A stretch of 64,000 bases of DNA from Phytopythium helicoides (lineage: Eukaryota > Oomycota > Peronosporomycetes > Pythiales > Pythiaceae). The position numbers were made by a program, and so were the translations under genes. Below the pieces are notes generated by a model that was not told where the DNA came from, did no database searches, and saw only the letters and a program-made list of their open reading frames with translations. The number at the start of each line of letters is the position of its first letter. Within the stretch, counting starts at the first letter, position 1. Of the stretch, positions 1-64,000 are shown piece after piece. The stretch is from contig JANFNE010000031.1 of NCBI GenBank assembly GCA_024867545.1, positions 434,001 to 498,000 of the forward strand, given 5' to 3'.

Positions 1-2622
1 GAGCTTCGACACTCCCTCGAGCAAGGCAGCGAGGATGAGCACGCCGACGCTATCGGAACCACCAAAGGCGCACAGTGGGCAAACCGTGTGCTGGCTGCGT
101 ACAAGTCGCGAGACGCCAACGACTACTCGGTGTGGGACAGCTGGGTGCCGGAGGATCCTGTCTCTCGGCAAGAACGCGCCGATCGCGAGGCAGAGCTCGA
201 GAAAATCCGCAATCGTGAGTTTGAGGCCAACAACCCCGAGTTCTGCAATCAATTCAAGCACGATTTAGAGGAGCGGCAGCGATCTCAGAAACAAAAAGAG
301 CACAGCGCTCAAAGTAAGTGGCAGGTAGCGCGTGGGTGGTGATAAGCACGCAATGCTGACCTGTGTGTCTTTTCCGACGTCCTAGAGCTCAAGCAGAAAG
401 GGAACGTGTTATACAAGCGAAAAAAATACACTGAAGCCATCGAGAACTACATGCAGGCTCTAGAACTGGCGCCGTTTAACGTCGCAGTCCTCGCCAACAT
501 CGCTCAGTGCTACTTGCGACTGGACGAGATGGACAATTGCGTCGAGTTCTGCACCCGCACACTATTCATTGATCCAAATCACATAAAGGCATTATCTCGA
601 AGGGCCAACGTGTGGCACAGGCAAAGCAAGCTTAAGGAAGCAGCTGAAGATATGAAAAAGGCGCTTGCACTGGATCCAGAAAACCTAGACGTCATTGAAC
701 AGCATTCTATCGTGGTCGGAGACTATGAAGACTCGGCCACGAAAAGCATTCTTGAGGCTGCGATCCGCGGTGCCTCAGCTGCAAAGACCAAGCTTGGATC
801 GAATGTGGTGGAAGAGTTGCGGTTTGTCCAGGGTATTCTAGATCAGATCAACAAGCAAGAGTGTGCAGCAGAATCTACACCACCAAGCTTGCCTGAAGTG
901 AGCAATCACGAGTCATGTAAGACTCCAAACATGGGCATTATCCTGTGGCAATGGTCAGCGTATGAATTGTTACTCCCTTTTGTTGAGCGCAGTGAGTATG
1001 CTCGCGATCACTTGCGAACCTCAGGAGAGCTGTTTCGCCTGAGCGATCGTCTACAAAATGTATTTACGTCAGCTTTTTCTGCCGGACACAATCCGACTAC
1101 CCAAGTTACCAAAGAAAACGTGGACTATGAGATTATTATATCAGCAATGCTGAACTGTCTCGCTGCAGGAGTTGCTGATACACCTCGAAATCAAGTAGTT
1201 CTGTTCCGGCAGAAGCTGTTTCGAGAGTCTTTACTGGCATCGTTGAGTCAGCTCCACCCAGATATTGCTTCAAGTCACAATTCCAAGACACTGTGCGATC
1301 TCCTTCGATCATCAATCGTCCAAGCAAGCATTGTCCGTGTTATCGAGGAGATCATTGACTCTAAGGCGTGGAAGAATGCTGTGCTATCGTCACCTACTTG
1401 CCTTAATCGGCTGTTTGAAATCCTGCAACATGGTAAAGAAGGCAATAACATTCCACAGCGTGATGCTGATGCCATCACAAATCGCGGTATATCAGCCTCT
1501 AGTATCTGCTTCACGCTCAGTAATGATGCGGTAGGGATCAATATCCTCGTAAAACCTGAAGACGCTGGTCAGCGCATCTGTGCAATTTCCAAAAGTATCC
1601 GTGCATTTGGCAGCTCTGACTCGCCGACACTGAAGAACCTCCTCGGCTTTGTGACGAATTTAACCACTAGTGAGGCTTTCCGAGCTGCTATTGAGGTGGC
1701 ATCGCTAGAGTCTGAGCGAAAATCTCTAATTAAGAGCTTACTATCCATTGCAGAGCAGTTCTACACATGTCCAACCTCGGCTGATTATACATCAAGCGAG
1801 CGAGCTCTAGCTACGTTGCTGAACTTGTCTTTTCATGAATACTCTCAAGTTCGACGGGAAGATTTGTTAGAGATGAACGCTGCGGATACTTTACACAGCA
1901 TCTTTGCCCACATGCAGCAAGAAACCTTCATTCAATCTATCTGCATCTTGTCTCGCGCTTCAAGCCTTTTATGTCGGCTTCACGTCATTCGCCACATCGC
2001 CAATAAAAGCAAAGTTATCGAGGCGTGCGAAAAGAAGCTCAGCGATGACACTCTGCTGACAAAAATGTTCTTCGTATGCAAAGAGGCAATGGCAAACTAC
2101 AAGAACGATATCAAGATATCGGGAGAGATATGGCAAGTCTGCGCTCAAATATGGTGCCACTTTGGATGGTGTGCGCATTTGACCACGGTACGCTCACTTC
2201 TCCGACAAGAGAATGCATTACCATTGCTACTGGAAGCAGTTGCACTTGCAAATGAAAGAAACACCTATCGAATGTCTGAGTCAGAGGCAAAGAATAAGAA
2301 TGGGACTAGCACCGAGCGCCTAGTTGGCAATATCGTGAAGGTGCTCATCGCCCTCGAGAGTGACCACTGCGAGGATGATTACACGTCGCTATCAACGGAA
2401 AGGAGCCTTAAAGTGCTCGTTTATGCTCTCCAACATCTTCCTGACGGTCTCGCAAGAAAGAACGTCGCGATCCTACTAGCAAAGTTGTGCCAGCGTGACC
2501 CAACCATCAAAGACGTGGTTCGGTCACTGAGGGGGATTGAGATGATGCTGAGTATCAGCCAATCACTACAAAAGCCGTCATTGAACACCGGTAAGCAAGC
2601 TCACAAAGCTCTAAGTGCTTGA
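1..2622 (+). CDS. TPR plus armadillo-type repeat protein (5' partial)
   Basis: The frame is open from base 1, so the start lies outside the window. Exons are 1-313 and 386-2622, joined over a 72-nt intron (donor GTAAGT at 314, acceptor CCTAG ending at 385), giving 849 visible residues. An acidic and basic linker (DSWVPEDP, then Glu/Lys/Arg-rich helix) leads into three TPR units at about residues 105-210, with typical spacing (KGNVLYKRKKYTEAIENY, then ANIAQCYLRL, then RANVWHRQSKLKEA). The remaining 600 residues are Leu/Ala-rich helices resembling armadillo repeats, clearest near the C-terminus (VLVYALQHLPDGLARKNV). TPR+ARM proteins of the TTC12/UNC45 type act as cytosolic co-chaperones, for example in dynein or myosin assembly. 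The architecture fits, but the exact orthologue is not certain. Confidence 0.85.
314..385 (+). other. Intron of the TPR/ARM gene
   Basis: GTAAGT donor follows CAAA and the acceptor is CCTAG before AGCTCAAG. The split codon restores Lys and joins two open frames. Without splicing the frame stops at 340-342. Confidence 0.85.
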
Positions 2623-2744
2623 TAGCATTGAATCACAATCAATAAACCAAGCAATATATGCTGAATTTGAACTCAAGTTTTTGACTTAGTATGTATTTTT
2701 TCAATGCTACCCGGCGCGCAGAGATTTATTCAAGCTGGTGGCCC

Positions 2745-4137
2745 TCAACCGCGACAGCGATGCAGCAGCTTTGCAGGGGAAAAATCAACCATTAAATGGT
2801 GAGCCGCGAGCGACCATATACATAAAGAAGTGCTGCACCTGACGAAAAGTGAGAAGGGCCGCGCGTACGTGACAATGAACTTCTCGGATCCAGCATCCTG
2901 GTCATATACAACCCAGCTCACGATTAGCATGATCCTCCCTCTCCCGCGATCAATTGGTACGATTGCGTACTCCTTCTTTCTCAATTTTGAACAGTGTCGA
3001 GTTCGATTTTGGGCACCGCACATCGGCAATAGGGTTGATGAATTTCTGAATGAGTGATCGAAAGGTATCACCTGGTGTTTCGCTCGTAGAAGAGCGGCTC
3101 CGAAAGATTTGAAAGCGCTTAGCCTGGTACAGATTTTGAGTTAGCGACGATGGGGGCTTACGCTAGAAAAAGCCAGAGAAAATATACCTGGCTGTTAAGG
3201 CGAACGATAAGTTCCTGCTTCCTTGCCTCTTGTTCAATGTCAAAAGTCACTCGCGAAGCGTTCTTTGGAACGACGAGTTTATAGCGCTTGGCCTTTGGAG
3301 TAGGCGCCATCACAACTTTACCACCGTAGCAAGGATTGTTCCACTTAGACATTGCAAACTCGTCCAAACTTCACACGCCCTATTAGAAGAGGTCCCAAAA
3401 CTAGCGATTGAGTACACATCAGACACACCTGAAGCGGAATTTGTGCTTGTTGAGTCGCTTTCGCGCAAAGAGGCAAAAGTCCGTCTGGCTATCATGAACC
3501 TGAGGGATGTAAATCTTGAAAAAGCGCGATCCATAGCGTCTCTGCATGACCTGATAGGAGGTAACATATGCAATCACCAGTGAGTTCACAGCCGACAGAG
3601 AGTAGCTCAGATTTCTTTGCGCACTTGATCGCTGGTGCCAAGCTCCATAACTAGGATCCCGGATGCTGGAGGAATATAGTGCAAGAATGCTGTTCTTTTG
3701 GTGCTTTTGATTCCGTCGTCCAAGTCCTGTCATTGTAGATGTACGTTAGATCTCGGGCAAGCAAGTTGGCCCTGCATAATTGCCACCACCTCCTCAGCTG
3801 TTTCAGCAGTGTTGGATGGAGATGGGGAGATGGGTGGCTTTGAAGTTGGTGACGAAATAGTATTTGTCACGTCTTGCTGATCCTTTGCAGGGCATGTTGG
3901 TGAAGGTGCACGCTCGTCTTCGCGCTTGTCATTAACAAACCAGTCTTGAGACTCCCCCATGTCGCTCCCATCAGAGATGCGATCTTCAAACTCGTGCTTT
4001 AGGCGATCGGCAAACTCCCCCACCGTATCTTCCTCTACCATCGCCATCTCCAGCGGGAACGGAGCAAGGTATAGGTTCGATTGAGCTGCTGCGTTGCTCT
4101 GGAGAGTGGCAAAGGAATGAGGCTTCAATGCAGGCAC
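2745..4137 (-). pseudogene. Broken or multi-intron gene with tubby-like residues
   Basis: Several minus-strand open pieces lie in order. 4137-3730 encodes an acidic, Pro/Ser-rich N-terminus. Near 3640-3436 a piece contains FFKIYIP, DFCLFARKR and LNKHKFRF. A GTGTGT donor next to FRF and an acceptor ending GTGAAG at about 3367 would join it in frame to SLDEFAMSKW-NNPCYGGKV (about 3366-3188). A 64-nt intron (3187-3124, donor GTATAT, branch CTAAC) joins this to AKRFQIFRSR and a stop at 2950. The spacing of FFxIY, F-LFARKR, SLDEFAMS and GGKV resembles the start of the tubby C-terminal barrel (YFLHL, FLLAARKR, ISxDPxDLS, GKL). The expected C-terminal motif may survive in another frame at about 2880-2800 (KFIVTYARPFSLF). 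Decayed or mis-assembled is likely. The tubby reading is an inference. Confidence 0.35.
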
Positions 4138-4290
4138 GCCGGGTCCAAAAACAGCTAAATCTCAATTTATCTGAATTGATGTGCATATGAAAATAGGCAT
4201 GCTATATTAGCAGAAGCGATGTGCTCACTGGTACTTGTGAAGCTACCAAGCTCAAAGTGAAAATGAAAAGCGAACAACTTGAGTGCTAGG
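4138..4290. promoter_or_regulatory. Divergent intergenic promoter region
   Basis: 153 bp separate the minus-strand gene ending upstream at 4137 from the ankyrin gene ATG at 4291. The interval should hold both promoters. No specific element is recognised. Confidence 0.4.
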
Positions 4291-5978
4291 ATGGTGGAAG
4301 AGAGTCATTACGAGTTGCTCCGTGACGCGATATTTGATAACGATCGAGGGCGAGTTGCTGAGCTCCTTGATGTCGATGGAGTTAATGTCGATCACTTTGA
4401 CGCGGGAGGGCAAACTCTTTTGCATTTGGCAAGCTTTTGGGGGCGAATGGATATTGTCAAGCTCCTTTTAAGTGCAGGAGCTAGCATGAAGACCAAAAAT
4501 GCAGCAGGTTGTACCGCGCTCGACTTGGCAGTTCACTGGGGACACTCTGCAGTTGCTGAGGTGATACGATTACGTGGAGGTAGTTCCGTCTGGGAAGACA
4601 AACTTGGGCTTCTTCAAGTAGCCTTAGAAGATGCGAACCTCAAACTCGCAGATATTCAGGTGCGGTACGATGAGAAAAATCGCCAGTGCGAAGCAAAGTC
4701 TTCAGACATCCATGCGCTTGAGAGACAACTCGAGAATGAGCGAGGTGCACACACATTGACAACCTTTCGACTCGATGAAGCAATTTTACGCTTAGTCGAG
4801 CTGGAATCAAGGACTATTTGAGCAGCAACAGTCAATTGAGAGATTAACGGGTGAGCTGCAAAGTGCCCTGATAGACAAAGCGAATGCGGAAAGTGCGCGT
4901 GATAGGGCTGAGAGAGAGACATCTGATTTGATGGCACATCGTGATGAGATTCTTGCAAAGATGAAAGAGTCGGTAGCTAAACAGGAGGAGAGTACATACA
5001 ACTGGCAGCGTGCCGAAGTGGCTGCAGCGATAGCCGAGACCCAACGCAACTTTGCGCTGAGTGATCGTGATCGGTATCAAAAGCGTTATGGTGCTGCACT
5101 TGGTGACCTTGCAATAATGACAGCTCGGCTTGTAGCAGCCGAGCAAGAGCTAATGGAGCTCAAGATCAATTTGGCAGAATTCATTTTTGAATTCACGAAA
5201 GGCAAAACGATCTCAAAAGCGAGCTGCCAAGGCGATGCAATCATTACCTCAGTCCTATGGTGGAGGTCAGCAACGCCAAGGACCTCGAGCTGTCACAGCG
5301 CCTGTTCATGGATCTTCTGGCCTGCCAACGAAACAGTCTAAGACCAAAGCTGTCAGCAACACTGACCGATTCTCCATCTACGATAACAGCATTGATATTT
5401 CAGTCACCCACGGCATCGTATACCCGAAGAAAGAGAGGTTTTCGTTGGCTGCCCGTGACTTTGGTGAGAAGCTCAGAGCTCAGGAGAAAAGAAAACAGCA
5501 GCTTCGGGTTCAGGAGTTGCAACGAGTTGAAAACCAGTTTCTCGCTGATGGGCTTAATCTTCGCGTTGCGGTAGCTGGTCATTTTCAGGAAGAGTTTGTG
5601 TCTAGCGTGCGGGAATTCACTACTTCGCAAGCAAAGCGCTGGAAGGAGCTCAAAATTGAGCGTGATCAACAGCTGCGCTTCACGGCCAACGCACAGAGCC
5701 GTAGTGTTTGCACTGCGCCGGGAGGCTCACGAACGAGTAATGGGCTAGTATTAGACGAAGACAAGCCAAGCAAGATATTTTCTCAGGTGCAGGCCGCTTT
5801 AATAGGCGGAGGCGAAACGAGTTGTTGTGCGTCCACGTCAGCAAACAAAAGAAGATTCCAAGCAGATTTCTTTGCATTGGATAACGCCCAGTCTGATGCC
5901 GATTGCCTGGCCTTAGAGCAAAAACAGTTACAACCATTATCACATCAGGATCGGCACACTAGATTACCTAGTTTATGA
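4291..5978 (+). CDS. Ankyrin-repeat and coiled-coil protein with two apparent frameshifts
   Basis: The ATG at 4291 opens MVEESHYELLRDAIF. Two ankyrin repeats cover about residues 40-100 (GGQTLLHLASFWGRMDIVKLLL and GCTALDLAVHWGHSAVAEVI). A Glu/Lys/Arg-rich coiled coil follows. The first frame stops at 4819, but the +1 frame continues seamlessly (GLFEQQQSIERLTGELQSAL) if one base is dropped near 4811-4815. A second +1 shift at the five-T run 5184-5188 leads into a Lys/Arg-rich tail that ends at 5978. With both corrected the protein is about 560 aa. Both shifts sit on short homopolymers, so sequencing or assembly error is as likely as real decay. Probably a cytoskeletal or scaffold protein. No orthologue is recognised. 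Confidence 0.65.
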
Positions 5979-5980
5979 AC

Positions 5981-7208
5981 CTAGTTTACGCTATAGGTGC
6001 CGTTTGGAGGCAATGCTGTAGTTTGGGCCGGCTGCATTGCCGAGTGAAAGGAACGAACGACCTCTCCACTCGGACTTCGCAGTTGAGCCGTTGTGGCGTG
6101 TACTTGCGATTGAGGTGACGTAGAACAGCAACTAGATGAAGTAGTTAATTGCCGGATCTTTTGATTTGGAGAGCACGGAGCTTCATTTTTTTCCATTGAT
6201 ACGAGACGTGCCTTTATCGGTGAGGATGGTGGTCTAGTGGTTCCAGGTACAACTCGTGGAGACGAATGGATGATAGTTCGACCGGATAAAGCGTCATATT
6301 TTACCACTGAATCCAATTGAGCTGTCGATGATGTTGCCTGCATTACTCGACAGACTTGGTTATAATTCATTTGTGCTGTAGCTAGAAGTAGTTTCGTCTC
6401 TTTCTCGTGCATGGCGCATGTAAATGTAAGTGTCTGCTTCATCTCTTCTAGCTGCCGCTGCACCTGCGCGATCTCCCATTTGGCCTTGTCCCGCTCAAGC
6501 GTAAGGCTCTCAACACGCCCACGAAGATCTTTGTCACTATCCATTATCTCTCGAATTCGACCGCGGAGCTTATTACATAGAATAGCGTCGCCGCCACCTT
6601 CTGGTGTATTCTCGATCAAATCCAGGCGTGCAGAAAGGGCTGCATGTGAATGCTGTAGCTCGTCTTTTTCTCGATCGAGTGCCTGTTTTTGCTCCACAAG
6701 ACGTCTAACTAGCATTCGCTCGTGCTCCAGCTGATCTCCTAGCTCAGGTCTGATGAGATCATCAAGTACTTCAGCAAGCTGCAAAGCAAACGCGTCAAGT
6801 TGCCTGTTTAGAACGATAACAGTTCGATCCAATAGGCTGTTGACAAGACCGAAGATCTCCTTTGCTGCACGTTCGTGCAGCTCTATGGTCTTGATGTGAC
6901 CTTCTTGAAGTATACTGGCACTAGTAGTAGCTCTTTCTGCAGTTTCGTCGATAATCTGAAGGGTTTGATGCAATGACCGCTCCTTCCACAGCTGGATGAC
7001 CTGAAAACAACTCACGGGTCGACCCGGAGCCGGGTGAGGAGGGCAAGATTGCTGTCTTTGCAGACGTATGAACCACTTGAGAGATATTCGTTTTGAGCGA
7101 GTCAACAAGCGTCTGCACTCGGGTGGGGAGAGCATAACCCGTCCCAGCGACGATGCCTTTCCTCTGAAATGCGACGCTAAGCGACTGAAGAGCTGCTGAG
7201 TCAGCCAT
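5981..7208 (-). CDS. Coiled-coil protein, unknown function
   Basis: ATG at 7208 begins MADSAALQSLSVAFQRKG. The first 65 or so residues are Ser/Thr-rich. The main body (VIQLWKERSLHQTLQII onward) is an extended Leu/Glu/Lys/Arg coiled coil (about 6990-6380), followed by a Ser/Pro-rich tail (RPPSSPIKARL) and a stop at 5981. The N-terminal frame and the coiled-coil frame differ by +1 at the A4 run 7004-7007 (T4 in the coding strand). Either one base is extra, or a tiny intron ends at the TTTTCAG there. The stop lies 2 bp from the convergent ankyrin gene stop, so their 3' UTRs must overlap. No domain beyond the coiled coil is recognised. Confidence 0.6.
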
Positions 7209-7279
7209 CTACAGCGCTCCCCCGTATGACGCTGTGAAGTTGACGAGACTGTGGTGACTGAAACCACAACAATCTATAA

Positions 7280-8878
7280 TTACAAAACATGCATTAGGGA
7301 CGCCCATGACTCGAGATCTTGGTCTTCCTGAGGGATGGGTGGGTGCAGGAGTGGGTTAGTATCGCTGCTTGAATGATTCCTCGCACAATCTTGCCAATGA
7401 GCTATCGTCTCCATCGCTGCATCGAAAGCTGCTGGTCCCTTAGATAATGCATATTCCATCGCTTTCTCAAGCTCGGTATTGGATATCGGCACGCCAGATC
7501 GACGGAGCTTGACGAAGCTCAAACGAGTAATCACAATGCTTTCACTCTTTTCACCTCGTTGGCGTGGCGCTTCCACGTGTTTCTGCCAGCGAATTGTTAT
7601 GATACTGCTCAAGTCCAAGCGCATACGACCGTTTGCATACGGACGCGCCTGGTCGTCCTCAATAGAGTGAATCACGATTGTTGCCTCCTCATCGGAAGTG
7701 TTCTTGACTTGGGTTCGATTCTTACCACTGGGTGCTCGGTACTCAGAGAACAGAACGCCTTTGGACTCAATTATGAATCCCTGAGATGTCAGATGTGTTG
7801 ATCGACGATGAGCAATCCCTTGTTGATCCAAAGCCGGGTGCACATCCACAGCCTCCTTGACTGTATAGGTGCCAGACTTTTCGCAGAACAACTCTCGTTC
7901 AGATATCAGGATTGTGCGCAAGGCGTCCAGAACTCCCTTAACACCAGTGGTACCATTGACTGGAACTGCAGCAAACACAGACGCACAAATATCTCCCTCA
8001 GGAGTGGAGTAATTTGACACATGACTGAAAGCGGGCATGGCATCGCTGAGAAAGCGCATTCGCTCCTGAAGGATTTCTCGTCCGTCTTGTAGAATGTCGC
8101 TCTTCAAATCGCACAGTGTCTTCACTCGACCTTGCTCATCTTGTGGGAGGCAGATCAAGTACCCGAGCATTGACTCAGTTTGTTTATTCTAAATGCGAGA
8201 GACAATCAGAGCCATAGTTAGTACAAGGATGCTATGAAATCAGCATGGTCGAAACACTCACCGACATGTGAGACACGAATGATTGTACACGAGTACACCA
8301 AAGTTGCTGGCGCTGTGCTAGCTCTCGAAGCTTTGAGTTGACAAGCTGATGCTCATCGATTGTTGACAAGCAACCCGTTCTGTGCGCTACTTTCTGCGTC
8401 AAGTAGAGAATGTGCGCTTCAAGCTTGGACACCTCGAGCTTCAGCTGCGCGATTTCGACCTAGAGATACAATCAACTAGGTTAATTCAAATCTTATTGGT
8501 CGATACTGCTGTGTCGGGTAACCGCACCCTTCGTGCTGTATCAGAGCGAATACGCGAAGTTTGCCTTGGTTGTGAAGCCTGGAAGAGCTCCTTGGATTGG
8601 GCAGTAATAATTGGGTACTTCTTAGCCCTCCTCGTCAACTGTGTCCCGTCCGTCTCTGCCTGTTTTGCATATTTTTGCTGTTGATGGGTCTTGGTTCCAG
8701 TCGAGTTGGTATGGCCAGGTGCTTGGGCGTCCAGCAAGAGATCCATGTTTACAGACTGGGCGTTGCTTGTACCCGTGATGTCCATGAAATTTATGCCTCC
8801 CTTGCCTTGGAGCGTTTCAGCTGTCACCGTGTTAAGAAGATCGTCGAGCCAACTTGGCGGAAGCCAGGTCTCAGCCAT
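7280..8878 (-). CDS. S1: zipper + START-like domain protein, founder-like array member
   Basis: Three exons: 8878-8528, 8459-8262 and 8188-7280, giving 485 aa. ATG at 8878 opens MAETWLPPSWLDDLL, a Trp/Leu/acidic motif that could be an activation or docking helix. Exon 1 ends at RSDTARR. Exon 2 begins VEIAQLKLEVSKLEAHILYL, a zipper-like coiled coil, and ends FVSHMS. Exon 3 is the START-like domain (GRVKTLCDLKSDILQDGREIL; IIESKGVLFSEYRAP; EEATIVIHSIEDDQARPY; SIVITRLSFVKLRRSG). Intron 2 (8261-8189) has a GTGAGT donor, a TACTAAC branch site and a TTTAG acceptor. It is more diverged than S2-S12 and appears intact. Its 3' end is 71 bp from the next minus-strand gene. The family is recognised by architecture; regulation or lipid binding is inferred. 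Confidence 0.8.
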
Positions 8879-10062
8879 CGTGTGCGTGGGAACCGCGTCT
8901 GCACGCGCACGCCGCAAATTTCAAACTAAATCGACCGTCAAACATAGTCAGAGCGACTGCAAAGATCAACAGCTGCGAAGAAGGAGCTGATGGTCAGGTA
9001 GCGTGTCAGGTTCGTGTTGTTGTGCTCCAGTCAAAGAGTTTCAACTATGGTACTTCGAAGTGAGCATCACAGGACCACTATTGATAAGCAATGAGCAAAT
9101 CGGGACGGCACCACAGAGCAGAGTTCAGACGGGCACGTAATCGTGCCATGCGCGTAATCTAATGTGCGGAGCTGCAGGCTCACTAAATAGCAGCTATAAT
9201 CTTTGTTATCCAGGGCTCATCATTCTTCGGGCTCATCGAATCAAAGCCGATGCAAATCGTCAAGATGAAACCGATCAGCTGGCCAACGCCACGTCTGCAA
9301 GAGCAAACCTCACGACCCGTTATCCCCCAGTGGAAGCGTTTGCACAGCAAAAAAAAAAAAAAAATTCGTGCGGACATGCTAAGAAGGATTCTCGGGACTC
9401 ATCAACTGACGACGAACTGAAAAACTACCAACATGACTCGTCTGGCTCGGACTCTCAGAAGACTTGCTATTGCGAACTGCAGCCTCATGTTATGCGTCAA
9501 CTTGATGCGCCATCTCGTTGCCACGAACACTCCGCTTCGATTTGCTGGTAGACCTTTCTATTTAAGGCAGCGTTGGACACTCCGTAAGATCAAGTTACAG
9601 CACTGCGAAGCACGTAGCGCGTGATCGTACTATACAGGTTTACAAGACATCAACAAGGATCGTGGCGACAGCTCTCGCTGCATATGGCAACATCAGCGAC
9701 TGTGTGCTCCCAAGCATCAGGTGGTGCACTGAGATCGCGTGCTTCAGCTTTTCGCAGGTCTCATCCGTGGTTTGAAGCATCACATCCACCTCTGCCACCA
9801 CTTTGCGAGGTCATGCCCTCAGAACCAAGATCCTCGTTTGAAAATCGGTCCGTTCTCAGGCGAATATCACACCAACAGTGCTTTTGGGCCAAGCAATCCT
9901 TTTTCAGCGAATCAATTAACACCTGTACTTATTTATACACCAATCACAGAACTGGTACTCACAGTAAAAAAACAAAAACTATCCGCGACGATGGACCAAG
10001 CAAGCGAGGATCCATCAACTGTAGTATCTGAATCACCAGACGGAAGAATCTGAATCACCAGC
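8879..10062. other. Intergenic, S1 promoter side and start of a duplicated block
   Basis: No credible gene. It holds the upstream motif at 9095, a run of 16 A at about 9349-9364, and from about 9860 sequence nearly identical to 19015 onward, which marks the left edge of the S2/S3 duplication. Confidence 0.6.
9095..9114 (-). promoter_or_regulatory. Array upstream motif, S1
   Basis: GCAAATCgggacGGCACCAC, 217 bp upstream of the S1 ATG. It is one of the less exact copies in the middle of the motif. Confidence 0.4.
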
Positions 10063-11686
10063 TTACGCAGTAGACACCTCGCAGTCTCCGCTCGGCCACG
10101 TGTCGGCATCTTGGAGAGGGGTGAACTGCTGGGGGAATGCGAACACATTTCTGCTTCGGAAGCTCTCAGGACCTGAAGCCTGCCGCAGAGCCAAAAGGTC
10201 CAAGACCACCTCGAGAGCTTCGGGTCCCTTGGACAACATATAATCCATCTCCTCTCGCAGCTCAGACGAAGAAACGAGTACGCCGCATCGGCGAAGCTTG
10301 ACGAAACTGACCCGCGCGATAACAATGCGGTCCGTGTTGCCGCTGGTGTAATTGGTATCGAGTCGATACACCTCAGAATGTCTTTGGTCGTGATGAATGC
10401 TGATTATGCTGGTCACATCGAGGCACAAGCGACCGTTGACATGCGGATGCTTCTGGTCGTCCTCCACCGAGTGAATGACAACCGTTGCTTGGTCGGTATT
10501 ACCACCAGAGGCATGACACTCGGAGAACATAACTTCCTTCGACTCGATTATTCGTCCACTCGTTCTCAAGCACACACATCGGCGATGAGCCATCCCGTTC
10601 CGAGACAAGTCAGGATGCGAGTCCGCGGCTTCTGTAATACAACACGTCCCCGTCGTCTGGCACGTGAACGCGCGGTCCAAAGTCAACACTTCACGTAGCA
10701 CGTCCAACACGTCTTTCACGCTTGAGGCGCCTTCAACTGGAACCGTCGCAAACACCGACGCACACACGTCTCCCTCGGCGGTGGCATGTGACGACAACTC
10801 GTATCGGGGAAGGAAGTCCGGGCTGAGGAAGCGCATGCGCTCGTGCAGGATCTCACGACCGTCTCGCAAAATGTCACCTTTCAAATCACAAAGCATCTTC
10901 ACTCGAGACGAGGTGTCGAGAGGTAGATGGATGGAGTAATTGAGTAGCGGTCTGGAGCATTGGGGCTGTAGGAGATACCACGAATACGACATGCGGTTCA
11001 TTAGTGAGCGTTCACAGGAGGAATCAATCATACGCATAAACACCAACACCACGCACCAGAGATTGCGATATTGCGGACATGCCACGAGCGATCCAAAGCC
11101 GCTGATGCCGCGCCATCTCGCGCAACTTGTCGTTGATAAGCCGAGACTTCTCGAGAGACGGGAGGTGTCCGGCGCGGCTGACAGCTCTCTGCATCAAGTA
11201 GTCGATGCGCGCTTCGAGTTTGGGGACTTCGAGCTTCAGCTGTGCGATCTCCATCTGCAGACAGAGATAGACGAACGAGGCACCGTCGCAATCAGTTAGT
11301 TCGTCTCCACCGCATCAGCACTACGAATCATCGAGCGGAAACGCACCCTGCGAGCCGCATCTGTTCGCACTCCCACAACCTGGCGCTTCTTGGATAACTT
11401 GACGCACTGCTTCGTTCGGGACGTACGCGTAGGCGTACGAGTTGTTTGGTTTGTCAACTGCACGCGGTACTGTGTGTGGTTGGGTTATACTTGACGCCAA
11501 TTCCTCGAGTTGCTTGCTGAAGCTGTGGTCAATGAAGCGACCGAAGTCGTGGATGGGGGACGGGTTGACTGTGAGGACAGTCGCGCTCTCTTTGTCTTCA
11601 AAGTCTGGACCGAGTGCGGAGATATCAATGTTGGTTCCGTTGAGAAGCTCGTCGACCCAAGCGAGTGGCAGCGCGGATTCGGTCAT
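10063..11686 (-). pseudogene. S2: type I zipper + START-like gene with a 1-nt frameshift in exon 1
   Basis: Exons are 11686-11347, 11254-11057 and 10965-10063. Exon 1 starts MTESALPLAWVDELLNG and tracks S4 residue for residue until about codon 74. There an extra base (gcacgcgg in S2 against gcagcgg in S4, near 11461-11467) shifts the frame and brings an early stop near 11324. Exon 1 is 340 nt against 339 in S4, S6 and S8. Exon 2 (MEIAQLKLEVPKLEARIDYL) and exon 3 (903 nt, START-like, ending CEVSTA) are fully open. Without the extra base the product would be 479 aa. Very recent inactivation or a sequence error are equally possible. Confidence 0.75.
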
Positions 11687-12707
11687 GGAAGCAGTGTCGT
11701 GTCGCGCGCAAGTTCGGAAGTACCGGTCTCGAGCGCTAAACCAGGGATGGATCGGCCGGGGCGGCGCGACAAATCAGGCGAGGCCCAGGGCTCTTCTTTG
11801 TTGTTGCACATCTCTACTGTGTGCACAGGTACCGTGCAGATTGTAAATACTGTGCAGTTGTGAGCCTACCTCGTACGACATCCCCATGGATAGTGCCCCC
11901 TCAAGTGAACACCAATACTTCATCAGGGAAAACACACTGCACTGCCCAAGCCAGCATTCACAAAGCGCATGGTGAGTCTTGGGGGGCTTTGAACCTGTGC
12001 TTCGTTTGTTCTTGTCGCTCGTTAAATCGCTACATTGCTTGGTATGAAGCTTCCGATTCGGTACAGTAGTACACATGCACGTTGGTCCCACTGCACGTCT
12101 GGGATATGTGTCATCGCCTACTGTGGTGGATTGTCACGGCAATACTTTGATTGTGGCCATCGCGCTGACGAAACACTTCCGCCTCAACATTGACAACAAC
12201 GGAAATCATACAAGGTTTCACCGCTACCCAGACGTCTAGGGCAAATCTCAGTGGCACATCTCGTTAATGTGTGGTCGCTCGTACGAGATTGAAACGACAT
12301 GTAATCTCACAACAGCACGTCAACAGTACCACATACATGCGTTATCTATACGGAATTATACCAGTCTCATTTCGTCATTGACCTGCAAATCGTGACGCGG
12401 ACGTACAAACAAACATGCGGAGGAATAGATACAAGTCGATAACTCTGTCGCGAGAAGCACTTGCACTTAAGATTCAATCGACAGATTATCTGTTTTGGTT
12501 TAACTTCATATGCTGACGTTGATGCATGACCCCCGTCAAGAACTGTCGGCAAAAAGAACGAGGTCGCAGTGTACATCTGAAAACCGTTGAGGGAACTTAT
12601 CAAGACAAGTGTTAAACGAAGACTCATTCAAGCCTCGCATGACCACACAGCTTAACCGCCGTAAATAAGCCGAAGGCGTCGTCTTGTGGGTCCTCAAATT
12701 GACGATC
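11687..12707. other. Intergenic, S2 upstream and S3 downstream
   Basis: No coding signal. The right half (12367-12700) is AT-richer 3' flank of S3. It includes the shared 3' signature ggtcctcaaattgacgatc next to the S3 stop, also seen beside S5. Confidence 0.5.
12241..12257 (-). promoter_or_regulatory. Array upstream motif, S2
   Basis: GCAAATCTCAGTGGCAC, 555 bp upstream of the S2 ATG. Confidence 0.45.
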
Positions 12708-14199
12708 TTACTGACCCGACAAAAGTGCCATTGCCGACTCAAGAGCAGCAGGTCCCTTCGATACGGCGATATCCATCTCCTTCCGCAGATCCGATGCAGA
12801 TATTGAGACTCCACCACGATACAGCTTGATGAAGGCGCTTCTCACTACCACGATACCTTCAGTCATCTCACTGCTGCGATGGGAGGAACTGGAGTCGTGT
12901 CCTTGAGAGTACTGTTGATGGTGAATGCTGAAGATACTAGTCACATCCAAGCGCATCCGACCAGCGGTGTAAGGATACAGTTTGTCGTCCTCGACTGAAT
13001 GAATGACGATGGTTGCCTGTGCTTCGTTGTCGAGTTGTCCTTTGCAATCGGCACCAGCTTGATACTCGGAGAACAGAACGCCGTTGAACTCTGTGACGAC
13101 TCCCGTCGGAGACCATCTCATGCAAAGGCGATGGGCGATTCCACTTTCATCCAAGTTCGGATGTACATCCACAGCTTCTGTCATCGACCGCACTCTCGTC
13201 TTCTGACACACAAAGTCCATCTCTGATGTCAGCACCGAGCGAAGTGCGTCCAAGACTTGCTTGACATTTGTCGCGCCTTGAATTGGAGTTGCCGCAAACA
13301 CACATGTACACATGTCTCCCTCGGCAGTGGTGGACGATGACAATTCGTAGCATGGAAGCAGTCCACCACTCAAGAAGCGCATTCGCTCGCGCAGAGTCTC
13401 TCGTCCGTCGCGCAAGATGCCAGCACTCAAATCACGCAGAATGTTCACTCGATCGGGGATCTCTCGGAGCAAACGAATGCTGTAGTTGAGTAGCCTCACA
13501 GAGCTTTGAGGCTGGACACGAGTATGCATAGCGATGTAGTGTTCAGCTTGCGGTCGCACCGAAACAACACAACAAACTATAGGCAATCAATCAGCATCCA
13601 CGTACCGACATGTGGGACGCGACTGATAGCCCACGAGTGATCCATAGCTGCTGGAGACGAGTCAATTCGCGTAGCTTGGCGTTGATGAGCTGGCGTTTGT
13701 GGAGAGACGAGTGCTCGTCGGACTGGGTCACTGCTTCTTGCATGAGATGCTCGATATATGCCTCGAGCTTGGGCACCTCGAGCTTCAATTGCGCGATCTC
13801 CATCTACAGACCACCACCACCACAGTTGATCGTTCGGCATTATGGTTCATGAAGCGGAATCGATATGTGAGCGGAGCGTACCCTGCGCGCTGTGTCACTT
13901 CGCATGTTTAGATGTTGAGTTGACTTTGACGGTTGGGTGGGTGGTTTAGGTCGAGAGATCGCTCCTGCCGGAGGCTTTGCCTCTGTCATTCCCAGCTCGA
14001 ATCCACATGCCATCAACGCGTCTTGATGGGCTAGGGTGGAGCTGAATTCTGCGAAGAGAGCAGTTGACTGCAACGGTTCTGGGTCTCTGTGCTGGTTGTC
14101 ATTGTTGACCTTGAGCTCCAAGTCGAGTAGGGAACTATCGACGGCCACGCCGCTGAGCAGCTCGTCGAGCCAAGTCGGTGGGATCCAGGGCTCTGCCAT
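12708..14199 (-). CDS. S3: type II zipper + START-like protein
   Basis: Exons are 14199-13882, 13803-13606 and 13511-12708 (318, 198 and 804 nt), giving 439 aa with no break. ATG at 14199 opens MAEPWIPPTWLDELLSG. The linker is Pro/Ser-rich (SRPKPPTQPSKST) and exon 1 ends NMRSDTARR. Exon 2 encodes MEIAQLKLEVPKLEAYIEHL and later RQLINAKLRELTRLQQLW. Exon 3 opens PQSSVRLLNYSIRL and carries the START-like core (GVVTEFNGVLFSEYQAG; QATIVIHSVEDDKLYPY; GRMRLDVTSIFSIHHQQ; GIVVVRSAFIKLYRGG), ending ALLSGQ. Donors are GTACGC and GTACGT; acceptors are CTGTAG and GTCCAG. The START fold would place a lipid-type ligand beside a dimerising zipper; neither ligand nor DNA target can be read from sequence. Confidence 0.85.
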
Positions 14200-15163
14200 C
14201 AGTGATAGTAACCTCTGTGAGGCAGATTTGAAACTGACGCGCGCGGATATGACCGACTGGTTGCCAATTCGTCTCATTGACGATGTTGGCCTCGTGTTGT
14301 TGAGTAGACAGTGCCCTGGGCGCTTACAGTACTTTACTGATGGTCCATCACTCGAATTCCATAATATCAACACGACTTTGGAAGATTATATATAGCTAAT
14401 CGGAAGGTTTGATGTGTCTGTGCAGCGTCCACTTGGAGGAAGCTGTCAATTACCAGTTTTTTTTCTCATGCCCAAGTCATGTAAACTCTCACGCGCTCAA
14501 ACAGCAGCGCCTCGGCCACCTCGCCGCGTCTCTGAAATAGTGTCGAGAGTCGCGCCGATCTACTGGTACGACCACCTGATGCTCAAGCCCTCACCACCCA
14601 TTCTCCTCGTCATCGTCCTAGCCATTTGTCGAGCTCCTCGTAGATTTAGGGATACTCAGCCTCAAAGTGGCGCTGGGCAGCTGAGAGCGCGACGAGCGGG
14701 CCACCGGCGATACTATGCCGTCGATCAGCGTCACCATGAGCACTACCGTCAGTGGCTTGCGCGTCATGACGATTGAGAGGTTTGTTTGCTGTTCTTGTTG
14801 CGCTCCGGGGTTGCACTAGTCATGAACGATTTGATCGCCCAGTCTCCTGGCGTACCCCTGGGCTCCTGAATTGGTAGATGATGGAAGTGCAAGAGCCGCA
14901 ACACGCGTGGTCACTGCAAAGCAACGAGCAACATCCAGAGGCATAATCGCTCCGTTGTTGCCTTCGTTTTCGTATCGCCTATCGAAGCGGTCGCAGATTT
15001 GATATCAGAAGGGTATAGTAAATCTGCCCGCAATCAATCAGCAGATTTGTGTAAATCATTGACTTTTCTTGTTGGATAATTACAGCCAATAAATGTCTTG
15101 CCGAAGAAAAATAGTAGGACCATACCAATCCAGTGATCGAGGATTGCGGAAAACGTGAACATA

Positions 15164-15182
15164 GCAAATCTCGATGGCACCG
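15164..15182 (-). promoter_or_regulatory. Array upstream motif, S3
   Basis: GCAAATCTCGATGGCACCG, 965 bp upstream of the S3 ATG, the largest spacing in the set. Confidence 0.4.
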
Positions 15183-15767
15183 CTTACGTGTCTTTCTCCG
15201 ATACAGGTGACGTCGATGACTAAGCTGAAAGATACACGTAATCTCCGAGCATTTTGGAACGGTGGGATTACAGCACAAGATGCGCTTTTTGATGTAATCT
15301 GTCGCAAATAGCTTGAATCTTGCGATCAAAGCTGGCGTCCTCGCTCGGCTAGCCGTTCTGTACACATCCAAGTGGAAGAGTGTTTGAGCATCCGTGTGCC
15401 ATCTTGCGTGCTTTTCACACCACCGATTGTTGGATACTCGCCGTCGATTGTTGAGACTCTACTCGAATTGATGTACATAACGAATTGGTGGCTCGAGATA
15501 TGATCAAGTGTTGATGTTCGGGCTGAACTTCACCACTCCAGTAGTGGGAGGGGAGAACGCCACGCTCAGATGTCGCCCAACTAGTCTGAATTCACTTCTA
15601 GAACACTCCAAAAGGACAACCAACTATAGAACGGTGCCGTGAACTCGATACTTGCGTGCATTTTGGGCCGTTGACTCAGCGTCACCGAGATATTGAACAG
15701 CAAATTCGGATAGTAGAGTCTAACTTAACACCACAGAAGCTCAACTATATCGAACTTGATAAATGTA

Positions 15768-16365
15768 GCTTTCACGGCGAGTGCGAAATCCACAGTGACT
15801 GCGGAGAACTGCGCCGCGCAGCGAGAGACAAGAGTCTGCTCGAACGCATACGTCTTTGACGCCCTGGTGTTGTCCGGGAAGAAGCTGGCCTCCCGCGCAT
15901 ATCGACCGAAGTTACGAAGACTCGTCCCCTTGACGGCGCTCTCGTGCTGAAATCGTCAAGCTGAACGTCACATACGTGTTGGTTTTCGCTAACGCACGAC
16001 ACTCGCTCATCGACGCAGCTTGGCTTTAGCAAGCGTCCGATGGAGCCACCACTTGAGCCACCGTGAAGATCTGGACCGTGGACGCGCAGCTCAAGCCGAG
16101 ACGAGGAGCTTGGTTTTCGCGAATGCCCGGGTCCAGCTGAGGCGTGGGGTGCACTTGATCAAGTGAGGGTGAGTCTTCGCCTTGGTCTCCTAGCGCGGTG
16201 GATCCTCAAGCGCGTGGTCCTAGGTCGTGAACCGCATAGAGCAGTCGCTTGAGCTCCATCTTGAAACATGCCATATGAGGGGAAGAAAGCTTGGCATCGA
16301 ATGGCTCGCCTTCGCAAATTGAAGTCCTCGCGCTTCCATGACATCCCTTTCTTTTTTACTTGCAA
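15768..16365. repeat. 598-bp noncoding block, copy 1
   Basis: Matches 25001-25598 base for base apart from scattered substitutions, with no net length change. It is part of the block carrying S2/S3 and S4/S5. It shows no coding signal. Confidence 0.8.
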
Positions 16366-17347
16366 CTTGTGTGTAAAGCATGATGAACTCCATCCTTTCA
16401 AAGGTCGCAACCACGACTCGACACTTGTATTGAAAAGGGGAACGGGGCTGCCTTGCGAAGTTGAAAAAAAATCCAAGATGCTACCAATGAGCTCTCGGCG
16501 AAGCCCGAGATATCTAGCAGCGTCGACTCGATCGCGTCAACGCCTAGTGAGTCCGTCCTCATGGCGCTCGATTTCTAGCTGGTTCTCCATACAAATGAGC
16601 TCATGTAGAGCCATACTCGAGTTGATCTCTCGGTGGTGTTGCGACTGCTCGAACCTCTCGAGCTCATCGGCACGACGATGAACGTTCACACCAATTTGAT
16701 CGATCATGGTGCGAATGTGAATTCTCATGGCGCTATGGGACGGACACCACTGATGCTTGTTGCATCCCATTACCGGTTTCTTTGAACGTGGCGGTCAATA
16801 GAGAAATCACCTCCCAGTTCTTACAATAAAGCCTAGAGACTCTTGGACACCGTTTGAGCCAATACCTTTTCCGCCTTTGCCGTACATGCTGGGGGCCACA
16901 AGGTAATACATTAGCGCAGCATGCGCCTCCCGCCGGGGTGTGGCGTGGAGGGTATCAAATCACAAACGACTACCTCGCTACAAGCAGCTACCTCTCTATC
17001 CTACTGCAGCGATGGGTGGCGGTGGTGCGTCCGAGCGGCGTACTTGTCGTAGTTAGACTTGAGGCAGTACTGGAGCGCTCCCCGCTTCGGCGGAAAACTG
17101 GATTTCCAATGATCTTGAGTGTGGGGAAAAGTTCATGAAATTGATTGTGTGTTTCGGGGAGCGGTGTGGCGGGTTGCGTGCTTGACTGCAGAATCTAGAA
17201 TGAACTAGCTCTAGTAAACTACTCTGCGATAGGGAAACAAATATTTCCTTCACCCTTCTCTTCAAATCATTGACAGGAAATCACCCACTCCCTCTACTCT
17301 GGAATCCTGCAATGAAAGAGTTTCCAGTGGCCTGAATGATGTCGGTC

Positions 17348-18400
17348 TCAAACAACATCGACAGTCCACATCCCGTTCAAGCCATCGCGACTCTTCACAA
17401 ACACCGAGCTGTCGACCAAACTAACTGACCACCCGTCATCGCGTTTCACGTTGCTCCCCACGCCTCGGGCGTACTGGCACTGATAATACACACAGATGGT
17501 GCCGCCCTCGCGTTGTCCACCAGTTAGCTCTGTAGCAATTGTCGCTATCGACGCTGCTGCCGACGCTGGCACCCTACATGACCCAGAAGCCGACTCCACC
17601 GCACTATCGGCCCCACTAGAAGATGACGCGCCGTCCACACCGTCGCACAGCCGAATGAGTTCGCCACTATTCATGAATACAGAACCTCCATGCGCTGTCG
17701 TGCTAGATGTTGGAACAATCGGTCCGACGACCGAGGGTCCCCTAGAACGGGCTGGAAACTGTCGTTTGAGGATCCATTGGTATGAGAGGATGCTAGGGGG
17801 AGACTTGAGCGGTAGGAGGAAGATCTTGTAGTGTATTCGGTCTAGATAGTATGGGGGCTTCGCCTCCCGTGCATGGTCCACTAATCTGGGCTTCGCTCCA
17901 CTGGGTTCCCGATGGCACCGCTCCCATCCTCCATGGAACCCTGGTGGTGACACCACTGCGCTGGCATGGGACCTGTGGGATGCTTAACCTCACCGTTCCA
18001 ACACTAGAGCCATCGACTACGCATATAGCACTGCCAACAGATACCGCTTGACCCGATCCTCACCAACACTTCTCCCGCCGCACCGTCCATCGTCATGCCA
18101 AACTGGGCTCAAGCTGCACCGGACACGCTGCCGGAACCAACCGTTGACAGACTGCTCGCACCGCCAGGCATCGACATGGAATCGATCGTAGACACTACCG
18201 TACCAGACGACACGCGTACGGGGCTGCTGCTATTGCTTGTGCTGGTAGACTCGGTCTATAGTACCGCCACATTATCGATGACGAGCTTGAGGATGGGTCA
18301 TTATCAATCACCGTGGCTCTGCTCAGACCCATGAATTTCGCTGCGCTACCGCTCATCACTTTCTGAGTGCTGCTGTACGCTGAAGTTTCCACTCACACCT
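17348..18400 (-). pseudogene. Decayed Ser/Gly-rich beta-solenoid-like protein gene, copy 1
   Basis: On the minus strand, short open pieces in different frames keep the Ser/Gly/Val alternation of the better copy at 38 kb. Near 18250-18100 one frame reads PVRVSSGTVVSTI and GGASSLSTVGSGSVSGAA, and near 18080 MDGAAGEVLVRIGSSG, comparable to KGAAGEVLINCGASS at 38.9 kb. Around 17700-17550 HGGSVFMNSGELI and DGASSSSGADSAVES remain. Several frameshifts and stops separate the pieces. It is a relic with no functional product expected. Confidence 0.5.
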
Positions 18401-18629
18401 GACAAGGACCATTACCACTCACCACGGAATCCGGTACGCCCGTCGTAGCTGTGCTACCTGAGTCGCCGTCCTCGCTCAAAAAGGACCCTGGTCGCCCCAG
18501 GAGCTGCTATTGCTGCCACCTTCTGTCACTGACGCCTCCACTGCAAGAAGTGATCGGATTGCCTCTCCGGGGCCATTTTTGTCGAAGGCACCACAACCCC
18601 AAGCCACGTCAACCTGACAAGAATTGCTC

Positions 18630-18995
18630 GATTGGTGATCGAAGGAAATGTGCCTTAAACGGCTATTTGAGCAGGTCGCCAGAGATCCTCAGCATCTTCG
18701 ATGAGGAGTTCCGTTTAGATTCAGTATGTTGGCTCGCTCAGTGCTAAAGAATCGCACAAGGTCAAAACGGACAGCTGTTCCCAACCAAACCAGATTTTAA
18801 CAGCAGCAAGTCAGGCAAATGCGGCGAAGCGCCGTACTCGCAATACATTTTAGCATTTCCTCCCTCGAGCCATCGCTATCGAAAGGGAGCAGTCAACTCG
18901 CCGCGCCACGTTCAACATCCTTGCTGCCAGCTACACTGGAGCGAGATGGCGTTAATGCATTGAGTGCTTTTCCCCCAACGACCGAGCGAAATCGG
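18630..18995 (+). repeat. Dispersed repeat R1, copy 1
   Basis: Shares long stretches with 26440-26680 (same strand) and 52605-52990 (opposite strand): acggctatttgagcaggtcg, aaccaaaccagattt and ccaacgaccgagcga. No terminal inverted repeat or protein was found. It could be a solo LTR or a non-autonomous element. Confidence 0.55.
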
Positions 18996-19201
18996 TCCGA
19001 TCTCAGCTGAGATTGTGCGAATATCACACCAACAGTGCTTTTGTGCCAAGCTATCCTTTTACAGCGAATCAATTAACACCTATACTTATTTATCCACCAA
19101 TCACAGAACTGGTATTCTCACAATTCAACATCAAAAGCTACCTGCGACGAAGAATCAAGCACCAGCAAGGAGTCCTCAACTGTAGTATCTGAATCACCAG
19201 A

Positions 19202-20822
19202 TCAGGCGGTAGACACCTCGCAGTCTCCGCTCGGCCACGTACCGGCGTCTTGGAGAGGGGTGAACTGCTGGGGGAACTCGTGCACATTTCGGCTTCGGAA
19301 GCTCTCAGGACCTGAAGTCTGCCGCAAAGCCAAAAGGTCCAAGACCACCTCGAGAGCTTCGGGTCCCTTGGACAACATATAATCCATCTCCTCTCGCAGT
19401 TCAGACGAAGAAACGAGTACGCCGCATCGACGAAGCTTGACGAAACTGGCCCGCGCGATAACAATGCAGTCCTTGCTGCTGCTGGTGTAGTTGGTATCGA
19501 GTCGATTCATCTCAGAATGTCTTCGATCGTGGCGAATGCTGATTATGCTAGTCAAATCTAGGCACAAACGACCGTTGACATGCGGATGCCTCTGGTCGTC
19601 CTCCACCGAGTGAACGACAATCGTTGCATGGTCGGTATTACCACCAGAGGCATAATACTCGGAGAACATAACTTCCTTGGACTCGATTACTCGTCCACTC
19701 GTTCTCAAGCACACACATCGGCGATGAGCGATCCCGTTTCGAGCCAAGTCAGAATGCGAGTCCACTGCCTCGGCAATACAACATGTCCCCGTCGTCTGGC
19801 ACGTGAATGCGCGGTCCAAAGTCAACACTTCACGTAGCACATCCAACACGTCGTTCACGCTTGAGGCGCCTTCAACTGGAACCGTCGCAAACACCGACGC
19901 ACACACGTCTCCCTCGGCGGTGGTGTGTGATGACAACTCGTATCGAGGAAGGATGTCCGAGCTGAGGAAGCGCATGCGCTCGTGCAGGATCTCACGACCG
20001 TCTCGCAGAATGTCGCCCTTCAAATCACAAAGCATCTTCACTCGAGACGAGGTGTCGAGAGGTAGATGGATGGAGTAATTGAGTAGCGGTCTCGAGCATT
20101 GGGGCTGTAGGATACCACGAATACGACATGCGGTTCATTAGTGAGCGTTCACAGGAGGAATCAATCATACGCATAAACACCAACACCACGCACCAGAGAT
20201 TGCGATATTGCGGACATGCCACGAGCGATCCAAAGCCGCTGATGCCGCGCCATCTCGCGCAACTTGTCGTTGATAAGCCGAGACTTCTCGAGAGACGGGA
20301 GGTGTCCGGCGCGGCTGACAGCTCTCTGCATCAAGTAGTCGATGCGCGCTTCGAGTTTGGGGACTTCGAGCTTCAGCTGTGCGATCTCCATCTGCAGACA
20401 GAGATTGACGAACGAGGCACCGTCGCAATCAGTTAGTTCGTCTCCACCGCATCAGCACTACGAATCATTGAGCCAAAACGCACCCTGCGAGCCGCATCTG
20501 TTCGCACTCCCGCAACCTGGCGCTCCTTGGACAACTTGACGCACTGCTTCGTTCGGGACGTACGCGTAGGCGTACGAGTTGTTTGGTTTGTCAACTGCAG
20601 CGGTACTGTGTGTGGTTGGGTTATACTTGACGCCAATTCCTCGAGTTGCTTGCTGAAGCTGTGGTCAATGAAGCGACCGAAGTCGTGGATGGGGGACGGG
20701 TTGACTGTGAGGACACTCGCGCTCTCTTTGTCTTCAAAGTCTGGACCGAGTGCGGAGATATCAATGTTGGTTCCGTTGAGAAGCTCGTCGACCCAAGCGA
20801 GTGGCAGCGCGGACTCGGTCAT
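19202..20822 (-). CDS. S4: type I zipper + START-like protein
   Basis: Exons are 20822-20484, 20391-20194 and 20104-19202 (339, 198 and 903 nt), giving 479 aa. It is the intact counterpart of S2. Exon 1 opens MTESALPLAWVDELLNG, with an acidic stretch (DISALGPDFEDKESAS) and then a basic Thr/Arg segment (TTRTPTRTSRTKQ) ending VRTDAARR. Exon 2 is MEIAQLKLEVPKLEARIDYL through RHQRLWIARGMSAISQSL. Exon 3 opens PQCSRPLLNYSIHLPLD and contains FATVPVEGASSV, VIESKEVMFSEYYAS, HATIVVHSVEDDQRHPH and CIVIARASFVKLRRCG. Introns are 92 nt (donor GTGCGT, acceptor CTGCAG) and 89 nt (acceptor CTACAG). Confidence 0.85.
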
Positions 20823-21950
20823 GGAAGCAGTGTCGTGTCGCGCGCAAGTTCGGAAGTGGCGGTCTCGAGCGCTAAATCAGGGATGGATCGGCCGGGGCGG
20901 CACCACTAATTGGACGCCCCGAGAACGACATCGAGGCCCTAATCTCGACTATGTGCACGATTACTGTATATTTCTCTGCATGCGCCGGTACCTACAACAC
21001 GTCCGACCAGACTGAACGAGCCTTCAAATCACATTGGAATAGGCGAGACCGAATATATTCTAAATGCTATTTCAGAACTTTCAAGCCTAGCACTGCTGTG
21101 GCTGTACGGGTATCCCCACAAAGTGCAGTTGGGCTGCTCGTTGCGCTTGCGGCTTCCAATTCGGGATACCGCAGTTGGTCCCACTGACCCCATGAGAAAA
21201 AAAAGTTGAAGAAGATCGGCATCGTTGTCACACGGCGATGCATTGGATGGCGATTTTAACGCCTTGCAGCCGACCATTGGTCTGCGACCAATGTCGAGTC
21301 GACAATCGTCAGACGCTCACAGTGAACATCACTGCCGCTCCCACACGCAGTAGTCGCCTAGCTCAAATCGTGGTGGCACCTCTCCATACATTGGTGAGAC
21401 GTTCGTACGAAACATTAACCTCAATGTGCTACGTCAACAGGGCCACATGCATGCGTTATCCCCACGAGCGTTCGCTTCTTCAAAGTTTTGATTCCTCGTC
21501 GCTCGAAAATGACGACTACAGTGCTGTATTTTACGGCATGCAAATCTCATTGCTCTCACGGGCACGCCATCAATTGCTCAAGCATGTTTGTCTCACAAAA
21601 CCCTCACACTTGCGAGTCATCAACAGATGAGCGCTGTGTTTGACCTAGCTTCAATGACAGACGTTCACATTGGATGTGATACCCATGACCAAGTGTAGCG
21701 ATCATGGTAACAAGTAGCATATCAAGAACTGTACTGTACTGTTAGCATCCATACAGAGGTGTAGCGACTGGTATATACTCAACCACAGACCAACGATGGC
21801 ACATTCATACAGGATCCACAACAGAACCAAACCATATCACAAAGTGTCTACAATGTTTCTGTGAAGATAGAGTTGCCCACTTCAAATCTTGCTTGACCTC
21901 CACTACAGTACTTCAAAGCCGTCATCTTGTGGGTCCTCAAATTGACGATC
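20823..21950. other. Intergenic, S4 upstream and S5 downstream
   Basis: No coding signal. Related to 11687-12707 but clearly more diverged than the adjacent genes. Confidence 0.5.
21364..21380 (-). promoter_or_regulatory. Array upstream motif, S4
   Basis: CAAATCGTGGTGGCACC, 542 bp upstream of the S4 ATG, close to the 555 bp seen for S2. Confidence 0.35.
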
Positions 21951-23425
21951 TTACTGACCCGACAAAAGTGCAATTGCCGACTTAAGAGCAGCAGGTCCCT
22001 TCGATACGGCGATATCCATCTCCTTCCGCAGATCCGATGCAGATATTGAGACTCCACCACGATACAGCTTGATGAAGGCGCTTCTCACTACCACGATACC
22101 TTCAGTCATCTCACTACTGTGATGGGAGGAACTGGAGTCGTGTCCTTGAGAGTACTGTTGATGGTGAATGCTGAAGATACTAGTCACATCCAAGCGCATC
22201 CGACCAGCGGTGTAAGGATACAGTTTGTCGTCCTCGACGGAATGAATGACGATGGTTGCCTGTGCTTCGTTGTCGAGTTGACCTTTGCAATCGGTACCAG
22301 CTTGATACTCGGAGAACAGAACGCCGTTGAACTCTGTGACGACTCCCGTCGGTGACCATCTCATGCAAAGGCGATGGGCGATTCCACTTTCATCCAAGTT
22401 CGGATGTACATCCACAGCTTCTGTCACCGACCGCACTCTCGTCTTCTGACACACAAAGTCCATCTCTGATGTTAGCACCGAGCGAAGTGCGTCCAAGACT
22501 TGCTTGACATTTGTCGCGCCTTGAATTGGAGTTGCCGCAAACACACATGTACACATGTCTCCCTCGGCAGTGGTGGACGATGACAATTCGTAGCATGGAA
22601 GCAGTCCACCACTCAAGAAGCGCATTCGCTCGCGCAGAGTCTCTCGTCCGTCGCGCAAGATGCCAGCACTCAAGTCACGCAGAGTGCTCACTCGATCGGG
22701 GATCTCTCGGAGCAAACGAATGCTGTAGTTGAGTAGCCTCACAGAGCTTTGAGGCTGGACACGAGTATGCATAGCGATGTAGTGTTCAGCTTGCGGTCGC
22801 ACCGAAACAAACTATAGGCAATCAATCATCATCCACGTACCGACATGTGGGACGCGACTGATAGCCCACGAGTGATCCATAGCTGCTGGAGACGAGTCAA
22901 TTCGCGTAGCTTGGCGTTGATGAGCTGGCGTTTGTGGAGAGACGAGTGCTCGTCGGACTGGGTCACTGCTTCTTGCATGAGATGCTCGATATATGCCTCG
23001 AGCTTGGGCACCTCGAGCTTCAATTGCGCGATCTCCATCTACAGACCACCACCACCTCAGTAGATCGTTCGGCATTATGCTTCATGAAGCGGGATCGATA
23101 TATGAGCGGAGCGTACCCTGCGCGCTGTGTCACTTCGCATGTTTAGATATTGAGTTGGCTTTGACGATTGGGTGGATGGTATGGCTCGGGAGGCCCCAGA
23201 CGCTGGAAGCGTTGTCTCTATCTTGTCAGGCTCGAATGCACTCAGCACCAGCTCCGCTCGCTGGATTGTTGTGGTGACACTGGGACTATCGCAGACATAA
23301 GATGCCTCCGAGTGACTGGCGTTGTTGTCCTTGACCTCCGGATCAAACAGAGGGGTATGAACATCAGCAGCCACGCCGCTAAGCAGATCGTCGAGCCAAA
23401 TCGGTGGGATCCAGTGCTCGACCAT
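21951..23425 (-). CDS. S5: type II zipper + START-like protein
   Basis: Exons are 23425-23117, 23038-22841 and 22754-21951 (309, 198 and 804 nt), giving 436 aa, unbroken. The start MVEHWIPPIWLDDLLSG has Val where other type II genes have Ala. The exon 1 linker (SHSEASYVCDSPSVTTT) differs strongly from S3 while exons 2 and 3 are almost the same as S3, so exon 1 diverges faster or was exchanged. The START-like core keeps TGVVTEFNGVLFSEY and GIVVVRSAFIKLYRGG. The last residues are SAIALLSGQ. Confidence 0.85.
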
Positions 23426-23637
23426 TGGTGGCAGCAACACCTGCAAGGCTGATTTCAAACTGGCACCGTCGGACTTGACTTGACTTCGGACCTATTTGTA
23501 GTCGACGCGTGGTGGTCTCGAGTTGAGTAGACACTGACGGGAACGACTTCGAAGGCACAGTGGGATCACACAAATCCAAGTGATCGAAGATGCACGGTGC
23601 ACGCCTGAGATTACGGAGACCGTGAACAAAATGGCGA

Positions 23638-23655
23638 GCAGATCCAGATGGCACC
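23638..23655 (-). promoter_or_regulatory. Array upstream motif, S5
   Basis: GCAGATCCAGATGGCACC, 213 bp upstream of the S5 ATG. Confidence 0.35.
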
Positions 23656-25000
23656 GCTCAGTGAGCGGCTCACCGTGCCTCACGGGGTGTTCAGCAGACC
23701 GTCCGTGAAATCTCCCCTGAGAGTTTCGTAAAGCGTCTATGAGAAACGGCGACACGTTCTAATCAGTACTGTAGTCAATGGACCAATACTGAGTCCAGTC
23801 AGATGGTGTCGTTTGTGACGCAAGTCAGTCAACAGAGTGTTGTAAATAATACGCCAGACAACATCTTGTACAGCTGCCTCGTGCACTGGCTACTTTGCAT
23901 TGGGCTCGAGTGGTCAAGCGGAGCATGGCTCGCTGCAGTATAGCAGATTTGGGTGTGAAGGTAACGTGTGGAGCCTTTCGTGGTTGTTTCACCGACGGAC
24001 TTACGCTACCCAGACCTCAGTAATGCGAGGGTAAACCAGGAAGCATTGGGCTCCGCCGCCACCTCTACGACATTTCCAGCCACTGCTTACGAACCCAACA
24101 TTTCTACCGCCAGTTGTTGCAGCCTTCAATACGGCTGGTTGAGGCACCTAGTTCATTCGCGAGCAACTGGAAGCTACGAGCCTATCTCAATCTCAACCGC
24201 ACGCGGATGACCGCGACGGTATTCTGGCATAGGGTTGCACATTGTTGTAGACGCGCTCGCCTCGCTCAGCTGCCTGGCGACCTGGGATCCATGGAGATGA
24301 GCGCGTCGTTTCCTCCATCATCAATGACTACGTGCGGCTACTGCATCAGCTGGCACGGACACACCGTGGTTGAAAGACCGTAGTCAACACCGTTGACTCA
24401 ACAGACCACGTCGTAGGCAAGTACCTAACACTCAAGCTCTAGAATAACGCGACGAACTACAGTAGTACAAGAGGCGCTTTTTACGGCGACTTCGTTATCA
24501 GCAGGCTCATTTACCAGGTGGTCATCTTCACGACTGGTTATTTCATCTGCATCACCGCCCCAAGGGTCTATTTTGGGGTGTGGAGGCTGGCAAGTCGCTC
24601 TTCGATCCGAAGCTGGACAGCTACCACTCTGTATATGGGTCTGCTGCTCGCCATGATTATCAACGGAGGTGAACTACCTCGAGGCATGAGTGCAACAAAT
24701 TTGTGGTGAAAAGTGGGAACGGAGGCTCCCGTTGTAATCACTGTCAGTATCGAAATCGTACCGGAGAGTGCACAGTGGAAATACGGCACGAGGATAAGGT
24801 TTTCCTTGCTGCTGTTATTCCCCAATTCAACACAGGCATTGAAGCTACTTTCGCAATCTCCGCACTCAAGCACTGCAACAGCCTAGGTTGACTATCCTTC
24901 GAGCTTGACTTATCGTAGTGAAATGCAGATCGACCGCACTCAGACCAACACTTCACGACGACCCAAATTTTGCTCACCCCGACTAAATTTAGACAATGAA

Positions 25001-25598
25001 GCTTTCACGGCGAGTGCGGAATTCACAGTGACTGCGGAGAACTGCGCCGCGCAGCGAGAGACAAGAGTCTGCTCGACCGCATTCGTCTTTGACGCCCTGG
25101 TGTTGTCCGGGAAGAAGCTGGCTGCCCGCGCATGTCGACCGAAGTTACGAAGACGCGTCCCCTCGACGGCGCTCTCGTGCTGAAATCGTCAAGCTGAACG
25201 TCACATACGTGTTGGTTTTCGCTAACGCACGACACTCGCTCATCGACGCAGCTTGGCTTTAGCAAGCGTCCGATGGAGCCACCACTTGAGCCACCGTGAA
25301 GATCTGGACCGTGGACGCGCAGCTCAAGCCGAGACGAGGAGCTTGGTTTTCGCGAATGCCCGGGTCCAGCTGAGGCGTGGGGTGCACTTGATCACGAGAG
25401 GGTGAGTCTTCGCCTTGGTCTCCTAGCGCGGTGGATCCTCAAGCGCGTGGTCCTAGGTCGTGAACCGCATAGAGCAGTCGCTTGAGCTCCATCTTGAAAC
25501 ATGCCATATGAGGGGAAGAAAGCTTGGCATCGAATGGCTCGCCTTCGCAAATTGAAGTCCTCGCGCTTCCATGACATCCCTCCCTATTTTACTTGCAA
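25001..25598. repeat. 598-bp noncoding block, copy 2
   Basis: Duplicate of 15768-16365 at a spacing of 9233 bp, matching the S3/S5 spacing (9243 bp). Confidence 0.8.
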
Positions 25599-26439
25599 TA
25601 CGTATTGGAATACGCGCTTCGGCTGGAGTGAGCCAGCGGAAAGCGATTTTTGCGGCGTGGAGAGTGATCTTCGACCAGATGGCGCCACGCGCGGAGTGCA
25701 GGCAGGCTGATCCCTAAGCTTTGGGCGCCTGTCATCCGCCGCTCCCAGTCATTTCCTCCGCAAACGTCGGCACGCCATCAGAGCAGCACGGTTGCAAGCG
25801 TAGGTTCTGCATTTTGCTCTGGTTCGCAACAGTGCGCTCTACTCGCTAAGAGCCCTCCTCGCCACTCCCGGTAGGATGTGTGTCAATGCAGCTATCTCAC
25901 ACCCCGAAACAAAGCGAAAGCATGACGAACTCCATCCTTCCAACGGTCTGGTGAGCAGCCAGGACTCGACACTTGTATAGCAAAGAGGAATTAAGCGAGG
26001 AGGCAACTTCGCGAACCTGCGCGCTGGAATCCACGACGCTGCCAATGAGCGGCCCAAGAAACTTAGCAGCGTCATGACTCGACCGCGTCGACGCTTAGAG
26101 AGTCCTCATGACGCTCGATTTTTGGCTGGCTCTCTCCATGCAAATGAGCTCATGTAGAGCCATACTCGAGTTGATCTCCCGATGGCGTCGCGACTACTCG
26201 AACTTCTCCTCGACCACATCGAGGATGGACATTCACATCAGCCACGTCGTATGCCATGTATGTGCCGATGCCCAGCAAGAAGCCACCGACCACCCGACCA
26301 GAAGGACACACGAGACCGAGACTGCCACAGTGGTCGACAGATTTGTCGATGAGAAAGACGTCGTCGTCGAAGGGACTGTCGTAGGAAGTAGCGAGCGCAA
26401 CCTCGTTGTCATCGCGGGATCCTTTGTGAGTTTTTGGGC

Positions 26440-26680
26440 AGTGTAACGACTGAAAACGGCTTTTTGAGCAGGTCGGCAGAAATCCTCGTCGTCTTCGAGG
26501 CACACAGAACCAGCACGCAAGCGCCACGGGCTATTTCCAACCAAACCAGATTTAGACGGCAGTTAGTCAGGATAGGGCGGCGGTTCATCACTCTTGTAGT
26601 TCAGTTTAGCTTTTCCTTCCTCTAGCCATCGCTCTCGGAGGTGAGCTGTTAACACGCCACGCCACACCCGGACGCTTCAT
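26440..26680 (+). repeat. Dispersed repeat R1, copy 2 (truncated)
   Basis: Covers acggctttttgagcaggtcg through gttaacacgccacgccacac. The part that continues with ccaacgaccgag in the other copies is missing here. Confidence 0.55.
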
Positions 26681-26955
26681 GATGCTGCTGGATATTGCGG
26701 TCGCGTAGAGGAGCTTATGGATTGGATCTAATCGAGTCTGTGCATACTTCAGACCATTCCTCTCGCCAGTCCGCTGCATTCGTGTGAGAAGCCACACAAA
26801 AACACAAAAAAGGTACTGTGATTTTACAGTGACTAACACAATATTATTTTATTTAGCATAAAACTGTCCGACGAGATTGAATCCCCACCAGCATCGCGCA
26901 GCGAGAAACCCTGGCCGAAGGGAGAAAGTATGTGAATGAATCGTGAATCACTAAG

Positions 26956-28605
26956 TCAGGCGGGTAACGCCTCCCAGTCTCCGCTCGGCCACTTGCCCAT
27001 TTCTTGGAGAGCGGTGAACTCGTGTGCGAACTCGTACACCTCTCTGTTTCGCGAGCTCGCATGAGTCAATTTCTGCCGCAGAGGCAAAAGATCCAAGACC
27101 GCCTCGAGAGCTTCGGGTCCCTTCGACAGAATATAGTCCATCTCCTCCTGCATGTCAGACGTGGGGATGGACACGCCGCACCGGCGAAGCTTGGCGAAAC
27201 TGGTCCGCGCGATAACAATACCGTCCTTGCTGTTCCTGCTGAGGTTGGAGGCCAGCTGATACCTCTGACAGTGCCTCCGGTGGTGATGAATGCTGATGAT
27301 GGTAGTGATGTCGAGTCGCATACGACTGCTCGCATATGGATGCCTCTGGTCGTCCTCCACCGAGTGAATGGCAATCGTTGCTTGCTCGGAGCAATCGCGA
27401 GCGGCACTAACACCTGCAAGGCGTCGACTGTCACTCCTCGACGCTTGATACTCGGAGAAGAGAACTCCCTTCGACTCGATTACTCGCCCATTCGCTGTCA
27501 ACCGTATGCATCGGCGATGAGCGATCCCGTTGCGAGACAAGTCAGAATGCGAGTCCACGGCTTCTGTAATACAGCACGTCCCCGTCGTCTGACACGTGAA
27601 TGCGCGGTCCAAAGTCAACACTTCCCGTAGCACATCCAACACGTCTTTCACGCTTGAGGCGCCTTCAACTGGAACCGTCGCAAACACCGACGCACACATG
27701 TCTCCCTCGGCAGTGGTGTGCGACGACAACTCGTATCGGGGAAGGATGTCCGAACTGAGGAAGCGCATGCGCTCGTGCAGGATCTCACGACCGTCTCGCA
27801 AAATGTCGCCCTTCAAATCACAAAGCATCTTCACTCGAGACGAGGTGTCGAGAGGTAGATGGATGGAGTAATTGAGTAGCGGTCTCGAGCATTGGGGCTG
27901 TAGGATACCACGAATACGACATGCGGTTCATTAGTGAGCGTTCACAGGAGGAACCAAAAACACCAACAATACGCACCAGAGATTGCGATATTGCAGACAT
28001 GCCACGAGCGATCCAAAGCCGCTGATGCCGCGCCATCTCGCGCAACTTGTCGTTGATGAGCCGAGACTTCTCGAGAGACGGGAGGTGTCCGGCGCGGCTG
28101 ACAGCTCTCTGCATCAAGTAGTCGATGCGCGCTTCGAGTTTGGGGACTTCGAGCTTCAGCTGTGCGATCTCCATCTGCAGACAGAGATTGACGAACGAGA
28201 TACCGTCGCAATCAGTTAGTTCGTCTCCACCGTATCACCACTACGAATCATTGAGCCAAAACACACCCTGCGAGCCGCATCTGTTCGCACTCCCGCAACC
28301 TGGCGCTCCTTGGACAACTTGACGCACTGCTTCGTTCGGGACGTACGCGTAGGCGTACGAGTTGTTTGGTTTGTCAACTGCAGCGGTGCTGTGTGTGGCT
28401 GGGTTATACTTGACGCCAATTCCTCGAGTTGCTTGCTGAAGCTGTGATCAATGAAGCGACCGAAGTCGTGGATGGGGGACGGGTTGACTGTGAGGACACT
28501 CGCGCTCTCTTTGTCTTCAAAGTCTGGACCGAGTGCGGAGATATCAATGTTGGTTCCGTTGAGAAGCTCGTCGACCCAAGCGAGTGGCAGCGCGGACTCG
28601 GTCAT
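26956..28605 (-). CDS. S6: type I zipper + START-like protein
   Basis: Exons are 28605-28267, 28174-27977 and 27897-26956 (339, 198 and 942 nt), giving 492 aa, unbroken. Exon 1 matches S4 closely (MTESALPLAWVDELLNG to VRTDAARR). Exon 3 is 39 nt longer than in S2/S4 because of an insert after FSEYQAS (RSDSRRLAGVSAARD). START-like markers are VIESKGVLFSEYQAS, QATIAIHSVEDDQRHPY and GIVIARTSFAKLRRCG; the protein ends GDWEALPA. The exon 1 donor is GTGTGT. No clear copy of the upstream motif is seen; a degenerate one may lie near 28873. Confidence 0.85.
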
Positions 28606-29325
28606 GGAAGCAGTGTCGTGTCGCGCGCAAGTTCCGAACTAACCTGGATGCTAAGGTGTCTTGTGCACATCTCGATTCTGTGTGCACGGCTGCTGCACGG
28701 CTGCGTACAGTATTGGAGGTCGTCAGTCTTGCCGAGGCCCAGGTGACATCGGAACAAGTGATTGGAGACTGGAGTCGAATTGATTGCGGTAAACGTACAA
28801 ACGACATCTGTTCGTAAACGTACGCAAACGGACAACGGATGGCCTCTCCGTACGTTCTCGTGCACGTTGTTTATCAGCGTAATCTAACAGCACTCGTCAA
28901 CATACTTTGGCCGTGTCTTTTCGCCATGAAGCCTGTTGGTACGGAGACTCATCGACAGATGATCTCTGTTTTCGAGAAGCTTCAACTAGAGAAAAGAAAG
29001 AACCGAGCGGGTGACGACCTCAACACTGTACCTACAGAAAGTAGCCACACGCTACCTACGCATCACATCAAAGAGACGTTGCTAGCTTGTACATCCAACG
29101 CCACAGCTCACGGATGCCGCTGGCGATATCCTCGACAGTGCACCGGAGCGCAAAATCGATGACTCGATCTAGCAAACCAATCAATGCGCAATCGACAGTG
29201 TATTTCCGTGTAGAACAAGCTACAAACCCTCCCTCCAACATTTTTCGTCAAGCATAGCTGAACCACGATTCGACTGCTGCGCATGCCATCTCGTCGTCAG
29301 CTCGTGGGTCCTCGAGATGACGATC
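28606..29325. other. Intergenic between S7 and S6
   Basis: No coding signal. 28942 to the right edge is shared with 35233-35616. Confidence 0.5.
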
Positions 29326-30810
29326 TTACTGACCCGACAAAAGCGCAATTGCCGCCTTAAGAGCAGCAGGTCCCTTCGATACGGCGATATCCATCTCCTT
29401 CCGCAGATCCGATGCAGATATTGAGACTCCACCACGATACAGCTTGATGAAGGCGCTTCTCACTACCACGATACCTTCAGTCATCTCACTACTGTGATGG
29501 GAGGAACTGGAGTCGTGTCCTTGAGAGTACTGTTGATGGTGAATGCTGAAGATACTAGTCACATCCAAGCGCATCCGACCAGCGGTGTAAGGATACAGTT
29601 TGTCGTCCTCGACGGAATGAATGACGATTGTTGCCTGTGCTTCGTTGTCGAGTTGTCCTTTGCAATCGGTACCAGCTTGATACTCGGAGAACAGAACGCC
29701 GTTGAACTCCGTGACGACTCCCGTCGGAGACCATCTCATGCAAAGGCGATGGGCGATTCCGGTTTGATCCAAGTTCGGATGTACATCCACAGCTTCTGTC
29801 ATCGATCGTGCTCTCGTCTTCTGACACACAAAGTCCATCTCTGATGTCAGCACCGAGCGAAGTGCGTCCAAGACTTGCTTGATATTCGTTGCGCCTTGAA
29901 TTGGAGTTGCCGCAAACACACATGTACACATGTCTCCCTCGGCAGTGGCGGATGATGATATTTCGTAGCATGGAAGCAACCGGCAATTCAAGAAGCGCAT
30001 TCGTTCGCGCAGAGTCTCTCGTCCGTCGCGCAAGATGCCAGCACTCAAGGCACGCAGAATATTCACTCGATCGGGGATCTCTCGGGGTAAACGAATGCTG
30101 TAGTTGAGTAGCGTCGCAGAGCTTTGAGGCTGAATAAGTGTGCACACGGAGACGCCATTTTCAAATGTCGGAAACATAGCCTCAAACTAGAATTAGAGAT
30201 CTATGCACGTACCGACATGTGGGACGCGACAGATAGCCCACGAGCGATGCGGAGCTGCTGGAGACGAGTCAACTCGCGTAGCTTGTCGTTGACGAGCTGG
30301 CATTTGTGAAGAGACGAGTTATCGTCGGACTGGCTCACTGCGTTCTGCATCAGGCTTTCAATGCACGCCTCGAGTCTGGGCACCTCGAGCTTCAGCTGCG
30401 CGATCTCCATCTTGTAGACCGGTAATATGATTGTTAGACTCAAAACTCCATGGAACTGACAGATGCTCGAGCAGTATGGGAGCCGAGCGTACCCTGCGTG
30501 CCTTGTCACATCGAACGCTTTGTCTTGAGTTTGCCGGCTGAATAGGCGGTTTGGCTCTCTGGATCGCAACTACCGGAGGTTTAGTCTCTGTCTTGTTTGC
30601 ATCGAATGCGCTCGGCACCGAATTTCCTTGCTGCATCGTGGTGGCGCTGATGTCAACACAAATAGTGGATGGCTGCAACGGTTCCGAGTCTGTGAACTCG
30701 CTGTCGTCACTGCCCTTGAACTCCAGATCAAAGAGGGAGCTATCGATATCAACAGCCGCGTCGCTCAGCAGGTCATCGAGCCAAGTTGGCGACATCCAGT
30801 GCTCGGCCAT
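29326..30810 (-). CDS. S7: type II zipper + START-like protein
   Basis: Exons are 30810-30493, 30410-30213 and 30129-29326 (318, 198 and 804 nt), giving 439 aa. The ATG chosen at 30810 (MAEHWMSPTWLDDLLSD) matches the family start. An in-frame ATG at 30867 would add 19 residues (MAESNNVSLKSASQG). Exon 1 ends VRCDKARR, so the conserved Thr of TARR is replaced by Lys here and in S9. The exon 2 zipper is MEIAQLKLEVPRLEACIESL. Exon 3 is START-like and ends AAIALLSGQ. Acceptors are TACAAG and ATTCAG. Confidence 0.85.
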
Positions 30811-30919
30811 TGGTGATAGTAACCCCTGTGAGGCAGATTTCAAACTGACGTTGTTGGACTCGGCCATTGACAGCGTCGACCTTGGGTTGAGTTGACGATT
30901 TTTGGAGTGTTTACTAGTT

Positions 30920-30985
30920 GATCCATCGATCGCAGAGAAACCTAGACCATAGCTGATCCATCGATCGCAGAGAAACCTAGACCAT
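30920..30985. repeat. Two tandem copies of a 31-bp unit (period 35)
   Basis: The unit gatccatcgatcgcagagaa plus cctagaccat occurs at 30920-30950 and 30955-30985. The paralogous site near 37211 has a single unit. Confidence 0.9.
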
Positions 30986-31105
30986 CGTTCCGTTCAATAC
31001 AGCAACGCCACAGTAGGATCACACCAATCCAAGTGATCGAAGGCGCTCGGCGTACGTCGGAGCGATTGCGTAAGATGAACTCAAATCGACAATAAGTGCC
31101 TTAGA

Positions 31106-31122
31106 GCAAATCTCAATGGCAC
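31106..31122 (-). promoter_or_regulatory. Array upstream motif, S7
   Basis: GCAAATCTCAATGGCAC, 296 bp upstream of the S7 ATG. Confidence 0.45.
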
Positions 31123-31589
31123 TGTCCACGTGGCTTTTTCTCGAGGACACATAATCTGTGGGGCCGCATCAACATTGCCGATTACTGGTCAAGGTATGTT
31201 TTCAAGCGCAACAATGCCGAGTCAAGACTCTTCGGGCGGCGACCACGGAACCAAGTGAATGTGTGCTGGTGGCGTCAACGTACAATACGGCACGCTGTAC
31301 CGGCGCACACAACACGTGTGTCTGTCTCGGTTGATGTCATTCCGTATGCCCTGTGTCAAGTCTGCAGTGCACTCGAGGGTGAGCACAGTGTTGAGGTGAG
31401 GGCATGCATTGATGTTTTGCTATTGAATAGCTACAACACAGGACTAGTAAATTCTGGATCAGAGTGTGCAGGGTTGCAGTGCTGGTTCTGTGCAGTCAGC
31501 ATCTGGTTGAACTGCTTGTACAACCAAATCACGCGTGCTCTTGGCCACAAGTGGAAGCATGGAATACTGGTGATCGTTGTCTATCCCAT

Positions 31590-31609
31590 TCACACACACG
31601 CACACACAT
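31590..31609. repeat. CA microsatellite
   Basis: cacacacacgcacacacat, a short dinucleotide run in the S7-S8 gap. Confidence 0.8.
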
Positions 31610-33069
31610 AACAACTCAAAACAACACTTCGAAGAGCGAGCCAGTTTCATTCTCAGTGAGACCTTGAGTTGGTCAAGACGAAACTATGATAGGAATGAAT
31701 TCTTTACGTGAAAAGGGGATCTAACGGTGGCTGCACTGCTTCAGTTTGGATTCATCTGAAACGAAGCTTCGAATCACTACGTCGAAAGGAGAGCGACGAC
31801 GTGTTGTAAACACCTGCATATGCTACGGACCGCCCATATATTGCGCTCTCAAGTCGCTAGTAATTCTGAAGATCTTGGTGCTGAAAAATCAGATGATAAT
31901 CCTTCACAAACTCTTGTCCCACCATACTATCTACCGTAGTGGAATCACAAACACTCCCAAGTAAGACCCGAGGGGGAAAAAAATCTTTTTTCTGCGCTGA
32001 CAGAGTCTACTCTCCACTGAACTGGAGAGTACATTTTGCCAACGCGGCAAAGAAAGCGACTCGCCAGCACTGCATCGACGATGAATACCCGATGAATGAT
32101 GGCTCAAGTTGGCTCTAGTTGCGAGAGAGGGTCGAAAACAGAAAATCCCCTGGCGAAATCAATCGCACCGGAGGTGTTGGATGGACGCTATGAGCTACTG
32201 TACCGTGTCCATGCATCGCTTGACCGACAATTGCTGTCGGAGGGCAGAAAGGCTGGACTCAACAGTCGAAGTACTGTATTGTCAATTGCATACCGAAGAG
32301 GTACGCGACTTTGCGACAGAAACAATGGCACCATTGTATCCGCGCCGAGGACTCCTCGGCCCATCCGCTGCATATATGGACAGAAAGTGCAGCAGTACTG
32401 AGTATGTACTATTCTCAGTGGTTCTTTCGGGCCAAGGGACTTCGAGCCATGTGTTGGGCACGTAATCTACAGCACCGCATCAACGCCGTTGCTTTGTGCG
32501 GCGCAGCACCGACAATCAAACGGAAGGTCGCGGTCATGTGCATACTTTATTGTAACAGCACAACTTGTGGTACTGTTCGCCATAGAAATGAAATGATCCG
32601 CAAACAGAAACGCAATCCAAGGGGTGAAGGCAACGGAGTCGCGCGTTTTGGGCCAGATTGGCTGGACGATTGGCTGGTGGCACGTTCTGCGCACAGGAGA
32701 ACGACTTCTCTGTAGCTCGATGACTCGTTGGCTACGAAGGAGGAGAGCATCAAGTTGTTGGCATTCGCCAACCCCCACAAGGTTGCTGCTGACTGGCAGC
32801 AACCAACCGCATTTAATCCGATTATAATTTTGGCGAAACAACCCTTCGGCACAGATCCACGCAAAATGGGAACGATAGAATCTCAGCTGGATTTGTGTGA
32901 GAAGCCACACAAAAACACAAAAAAGGTACTGTGATTTTACAGTGACTAACACAATATTATTTTATTTAACATAAAACTGTCCGACGAGATCGAATCCCCA
33001 CCAGCATCGCGCAGCGAGAAACCCCTGGCCGAAGGGAGAAAGTATGTGAATGAATCGTGAATCACTAAG

Positions 33070-34719
33070 TCAGGCGGGTAACGCCTCCCAGTCTCCGCTC
33101 GGCCACTTGCCCATTTCTTGGAGAGCGGTGAACTCGTGTGCGAACTCGTACACCTCTCTGTTTCGCGAGCTCGCATGAGTCAATTTCTGCCGCAGAGGCA
33201 AAAGATCCAAGACCGCCTCGAGAGCTTCGGGTCCCTTCGACAGAATATAGTCCATCTCCTCCTGCATGTCAGACGTGGGGATGGACACGCCGCACCGGCG
33301 AAGCTTGGCGAAACTGGTCCGCGCGATAACAATACCGTCCTTGCTGTTCCTGCTGAGGTTGGAGGCCAGCTGATACCTCTGACAGTGCCTCCGGTGGTGA
33401 TGAATGCTGATGATGGTAGTGATGTCGAGTCGCATACGACTGCTCGCATATGGATGCCTCTGGTCGTCCTCCACCGAGTGAATGGCAATCGTTGCTTGCT
33501 CGGAGCAATCGCGAGCGGCACTAACACCTGCAAGGCGTCGACTGTCACTCCTCGACGCTTGATACTCGGAGAAGAGAACTCCCTTCGACTCGATTACTCG
33601 CCCATTCGCTGTCAACCGTATGCATCGGCGATGAGCGATCCCGTTGCGAGACAAGTCAGAATGCGAGTCCACGGCTTCTGTAATACAGCACGTCCCCGTC
33701 GTCTGACACGTGAATGCGCGGTCCAAAGTCAACACTTCCCGTAGCACATCCAACACGTCTTTCACGCTTGAGGCGCCTTCAACTGGAACCGTCGCAAACA
33801 CCGACGCACACATGTCTCCCTCGGCAGTGGTGTGCGACGACAACTCGTATCGGGGAAGGATGTCCGAACTGAGGAAGCGCATGCGCTCGTGCAGGATCTC
33901 ACGACCGTCTCGCAAAATGTCGCCCTTCAAATCACAAAGCATCTTCACTCGAGACGAGGTGTCGAGAGGTAGATGGATGGAGTAATTGAGTAGCGGTCTC
34001 GAGCATTGGGGCTGTAGGATACCACGAATACGACATGCGGTTCATTAGTGAGCGTTCACAGGAGGAACCAAAAACACCAACAATACGCACCAGAGATTGC
34101 GATATTGCAGACATGCCACGAGCGATCCAAAGCCGCTGATGCCGCGCCATCTCGCGCAACTTGTCGTTGATGAGCCGAGACTTCTCGAGAGACGGGAGGT
34201 GTCCGGCGCGGCTGACAGCTCTCTGCATCAAGTAGTCGATGCGCGCTTCGAGTTTGGGGACTTCGAGCTTCAGCTGTGCGATCTCCATCTGCAGACAGAG
34301 ATTGACGAACGAGATACCGTCGCAATCAGTTAGTTCGTCTCCACCGTATCACCACTACGAATCATTGAGCCAAAACACACCCTGCGAGCCGCATCTGTTC
34401 GCACTCCCGCAACCTGGCGCTCCTTGGACAACTTGACGCGCTGCTTCGTTCGGGACGTACGCGTAGGCGCACGAGTTGTTTGGTTTGTCAACTGCAACGG
34501 TGCTGTGTGTGGTTGGGTTATACTTGACGCCAATTCCTCGAGCTGCTTGCTGAAGCTGTGGTCAATGAAGCGACCGAAGTTGTGGATGGGGGACGGATCG
34601 TCTGTGAGGACAGTCGCGCTCTCTTTGTCTTCAAAGTCTGGACCGAGTGCGGAGATATCAATGTTGGTTCCGTTGAGAAGCTCGTCGACCCAAGCGAGTG
34701 GCGGCGCAGACTCGGCCAT
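33070..34719 (-). CDS. S8: type I zipper + START-like protein
   Basis: Exons are 34719-34381, 34288-34091 and 34011-33070, giving 492 aa. Exons 2 and 3 encode exactly the residues of S6. Exon 1 instead carries several differences (MAESAPPLAW; KESATVLTDDPSPIHNF), some shared with S2 (SATVL). Splice signals are as in S6. It appears intact. Confidence 0.85.
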
Positions 34720-34973
34720 GGAAGCAGTGTCGTGTCGCGCGCAAGTTCCGAACTGACCTGGATGCTAAGGTGTCTTGTGCACATCTCGATTCTGTGTGCA
34801 CGGCTGCTGCACGGCTGCGTACAGTATTGGAGGTCGTCAGTCTTGCCGAGGCCCAGGTGACATCGGAACAAGTGATCATCGTTCGCTGGTGAATCTGCAC
34901 CTGGCCAGTGCATTGATTGCGGCCGACACATTGACCAACCTAGCTCGTAAACGTGGCGGTATGGCCTTGCCGA

Positions 34974-35061
34974 CGAGATTTGCGCTAGACGCCCCCGGCA
35001 TTGTCTCTGGCCAACAGCCTGGACCGGATCGTCTTGGACCAGTCGTCTAGCGCAAATCTCG
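34974..35061. repeat. 18-bp perfect inverted repeat with 52-bp spacer
   Basis: cgagatttgcgctagacg at 34974-34991 is the exact reverse complement of 35044-35061. The right arm overlaps the S8 upstream motif, so both orientations of that motif are present. Confidence 0.8.
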
Positions 35062-35068
35062 CCAGCAC
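35052..35068 (-). promoter_or_regulatory. Array upstream motif, S8
   Basis: GCAAATCTCGCCAGCAC, 333 bp upstream of the S8 ATG, overlapping the right arm of the inverted repeat. Confidence 0.35.
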
Positions 35069-35616
35069 GCTATGTTTCGCAAGCGAAGCGAGACAACGGT
35101 ACAGTATGTGCGTAACACAGTAATCTCAGTGCACTCATAAACAATAATAAACACTATGCGTTCGCTTCGTTCGTTTCTTTCATCAGCCACCACCGATGCC
35201 CATAAGGCTGTAGTGTACAGCTGCTGCAACTTCGGAGACTCATCGACAGATGATCTCTGTTTTCGACAAGCTTCAACTAGAGAAAAGAAAGGACCGAGCG
35301 GGTGACGACCTCGACACTGTACCTACAGAAAGTAGCCACACGCTACCTACGCATCACATCAAAGAGACGATGCTGGCTTGTGCATCCAACGCCACAGCTC
35401 ACGGATGCCGCTGGGCATATCCTCGTCAGTGAACCGGAGCGCAAAACCGATGACTCGATTTAGCAAATCATTCAATGCGCAATCGATAGTGTATTTCCGT
35501 GTAGAACAAGCTACAAACCCTCCCTCCAACATTTTTCGTCAAGCATAGCTGAACCACGATTCGACTGCTGCGCATGCCATCTCGTCGTCAGCTCGTGGGT
35601 CCTCGAGATGACGATC

Positions 35617-37101
35617 TTACTGACCCGACAAAAGTGCAATTGCCGACTTAAGAGCAGCAGGTCCCTTCGATACGGCGATATCCATCTCCTTCCGCAGATC
35701 CGATGCAGATATTGAGACTCCACCACGATACAGCTTGATGAAGGCGCTTCTCACTACCACGATACCTTCAGTCATCTCACTGCTGCGATGGGAGGAACTG
35801 GAGTCGTGTCCTTGAGAGTACTGTTGATGGTGAATGCTGAAGATACTAGTCACATCCAAGCGCATCCGACCAGCGGTGTAAGGATACAGTTTGTCGTCCT
35901 CGACGGAATGAATGACGATGGTTGCCTGTGCTTCGTTGTCGAGTTGTCCTTTGCAATCGGTACCAGCTTGATACTCGGAGAACAGAACGCCGTTGAACTC
36001 CGTGACGACTCCCGTCGGAGACCATCTCATGCAAAGGCGATGGGCGATTCCGGTTTGATCCAAGTTCGGATGTACATCCACAGCTTCTGTCATCGATCGT
36101 GCTCTCGTCTTCTGACACACAAAGTCCATCTCTGATGTCAGCACCGAGCGAAGTGCGTCCAAGACTTGCTTGATATTCGTTGCGCCTTGAATTGGAGTTG
36201 CCGCAAACACACATGTACACATGTCTCCCTCGGCAGTGGCGGATGATGATATTTCGTAGCATGGAAGCAACCGGCAATTCAAGAAGCGCATTCGTTCGCG
36301 CAGAGTCTCTCGTCCGTCGCGCAAGATGCCAGCACTCAAGGCACGCAGAATATTCACTCGATCGGGGATCTCTCGGGGTAAACGAATGCTGTAGTTGAGT
36401 AGCGTCGCAGAGCTTTGAGGCTGAATAAGTGTGCACACGGAGACGCCATTTTCAAATGTCGGAAACATAGCCTCAAACTAGAATTAGAGATCTATGCACG
36501 TACCGACATGTGGGACGCGACAGATAGCCCACGAGCGATGCGGAGCTGCTGGAGACGAGTCAACTCGCGTAGCTTGTCGTTGACGAGCTGGCATTTGTGA
36601 AGAGACGAGTTATCGTCGGACTGGCTCACTGCGTTCTGCATCAGGCTTTCAATGCACGCCTCGAGTCTGGGCACCTCGAGCTTCAGCTGCGCGATCTCCA
36701 TCTTGTAGACCGGTAATATGATTGTTAGACTCAAAACTCCATGGAACTGACAGATGCTCGAGCAGTATGGGAGCCGAGCGTACCCTGCGTGCCTTGTCAC
36801 ATCGAACGCTTTGTCTTGAGTTTGCAGGCTGAATAGGCGGTTTGGCTCTCTGGATCGCAACTACCGGAGGTTTAGTCTCTGTCTTGTTTGCATCGAATGC
36901 GCTCGGCACCGAATTTCCTTGCTGCATCGTGGTGGCGCTGATGTCAACACAAATAGTGGATGGCTGCAACGGTTCCGAGTCTGTGAACTCGCTGTCGTCA
37001 CTGCCCTTGAACTCCAGATCAAAGAGGGAGCTATCGATATCAACAGCCGCGTCGCTCAGCAGGTCATCGAGCCAAGTTGGCGACATCCAGTGCTCGGCCA
37101 T
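35617..37101 (-). CDS. S9: type II zipper + START-like protein
   Basis: Exons are 37101-36784, 36701-36504 and 36420-35617, giving 439 aa. It is nearly identical to S7, including VRCDKARR and an in-frame upstream ATG at 37158. At its 3' end it carries SAIALLSGQ and SSSHRSSEM, residues seen in S5 or S3 rather than in S7, a mosaic pattern. Confidence 0.85.
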
Positions 37102-37361
37102 TGGTGATAGTAACCCCTGTGAGGCAGATTTCAAACTGACGTTGTTGGACTCGGCCATTGACAGCGTCGAACTTGGGTCGAGTTGACGATCTTTGGAGTG
37201 TTTACTAGTTGATCCATCGATCGCAGAGAAACCTAGACCATCGTTCCGTTCAATACAGCAACGCCACAGTAGGATCACACCAATCCAAGTGATCGAAGGC
37301 GCTCGGCGTACGTCGGAGCGATTGCGTAAGATGAACTCAAATCGACAATAAGTGCCTTAGA

Positions 37362-37378
37362 GCAAATCTCAATGGCAC
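37362..37378 (-). promoter_or_regulatory. Array upstream motif, S9
   Basis: GCAAATCTCAATGGCAC, 261 bp upstream of the S9 ATG. The spacing is exactly 35 bp shorter than for S7 because the tandem unit is single here. Confidence 0.45.
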
Positions 37379-37599
37379 TGCCCACGTGGCTTTTTCTCGC
37401 GGACACATAATCTGTGGGGCCGCATCAACATTGCCGATTACTGGCCAAGGTATGTTTTCAAGCGCAACAATGCCGAGTCAAGACTCATCGGGTGGCGACC
37501 GCGGGACCGTTTGGTGGCGGCGTCGATCTGGGCGATTGCTCCAGACTCTCTGGTATGTTCACTTTCACCTTTGAGTTTCCTATTTCGACCTTCTCTTGC

Positions 37600-39062
37600 A
37601 ACTGGGGTCAACAAGTGCCAACATTCATCAGATGTTCACCGGCAATTCAACTGGGTAGTGCTGTTCGGAGCGGCCGCAGCATTGCTGGCTGGCGCGGTCT
37701 CTTGCTGTTTCGTCACTGGATGGAAGGCTAGTCATGATAAAGTAGGTGCCCATGAGATGATGCGATATGGTCCGGTCGCGGTGACGCTCCAGTAGCGCAG
37801 TAGGGCGACCCTCCTTCGCCAAGAAGCTGACGAGAACGTCGTGTATGTGGAAACTGCAGGCATTCGGTGTGAGCAAGCTGCATATTGGTCCTTACGCAAA
37901 AGGAAAGATCGACGAGCCCGCGGTACCGACTCGCCGACCATGGCACTAGCTGGCGTGTCTGGATTGCAAGCACGACAGTGTCGGAAGCGATGTGTTGTTG
38001 CAGAGTGGATCGATGGACTGCACAAGTGCGACACAGTCCGTGAAGATCCTCGGCGCCAGCAAAGCGCAGGGCGTAGGCGCCAATGTGATGGTGGATGGTG
38101 GGCCGTAGTCCGACTCTGTTGGCGGTACTGTGCCTGCGACGAGTAGCGGTGGCTTGTTGATGAGCGACCTGGTGGTGATCTCAACACACGGTGCTGCGAG
38201 CAGCAGTAGCAGTAGTAGCAGCGGCAACGTGACCATGACGAGCGGCGACTCTGGCGCGTCGAGCGGGTCCGTACGCATTGGAAGCGGATCGTCGACGTCG
38301 TCTGTTGCCGGCAAGATCGAGGTTGCGGGCGGATCTTCCGTGAGCAGCAGCGGCGCGTCCATCTCTCTGTCGAGTGGTGCGTCGTCGAGTGGCGCGGGCG
38401 GCAGCGTGAGCATCCTGAGCGGTGCTAACGAGTCGACGACAAGCGGTGCGGTGAGCGTGGGTTCAAGCGCTGTGACGGGGGCCGTGGAGAGCGGAGTCGT
38501 GCGTGTTTCAAGCGGCTCTGCATTTGGTGGTGCGTCCGGTTCGGTGTCGATCTCGTCGGGTGCGTCCACGACTACTTCTGATGGTGTGGTGAGCGTGTCT
38601 GGCGGCTCTGGCGGCCTGTCTGGAGGAAACGTGACTTTCTCTGGTGGCACGAGCTCTGCATCTGTCGGCACTGGCGGATCTTTCTCGGTGTCCAGCGGCG
38701 CTGGATCGGTCGGTGGTGAAGTGCGTGTGTCAAGTGGAGCGAGCTTGACGACGAGCGGCGGAGTGTTCGTGTCAAATGCGACTGGCGCGAGCTCCGGCGC
38801 GGTGACGCTGTCGAGTGGGTCAGCGAGCGTCTCTGCCGGCGACATTGTCGTGTCGGTGGGACCATCCACTGCGGACGATGGTCGCGTGGCTGTGTCTGGC
38901 GGCTCGAGTTCGAAGGGAGCTGCCGGAGAAGTCTTGATCAATTGCGGCGCGAGTTCTGCGAGCACGACGTCAACGAGCTCAGTGACCAGTGACGTACTAC
39001 TTTCTATTGCTGGGTGCCATGAGGTCTGTGTCACCTCAATGTCAGGAGATAGCTTGCAGTAG
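37600..39062 (+). pseudogene. Ser/Gly-rich beta-solenoid-like surface protein gene, best copy, 5' half broken
   Basis: From 38130 to the stop at 39062 the frame is open for about 310 residues of short Ser/Gly/Val/Ala repeats (GGSSVSSSGASISLSSGASS; GSVSILSGANESTTSGAVSV; GGNVTFSGGTSSASV), the alternation expected of a right-handed beta-solenoid wall or surface protein. Immediately upstream the same frame (VGSDVLLQSGSMDCTSATQS; VKILGASKAQGVGANVMVDG) is cut by TAG at about 38103-38105, and further upstream at least two frameshifts separate VYVETAGIR from VSKLHIGPYAKGKIDEPAV. A hydrophobic segment (FNWVVLFGAAAALLAGAVSC, about 37640-37700) could be the signal anchor. A run of Ser codons (agc/agt, 38194-38222) is an expandable tract. 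Probably a pseudogene. The long minus-strand frame across it is a shadow. Confidence 0.6.
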
Positions 39063-39399
39063 CTTGAAAGAAGCACGATGGTGGCGATTGAAGCTAGCAG
39101 CATGAGTAATTGTGAGCCTGGAAGTATCATCATGACCTCTATAATTGCTTCAAGTTGTGGAAACATTGCAGTCTTCCGAATCATTTTCGCATGCTGATAT
39201 CGAATGTAAATTTGTTTGCGAGATAATCGTTGGCACGCGAACGAAGTGTGATTTTGCGGATTTGTGCGGTGGCTCCAATTTTAAGCTTCAAACCCTCTTG
39301 GCTAGGATCAAACTCAGTTCGACTGAGTCAGTCGGCATGGAATGTTGCTTTTAACGCACATTTTTGAAGGATCATGCAAAATTTGCCTCATTCTCGGCC

Positions 39400-40048
39400 A
39401 CTACAGAGGATAATATCATCTTCCATCAATTTCTTCACCTGAGTAGGCATCGCGAACAGCGGTTGTGGATACCGAACGAGACCAGCACGACGCAACACCA
39501 CGACAACCTCGTCGTCATCTCCATCAAAGCTTGATGTAGTCCTTTTGCGTTTGCGCCGATACTCTGACAACATAACCCCCAGCCACCAAGTCCTTTCGAG
39601 CGCGCTCGAGAGGTTTGTAAGGGTACAAGTCGTCTTCAGCGACTGAAAAATTACCGACTCGATAGCATGTGGCATCTGACTATCACCAGTAAAGCACTGT
39701 CCGAACGAAACCACATTCATCTCAACGGCGACACCACTCTTGTCCGTCGAAATAAGTCGGTGGTTGGAGATCTTGACGTCACTATCCGTGCTGGCGTCGT
39801 AGTCATCTCTCACCGTAATGTCTCCGAGCGTCTCGGAGATGCTGATCTCCATATTAAACATCAAGAACACGAGTGCGTCGAAGACCTGCTGGACAGACCT
39901 CACACACGGAAACTGCACCACCTCGTACCGAAGACAACACGCAGCGCCATCGGCGCCCTGGAACCTGTCCTCCGAGAAGTGCGGCTTGCTCAGGTCCAGA
40001 TGCTGTCCCCTCGCACTGATGTATTTCCTCACTCGTGTAAATTGCTCG
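39400..40048 (-). pseudogene. T1: truncated copy of the short zipper+START gene
   Basis: 649 bp nearly identical to 49245-49893 (T2 exon 2). Both ends of homology are abrupt. It lacks the zipper exon and the first residues of exon 2, and the frame runs into unrelated DNA at both sides (new C-terminus CSGRE and stop at 39388). The START-like residues KSGVAVEMNVVSFGQ and LERTWWLGVMLSEYRRKRKR remain open. Differences from T2 are few (for example Asp for Asn in QQVFDALVF), so the duplication is recent. Confidence 0.8.
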
Positions 40049-40189
40049 CACTGCGATCACCAATTTCATCTTTTCATCATCAAAATCTTCGATTTTAACC
40101 GCTAGCATCACTTCGCGAAAAACGTCCATCCCCAACATGTGCTTCGCCTTTTTTGGGCGTGTGACTCCTCTCAGTGCCTGCTCGGCCAT
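40049..40189 (-). other. Possible exon fragment fused upstream of T1
   Basis: From ATG at 40189 a short coding-like segment (MAEQALRGVTRPKKAKHMLG; FREVMLAVKIEDFDDEKMKL) runs into the T1 junction in a frame different from T1. It may be the 5' part of another gene cut by the insertion. Unrecognised. Confidence 0.3.
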
Positions 40190-42382
40190 GTATGTCAATG
40201 ATTTGCAATAAATGGATGCGCGGGTGGTAAAGCGAACGGAGTGCAGCAGATTTTGTTGTCGTTTTATCATCACTCAAGCCATAGCGATTTGAACCACCAA
40301 AAATCATCATACTTGTTGTGCCACTGAATGTACTATTTTGTTATGGGCGTACGTGTACAAGCTGTTTGATGCGCTAAGCTCAAGGGCGGTGGGTCTTGCG
40401 AGCTGAAGCGTTGATTAACCTAGTGTCAAGTTCGTCGTTTCTGTTGTTGTGAGGGTGATTTGTACCAAGCTAATCGAGAATATTCGGCTAAAAATTAGTG
40501 GCTAGGGTCAAGCGTTCTGAGCAGTGATGCAAAGGCAAAAGCTACCGACAAGTTTTGGCGAATATGTTGTCCAGGTTATTAGATGTTATGTAGAGCGTCT
40601 TTTCAGGTGAAGGAAGTGCGCAAAGATGGAGTCATCAATTAGGAAGACGAAAGTAAGGCAAATATGGCACTTCAAGAGGATCTATAAACATTTGAAAAAA
40701 GAGCCTTGTCGCGTTTGTTGAGCATATCTTGAGCAGGATCCAGGTCGTTAGCGTCCTCATATCGCACCAAGAACTTTTCACTTTATTTTGTAAGAAGCAT
40801 CAAAGGGTATTCGAACCGCACAGCGCTATTGATCTTTTCAACAGTTTGAACCTGCTTGTAAATTTGGAAGAGCGTCACAGCTCTTCTCCAAGGTTCCACT
40901 TAGCCTTGTGTTATCTTTATGCTATGGCTCAATTTCCCGACGCTTCCAAATTGAAGTGCAATCTTACAAGTATTTGACATCTGCGGCACCTGAAAGCATA
41001 TCCTAGTGGCAACAATTTTTTTGTGTGCGAAACCATCATTCGCCCTTATCAACAGAATTGAAAACAAGAATTTTGTTGAAGAATGGTTTTTAAGAGATCA
41101 ATCTATCGTTGATGATTTCGAAAGGCATGTACAATCGAACTATAGCATAATATTGAGCCGCAAAACCTCATATCTTTGAGGTGGTGATCGTGTGGAAACT
41201 TTGATATCGTAAGCAAGCAAAGTAAACTAACGCTGAGAATGGTGCACGCGAGCTTAATTCCCTGCTTGATCCCAAGACGTTGACAAGAGGTGTCTCATTA
41301 CGTGAACAGTGAAGTACGTGGTGATTGACGAGAATTCACCTGAAGCCAAGTAAGTTCATTGATTGCATTTGAGTCAACGCTAGTGGTTTGTGTTTCCAGC
41401 TACTGTTGAGTCTTGGTACTTGTACTATACAACGATGTTACTCGTGGATACCGCTTTAATTTGGAGTACGACAGTGTCGAGTCTAATCTTTTCATCAATG
41501 TAGACAGACCCCTTGACTCCGTGAAAGTGTGGCATTCCGAGCTAGAAACAAATTCTTTATTGACTATTGCTGAGGGTGATCCTGTCCAAACGTAGCCGCG
41601 TCTATCAGTGCTAAATATAGAGGCTAATCACCGACTGTTAGAGAGAGTTGCGTTGTTCCGAGTCATTCGTTTTCATATAGCATAGAACTAATGTTTCCAA
41701 CAGCAGAGTCGAGCATTTCTTAGTGACAGATTTCTTGATCGACTACGATAGAAAGTCGTGGCAACATATCCATTGGCTGCTTGCTTGTCGAAGACGAACG
41801 ATTGAACTGTACGGTCCACCATGAGCCACAGGACCACACGGTACAGTACAGTACAGTGTAGTCACCGCCACCAAACATGCAAGCTATCATTCGGTCTGCT
41901 CTTTGATCCTGTGGTCGCCACCTGATGAGTCTCGGTGTCGATTGTGCGGTGTTCATTGTCCTGTTGCGACTGTGGTGTGTAAAGTAGATTGTGACGTCAC
42001 GTTGGAAATCACACCTTGTAATCGTGTTGATGCGACCTCTTTGGATTACGTGTCCACAGAAATCCATACTGTTCAGCAGTGAAAAACCATGTTGTAGTGT
42101 TGTAAGCAGCACCTTGAGATTCTCCGGCTCGGCCTAAGGTATCTCTTGTCGACTTCTCGACTCGATGCTGCAGTGTGCCTTGGGGTGGATTGTGCATCGT
42201 CGATCACTTGTATCTGTGTGATCCTACTCTGGTCTTTTGAATGGACCTCCAAATCGTTTTGTGATGCGATGGACCCGTCAATGAACTCCACGCGTAGGTC
42301 TACTCAAACAGAGATCGATGCGTCAACAGCCAAAACTGATGGCACCGGTTTGAGATTCGCCTCATAAGTTCTGCTGCCACCA
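40190..42382. other. AT-richer gap with a possible plus-strand gene relic
   Basis: Coding-like pieces occur on the plus strand: FCKKHQRVFEPHSAIDLFNS (about 40785-40845); VKYVVIDENSPEA (41310-41348), followed by a consensus 50-nt intron (GTAAGT at 41350, acceptor TTTCCAG at 41399); and DVTRGYRFNLEYDSVESNLF (41440-41500). Stops and shifts interrupt them. The family is not recognised. 41600-42382 is the 5' flank of S10. Confidence 0.3.
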
Positions 42383-43884
42383 ATGGCGGAGCATTGGGTG
42401 CCACCCCCTTGGCTCGACGAGCTGCTGAGTGGGGCGACTATTGATATTGACAGCTCCCTATTTGATGGGGATCTCAAGGACGCGAATGACAGCCAGCTCG
42501 CGGACTCGGGGCATACTCAGCCATCCGCTCTGTGCGCTAGCTCGAGCACTGCCAGTGGCAGCGCCGTAACGCAGCAAGATGAGCTGACGCCGAGCGCACT
42601 TGAGCAGAGTGAGATAGAAACAAAACAGTCGGCAGTACCGATCCCTCGACCCAAACCGCCGACCCAATCGTCGAAGTCAACTCAATCTCTTGCCGTGCGA
42701 AGTGACACAGCGCGCAGGGTACGCTCCGCTCACATATTGATTCCGCTCCATGAACCATAATGCCGAACGATCAACTGAGGTGGTGGTGGTCTGTAGATGG
42801 AGATCGCGCAATTGAAGCTCGAGGTGCCCAAGCTCGAGGCATATATCGAGCATCTCATGCAGGAAGCAGTGACCCAGTCCGACGAGCACTCATCTCTCCA
42901 CAAACGCCAGCTCATCAACACCAAGCTACGCGAATTGACTCGTCTCCAGCATTTATGGATCACTCGCGGGATATCAGTCGCGTCCCACATGTCGGTACGT
43001 GGATGCTGATTGATTGCCTATAGTTTGTTTCGGTGCGACCGCACGCTGAACACTACATCGCTGTGCATACTCGTGTCCAGCCTCAAAGCTCTGTGATGCT
43101 ACTCAACTACAGCATTCGTTTACCCCGAGAGATCCCCGATCGAGTGAGCACTCTGCGTGCCTTGAGTGCTGGCATCTTGCGCGACGGACGAGAGACTCTG
43201 CGCGAACGAATGCGCTTCTTGAATTGCCGGTTGCTTCCATGCTACGAATTGTCATCGTCCACCACTGCCGAGGGAGACATGTGTACATGTGTGTTTGCGG
43301 CAACTCCAATCCAAGGCGCGACAAATGTCAAGCAAGTCTTGGACGCACTTCGCTCGGTGCTGACATCAGAGATGGACTTTGTGTGTCAGAAGACGAGAGC
43401 ACGATCGATGACAGAAGCTGTGGATGTACATCCGAACTTGGATGAAAGTGGAATCGCCCATCGCCTTTGCATGAGATGGTCTCCGACGGGAGTCGTCACA
43501 GAGTTCAACGGCGTTCTGTTCTCCGAGTATCGAGCTGGTACCGATTGTAGTGGACAACTCGACAACGAAGCACAGGCAACCATCGTCATTCATCCAGTCG
43601 AGGACGACAAACTGTATCCTTACACCGCTGGTCGGATGCGCTTGGATGTGACTAGTATCTTCAGCATTCACCATCAACAGTACTCTCAAGGACACGACTC
43701 CAGTTCCTCCCATCGCAGCAGTGAGATGACTGAAGGTATCGTGGTAGTGAGAAGCACTTTGATCAAGCTGTATCGTGGTGGGGTGTCAATATCTGCATCG
43801 GATCTGCGGAAGGAGATGAACGACGTCGTATCGAAGGGACCTGCTGCTCTTGAGGCAGTCATGGCTCTTTTTCCTTGTGAATAA
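42383..43884 (+). CDS. S10: type II zipper + START-like protein, inverted
   Basis: The only plus-strand array member. Exons are 42383-42718, 42797-42994 and 43081-43884 (336, 198 and 804 nt), giving 445 aa with no break. It opens MAEHWVPPPWLDELLSG, with an Asp/Ser-rich segment and a Pro/Ser linker (PRPKPPTQSSKSTQ), and exon 1 ends AVRSDTARR. The zipper is MEIAQLKLEVPKLEAYIEHL. START-like: GVVTEFNGVLFSEYRAG; QATIVIHPVEDDKLYPY; GRMRLDVTSIFSIHHQQ; GIVVVRSTLIKLYRGG. The C-terminus is ALFPCE rather than LLSGQ. Exons and introns match S3/S5 closely, so the inversion is recent or conversion still operates across strands. Introns are 78 nt (GTACGC...CTGTAG) and 86 nt (GTACGT...GTCCAG). Confidence 0.88.
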
Positions 43885-44705
43885 GTGTTTATCTTGAGGA
43901 CCCGAAAACTAACGACGAGTGCATTCGCGAAGGCAAGCGGTTTGGCGAGTATTAGCATGAAGACACCCTCTCTTTCTCCATAGAAGAATGCTATCGCTAT
44001 TGCATTAATCTCCGCTGATGAGTCTTTGTGTTTCGGTGTTCTGCTGAGGAAAACATCGGCCTCATTCGTACCCCAGTTCTTGCTGATGGTCAATGCCCAC
44101 TTGTCAAGGAGTGGCGCAAATGTGCACACGTGCGCACTCGAAACCTCGAGCGGCTCAAGAACCGTCGTCCGACAGTGCAACAAGGGGTGGTATCGAAGTC
44201 CAGTACCGCCGGGAGAGCGTTCAAGTCAGGCAACTTGAGCAAGTTAGGCTCGGCCAGCAACGCCGCCCAGTATTCTGGAGTAGTCGGGACAACCAGCGAG
44301 GCCGTGAAAGTCGAGAGCGGAAGCCCACCGACCTCGAAGATTCAAAGAGCACGACGTCTGAATGTGGCGCTGTACGCGCAATCAGTGATGACTCTAGCTT
44401 GTCGGCTTCCGGAGTCACTGTGTTTGTGAATGAAGTTAGCTTTGCGAACAACTTGACTGGCTATGCGGTTGGCGAGCGGCGGTGCATCGTCGCAAAGTTG
44501 AGCTGATATCGCAGACGATTCCTCGGTGGATGTATTTATCGGTTGTTCATCGAGCAGCGCTGGGGGTGACGGGAGTATGCCTATCATGATAGAGGTAGCT
44601 CATGGAGCGGCTTCTCTTGCGCTGTGCTCGTGTAAAATAACTCAGGAGCAACATGCAGAGCTGTTACATGCTCGCTCTCTCCCTTTGTTGAATTGAACTG
44701 GTAGG
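43885..44705 (+). other. Intergenic with possible Ser/Gly-repeat relic
   Basis: At 44030-44500 plus-strand pieces such as AFKSGNLSKLGSASNAAQYS, TSEAVKVESGSPPTS and DDSSLSASGVTVFVNEVSF recall the Ser/Gly repeat genes but are broken by shifts. Nothing else is seen. Confidence 0.25.
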
Positions 44706-46337
44706 TCAAGCAGTCGATATTTCCAAGTCTCCGCTCGGCCACTCGTCAACGACTTGTAGAGGAGTGAGATGATGTGCGAACTCGTACACCTCTCTGTTTC
44801 GTGGGCTCTCGTGAATCGAATTCTGCCGTAGATGGACACTCTCTAAAATTGCCTCGACAGCTTCGGGTCCCTTGGATAGGATATAATCCATCTCCGACTG
44901 CATATCAAACGCAGAGATGGGTACGCCACATCGGCGAAGCGTCACGAAACTGGTTCTTGCAATTACGATGCCGTCCTTGGCGTCCCTATCGTTGCTTGAG
45001 CTCAGTCGATACGTCTGAGAGTGCCTCCGGTGGTGATGAATGCTGATGATGATGGTCACGTCCAGGCACATTCGACCTTTTGAATACGGATGCAACTGGT
45101 CGTCCTCAACTGAGTGAATGACAACCGTCGCGTGTTCGGAGGTGTTGCTACCGGAACTCGTACCATGTTTATCACTAGAGGAGACTTCATACTTGGAGAA
45201 CAGAACCCCCTTGAGTTCGATTACGCGACCATTTGTTTTCAAGCGCACACACCGACGATGAGCGATCCCGTTCCGAGCCAAGTCAGGATGCGAATCCACA
45301 GCGTCTGCAATACAACATGTCCCCGTAGTCTGGCACGTGAACACTTTGTCCAATGTCACCACTTCTTGTAAAGCATCCAACACGTCGTTCACGCTTGAGG
45401 CGCCTTCAACTGGAACCGTCGCAAACACCGACGCACACATGTCTCCCTCGGCAGTGGTGTGCGACGACAACTCGTATCGGGGAAGGATGTCCGAACTGAG
45501 GAAGCGCATGCGCTCGTGCAGGATCTCACGACCGTCTCGCAAAATGTCGCCCTTCAAATCACAAAGCATCTTCACTCGAGACGAGGTGTCGAGAGGTAGA
45601 TGGATGGAGTAATTGAGTAGCGGTCTCGAGCATTGGGGCTGTAGGATACCACGAATACGACATGCGGTTCATTAGTGAGCGTTCACAGGAGGAACCAAAA
45701 ACACCAACAATACGCACCAGAGATTGCGATATTGCAGACATGCCACGAGCGATCCAAAGCCGCTGATACCGCGCCATCTCGCGCAACTTGTCGTTGGTGA
45801 GCCGAGACTTGTCAAGAGTCGGGAGGTGTCCGGCGCGGCTGACGGCTCTCTGCATCAAGTAGTCGATGCGCGCTTCGAGTTTGGGGACTTCGAGCTTCAG
45901 CTGTGCGATCTCCATCTGCAGACAGAGATAGACGAACGAGGCACCGTCGCAATCAGTTAGTTCGTCTCTACCGCATCAGCACTACGAATCATTGAGCCAA
46001 AACGCACCCTGCGAGCTGCATCTGTTCGAACTCCCGAAACTCGTCTCGCCTTTGACGGATTGATACGTTGCTTGGGTCGAGATGTAAAGATAGCTTGCTT
46101 CGCCAACGGTGCTTGACCGCCCAAAGCCAAATCTCTGAGCTGCTTGCTGAAGCTGTGGCCAATAAAGCGCTGAACATCTAAAAATACTATACCAGAATCA
46201 TGAGTGGGTTCTGAATCAACTGTCAGGACACTCGAGCTCTCCTTCGCGTCCACGTCCGGGTCGATTTCGGAAATATCGACCGCCACCCCGTTGAGAACCT
46301 CATCAAGCCAAGCTTGTGGCATTCCAGACTCGGTCAT
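44706..46337 (-). CDS. S11: type I zipper + START-like protein with converted segment
   Basis: Exons are 46337-46008, 45915-45718 and 45638-44706 (330, 198 and 933 nt), giving 486 aa. Exon 1 is diverged (MTESGMPQAWLDEVLNG; IGHSFSKQLRDLALGGQAPL) and ends VRTDAARR. Exon 2 is mostly like S6 with changes (LPTLDKSRLTNDKLREMARY). The first third of exon 3, intron 2 and adjoining bases of exon 2 (about 45385-45765) match S6/S8 essentially base for base. The remainder of exon 3 diverges (KTNGRVIELKGVLFSKYEVS; GIVIARTSFVTLRRCG). It appears functional. Confidence 0.85.
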
Positions 46338-46684
46338 GGGAGCAGTGCTGCGTCCAGCGCAAATTCTGAAATGGAACAGATAAACACTAAACCAGAGACG
46401 GATCGTCGAGCATAGCGATGGTAGGCGTGCTATGCGTATCTCGACGCCTCGCACAGTGCTACCGCGGGCTTCAAATCACATCGGAACATGATCTGCTACG
46501 TTCTCTGGACTACTGGAGAAATACACTCAACGAGCTTTCAAATCTGCTGCGCAATGCGCTATACTGCAAGGTGCTGCGATCACGGCAATTGCTGTGACGA
46601 AACCAGTTTGTAAACTTTGCCAACTTGACAACAGCTGGCTTAGCACCACATCGTTGGTTCTTTCACCATCACCAGTTCCCTAGT

Positions 46685-46703
46685 GCAAATCTCGGCGGCA
46701 CCA
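46685..46703 (-). promoter_or_regulatory. Array upstream motif, S11
   Basis: GCAAATCTCGGCGGCACCA, 348 bp upstream of the S11 ATG. Confidence 0.45.
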
Positions 46704-47084
46704 CTCCTTACTCGAGAATTGAAGACAGTCGCCACGTAACCTCACTCTCAGCACCACTTGTGTGCGTTATCTGATCTGCACCATTTCGACAAGCGCTGTC
46801 AATTGTGCCTTACAGAGTGCACTGTAGGCTACACTACTGCACCGTATACGAACTTTCAATAATACATGTACAGTAGGCTCATCCCGAGGAAGCTATCTCA
46901 TGTCATCACGAACTTGCACAAACTTCAACTACTGAAACAGATGTTCTTACGTCAAATGAGACTGATCAAGTGAGTAGCAGTGAGAGACTGATCAGGTGGC
47001 GACCTTCCTTTTACAACAAACAGTCCGTCAAATACTGGAAGGTGTCGCCTTCCCCATCCAAAACAAGAGCTCAAATTTATCGTT

Positions 47085-47108
47085 GAGGATGCATGTGCAT
47101 GCATCCTC
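47085..47108. repeat. Near-perfect palindrome, 11-bp arms
   Basis: gaggatgcatg, a TG spacer, then catgcatcctc. It contains CATGCAT steps. No gene is close enough to assign a role. Confidence 0.7.
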
Positions 47109-47779
47109 AGCAGAACGTAATAGAACAACATGGACGACAGGAATCGAGATGGCCAACCTGCTGAGAAAGAGACAAAAAAAGTAGTCGTACTCGTTAAACC
47201 TCGTTCAATTACTCTGCAAAGGCTCCTACAGTTGGCTTATGGTCCTCGAAATGACGATCTTACTGACGTCAAATTCCAGCCCACTCGGCTTCAGCTCGTT
47301 TTTTTTTTCCTGCGTTGTCGCGGTGATGGGTAGCTGCAATATGTCTTTTCAGTGCTGGTTATCGTTTGTGTTGCTGAGTTCCTGATCAAACAATAGCTAT
47401 CAATAACAAATTTTAAGCCGCTGAGCGGGTCGTAGGTCAAGGCTACTGGGGTCTAAGACTCGGCCATTGATAGAAGTTACGCTCACGAGGCAGAATTCAA
47501 AAAGGCACCGTCGGAATTGTTAGCTGAACTAACTGTCGATGCGTTGGATTGGGATGGCAGTATTGACCTCAAGTTGAGTCGACATGTGATGAAGGAGAGT
47601 CCTGGATTCACAAGCAAACAAGTGCAGGTCTGTGGAACACGTGGTCAGCAGACTCATTGAGACGAAAGCATTGAATAAAAGCCTCTAAACCATGCGACTC
47701 TTGCTTAGATTCCACCAGCCAAAGTGATCGAAAATATACGGTGATTGCACGACGGAAATCACGACATCAACACCTGAGA

Positions 47780-47797
47780 GCAGATCTCAATGGCACC
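47780..47797 (-). promoter_or_regulatory. Orphan array upstream motif
   Basis: GCAGATCTCAATGGCACC with no adjacent array gene. It fits the flank relic at 47.2-47.8 kb. Confidence 0.35.
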
Positions 47798-49238
47798 GCT
47801 ACTGAAGTGCAAGTGGTACTGCATTGTGTCGATATGTGTGTACACTCGCAGCAGATGACAAGGTGAGTTCTCGGGTGCGACGTCATACTGTATCGTCTTG
47901 CGAGTACAGTACACAGTAGCAAGTTGCGATCGTCACTTTAGCGCCAGTCGTACAATTTTCACCGAGACTCATCATGTGGCGACCACATACACCGCGAAGA
48001 ACTTCAAAAGACGGTAGGAAAATAAGAGCTTGCAGACTCCCACTACTGTTCTCTGGTGTCCATCGGTGGTGATGCATTTGCTATCACCCGTGGATTTGCT
48101 ATAGCTAACTGGTTGGGATTCACAGGCACCACCGTTTGTTCTTCTGTTTTACTGTACGTGCCATCGATGACGGAGAGATTTGTCCAGCGCAGCCCAACCT
48201 GCACGAATCGCGACGAAGGAAGTAGCAAGGCTCAAAGTAGCTTGATCACCATCGATCGAATCATTAAAAACGCATACCGCCAGTGTTCCAGCCTACGTCT
48301 CAAGCTACAACTCCAGGCAGGACGGGTTTTCCCACCGGTAATACATGGTATGATGGAATGAAGCCTCTTGGTCGCGTATCAATGTCTTCCTGAGAACTAA
48401 GCTAGTATTGAAACTCGCACGCCGCTACTTGCTGACAGCGCCTCATGGACTTTGTTTACTTAGGGCACCGAATTTGCCGCACGATCACCAATTCAACGAT
48501 AAGAGATATTATGTTCAAATATAAAGCGAGAATTGATGGACATCAACAACACAGCGATCGATTGAGAAGGCATTCGTCAACAATAATCTTGGTCTCAATT
48601 ATTCAGAAACAAGCGAATGGTGTCCAAGAATGTGCATACCTCGAAAGAATAACACGAGAAAGGTCCCAAAACCAAAGTACCCGAGTGCGAAGGGAGTCGA
48701 ACTAGGAGTAGATTTTCTATACGTTCATCCAGTGAGTAATCGTACGGACACAGCCTCCATGATTCTTCAGTCTGGACACAGCCGCATACTGCGAACAATA
48801 ATTTATGTTTCAGAGTGACTGATTCCGTTGTGGACAATGTTGAAGTCTCTCCAATACACTTGTCGATACATGAAGCGACAACCTGCACAGTAATTTACGG
48901 AATTGATCGGAGCATCTACCAGCAAAGTAGTGTCTTTGTAGAGACTATGCGCATCAAGATCACTTAAGAAAAGGCAACACTTGACAAAACAAACTATTGA
49001 GGGGAGCAGATAGCTCTCTTTTGCAGATGTTTTGAGGTGGTTCAAAACATTCGAAGCGATTCACCGGCATAATGTGATTTGAAGACCTCTTTCATACTTC
49101 TAAACGACAAGTTCTTGGCACGGTACGAGTATGATAGCCACCTATGTCTTGCACGAAATAAACTCTATCGACGAGTGAAGCCCTTATCCGGATAGGCGAC
49201 AGATTCATTTGAAGTACCTTACTGAGTTTGCTTTAATC

Positions 49239-50269
49239 TCAACAACTACAGAGGATAATATCATCTTCCATCAATTTCTTCACCTGAGTAGGCATCGCGA
49301 ACAGCGGTTGTGGATACCGAACGAGACCAGCACGACGCAACACCACGACAACCTCGTCGTCATCTCCATCAAAGCTTGATGTAGTCCTTTTGCGTTTGCG
49401 CCGATACTCTGACAACATAACCCCCAGCCACCAAGTCCTTTCGAGCGCGCTCGAGAGGTTTGTAAGGGTACAAGTCGTCTTCAGCGACTGAAAAATTACC
49501 GACTCGATAGCATGTGGCATCTGACTATCACCAGTAAAGCACTGTCCGAACGAAACCACATTCATCTCAACGGCGACACCACTCTTGTCCGTCGAAATAA
49601 GTCGGTGGTTGGAGATCTTGACGTCACTATCCGTGCTGGCGTCGTAGTCATCTCTCACCGTAATGTCTCCGAGCGTCTCGGAGATGCTGATCTCCATATT
49701 GAACATCAAAAACATGAGTGCGTTGAAGACCTGCTGGACAGACCTCACACACGGAAACTGCACCACCTCGTACCGAAGACAACACGCAGCGCCATCGGCG
49801 CCCTGGAACCTGTCCTCCGAGAAGTGCGGCTTGCTCAGGTCCAGATGCTGTCCCCTCGCACTGATGTACTCCCTCACTCGTGTAAATTGCTCGTCTTTCA
49901 GCCTCATCACCACCTCTCGGCGCTTCTCTCGGTCCATCGGGAGGTGAACGTGAGCGAGCATGGGGTTCCCGTACTGGTGTTCCTGTTGGATTATTGGGTT
50001 GTCAAATGTCGTCAGAGACATCGTGAAAACCCGCGAGTGACTCGTCTCTCAGCTCTCACCACGCACTGCAGCATGAGCGACTGTGTGCTCGCGAGCGCCA
50101 GCTGCTGCGCTGCAATCGCCAATCTCAGCTTCTCGTTCTGCTGCTCCGCGCTCTGGAGCGCCTCGTCCGCTTCGTCAATGGCCCCCAGATGCCGCCGAAG
50201 CACCGACATCTGCGCCTCTTTCCGACGCTTCTTGTACGGCACCAAGCATTTGGAAAACGCCGCCACCAT
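49239..50269 (-). CDS. T2: short basic-zipper + START-like protein
   Basis: Exons are 50269-50060 and 49982-49239, joined in phase over a 77-nt intron (donor GTGAGA, acceptor CAACAG), giving 317 aa. ATG at 50269 opens MVAAFSKCLVPYKKRRKEAQ, a basic stretch leading into a Leu/Ala coiled coil (LQSAEQQNEKLRLAIAAQQL), so a bZIP-like module. Exon 2 opens EHQYGNPMLAHVHLPMDREK and has the START-like pattern (FNMEISISETLGDI; GVAVEMNVVSFGQCF; ERTWWLGVMLSEYRRKRKR; EVVVVLRRAGLVRYP). It belongs to the same broad group as S1-S15 but is shorter, has two exons and is more basic at the N-terminus. Unbroken. T1 at 39.4 kb is a truncated duplicate. Confidence 0.8.
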
Positions 50270-50476
50270 GTATTGATCGCTTCACTCGCAGTTAACTCCT
50301 CGCAGATTTGAGAATGGTATTGGCCTCTGGTGAGTTTGTGTGAACAGCACACAGAATGTGTAGTTACACGGAGGTCGGCAAGATCTAAGACACATGTAAT
50401 AGGCAGTTGATTTTCTCTCCCCCTCGGTCACGCGTTGAAGGTCGAACTGGCTTGGGAAGGCGTCCTTGCAACTGTT

Positions 50477-51999
50477 TTATGGACTCTCGTGAGGCGATCT
50501 CTGGCGCGAGTTCAAAAGCCCCAAGGCAACTTCGACTGCTTCGTCTATCTTTGACACGGAGTCATCCAACTCCGCTCGCATGCCCGACGCAGAAAATGAT
50601 ACCCCGCAGCGGCGAAGCTTGAAAAAGCCGGTTCGCACAATTACGATGCCGTCCTTTGAGTCTCTGGTACAACTGGGCCCCAGATGATATCTCTCAGAAT
50701 GTCTCCGGTGATGATGGATGCTGATAATGGTGGTCATATCCAGGCGCATCCAACCGCTCGTATGTGGATACAGCTGGTCGTGCTCTACAGAGTGAATAAT
50801 GATTGTTGCTTGTTCGGAACAATTGCGACTAGCAATGGTGCGTCGGCAATCTGTGCTCGAGGCTTGATACTCGGAGAAAAGAGCTCCCTTGAGCTCAATC
50901 ACTTGCCCACTTGATCTTAAACGCACGCAACGACGATGAGCGGTCCCGCTGAGGTCCAAGAGTGGGTGCGAATCCACAGCGCCTGCAATTAAACCGGCTC
51001 CAGTCTTTTGGCAGATGACAGCTTGATCTGTAGTCAGAACTTCGCGCAGCACATCCAAAACGTCTTTCACGCTTGAGGCGCCTTCAACTGGAGTCGTCGC
51101 GAACACTAAAGCACAAGCATCTCCCTCGTCGGTAGCGTGCGACGACACCTCATAACGGGGAAGGAAGCCGGAGCAGAGGAAGCGCATGCGCTCATGCAAG
51201 ATCTCACGTCCTTCCCGCAAAATGTCAGCGCGTAAATCGCAAAGCGTCTTTACTCGAGAAGCGGTGTCGAGAGGTAGATGGATGGAGTAATCGAGTAGGG
51301 GTTGAGCGCATTGGGGCTACAGTAAGCACACGATGCTCGGTTAGCTATTTCCAATACTCCATTTATCAACACATAACACTACGCACCGGATAATGAGATA
51401 TAGCGGACATACCGCGAGCAATCCAAAGCCGCTGACGATGCACTATCTCGCGCAGTCTGTCGTTGACGAGTCGAGACTTGCCGAGATTCGTAAGACTGCC
51501 AGTTCGGCACACGGCTTTCTGCATCAAATAGTCGATGCGCGCTTCCAGCTTGGGCAATTCAAGCTTTAGCTCGGCAATCTCCATCTACGGTCAAAACAAG
51601 CCGAAGCGAGCGCCGTACGACGGCAGTCAGTTTCCATTTCGCCTAAACCGAAATCATGGCAGCGAGACATACCCTGCGTGCTGCATCAGTTCGAACGCCG
51701 TGCTCATGTCGTGTCTTTGACGATTTCGAGCGCTGCTTCGATCGCGGTCGAGAACATAGAGTGGCGCGCTTTGCCAGCGGTGCTGGTTCGTGCTGGAATA
51801 CGCTTAACTCCAATTCTCTGGACTGTCCGTAGAAGCATTCGTCATCGAAGCGACCGAAATCATGAATGGGCAGCGAATCAGCTCTCAGGGGGCTCGCGCT
51901 CGCTTCTGCTTTGAAGTCCAGGTCGATTTGGGAGATATCAAAGGCCTCTCCGCTGAGAAGCTCATCAAGCCAAGCCAGCGGCAGCACGGACTCGGTCAT
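50477..51999 (-). CDS. S12: type I zipper + START-like protein
   Basis: Exons are 51999-51673, 51584-51387 and 51316-50477 (327, 198 and 840 nt), giving 454 aa. It opens MTESVLPLAWLDELLSG and exon 1 ends VRTDAARR. Exon 2 is MEIAELKLELPKLEARIDYL. Exon 3 begins PQCAQPLLDYSIHLPLD and ends at 50477 with RQRSPHESP, shorter than other type I genes by about 20-35 residues at the C-terminus. The START-like core is present (VIELKGALFSEYQAS; QATIIIHSVEHDQLYPH; GIVIVRTGFFKLRRCG). Acceptors are CCGTAG and CTGTAG. Confidence 0.85.
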
Positions 52000-52225
52000 C
52001 GGAGCAGTGTTGTGTTCCGCGCAAGTTCAAAACTGACAGCGACAATGGCGGCGACCGCACAACGAGATCATAGGCTCGTCTCTGTCGTTCTCGATGGTTG
52101 CGATCACGACAGGATGCGTACTATCCCTGCACGGAAAGTCATCGAACGCTCACGCTCCGCTCCGCATTGATTTGCGTTGATCCCACTGGCGGATCTGGTT
52201 TGTTTGCTTTCATCAGGCCCTACCT

Positions 52226-52243
52226 CCAAATCTCTTTGGCACC
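52226..52243 (-). promoter_or_regulatory. Array upstream motif, S12 (proximal)
   Basis: CCAAATCTCTTTGGCACC, 227 bp upstream of the S12 ATG. Confidence 0.4.
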
Positions 52244-52604
52244 TTCCCATCACACAGATATCGCACTAAGCATTCACAACTGTAGTCACAACAGATGATC
52301 TCAGTAGCCAACGTCACCGTGTGTTGCAGTGTGAGTCCACGATGGGTGATCGCATCTGCGTTGTTGCAGGTCAAATCGATACGAGCTGATTTTGGAATAC
52401 AGAAGTCAGTTCTATGACCGAGATTTCCCTTATATCGTGCTGGATGCTATCATTGGAGGCAAAGGCATCGTTGGAGGCAAAAGCAGGAGAGAAAGCTGGT
52501 AGGAGGAAGGTATAAATGTGGTTTTACTGAGCTTCCGATTGCACTGAACCGCCCCCATCCTCCGTGATACTCCTCGGTCCTGATGTTAAATCTTATCGCT
52601 CGGT

Positions 52605-52990
52605 CGTTGGGGGAAAAGCACTCAATGCATTGACGCCCCCTCGCGCCAGCGTAGCTGTCAGCGAGGATGCCGGGTGTGGCGTGGCGGGTTAACAGCTCAC
52701 CTCCGAGAGCGACGGCTCGAGGAAGGAAAAGCTAAAGTGAACTACGAGGGCAATGAAGCGCCGCCCTAGCCTAACTAACTGACGTCTAAATCTGGTTTGG
52801 TTGGAAATAGCTGTCTGTTTCGCTCTTGTGGGATCCTGCAGCTCTGAGCAAGCCTGTGGCGCTTGCGTGTTGGTTCTGTGTGCCTCGAAGACGACGAGTA
52901 TCTCTGCCGACCTGCTCAAAAAGCCGTTTTCGGTCGTTGCACTGCCCAAAAATTCACATTCAGTTTGCGACCATCGCATTGACGAATTTT
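52605..52990 (-). repeat. Dispersed repeat R1, copy 3
   Basis: Inverted relative to the copies at 18.6 and 26.4 kb. On the minus strand it runs from gcaacgaccgaaaacggctt to ccaacgaccgagcgata, so the similar word aacgaccga(g/a) lies near both ends. Confidence 0.55.
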
Positions 52991-53019
52991 TGACCCACGA
53001 AAAAGTTTGACAGTGAATT

Positions 53020-53036
53020 GCAAATCTCGGCGGCAC
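53020..53036 (-). promoter_or_regulatory. Array upstream motif, distal copy
   Basis: GCAAATCTCGGCGGCAC, 1021 bp upstream of S12 and adjacent to repeat R1. It may belong to a lost gene. Confidence 0.35.
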
Positions 53037-53689
53037 ATCAGTGCCGTTCGAGCAATTCAACACGTAATCCCCCTGGGCTACGTCAACAGTGCACATACTG
53101 GACTACGTGTTTCACTTTCAACAGTGATGTGTACCAGTTTGCTTGCGAACGTGAGCTCACTCAGCTGCTTGTGTAGTGTGGTTTAGCGCACAGTTACGTT
53201 CAATCGATATGAGGCTACAGTATTACTCAATAGATTCTATATACACCTGCCTCTTTCATAGTTAGATGTGCTTGTGTCGTTTGTGTGATCTGGCTAGATA
53301 GACGACAATAGCGACGCTAACGTACTCATATGTCGACCAGTGGTCGAATTGATTGGCTGACGATGCTCACAATCAGCTCATCAGCCTTGACTGACCCTGT
53401 AGACGGTTCGAAATGTGAATGCTGACCTCTTGGACCAGATGTTTGATGTTTATTCCCACCCCCGCAAAACCAAGCAAACAAACACTTTCGCATGGTTTCA
53501 CTCCCCACTAGAGAGTGCACAAAATAGGCACGTACACCTCACTTCAAACACTGATCAGTCGGTGACATGGTTGCGACAAAACGAGCATTAGTGGCGGAAG
53601 AGTACAAAGGTGTTGCTGCACGGAACATTCGTAAACCACATCCAACAAGACAATTCATGAATAGATGATACAATGTAAAAGAATAGTTC

Positions 53690-53866
53690 ACCATTGCTAG
53701 CACTCGCCTTCGGCTCGCGGGTATGGCCGTGGTAAGCCCGGCATCCTACGATAAAAGACGATGACTGGGAATGGAACCCAGTGAAAATGCAACAATGCCT
53801 GAGCATACAGTGCTATCTGCGGGCAACGCTGAGCGCACCTGCAGACACTTTGTGGCCCCTGATGTG
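53690..53866 (-). ncRNA. Candidate Fanzor omega-RNA region
   Basis: Begins directly after the Fanzor stop on the same strand. A hairpin CTGGG-TTCCATT-CCCAG lies at about 53785-53769, and GC-rich pairing segments (GCCGGGC, ACGGCC, GCCGAAGGC) lie at 53745-53705. In TnpB/Fanzor loci the guide RNA scaffold overlaps or follows the 3' end of the gene. Location plus structure make this a candidate only. Confidence 0.3.
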
Positions 53867-55735
53867 TTAAGTTGGCGCTCGGCAAAAAACGTTAGGTCTT
53901 GGTTGACCACGGAGCATGTAGAAGAGAAGCATGAGCATGTTCTTCGAGGCGTTGACGTCGCGGTTCATAGTAGTACCAAAACAGCCATTGGATCGACAAT
54001 GGAGCACACTATAAACCTTGCACGTCCGCCATTCCTTGTCCGTGCTGTTCTTGACCTTGCAGAGGCGGAGACTGTACTGGTATTCTAGCCGCCGATGGCA
54101 ACGTGAGTGAAGCTTGCTGGTGCGAAACTCATCAATTAGTTGTACACGACAGTAGTTTCTCAATGTGTGCTCGAGTCTTTTGACCGACCCCGCGGGGCAC
54201 TTCTTGATGAGTCCAGAGTAATCGGTATTGCTCCAATCTCCAAATCCAACCACCGTTCGTCTGCCAGCTTGCTGGGTCAGTCTCCGACATAGTTCATGAA
54301 GCTTCTTCTGCGCAAAGATGTACCGACCAAAACGCAGGTTGCGGAATCCCTTCGCCCGTGAAAATCCTAGCAGGTTTTCCATATGTGGAATAACATATCG
54401 TGTGTGCGTTTCCAGCAACTCGAGCGACGCGGTCTTCTTCGATGGCATTTGACGCTCGGCCGTCAAAATGTCGGGCCGCCGCTCCTTCCAGCAAGCTATC
54501 TTCTGGTTGCTCTTGTGGTAGCGAGCATCCTCGTAGAACTCACGAGAAGAGCAGAGGATAGTCTCGCCGTCCTGGTTGGTTGCTACAAACAGATCTCGTC
54601 TGCCAGGATCTAGGCCCCACATGACATCATAATCTTCTTCCCTACGTGGGCAGTCTGTCGCCGGATGGGTTTTTCGCATGACAATGCTGACAGCCTTTCC
54701 GTCTGTCACGATCTCTCCTGCGAACTTCTTGTTGGCTGTTTCAAACTTCTCGATATTGAAGAGACTGTGCCACCATTCGTCCGCGACAGCATTCCAATCG
54801 TCACCTAAAGGAGGCACGCGAACACCAGCACGTAGAAGTAGGCTGTGGAGCGCCGTCTTGCACATCTTGAAGTGCGAGCACTTGAACCCATTCTTCGTCG
54901 GCAGGAGACTGAACGTGCGGACCTCTGGGATGTCCTGTCGATGCTGAAACCGGCGATTCCTCTCTTCAATGTCGGTCAGAATCATGTAGGTGAGAGGAAG
55001 CAATCTGTTAGCCTCGTCGGACAAGTAGCCGCTCTCGTTGCGCGGGATCTGCTCTCGCCAAGCCTGCACCTCGGTATCATTGCCGTTGTAGACAGGGTCC
55101 AGGATGCTCTTGATCATGACGTAGGCCTCAGCACCATTCAAGTCATAGACCCGCTTGATGTGACGGTGAAAGCGACGGTAGAAGTTGCGTACGATCGCGT
55201 TCTTGGTGTTAGTGGCCATCATTTGGGCTGCGTTCTGCTGCCAGCCAGCGGTAAACTGCCGGTTGCTTGCACGTCGAGCGTCTTCACCTCGCCAAGCGTT
55301 GTACAGCGTGACTGATTGCTGGAATGCAGGAGACCCGAGTGTGGAGTTGGCGTTGCAAACACACGATAGGCATCTGTAGAAGAAGACCTGGTTGAGTGGC
55401 TCCACTGCATCGCCCAGCTGACACATCCGCACGGCGTGGATGTTGGCGAGGACGTAAGCCTCCAGCACGGCCTGGTCCATATCCGCCAGCACGGACTCCC
55501 ACGGCAAAGTCATGGCCTCATCGCTCTTGCAAAACGCCTTGAGCGACGTCTTGACGCACACAAGCGAGGATTTGGCGTTAGCTGCGTCACGAGCTTCGAC
55601 TTCGGCTCGTCGCCTCTTTGACTGACTCTTGCGTGGTTCTGCACTGCGCTTCTTCCTTTTAGATCTAGCATCGCCTGACGTCGGACCAGCTGCACGTGCT
55701 GTCTTGGACCGACCTCGTCGACTTGTGGAAGCAGT
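53867..55735 (-). CDS. Fanzor (eukaryotic TnpB-like RNA-guided nuclease)
   Basis: Residues are counted from the GTG (Val) at 55561, giving 564 visible residues to the stop at 53867. RuvC-I is GLDPGRRDLFVA with Asp318. RuvC-II shows GFGDWSN at 439-445, followed by the relocated Glu478 in IDEFRTSK. A zinc-finger-like segment (His485-x2-Cys488, Cys522-x4-Cys527) lies before RuvC-III NRDVNASKN (Asp535). The order and spacing are those of Fanzor proteins, where the RuvC-II Glu sits just before the zinc finger. The frame stays open upstream to 55735 and encodes a nuclear localisation-like stretch (SKRKKRSAEPRKSQSKRRR), but no ATG occurs there. An upstream exon with ATG at 55892 and a GTAAAG donor at 55784 could supply it. 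All three acidic residues are present and no frameshift is seen, so activity is possible. The first zinc ligand is His instead of the usual Cys. Confidence 0.9.
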   Translation of the reverse strand, partial: TASTSRRGRSKTARAAGPTSGDARSKRKKRSAEPRKSQSKRRRAEVEARDAANAKSSLVCVKTSLKAFCKSDEAMTLPWESVLADMDQAVLEAYVLANIHAVRMCQLGDAVEPLNQVFFYRCLSCVCNANSTLGSPAFQQSVTLYNAWRGEDARRASNRQFTAGWQQNAAQMMATNTKNAIVRNFYRRFHRHIKRVYDLNGAEAYVMIKSILDPVYNGNDTEVQAWREQIPRNESGYLSDEANRLLPLTYMILTDIEERNRRFQHRQDIPEVRTFSLLPTKNGFKCSHFKMCKTALHSLLLRAGVRVPPLGDDWNAVADEWWHSLFNIEKFETANKKFAGEIVTDGKAVSIVMRKTHPATDCPRREEDYDVMWGLDPGRRDLFVATNQDGETILCSSREFYEDARYHKSNQKIACWKERRPDILTAERQMPSKKTASLELLETHTRYVIPHMENLLGFSRAKGFRNLRFGRYIFAQKKLHELCRRLTQQAGRRTVVGFGDWSNTDYSGLIKKCPAGSVKRLEHTLRNYCRVQLIDEFRTSKLHSRCHRRLEYQYSLRLCKVKNSTDKEWRTCKVYSVLHCRSNGCFGTTMNRDVNASKNMLMLLFYMLRGQPRPNVFCRAPT

Positions 55736-55783
55736 TCATGCCCGTTTACGTGTATGCAGGCAGAGCTTGCAAAGGCCGCTTTA

Positions 55784-55892
55784 CTAGCTTGCCGTGGCTC
55801 ATGATGGAGCTCTGGACATCCTCCCTATGGCATCTCCAACAAGCAATACGAAGTGTCAATGCAGTGCTGTTGCCATCGCTGGGGGAGGGCAT
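55784..55892 (-). other. Possible 5' exon of the Fanzor gene
   Basis: ATG at 55892 opens MPSPSDGNSTALTLRIACWR. A GTAAAG donor at 55784 could join to an acceptor ending GTCCAAG (about 55706) in phase. This is inference only. Confidence 0.3.
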
Positions 55893-55934
55893 CGCGCAAC
55901 CCGCTTGAAGATGATGAACTGCGCTGCCAGCTTG

Positions 55935-56825
55935 TCAATTGGGCAGTATCGTAACGACAGGTTTATATAGTTTGACGTCTCCTTTTCCACGTTTTCCGGT
56001 TGAGTGAGAGTTTATGTCGATCGTTGGGATGAGAAAGGTGAATGTAGAAATGGAGGTTTTTGTGGCCATCAACCAGCGCCAATGCCGGGTACCCCGGCCA
56101 TTAACTTGTGGATAAACTGTCTTGTGTGCTACATGACCCTTGGATACCGCGAAGTTCACCTCTCTCCGCAGCGCCGATACAGGTATTGACACCCCACTAC
56201 AAAGAAGCTTGATGAAAGTGGTTCTTACAACCACGATTCCTTCGGTTCTATCGGCGCTGTGGCGCGAGGATCTTGGTTCGCATCCTGCGAGAACTTTTGA
56301 TGGTGAACGCTGATCACACTCGTCCCATCCAAGCGCATCCGACCAGCCGTATAAGGATGCAACTTGTCATCTTCAACAGGATGGATGACGATCGTTGCTT
56401 GTGCTTGTTTGTCGATTTGTCCACTCGATTCGGTACCAGTTCGATACTCGCAGAACAGAACGCCGTTGAACTCCGTGACGACTCCCGTCGGTGACCATCT
56501 CATCCCCAAGCGGTGAGCGATTCCACTTCGATCCAAGTCCGGGTGTGCACCCACAGCTTCTATCATCGAACGCGGCCCCGTCGTCTTCTGACACACAAAG
56601 TCCATCTCTGATGTCAGCACCGAGCGAAGTGCGTCCAAGACTTGCTTGACATTCGTCGCACCTTCGATTGGAGTTGCCGCAAACACAGATGTGCACATGT
56701 CTCCCTCGGCAGTAGTGGACGACGACACTTCGTTGCACGGAAGTAAGCTACCACTCAAGAAGTGCACTCTTTCGCGGAGAATCTCCCGTCCATCGCGCAA
56801 TATGCTAGCGCTCGTATCACATAGT
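55935..56825 (-). pseudogene. S13: truncated, frameshifted type II START-like gene
   Basis: Homology to type II exon 3 begins abruptly at about 56825 (ILRDGREILRERVHFLSGSL); exons 1 and 2 are absent. The START-like core is recognisable (GVVTEFNGVLFCEYRTG; QATIVIHPVEDDKLHPY), then the frame is lost near 56260-56228 and resumes as MVVRTTFIKLLCSGVSIPVS before drifting into unrelated sequence after AVSKGHVAHKT. It lies about 110 bp beyond the possible 5' exon of the Fanzor gene. Confidence 0.8.
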
Positions 56826-57467
56826 CATCGCTGGATTTAGTTGAAACTTAGTCTATACGTCTGAAGCTTGTCGTCCGGATCTGAACGAATAATAGTCACT
56901 CCGTGTTTGGTGTCAAGATAGGTGATAAATATCTGACACTCAGACAATGGACAGATTTATCACTCAGCAACAGTACATATCTCGCCAACTGTACATACTT
57001 TCGAACCACAATGCCAAGTTAGGCTGGATCGTCAATAAAAAATTGCGTTAGAAATGTTTCTAGTCTTCTCAACTATTGGGCCAGTAAGTTGGTAGCAATT
57101 TTTTAGGCTTAGAATATTGAAAATCCCACCGATTCACTGTAGATGATCGCGGTATGCGGAGAACGTATACGAAACTAAAGGTTGCAGCGCGGCGCTCTCC
57201 TGTCGCATCGAAAAGCAGCTTCCTATCTAAGCCGGAAATTTTACAAGCTGTTCTTTTTTTTTTTCGAGAAGCCTCTATCGTTTGCTCAGTCTTGCTCTCA
57301 GTTTTTGCACTGGAAAGAGTCTCCCTACTTGTCTGGCTATCATCTTCAATCATAAGCACATTGACATAGAAATTGAGAGAGAATTTGTTTCAGTGTATTC
57401 GTACAGCTTCCACGCGATGGCAAATGTCTGGACATGTCTCTCCAAATGAAGAGGTTTACAGCTACCT
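56826..57467. other. Intergenic
   Basis: Break zone upstream of S13, AT-rich, with a 13-nt T run near 57256. No coding signal. Confidence 0.5.
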
Positions 57468-58843
57468 CTATTGATTTGCCAAAAGGATCGCAGTCATCTC
57501 AACGAACAAGTGCCCTTGCTGCATCATCCGATTCAGCGCCAACCGCATCTCTCTTGGTGATATTGCGAGATCGGTGCGATGAAGTTTCATGAAGCTACTC
57601 CGAGCAATCATGACCCCGTCTTGGTATTTGCCGGTCTTCATCGACCGCATGCCAACAGGTACTGCTCGCCTTCTCTTTTGAAGGCTGATGATGAATGCAA
57701 CATCTAGACGGAGTTGCTGATGCGCTTGGTATGGATACAATGCGTCACTCTCGACGGTGTGTAGCAGAATGGTCGCAGCGGCTTCTGATTCACTCGTCAA
57801 GTCATGAGCAGGATACTCACCATAACACACTCCGTTTGTCTCAAGTAGGAGTCCACCTGGGGCCGAACAAAGGCGTCTCTGATGGTTGATGTTCCGCTTC
57901 TGTAGCTCTGGAAACGCGTTGAGTGCCTCGCAAAATGTACAGTCACCAGTAGCATCCGTGATATGTTCGTCTAGTTTCAACAGCGTCTCTTGTGCGGCTT
58001 CATACGCAGCATCTACACTGTTCGCGTCCTCTAGTTGGTCGACCGCAAACTCGTACATGCATACGTGGCCTTCTGGTGTCATATACGAGGTTTCCTCGCA
58101 GATCGGAAGCATGTCCAGCTCGATGAAGCTCGTTCTCTCCTTCATAATACGGGCTGCCTCTCCCAGCAACTCATTTTGCAGACTTGAGGGCAGCATAATT
58201 CTAGAACTAATCCCCTTTGGAAGATGAATCGAGCGATCCAACGGTAGCATCCGCGGCTGTCCGAGCTTTTCAATAGATATCAATGACTTTCATAGAAAAA
58301 AAGTAACAAATGCAATCACTCACCGAGAACTGAGAGATTGCTGAGTGCATCCGTGCAATCACAAGCTCTTGAGTGAACGAGAACTCGCGCATACTGGAAT
58401 TGACCAGCTTTGACTTCTCAGCTGGAGTTTTGTGGCCCGCTAACTTTGCCCTCAAGTAGTCTATTTGAGCCTCAAGCCCTGGAAGTTGTAAACGTAGCTT
58501 CATGATTTCAACCCGCAACATCACTCATTAGATGAACGTGGATGCCACGTATTCAAGTGATCGAAGATCAAATGGCTTACCCGTCGTGCTTTTGCGGTTC
58601 GCATTCTCTCTGGATATCGTGTTGGCGCTGGCGATCCAGTCGGTCTCAAATGTGCAGGGATTTTATTTTCGTCTTTTTGCTGATTCTTCGAACTAATGAA
58701 CTCTTGGACCTTCACTCGTCTGTCTCTCGGCAATTCGATAGAGCTTTGGTCTTCAAGGCATCGGGAAAGATGACGTTCTGCAGCAATATCGGTTCCGACA
58801 CGATATCGAAGCTGATATCTGGAAAGGAGACGGGCTTGATCAT
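57468..58843 (-). pseudogene. S14: divergent zipper + START-like gene, probably damaged
   Basis: Exon 3 (58265-57468, 798 nt) is open and START-like: RMLPLDRSIHLPKGISSRI; LLLETNGVCYGEYPAHD; AATILLHTVESDALYPY; GVMIARSSFMKLHRTDL. The exon 2 equivalent (58521-58324, 198 nt; VEIMKLRLQLPGLEAQIDYL) is open, but the bases before it are TG instead of AG. The nearest AG would shift the frame, and one inside at MK|LRLQ would shorten the zipper. Exon 1 has an acidic N-terminus (MIKPVSFPDISFDIVSEPIL, ATG at 58843) and a basic end (ERMRTAKARR, ending at 58581) in different frames. It pairs with S15 as a separate lineage. Damaged or mis-assembled. Confidence 0.65.
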
Positions 58844-58945
58844 GTCTTGTTCACCACTTGGATTATTCGCGACTGATGGGAACTCAAGCAAACAGCCACA
58901 GCACATCGAAAGGTATTGGGTCGGAAAGCCGGCACCACAAATCAC

Positions 58946-60696
58946 GCTCGTCTATCATCGATCGACACCCGTAGTGCCTTTCCCTGTTGGGTAGACAGTG
59001 CAACGGATGATCACGATGTAATTCAGTGTGTGCGCGCTTTTCCCCTCCGGACGCGTCGCTATGTACAGGCTCGTCAGGTGATGGTCAATTGTAGCGCACT
59101 AACGTTGATTGGACTCATTATCGTTGCCACACAAAGGTCTGGATGCGGTGGTTCACTCAATTGTTGACGCATTCGAAGTAAGGATTTGCTACGATCGCGT
59201 ATAGATATTCGCTCGGTCTGGAAGCATTCGTAAAATATTTGACTGGGAATTGTATCAACTGACGGCACCCTCTGAGGTTTTGCACGTCGTTTGTGTGGAA
59301 CACCAAAATTGCAGGCTTATTGTTCACACTCAGGTCACCGGTGTGCCTTCAAGCACAATGCAAATGAGCACACATCGAAGATGAGAGAATCCAAGTCGCA
59401 TTTTGTGTTTTTGTAATGTATGATTGTGCTGCAGTTGTCCCACAATCTTATTGATGTCTAGTGTACCATGATCCTGAAAACCTGCCTTTTGGACAGCAAT
59501 TTTGCTCAACAATTTCATAGGAATAACGCTTTTCCGGCGCGTGAACAACAGCTGGCAACAATTAATACCTTGTGGTTCATTTATGAAACAAGGACTAACT
59601 TTGCTCTCATCATGCTTAGCCGAACTAATGAAGAAGCTGCAGTACTTACTTTCCTCGGCCACAAGCAAAGTATCTGTGTGTTGAAGATTGGATGTTGCGC
59701 GACAAAAAACCGCATCAGCGCATAGTGGTGCCTCTGCGACCAGCGCAAATCTTGAAGGCGCCGTAGAGCTACACGGTTCTCTGGAACTCGGGGCATACCT
59801 CTTTTCAGCAAGACGGTGTCGGCCGATGAAAATCGTCAGAGGGACGGTCGACCGACGTCATGCCGCATAAGCTTGACCCATCTGCAGATTACAATTAGTG
59901 TTGTGGGTCGCAAGTCAACAAAGATACAATGTCACGATTGTGACGATTGCAATGGTAGCACTGTACATCCAATTTTAGCAGGTCGTTCAATGGCGCCAGA
60001 ATATCAACCGTACCTCGACCGCTTGGTGCTTAGGTCATTGCTTGTTGGTTTACGTGGTAAATTCCCGACGAATCGATGATGGAGACTAGAAACACTCTAG
60101 CATCCCTTTGACTATCCAACACGAAAATGCAATACTTGCTGCTTTTTGAACGAAATACAGTCTTGATGCAGTGTAGTACTTTTGTGTTTATTCTCCAATT
60201 CTGTTTCATTCGCCACACTCGTCGATGAGGACGAGCTGTATCGATGTGGGTGATGACAGTTGCATCGAAACAATGGCTTCAAGTTTTGTACGACTGCCCA
60301 TTTCAACACTCGGATGGCATGGGTGGACTCGGTGCTGACGCATTCGTGGCAAAGATTTGCAAAGATGCCGTAGAGATCTCGCAAACTTGTACTTCAAGTA
60401 CACTGTCGAAACTGCATCTTTAGCGTATCGGGAGGTGTGGCGAAGACACGAATCGTGAGTGAATCAGCTGCTCGCTGGACTTCTAGACTCGGCACCACAC
60501 ACGAGGTGATAAGTACTGTCACTGACATATATTTGCTGTGTTTTCACGTCCCTTGCGCACGGGTCTCAATAACACATAGCTCGAGCCGAATCTTTCGCTC
60601 ACTCGCCGAAGAGTCTTCATGCCGTGTAGATCGTGCTTGTCATGACCATGGCACTTCCAACTTGCATACTCAAATACATCACTATCATTACAAACT
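58946..60696. other. Intergenic, S14 upstream and S15 downstream
   Basis: No gene is supported. It includes a weak upstream motif at 59745. The rest has short open frames without coding character. Confidence 0.45.
59745..59762 (-). promoter_or_regulatory. Array upstream motif, S14 (weak)
   Basis: GCAAATCTTGAAGGCGCC, about 900 bp upstream of S14. Confidence 0.3.
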
Positions 60697-62193
60697 TCAC
60701 GCTTGCCGTGCCAGCAGATTTGCCACAGACTCCACTAACACACTTCCCTGCTGCATCAGCCGGTCTCGCGTGAGCCGCATCTCCGCCGGTGACACCGCCA
60801 ACTCGGTGCGATGTAGCTTGACGAAGCTGCTCCGCACAATCACCACCTCCTCTTTGCTATCGCTCCCGCTTGAAGATGCAGTGCGGGCATCGGGCAATCG
60901 CCTCCTTGTCTGGATGCTTAGGATAGACGTAACATCCATTCGCAGCTGCTGGTCGGTCAGATACGGGTGCAGCTCGTCCTTCTCGACCGTGTGAAGAACG
61001 ATGGTAGCGTGCTCGGGGGTCTCACTGGAGCCGTCTTCACCGACACCACCCTCGAGCGGGCGGTACTCTCCGTAGAAAACCGCGTTCGATTCAACCAGCA
61101 GCCCGCCAGGAGCCGAGCACACGAGTCGATGGTGCGTGATCCCACGCTTCTGCAGATCCGGGACAACATCCAGCGCCTCGCAGACCGTGCAGTCGCCAAT
61201 AACCTCCGAGAAGATCTCGTCCTGCTTGGAGAGCATGACTCGCGTCGCGTCGTACACAGCCTTGACGCTCGTCGTGCCTTCTAGTCGCACCACAGCGAGG
61301 TCGCTTGCACACGCATGGCCCTCCGGCATCATGAACGAGGATTGCTCATGGATAGGTAGCGTGTCAAGATCCAGATACGCCGTGCGCTCCTTCATGTACG
61401 CCCGGGCGTCTCGCAGCACGCGGCTCCGAAGTCCCGACAGCACCTTGGCACGTCCGCCAATATCCTTTGGGAGATAGATCGCTCGGTCGAGCGGCAGCAT
61501 CTGCGATTGCTGGGACTGCAAGCAGCAACATACGATACTGTCAGCACCGCATCACAACGTGGCGTGCATCCAAGTCGAGCTTTACGCACCGCGTAGCGAG
61601 ACATGGCCGACTGCATGCGCGCGACCGAGAAGTGCTGGTGGTGCGCGAACTCGCGCAGCTTGGAGTTGACGAGCCGCTGCTTGTCTGTCGACGACTGCCT
61701 GCCGCTCTGGCGCACGGCCTGCTGCTTGAGGTAGTCAACGTACGCCTCAAGCTGCGGGAGCTCGGCCGTGAGTCGCTCGATCTCGTTCTGCATGTTGAGC
61801 ACAAGTGCGTCAGTCCTCGCTCGTCCCACCTCGTTCATCGTGGCGCGTGCCACCGACCTTGCGCGCCGTGTAGGTCCTCATCCTCAGCGGCTGTGGCGAT
61901 CCTGCTCCAACCGCGAGCTTGGCGTCCTTGGCGACCTTGGGCTTCTTGCTGGGCTTGCGGTCCTTGGCGTCACTGGGTCGCTTGCGCGTCCAGTCGTCGC
62001 CCGCGAGCGCCCACTGGTCGGCCAGCACGAGTCCGCCGAGCGGTGAGTCGGGCTCGAGCATGCACGCGTCGAGGTCCGATGGCCGCAGCAGCCCCACGGC
62101 GTCGAGCACGCTGTCGACGTCGCTGTTGGAGCCGTCCGTGTCCTCGAGCAGCGCCATGGCGTCCAGCCCCAGCGCCTCCATCTCGAGCGCCAT
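60697..62193 (-). CDS. S15: divergent zipper + START-like protein
   Basis: Exons are 62193-61858, 61787-61590 and 61515-60697 (336, 198 and 819 nt), giving 450 aa, unbroken. ATG at 62193 opens MALEMEALGLDAMALLEDTD, an acidic N-terminus without the WLDDLL motif. A Lys-rich nuclear localisation-like stretch (KDRKPSKKPKVAKDAK) and MRTYTARK close exon 1. Exon 2 is NEIERLTAELPQLEAYVDYL through QRLVNSKLREFAHHQ, a zipper-like coil. Exon 3 is START-like (LLVESNAVFYGEYRPLE; HATIVLHTVEKDELHPY; QQLRMDVTSILSIQTRR; EVVIVRSSFVKLHRTEL). It is more GC-rich than S2-S12. Donors are GTCGGT and GTGCGT; acceptors are ATGCAG and TTGCAG. With S1 it probably reflects the ancestral single-copy form. Confidence 0.85.
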
Positions 62194-62499
62194 TGGGATT
62201 TCAAATCGAGCGCCACAATCGACTCGAGCTCTTGACGCCCAGCCGGAGGATCGAGGAATGAGCCGGAGATTCGACTCGCCTGGAAGCTGCAGGAGCCGCC
62301 AAATGCCAACGCCATCGTCATCGATCAAACAATTGTCGCGGATTATTCGGCGCTTTGATTGCTGTGGTACTCATGGTGCTGTGTTTCTGTATTGACTCCA
62401 CACATGGAGAATTTCCAACCTACCGCCGTGTGTTTCGTCTGGGATAGCAGTCCCTCGTAGAGAGCGGTGGTGCGTCGTTCGGCCGTCTGCGGGGCCTGG

Positions 62500-63600
62500 C
62501 AAGTGGTGTGAGCGCCACGAGCCGATCAAGTCGGTGTCTGTGTCAAGCGGTGCTAGCGGCAGCAGCAGTCGACGTGCGCGTCCATAGCGGAGCTGCAATG
62601 GGAGGCTTGACTGGTGTTGTGACTGTTGCCGGTGGCTCGAGCACCTGTAGTGCCGGCGGCTCAGTGTCTTTGACGGGCGGCATTGACGGTGTCGGCGTCT
62701 CAAGCGGCGACGTGACGGTGGGAGGTGATGTCTCGTCCGGCGTCGACAGCAGTGGTGGTGTTTTGCGTGGCAATGGGCGCTTCGGCGTCGGGCTCGTCAG
62801 GAATGGTGGCCCTGCTGTCTGTTCGGGCTCCTCGCGCTCTGCATCAGACGCGGGTAATGTGCCCGTCGCTAGTGGATCGTCGACGTCCACAGATGGCGGA
62901 GGCTTCGTGTCGGTGACTTCTGCTTTGGACGGAGTGGTGCACGTGAGCACTAGAGTGCGCTCCACGTCTACGGGAAGCTCGATCTCGACTTCGGCCAGCA
63001 CCAGCTCGACGAGTGCAGTCGGTGGAGCCACGGTGGACTTGAATGGCGGGTAGCTGAGTGCCTCGAGTGGCGCAGCTGGCGACGTCTCGGTGTCCGGCGG
63101 TGCAGCGTCCTTGTCGGGAGGCTCGAGCAGTTGTCGAGCAGATCCGTGCGTATTGGAAGTAGCTTGTTGGCATCCCTGTTGTTGGCAAGATCGAGGTTGT
63201 GGACAGATCTTCCGTGAGCGGCAGCGGCGCGTCCATCTCGCTATCGAGAGGTGCGTCGTCGAGTGGCGCGTGCGGAAGCGTGAGCATCCTGAGCGGTGCG
63301 AGCGAGTCGACGACAAGCGATGCGATGAGGGTGTCTGGAGGCTCTGGTGGGTTGTTCGGAGAAAATGTGGCGAGCTCTGTGCATGTCTGTACTAGCGGTC
63401 TTAGTCGGTGTCTGGCGACGTTGGGCTGGTCGACTGTTTAGGGCGGTGCAAGCACTTCGACCGCGGGAGCCTCGGTACATATGTCGAGTGGCGCGAACTC
63501 AACGACGATTGGCGAGGTCTTCTTGTCTAGCGCGATCAGTGCGAGTGGCGTTATTGAGCAATTCTGCAAGCAGTGGTTCTGCTTGAGATGCGATCACCTT
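62500..63600 (+). pseudogene. Decayed Ser/Gly-rich beta-solenoid-like protein gene, copy 3
   Basis: An open stretch (62556-63053) reads SGAAMGGLTGVVTVAGGSST, GGSVSLTGGIDGVGVSSGDV and ASGSSTSTDGGGFVSVTSAL, then stops. In the frame after the stop follow GAAGDVSVSGGAASLSGGSSS, and near 63210-63350 SVSGSGASISLSRGASSSGA and GSVSILSGASESTTSDAM, the last almost identical to the 38.4-kb copy. Several frameshifts and stops make it a relic. It appears closer to the 38-kb copy than to the 17-kb one. Confidence 0.55.
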
Positions 63601-64000
63601 TAGCGAGACAATATTGGTGATATTAAGGAGAGGCTAGTCGATGAGGCAAAAAAACAAAAAAAAAAAACTTTTTGAGGGTTTCCGTCATCTTTCCCTTTTC
63701 CTTTCCAATCGTCAACTCGTCGCATGTGCGACCAAATTTGCCCAGAGAGTTGACCTGCACACACCACAAACAACGAATTTGTCGTGATCTGCGGTTACTC
63801 GACTGTAAAGACCTCACTGACGTGAGCTCCAAGTCCGATTCAAAACCCTTCAGATATATCGTGTGAAAAATATCCTTTGAGCACGCGAGGACATCGAACG
63901 AGGACTAGAAGTGAAGCTGGAGGTTTTGTTAGCACTGTGCTGTCGTTCGATCAAGTAGAATATGGAGGCAGAATTTTCCATAAAAAAATGAAAGCGGGAC
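63601..64000. other. Intergenic tail
   Basis: An A run of 11 or more at about 63654-63666 and AT-rich sequence. No gene seen. Confidence 0.5.

Follow-up and report, generated by a model that had tools for sequence, protein, structure and literature searches.

A start-less Fanzor1 gene in a multicopy, putatively Helitron2-like element of the oomycete Phytopythium helicoides

Fanzors are eukaryotic relatives of CRISPR nucleases, and we know of no established role that they play for transposons. In this study, we analysed a 64,000-nucleotide stretch of the Phytopythium helicoides genome (hereafter, the window) and found a gene that sequence and predicted fold assign to Fanzor type 1. The window copy is itself a start-less relic and only a passive member of its family, and the variants shared among family copies are under purifying selection. 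The reading that we favour, and to which we give an even chance, is that a non-autonomous Helitron2-like element carries the gene, that this element multiplied recently in this oomycete genome, and that it is moved in trans, with Fanzor acting by cut-and-copy.

Results

The gene occupies an open frame of 564 codons on the minus strand (positions 53867 to 55561), which begins with GTG and has no ATG start. A sequence-only reading of this DNA had recognized a Fanzor without frameshift over 560 residues, and our analysis bears this out: GLDPG, IDEFRTSK, NRDVNASKN, and the zinc-ribbon pair are present in one continuous frame, and profile searches found Fanzor1s and no placement in another transposase family. 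Searched against PDB as a single protein, the frame matched SpuFz1 (E 7.6e-10) and PpFz1 (E 1.2e-5); a third row, at E 0.37, was set aside as a chance match. With a 48-row profile, made of the window frame and 47 proteins from among 120 matches listed of 140, the same search returned SpuFz1 (3.3e-30), PpFz1 (3.9e-21), and GtFz1 (1.9e-12). The C-terminal part matched Pfam Cas12f1-like_TNB weakly (E 1.5e-4, short of the cut-off), and NCBIfam guided_TnpB was matched at E 0.016. The best named protein relatives come from Globisporangium ultimum (61%) and Phytophthora nicotianae (59%). Structure prediction gave a fold with pLDDT 91 whose best structural matches are Fanzor1 structures, and which is nearer to Fanzor1 than to Fanzor2, TnpB, or Cas12f. 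One protein in the alignment (P0017), a full-length Fanzor1 on a 3.3-kb contig, is labelled as a Thermoplasmata archaeon MAG. Its nearest row is the green alga Klebsormidium (55%), and we suspect from this sequence comparison that the archaeal label reflects contamination.

The acidic residues D318, E478, and D535 align with D383, E541, and D606 of SpuFz1, after checking of the residue offset; the SpuFz1 active-site residues and its CCCC zinc finger are taken from Saito et al. (2023; PMC10432273). D318 lies in GLDPG, at RuvC-I, where a DPG motif is described as a Fanzor feature (Yoon et al., 2023; PMC10711439), and is kept in 47 of the 48 aligned rows. E478, the RuvC-II glutamate, is equally conserved (47/48). 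It adjoins the zinc site, as had been proposed, the first ligand position (485) following about six residues on. The third acid, D535, stands C-terminal of the zinc site and is kept in 46/48 rows. This alignment and the fold match suggest that the three acids converge. The predicted metal site is a four-ligand zinc ribbon at positions 485, 488, 522, and 527. The H-x2-C half-site had been thought unusual; in the 48 aligned rows, position 485 is histidine in 37, cysteine in 10, and aspartate in one, so that in the aligned sequences H-x2-C is the norm for this Fanzor branch.

Comparison with a sibling copy (L005) reveals what the window copy has lost. In the sibling, the frame goes on upstream across a basic region, starts at an ATG within GCCACCATGG, and comprises 659 codons. 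The window copy lacks about 218 bp, corresponding to positions 368-585 of the L005 element, and with them the ATG and the first 36 codons. An in-frame TGA (55736 to 55738, minus strand) marks the scar, followed by an in-frame remnant of the basic N-terminal region (55562 to 55735, minus strand), and the first in-frame ATG (55511 to 55513, minus strand) is residue 17 of 564. Hence, the gene, which had first appeared intact, is not so, and the suggestion of potential activity fails for the window copy, whose start is lost, and holds only as applied to its siblings. Likewise, the presumed nuclear-targeting extension survives as a basic, probably nuclear-targeting stretch deprived of its start codon. 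A 5' exon at 55892, also envisaged, is unlikely, since the short frame beginning there is not kept in L005. The same deletion junction occurs in five other copies (L003, L028, L029, L036, and L037). The flanks of these copies differ, which indicates that copying of the scarred form continued once the start had gone, presumably with enzymes encoded elsewhere. The whole frame is kept in 24 of 40 fetched copies; these 40 loci had the highest protein scores of the 77 scored, so that both this share and the terminal omega given below are favourable.

Alignment of copies and paralogous empty sites places the element at positions 53694 to 56100 (minus strand), about 2407 bp (approximately 2.4 kb), as compared with about 2.63 kb in L005. 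The interval originally read as the gene (53867 to 55892) leaves out the element ends. Because the two ends and the empty site all have A bases, the ends are uncertain by 2-3 bp. The 5' end is formed by a terminal palindrome (TGGCCGGGGTACCCGGCA; 56083 to 56100, minus strand), of which an inverted near-copy (ATGCCGGGCTTACCACGGCCAT; 53723 to 53744, minus strand), read from the sequence and the alignment of copies, is found at a subterminal position on the 3' side. Thus, the inverted repeats are asymmetric, the 5' one at the very end and the 3' one about 30 bp inside. A possible 3' hairpin with a GCC-GAA-GGC core was read from the sequence at 53701 to 53719 (minus strand); the fold energy of the terminal DNA palindromes does not go beyond that of shuffles (z -1.05 and +0.81).

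A search of the genome gave 79 rows, many of them partial, in the 77 scored candidates of 307. The further copies whose existence had been left to a genome search are therefore abundant: the family is found at no fewer than 77 places, with 85-98% identity when the window copy is set aside. End patterns with up to three mismatches detected 119 3' ends (36-mer) and 81 5' ends (27-mer), an excess that is only partly due to truncation, since the 5' end is more variable across copies than the 3' end. Among the 100 3' ends listed of these 119, 41 have no 5' partner. Conversely, 60 of the 81 5' ends have a 3' partner no more than 30 kb away, and for 47 of these the distance is 2.27-2.70 kb. At one place (C58:139966-149485), two Fanzor copies lie about 7 kb apart with identical 75-bp flanks on both sides, as after segmental duplication. 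Another copy, L068, retains the two ends together with the final ~650 bp of the element, and about 730 bp of other DNA (positions 207-936) replaces most of its gene. Some 250 bp of this foreign DNA resembles the DNA beside copy L004 (87%), in a capture-like manner, and three further end pairs are of about the same length as L068 (1523-1556 bp).

Shared variants of the Fanzor gene are under purifying selection. In a tree of 39 copies, L021 being omitted from the selection tests, internal branches carry 105 synonymous and 45 replacement changes and no stops (omega 0.18), and terminal branches 321 synonymous and 328 replacement changes with 14 stops (omega 0.42); 33 codon changes of two or more bases were left out. 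The scarred copies are scattered in this tree and do not cluster. For this reason, the test was repeated without a tree, again leaving out multi-base codon changes, which were not counted here. Single-copy variants comprised 196 nonsynonymous and 104 synonymous changes plus 11 stops, and variants in two or three copies resembled them (31 and 19, plus one stop). Variants present in at least four copies were biased towards synonymous changes (15 nonsynonymous, 43 synonymous, no stops), and they differ from single-copy variants at P=3e-8. Of five wrong-frame controls, frame -2 showed a weaker contrast in this direction (P 4e-4), and the others showed none or the opposite. The lineages that spread seem to stem mostly from copies able to make Fanzor, and a working Fanzor seems to have been favoured meanwhile.

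The insertion site was analysed in 25 of the 40 loci, namely those in which both ends are present and GTGCTAGCAA matches exactly. The 5' flank has T in 19/25 copies and then G in 17/25 before AA (P 1e-7 and 7e-6 against 0.25), and the 3' flank begins with T in 19/25 (P 1e-7 against 0.25), giving an insertion motif of about WTG-AA. The window copy, with GTT before AA, fits it in part; for its own empty site, no spanning match was found among the fetched DNA. Paralogous empty sites of 84-87% identity were found for three other copies. In L022, AA occurs once in the empty site and at both element ends; the empty site of L036 has AC; and in L018, AAA is present once in the empty site and at both filled junctions. 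The empty sites of L006 (about 80%) align poorly. Three copies have A at -1, and all three also have A at +1 (P 4e-4). The AAA copies lean towards a target duplication of 2-3 bp in an A tract. Alternatively, the AA, which the element has at either end and empty sites have once, may represent end bases that are shared without duplication.

According to Bao and Jurka (2013; PMC3627910), Helitron2 elements have asymmetric inverted repeats, the 5' one at 0-2 bp from the end and the 3' one 20-30 bp inside, and the aligned ends of our family are arranged in just this way. The tentative designation Helitron2-like is based on this arrangement and on the missing 5' ends. The genome has its own Rep genes: PF14214 (Helitron_like_N) gave 33 matches, 32 of them above the cut-off, and matched in none of 14 control genomes. 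We compared 31 of these 33 rows, the other two being fragments beside listed rows, with the 81 5' ends by script, and at none of the 31 Rep places, apart from those on contig C1, did a Rep gene lie between family ends, a comparison that diverged ends would escape. This one candidate for an autonomous Helitron, in which a 5' and a 3' end on contig C1 are separated by about 25 kb, was rejected after reading 10 kb and 301 bp of sequence, as both junctions read as those of an interrupted Fanzor element: the copy is broken off behind AACAGA, its sequence continues from ATTGCTT about 22 kb further on, and the intervening DNA contains Rep genes. This split copy comprises L061 (C1:625600-635599) and L062 (C1:650050-650350) and encloses two Rep matches at a spacing of 10.7 kb; others elsewhere (C17, C23, C26, and C35) are paired or tripled at 9-12 kb, as if in tandem. 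We infer that the enzyme moving the Fanzor element acts in trans and is most likely a Helitron-type Rep/helicase.

The 3' noncoding region (53694 to 53866, minus strand) is a candidate guide-RNA scaffold. Its diversity is about half of that at 4-fold sites (0.021 against 0.040; bootstrap P 0.003), and the 5' noncoding diversity is 0.044. This low diversity fits a guide RNA. The predicted RNA fold is mildly better than shuffles (z -1.84). Covariation in the 3' end gave no support (one compensatory cell of 1536 against 17 broken), and Rfam, searched at gathering scores over the window and at E 10 over positions 53000-56500, gave no match.

Discussion

The results of our study are consistent with a Fanzor that works for its element by a TnpB-like cut-and-copy mechanism. 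In this scheme, intact copies would make Fanzor, and its guide RNA would consist of the 3' noncoding end and adjoining host DNA, reaching just beyond ...GCTAGCAA to include 15-20 nt of flank. The insertion motif may serve as TAM, and the Fanzor-guide complex would cut sites or sister chromosomes devoid of the element, whereupon repair would copy the element back. Copies with the deletion, that of the window among them, would have to rely on others; the presence of start-less copies at several sites indicates that the element has no strict need of a Fanzor in cis.

A different route of movement is a credible alternative, if on balance not a probable one. The element may be no Helitron at all, and instead a cut-and-paste or single-strand element that enters the A tract after WTG, duplicates 2-3 bp, and uses its palindromic ends as transposase sites; the role of Fanzor could be the same. 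A plain Helitron makes no target duplication, and the A bases found once in the empty sites of L022 and L018 and at both their ends (AC in L036), together with the extra A on both sides of all three AAA copies, agree with this view, as does the failure to find a Rep partner with family ends among the 31 places compared. Mariner insertion gives TA, which argues against that transposase here, even though described Fanzors of Pythium ultimum sit in Mariner elements (Bao and Jurka, 2013; PMC3627910). Moreover, the same work describes for Helitron2 both the asymmetric inverted repeats and the many 3' ends lacking a 5' end, and reports that those of its copies which bear a Fanzor can show duplications whose length varies.

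We consider it unlikely that Fanzor is a passive passenger, without a role in an element that a transposase spreads in trans. Start-less copies with one common scar at differing sites would suit such a passenger, as would L068, with both ends retained despite the loss of most of its gene, and the three end pairs of similar length; the synonymous bias of shared variants and their lack of stops speak against it. Finally, it is highly improbable that the window copy is itself an intact, active Fanzor with a possible 5' exon at 55892: the catalytic residues within 564 open codons speak for it, and against it stand the 36 deleted codons, the stop at the scar, and an upstream short frame not kept in L005.

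In its architecture, the favoured Helitron2-like element recalls CRe-1, CRe-2, and CRe-3, the Fanzor1 elements of Chlamydomonas assigned to Helitron2 (Bao and Jurka, 2013; PMC3627910). Like our family, these place a Fanzor1 in a non-autonomous element that has a 5' palindrome and asymmetric inverted repeats; in both, the 5' end is missing from many copies. Unlike it, their genes have 5-10 exons instead of one open frame, they insert after TTTT or T-rich tetranucleotides instead of at WTG-AA, and their ends match confirmed Helitrons, whereas we found no such partner. SpuFz1 of Spizellomyces punctatus (PDB 8gkh, 9cez; Saito et al., 2023; PMC10432273) shares the fold (TM 0.73), the D-E-D active site, and the multicopy element. 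It differs in sequence (18% identity in the fold alignment), in having a CCCC zinc finger rather than an H-x2-C half-site, in its CATA TAM, and in its element, which has 33-bp TIRs and a putative TA duplication. The SpuFz1 guide RNA is known from its 3' end, whereas that of our family is only proposed.

Oomycete Fanzor1s, which have their host group in common with the window gene, are known (Bao and Jurka, 2013; PMC3627910), and a Phytophthora cactorum Fanzor model is named by Yoon et al. (2023; PMC10711439). The described P. ultimum Fanzors lie in Mariner elements, unlike the Helitron2-like one studied here (PMC3627910). In the CC-licensed PMC literature, outside which most subscription papers lie, we found neither a Helitron-like oomycete Fanzor nor a selection test of this kind. 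Helitron-borne Fanzors and oomycete Fanzors have thus each been published already, and what is new here is a family member with a useful selection signal. Saito et al. (2023; PMC10432273) proposed that Fanzors may help single-strand transposons to spread, naming Helitrons. The present family, which has an insertion motif and a selection signal and comprises dozens of nearly identical copies, both intact and broken, makes the role of Fanzors for transposons testable.

The surroundings had been described as a START-gene array, which Pfam did not confirm: at E 0.1, none of eight window ORFs tested matched START. Two scanned ORFs of a repeat family beside the element had no Pfam match either, and the START label is unconfirmed. 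A search with a neighbouring ORF gave two matches. The oomycete host proposed from the sequence is confirmed by another window gene, whose named matches are oomycetes, the best from Phytophthora (47-48%). Copies of the repeat family beside the element share 81-83% DNA identity and are located at positions 12754-13435, 21997-22671, 29372-30046, 35663-36337, 43164-43838, and 56137-56813.
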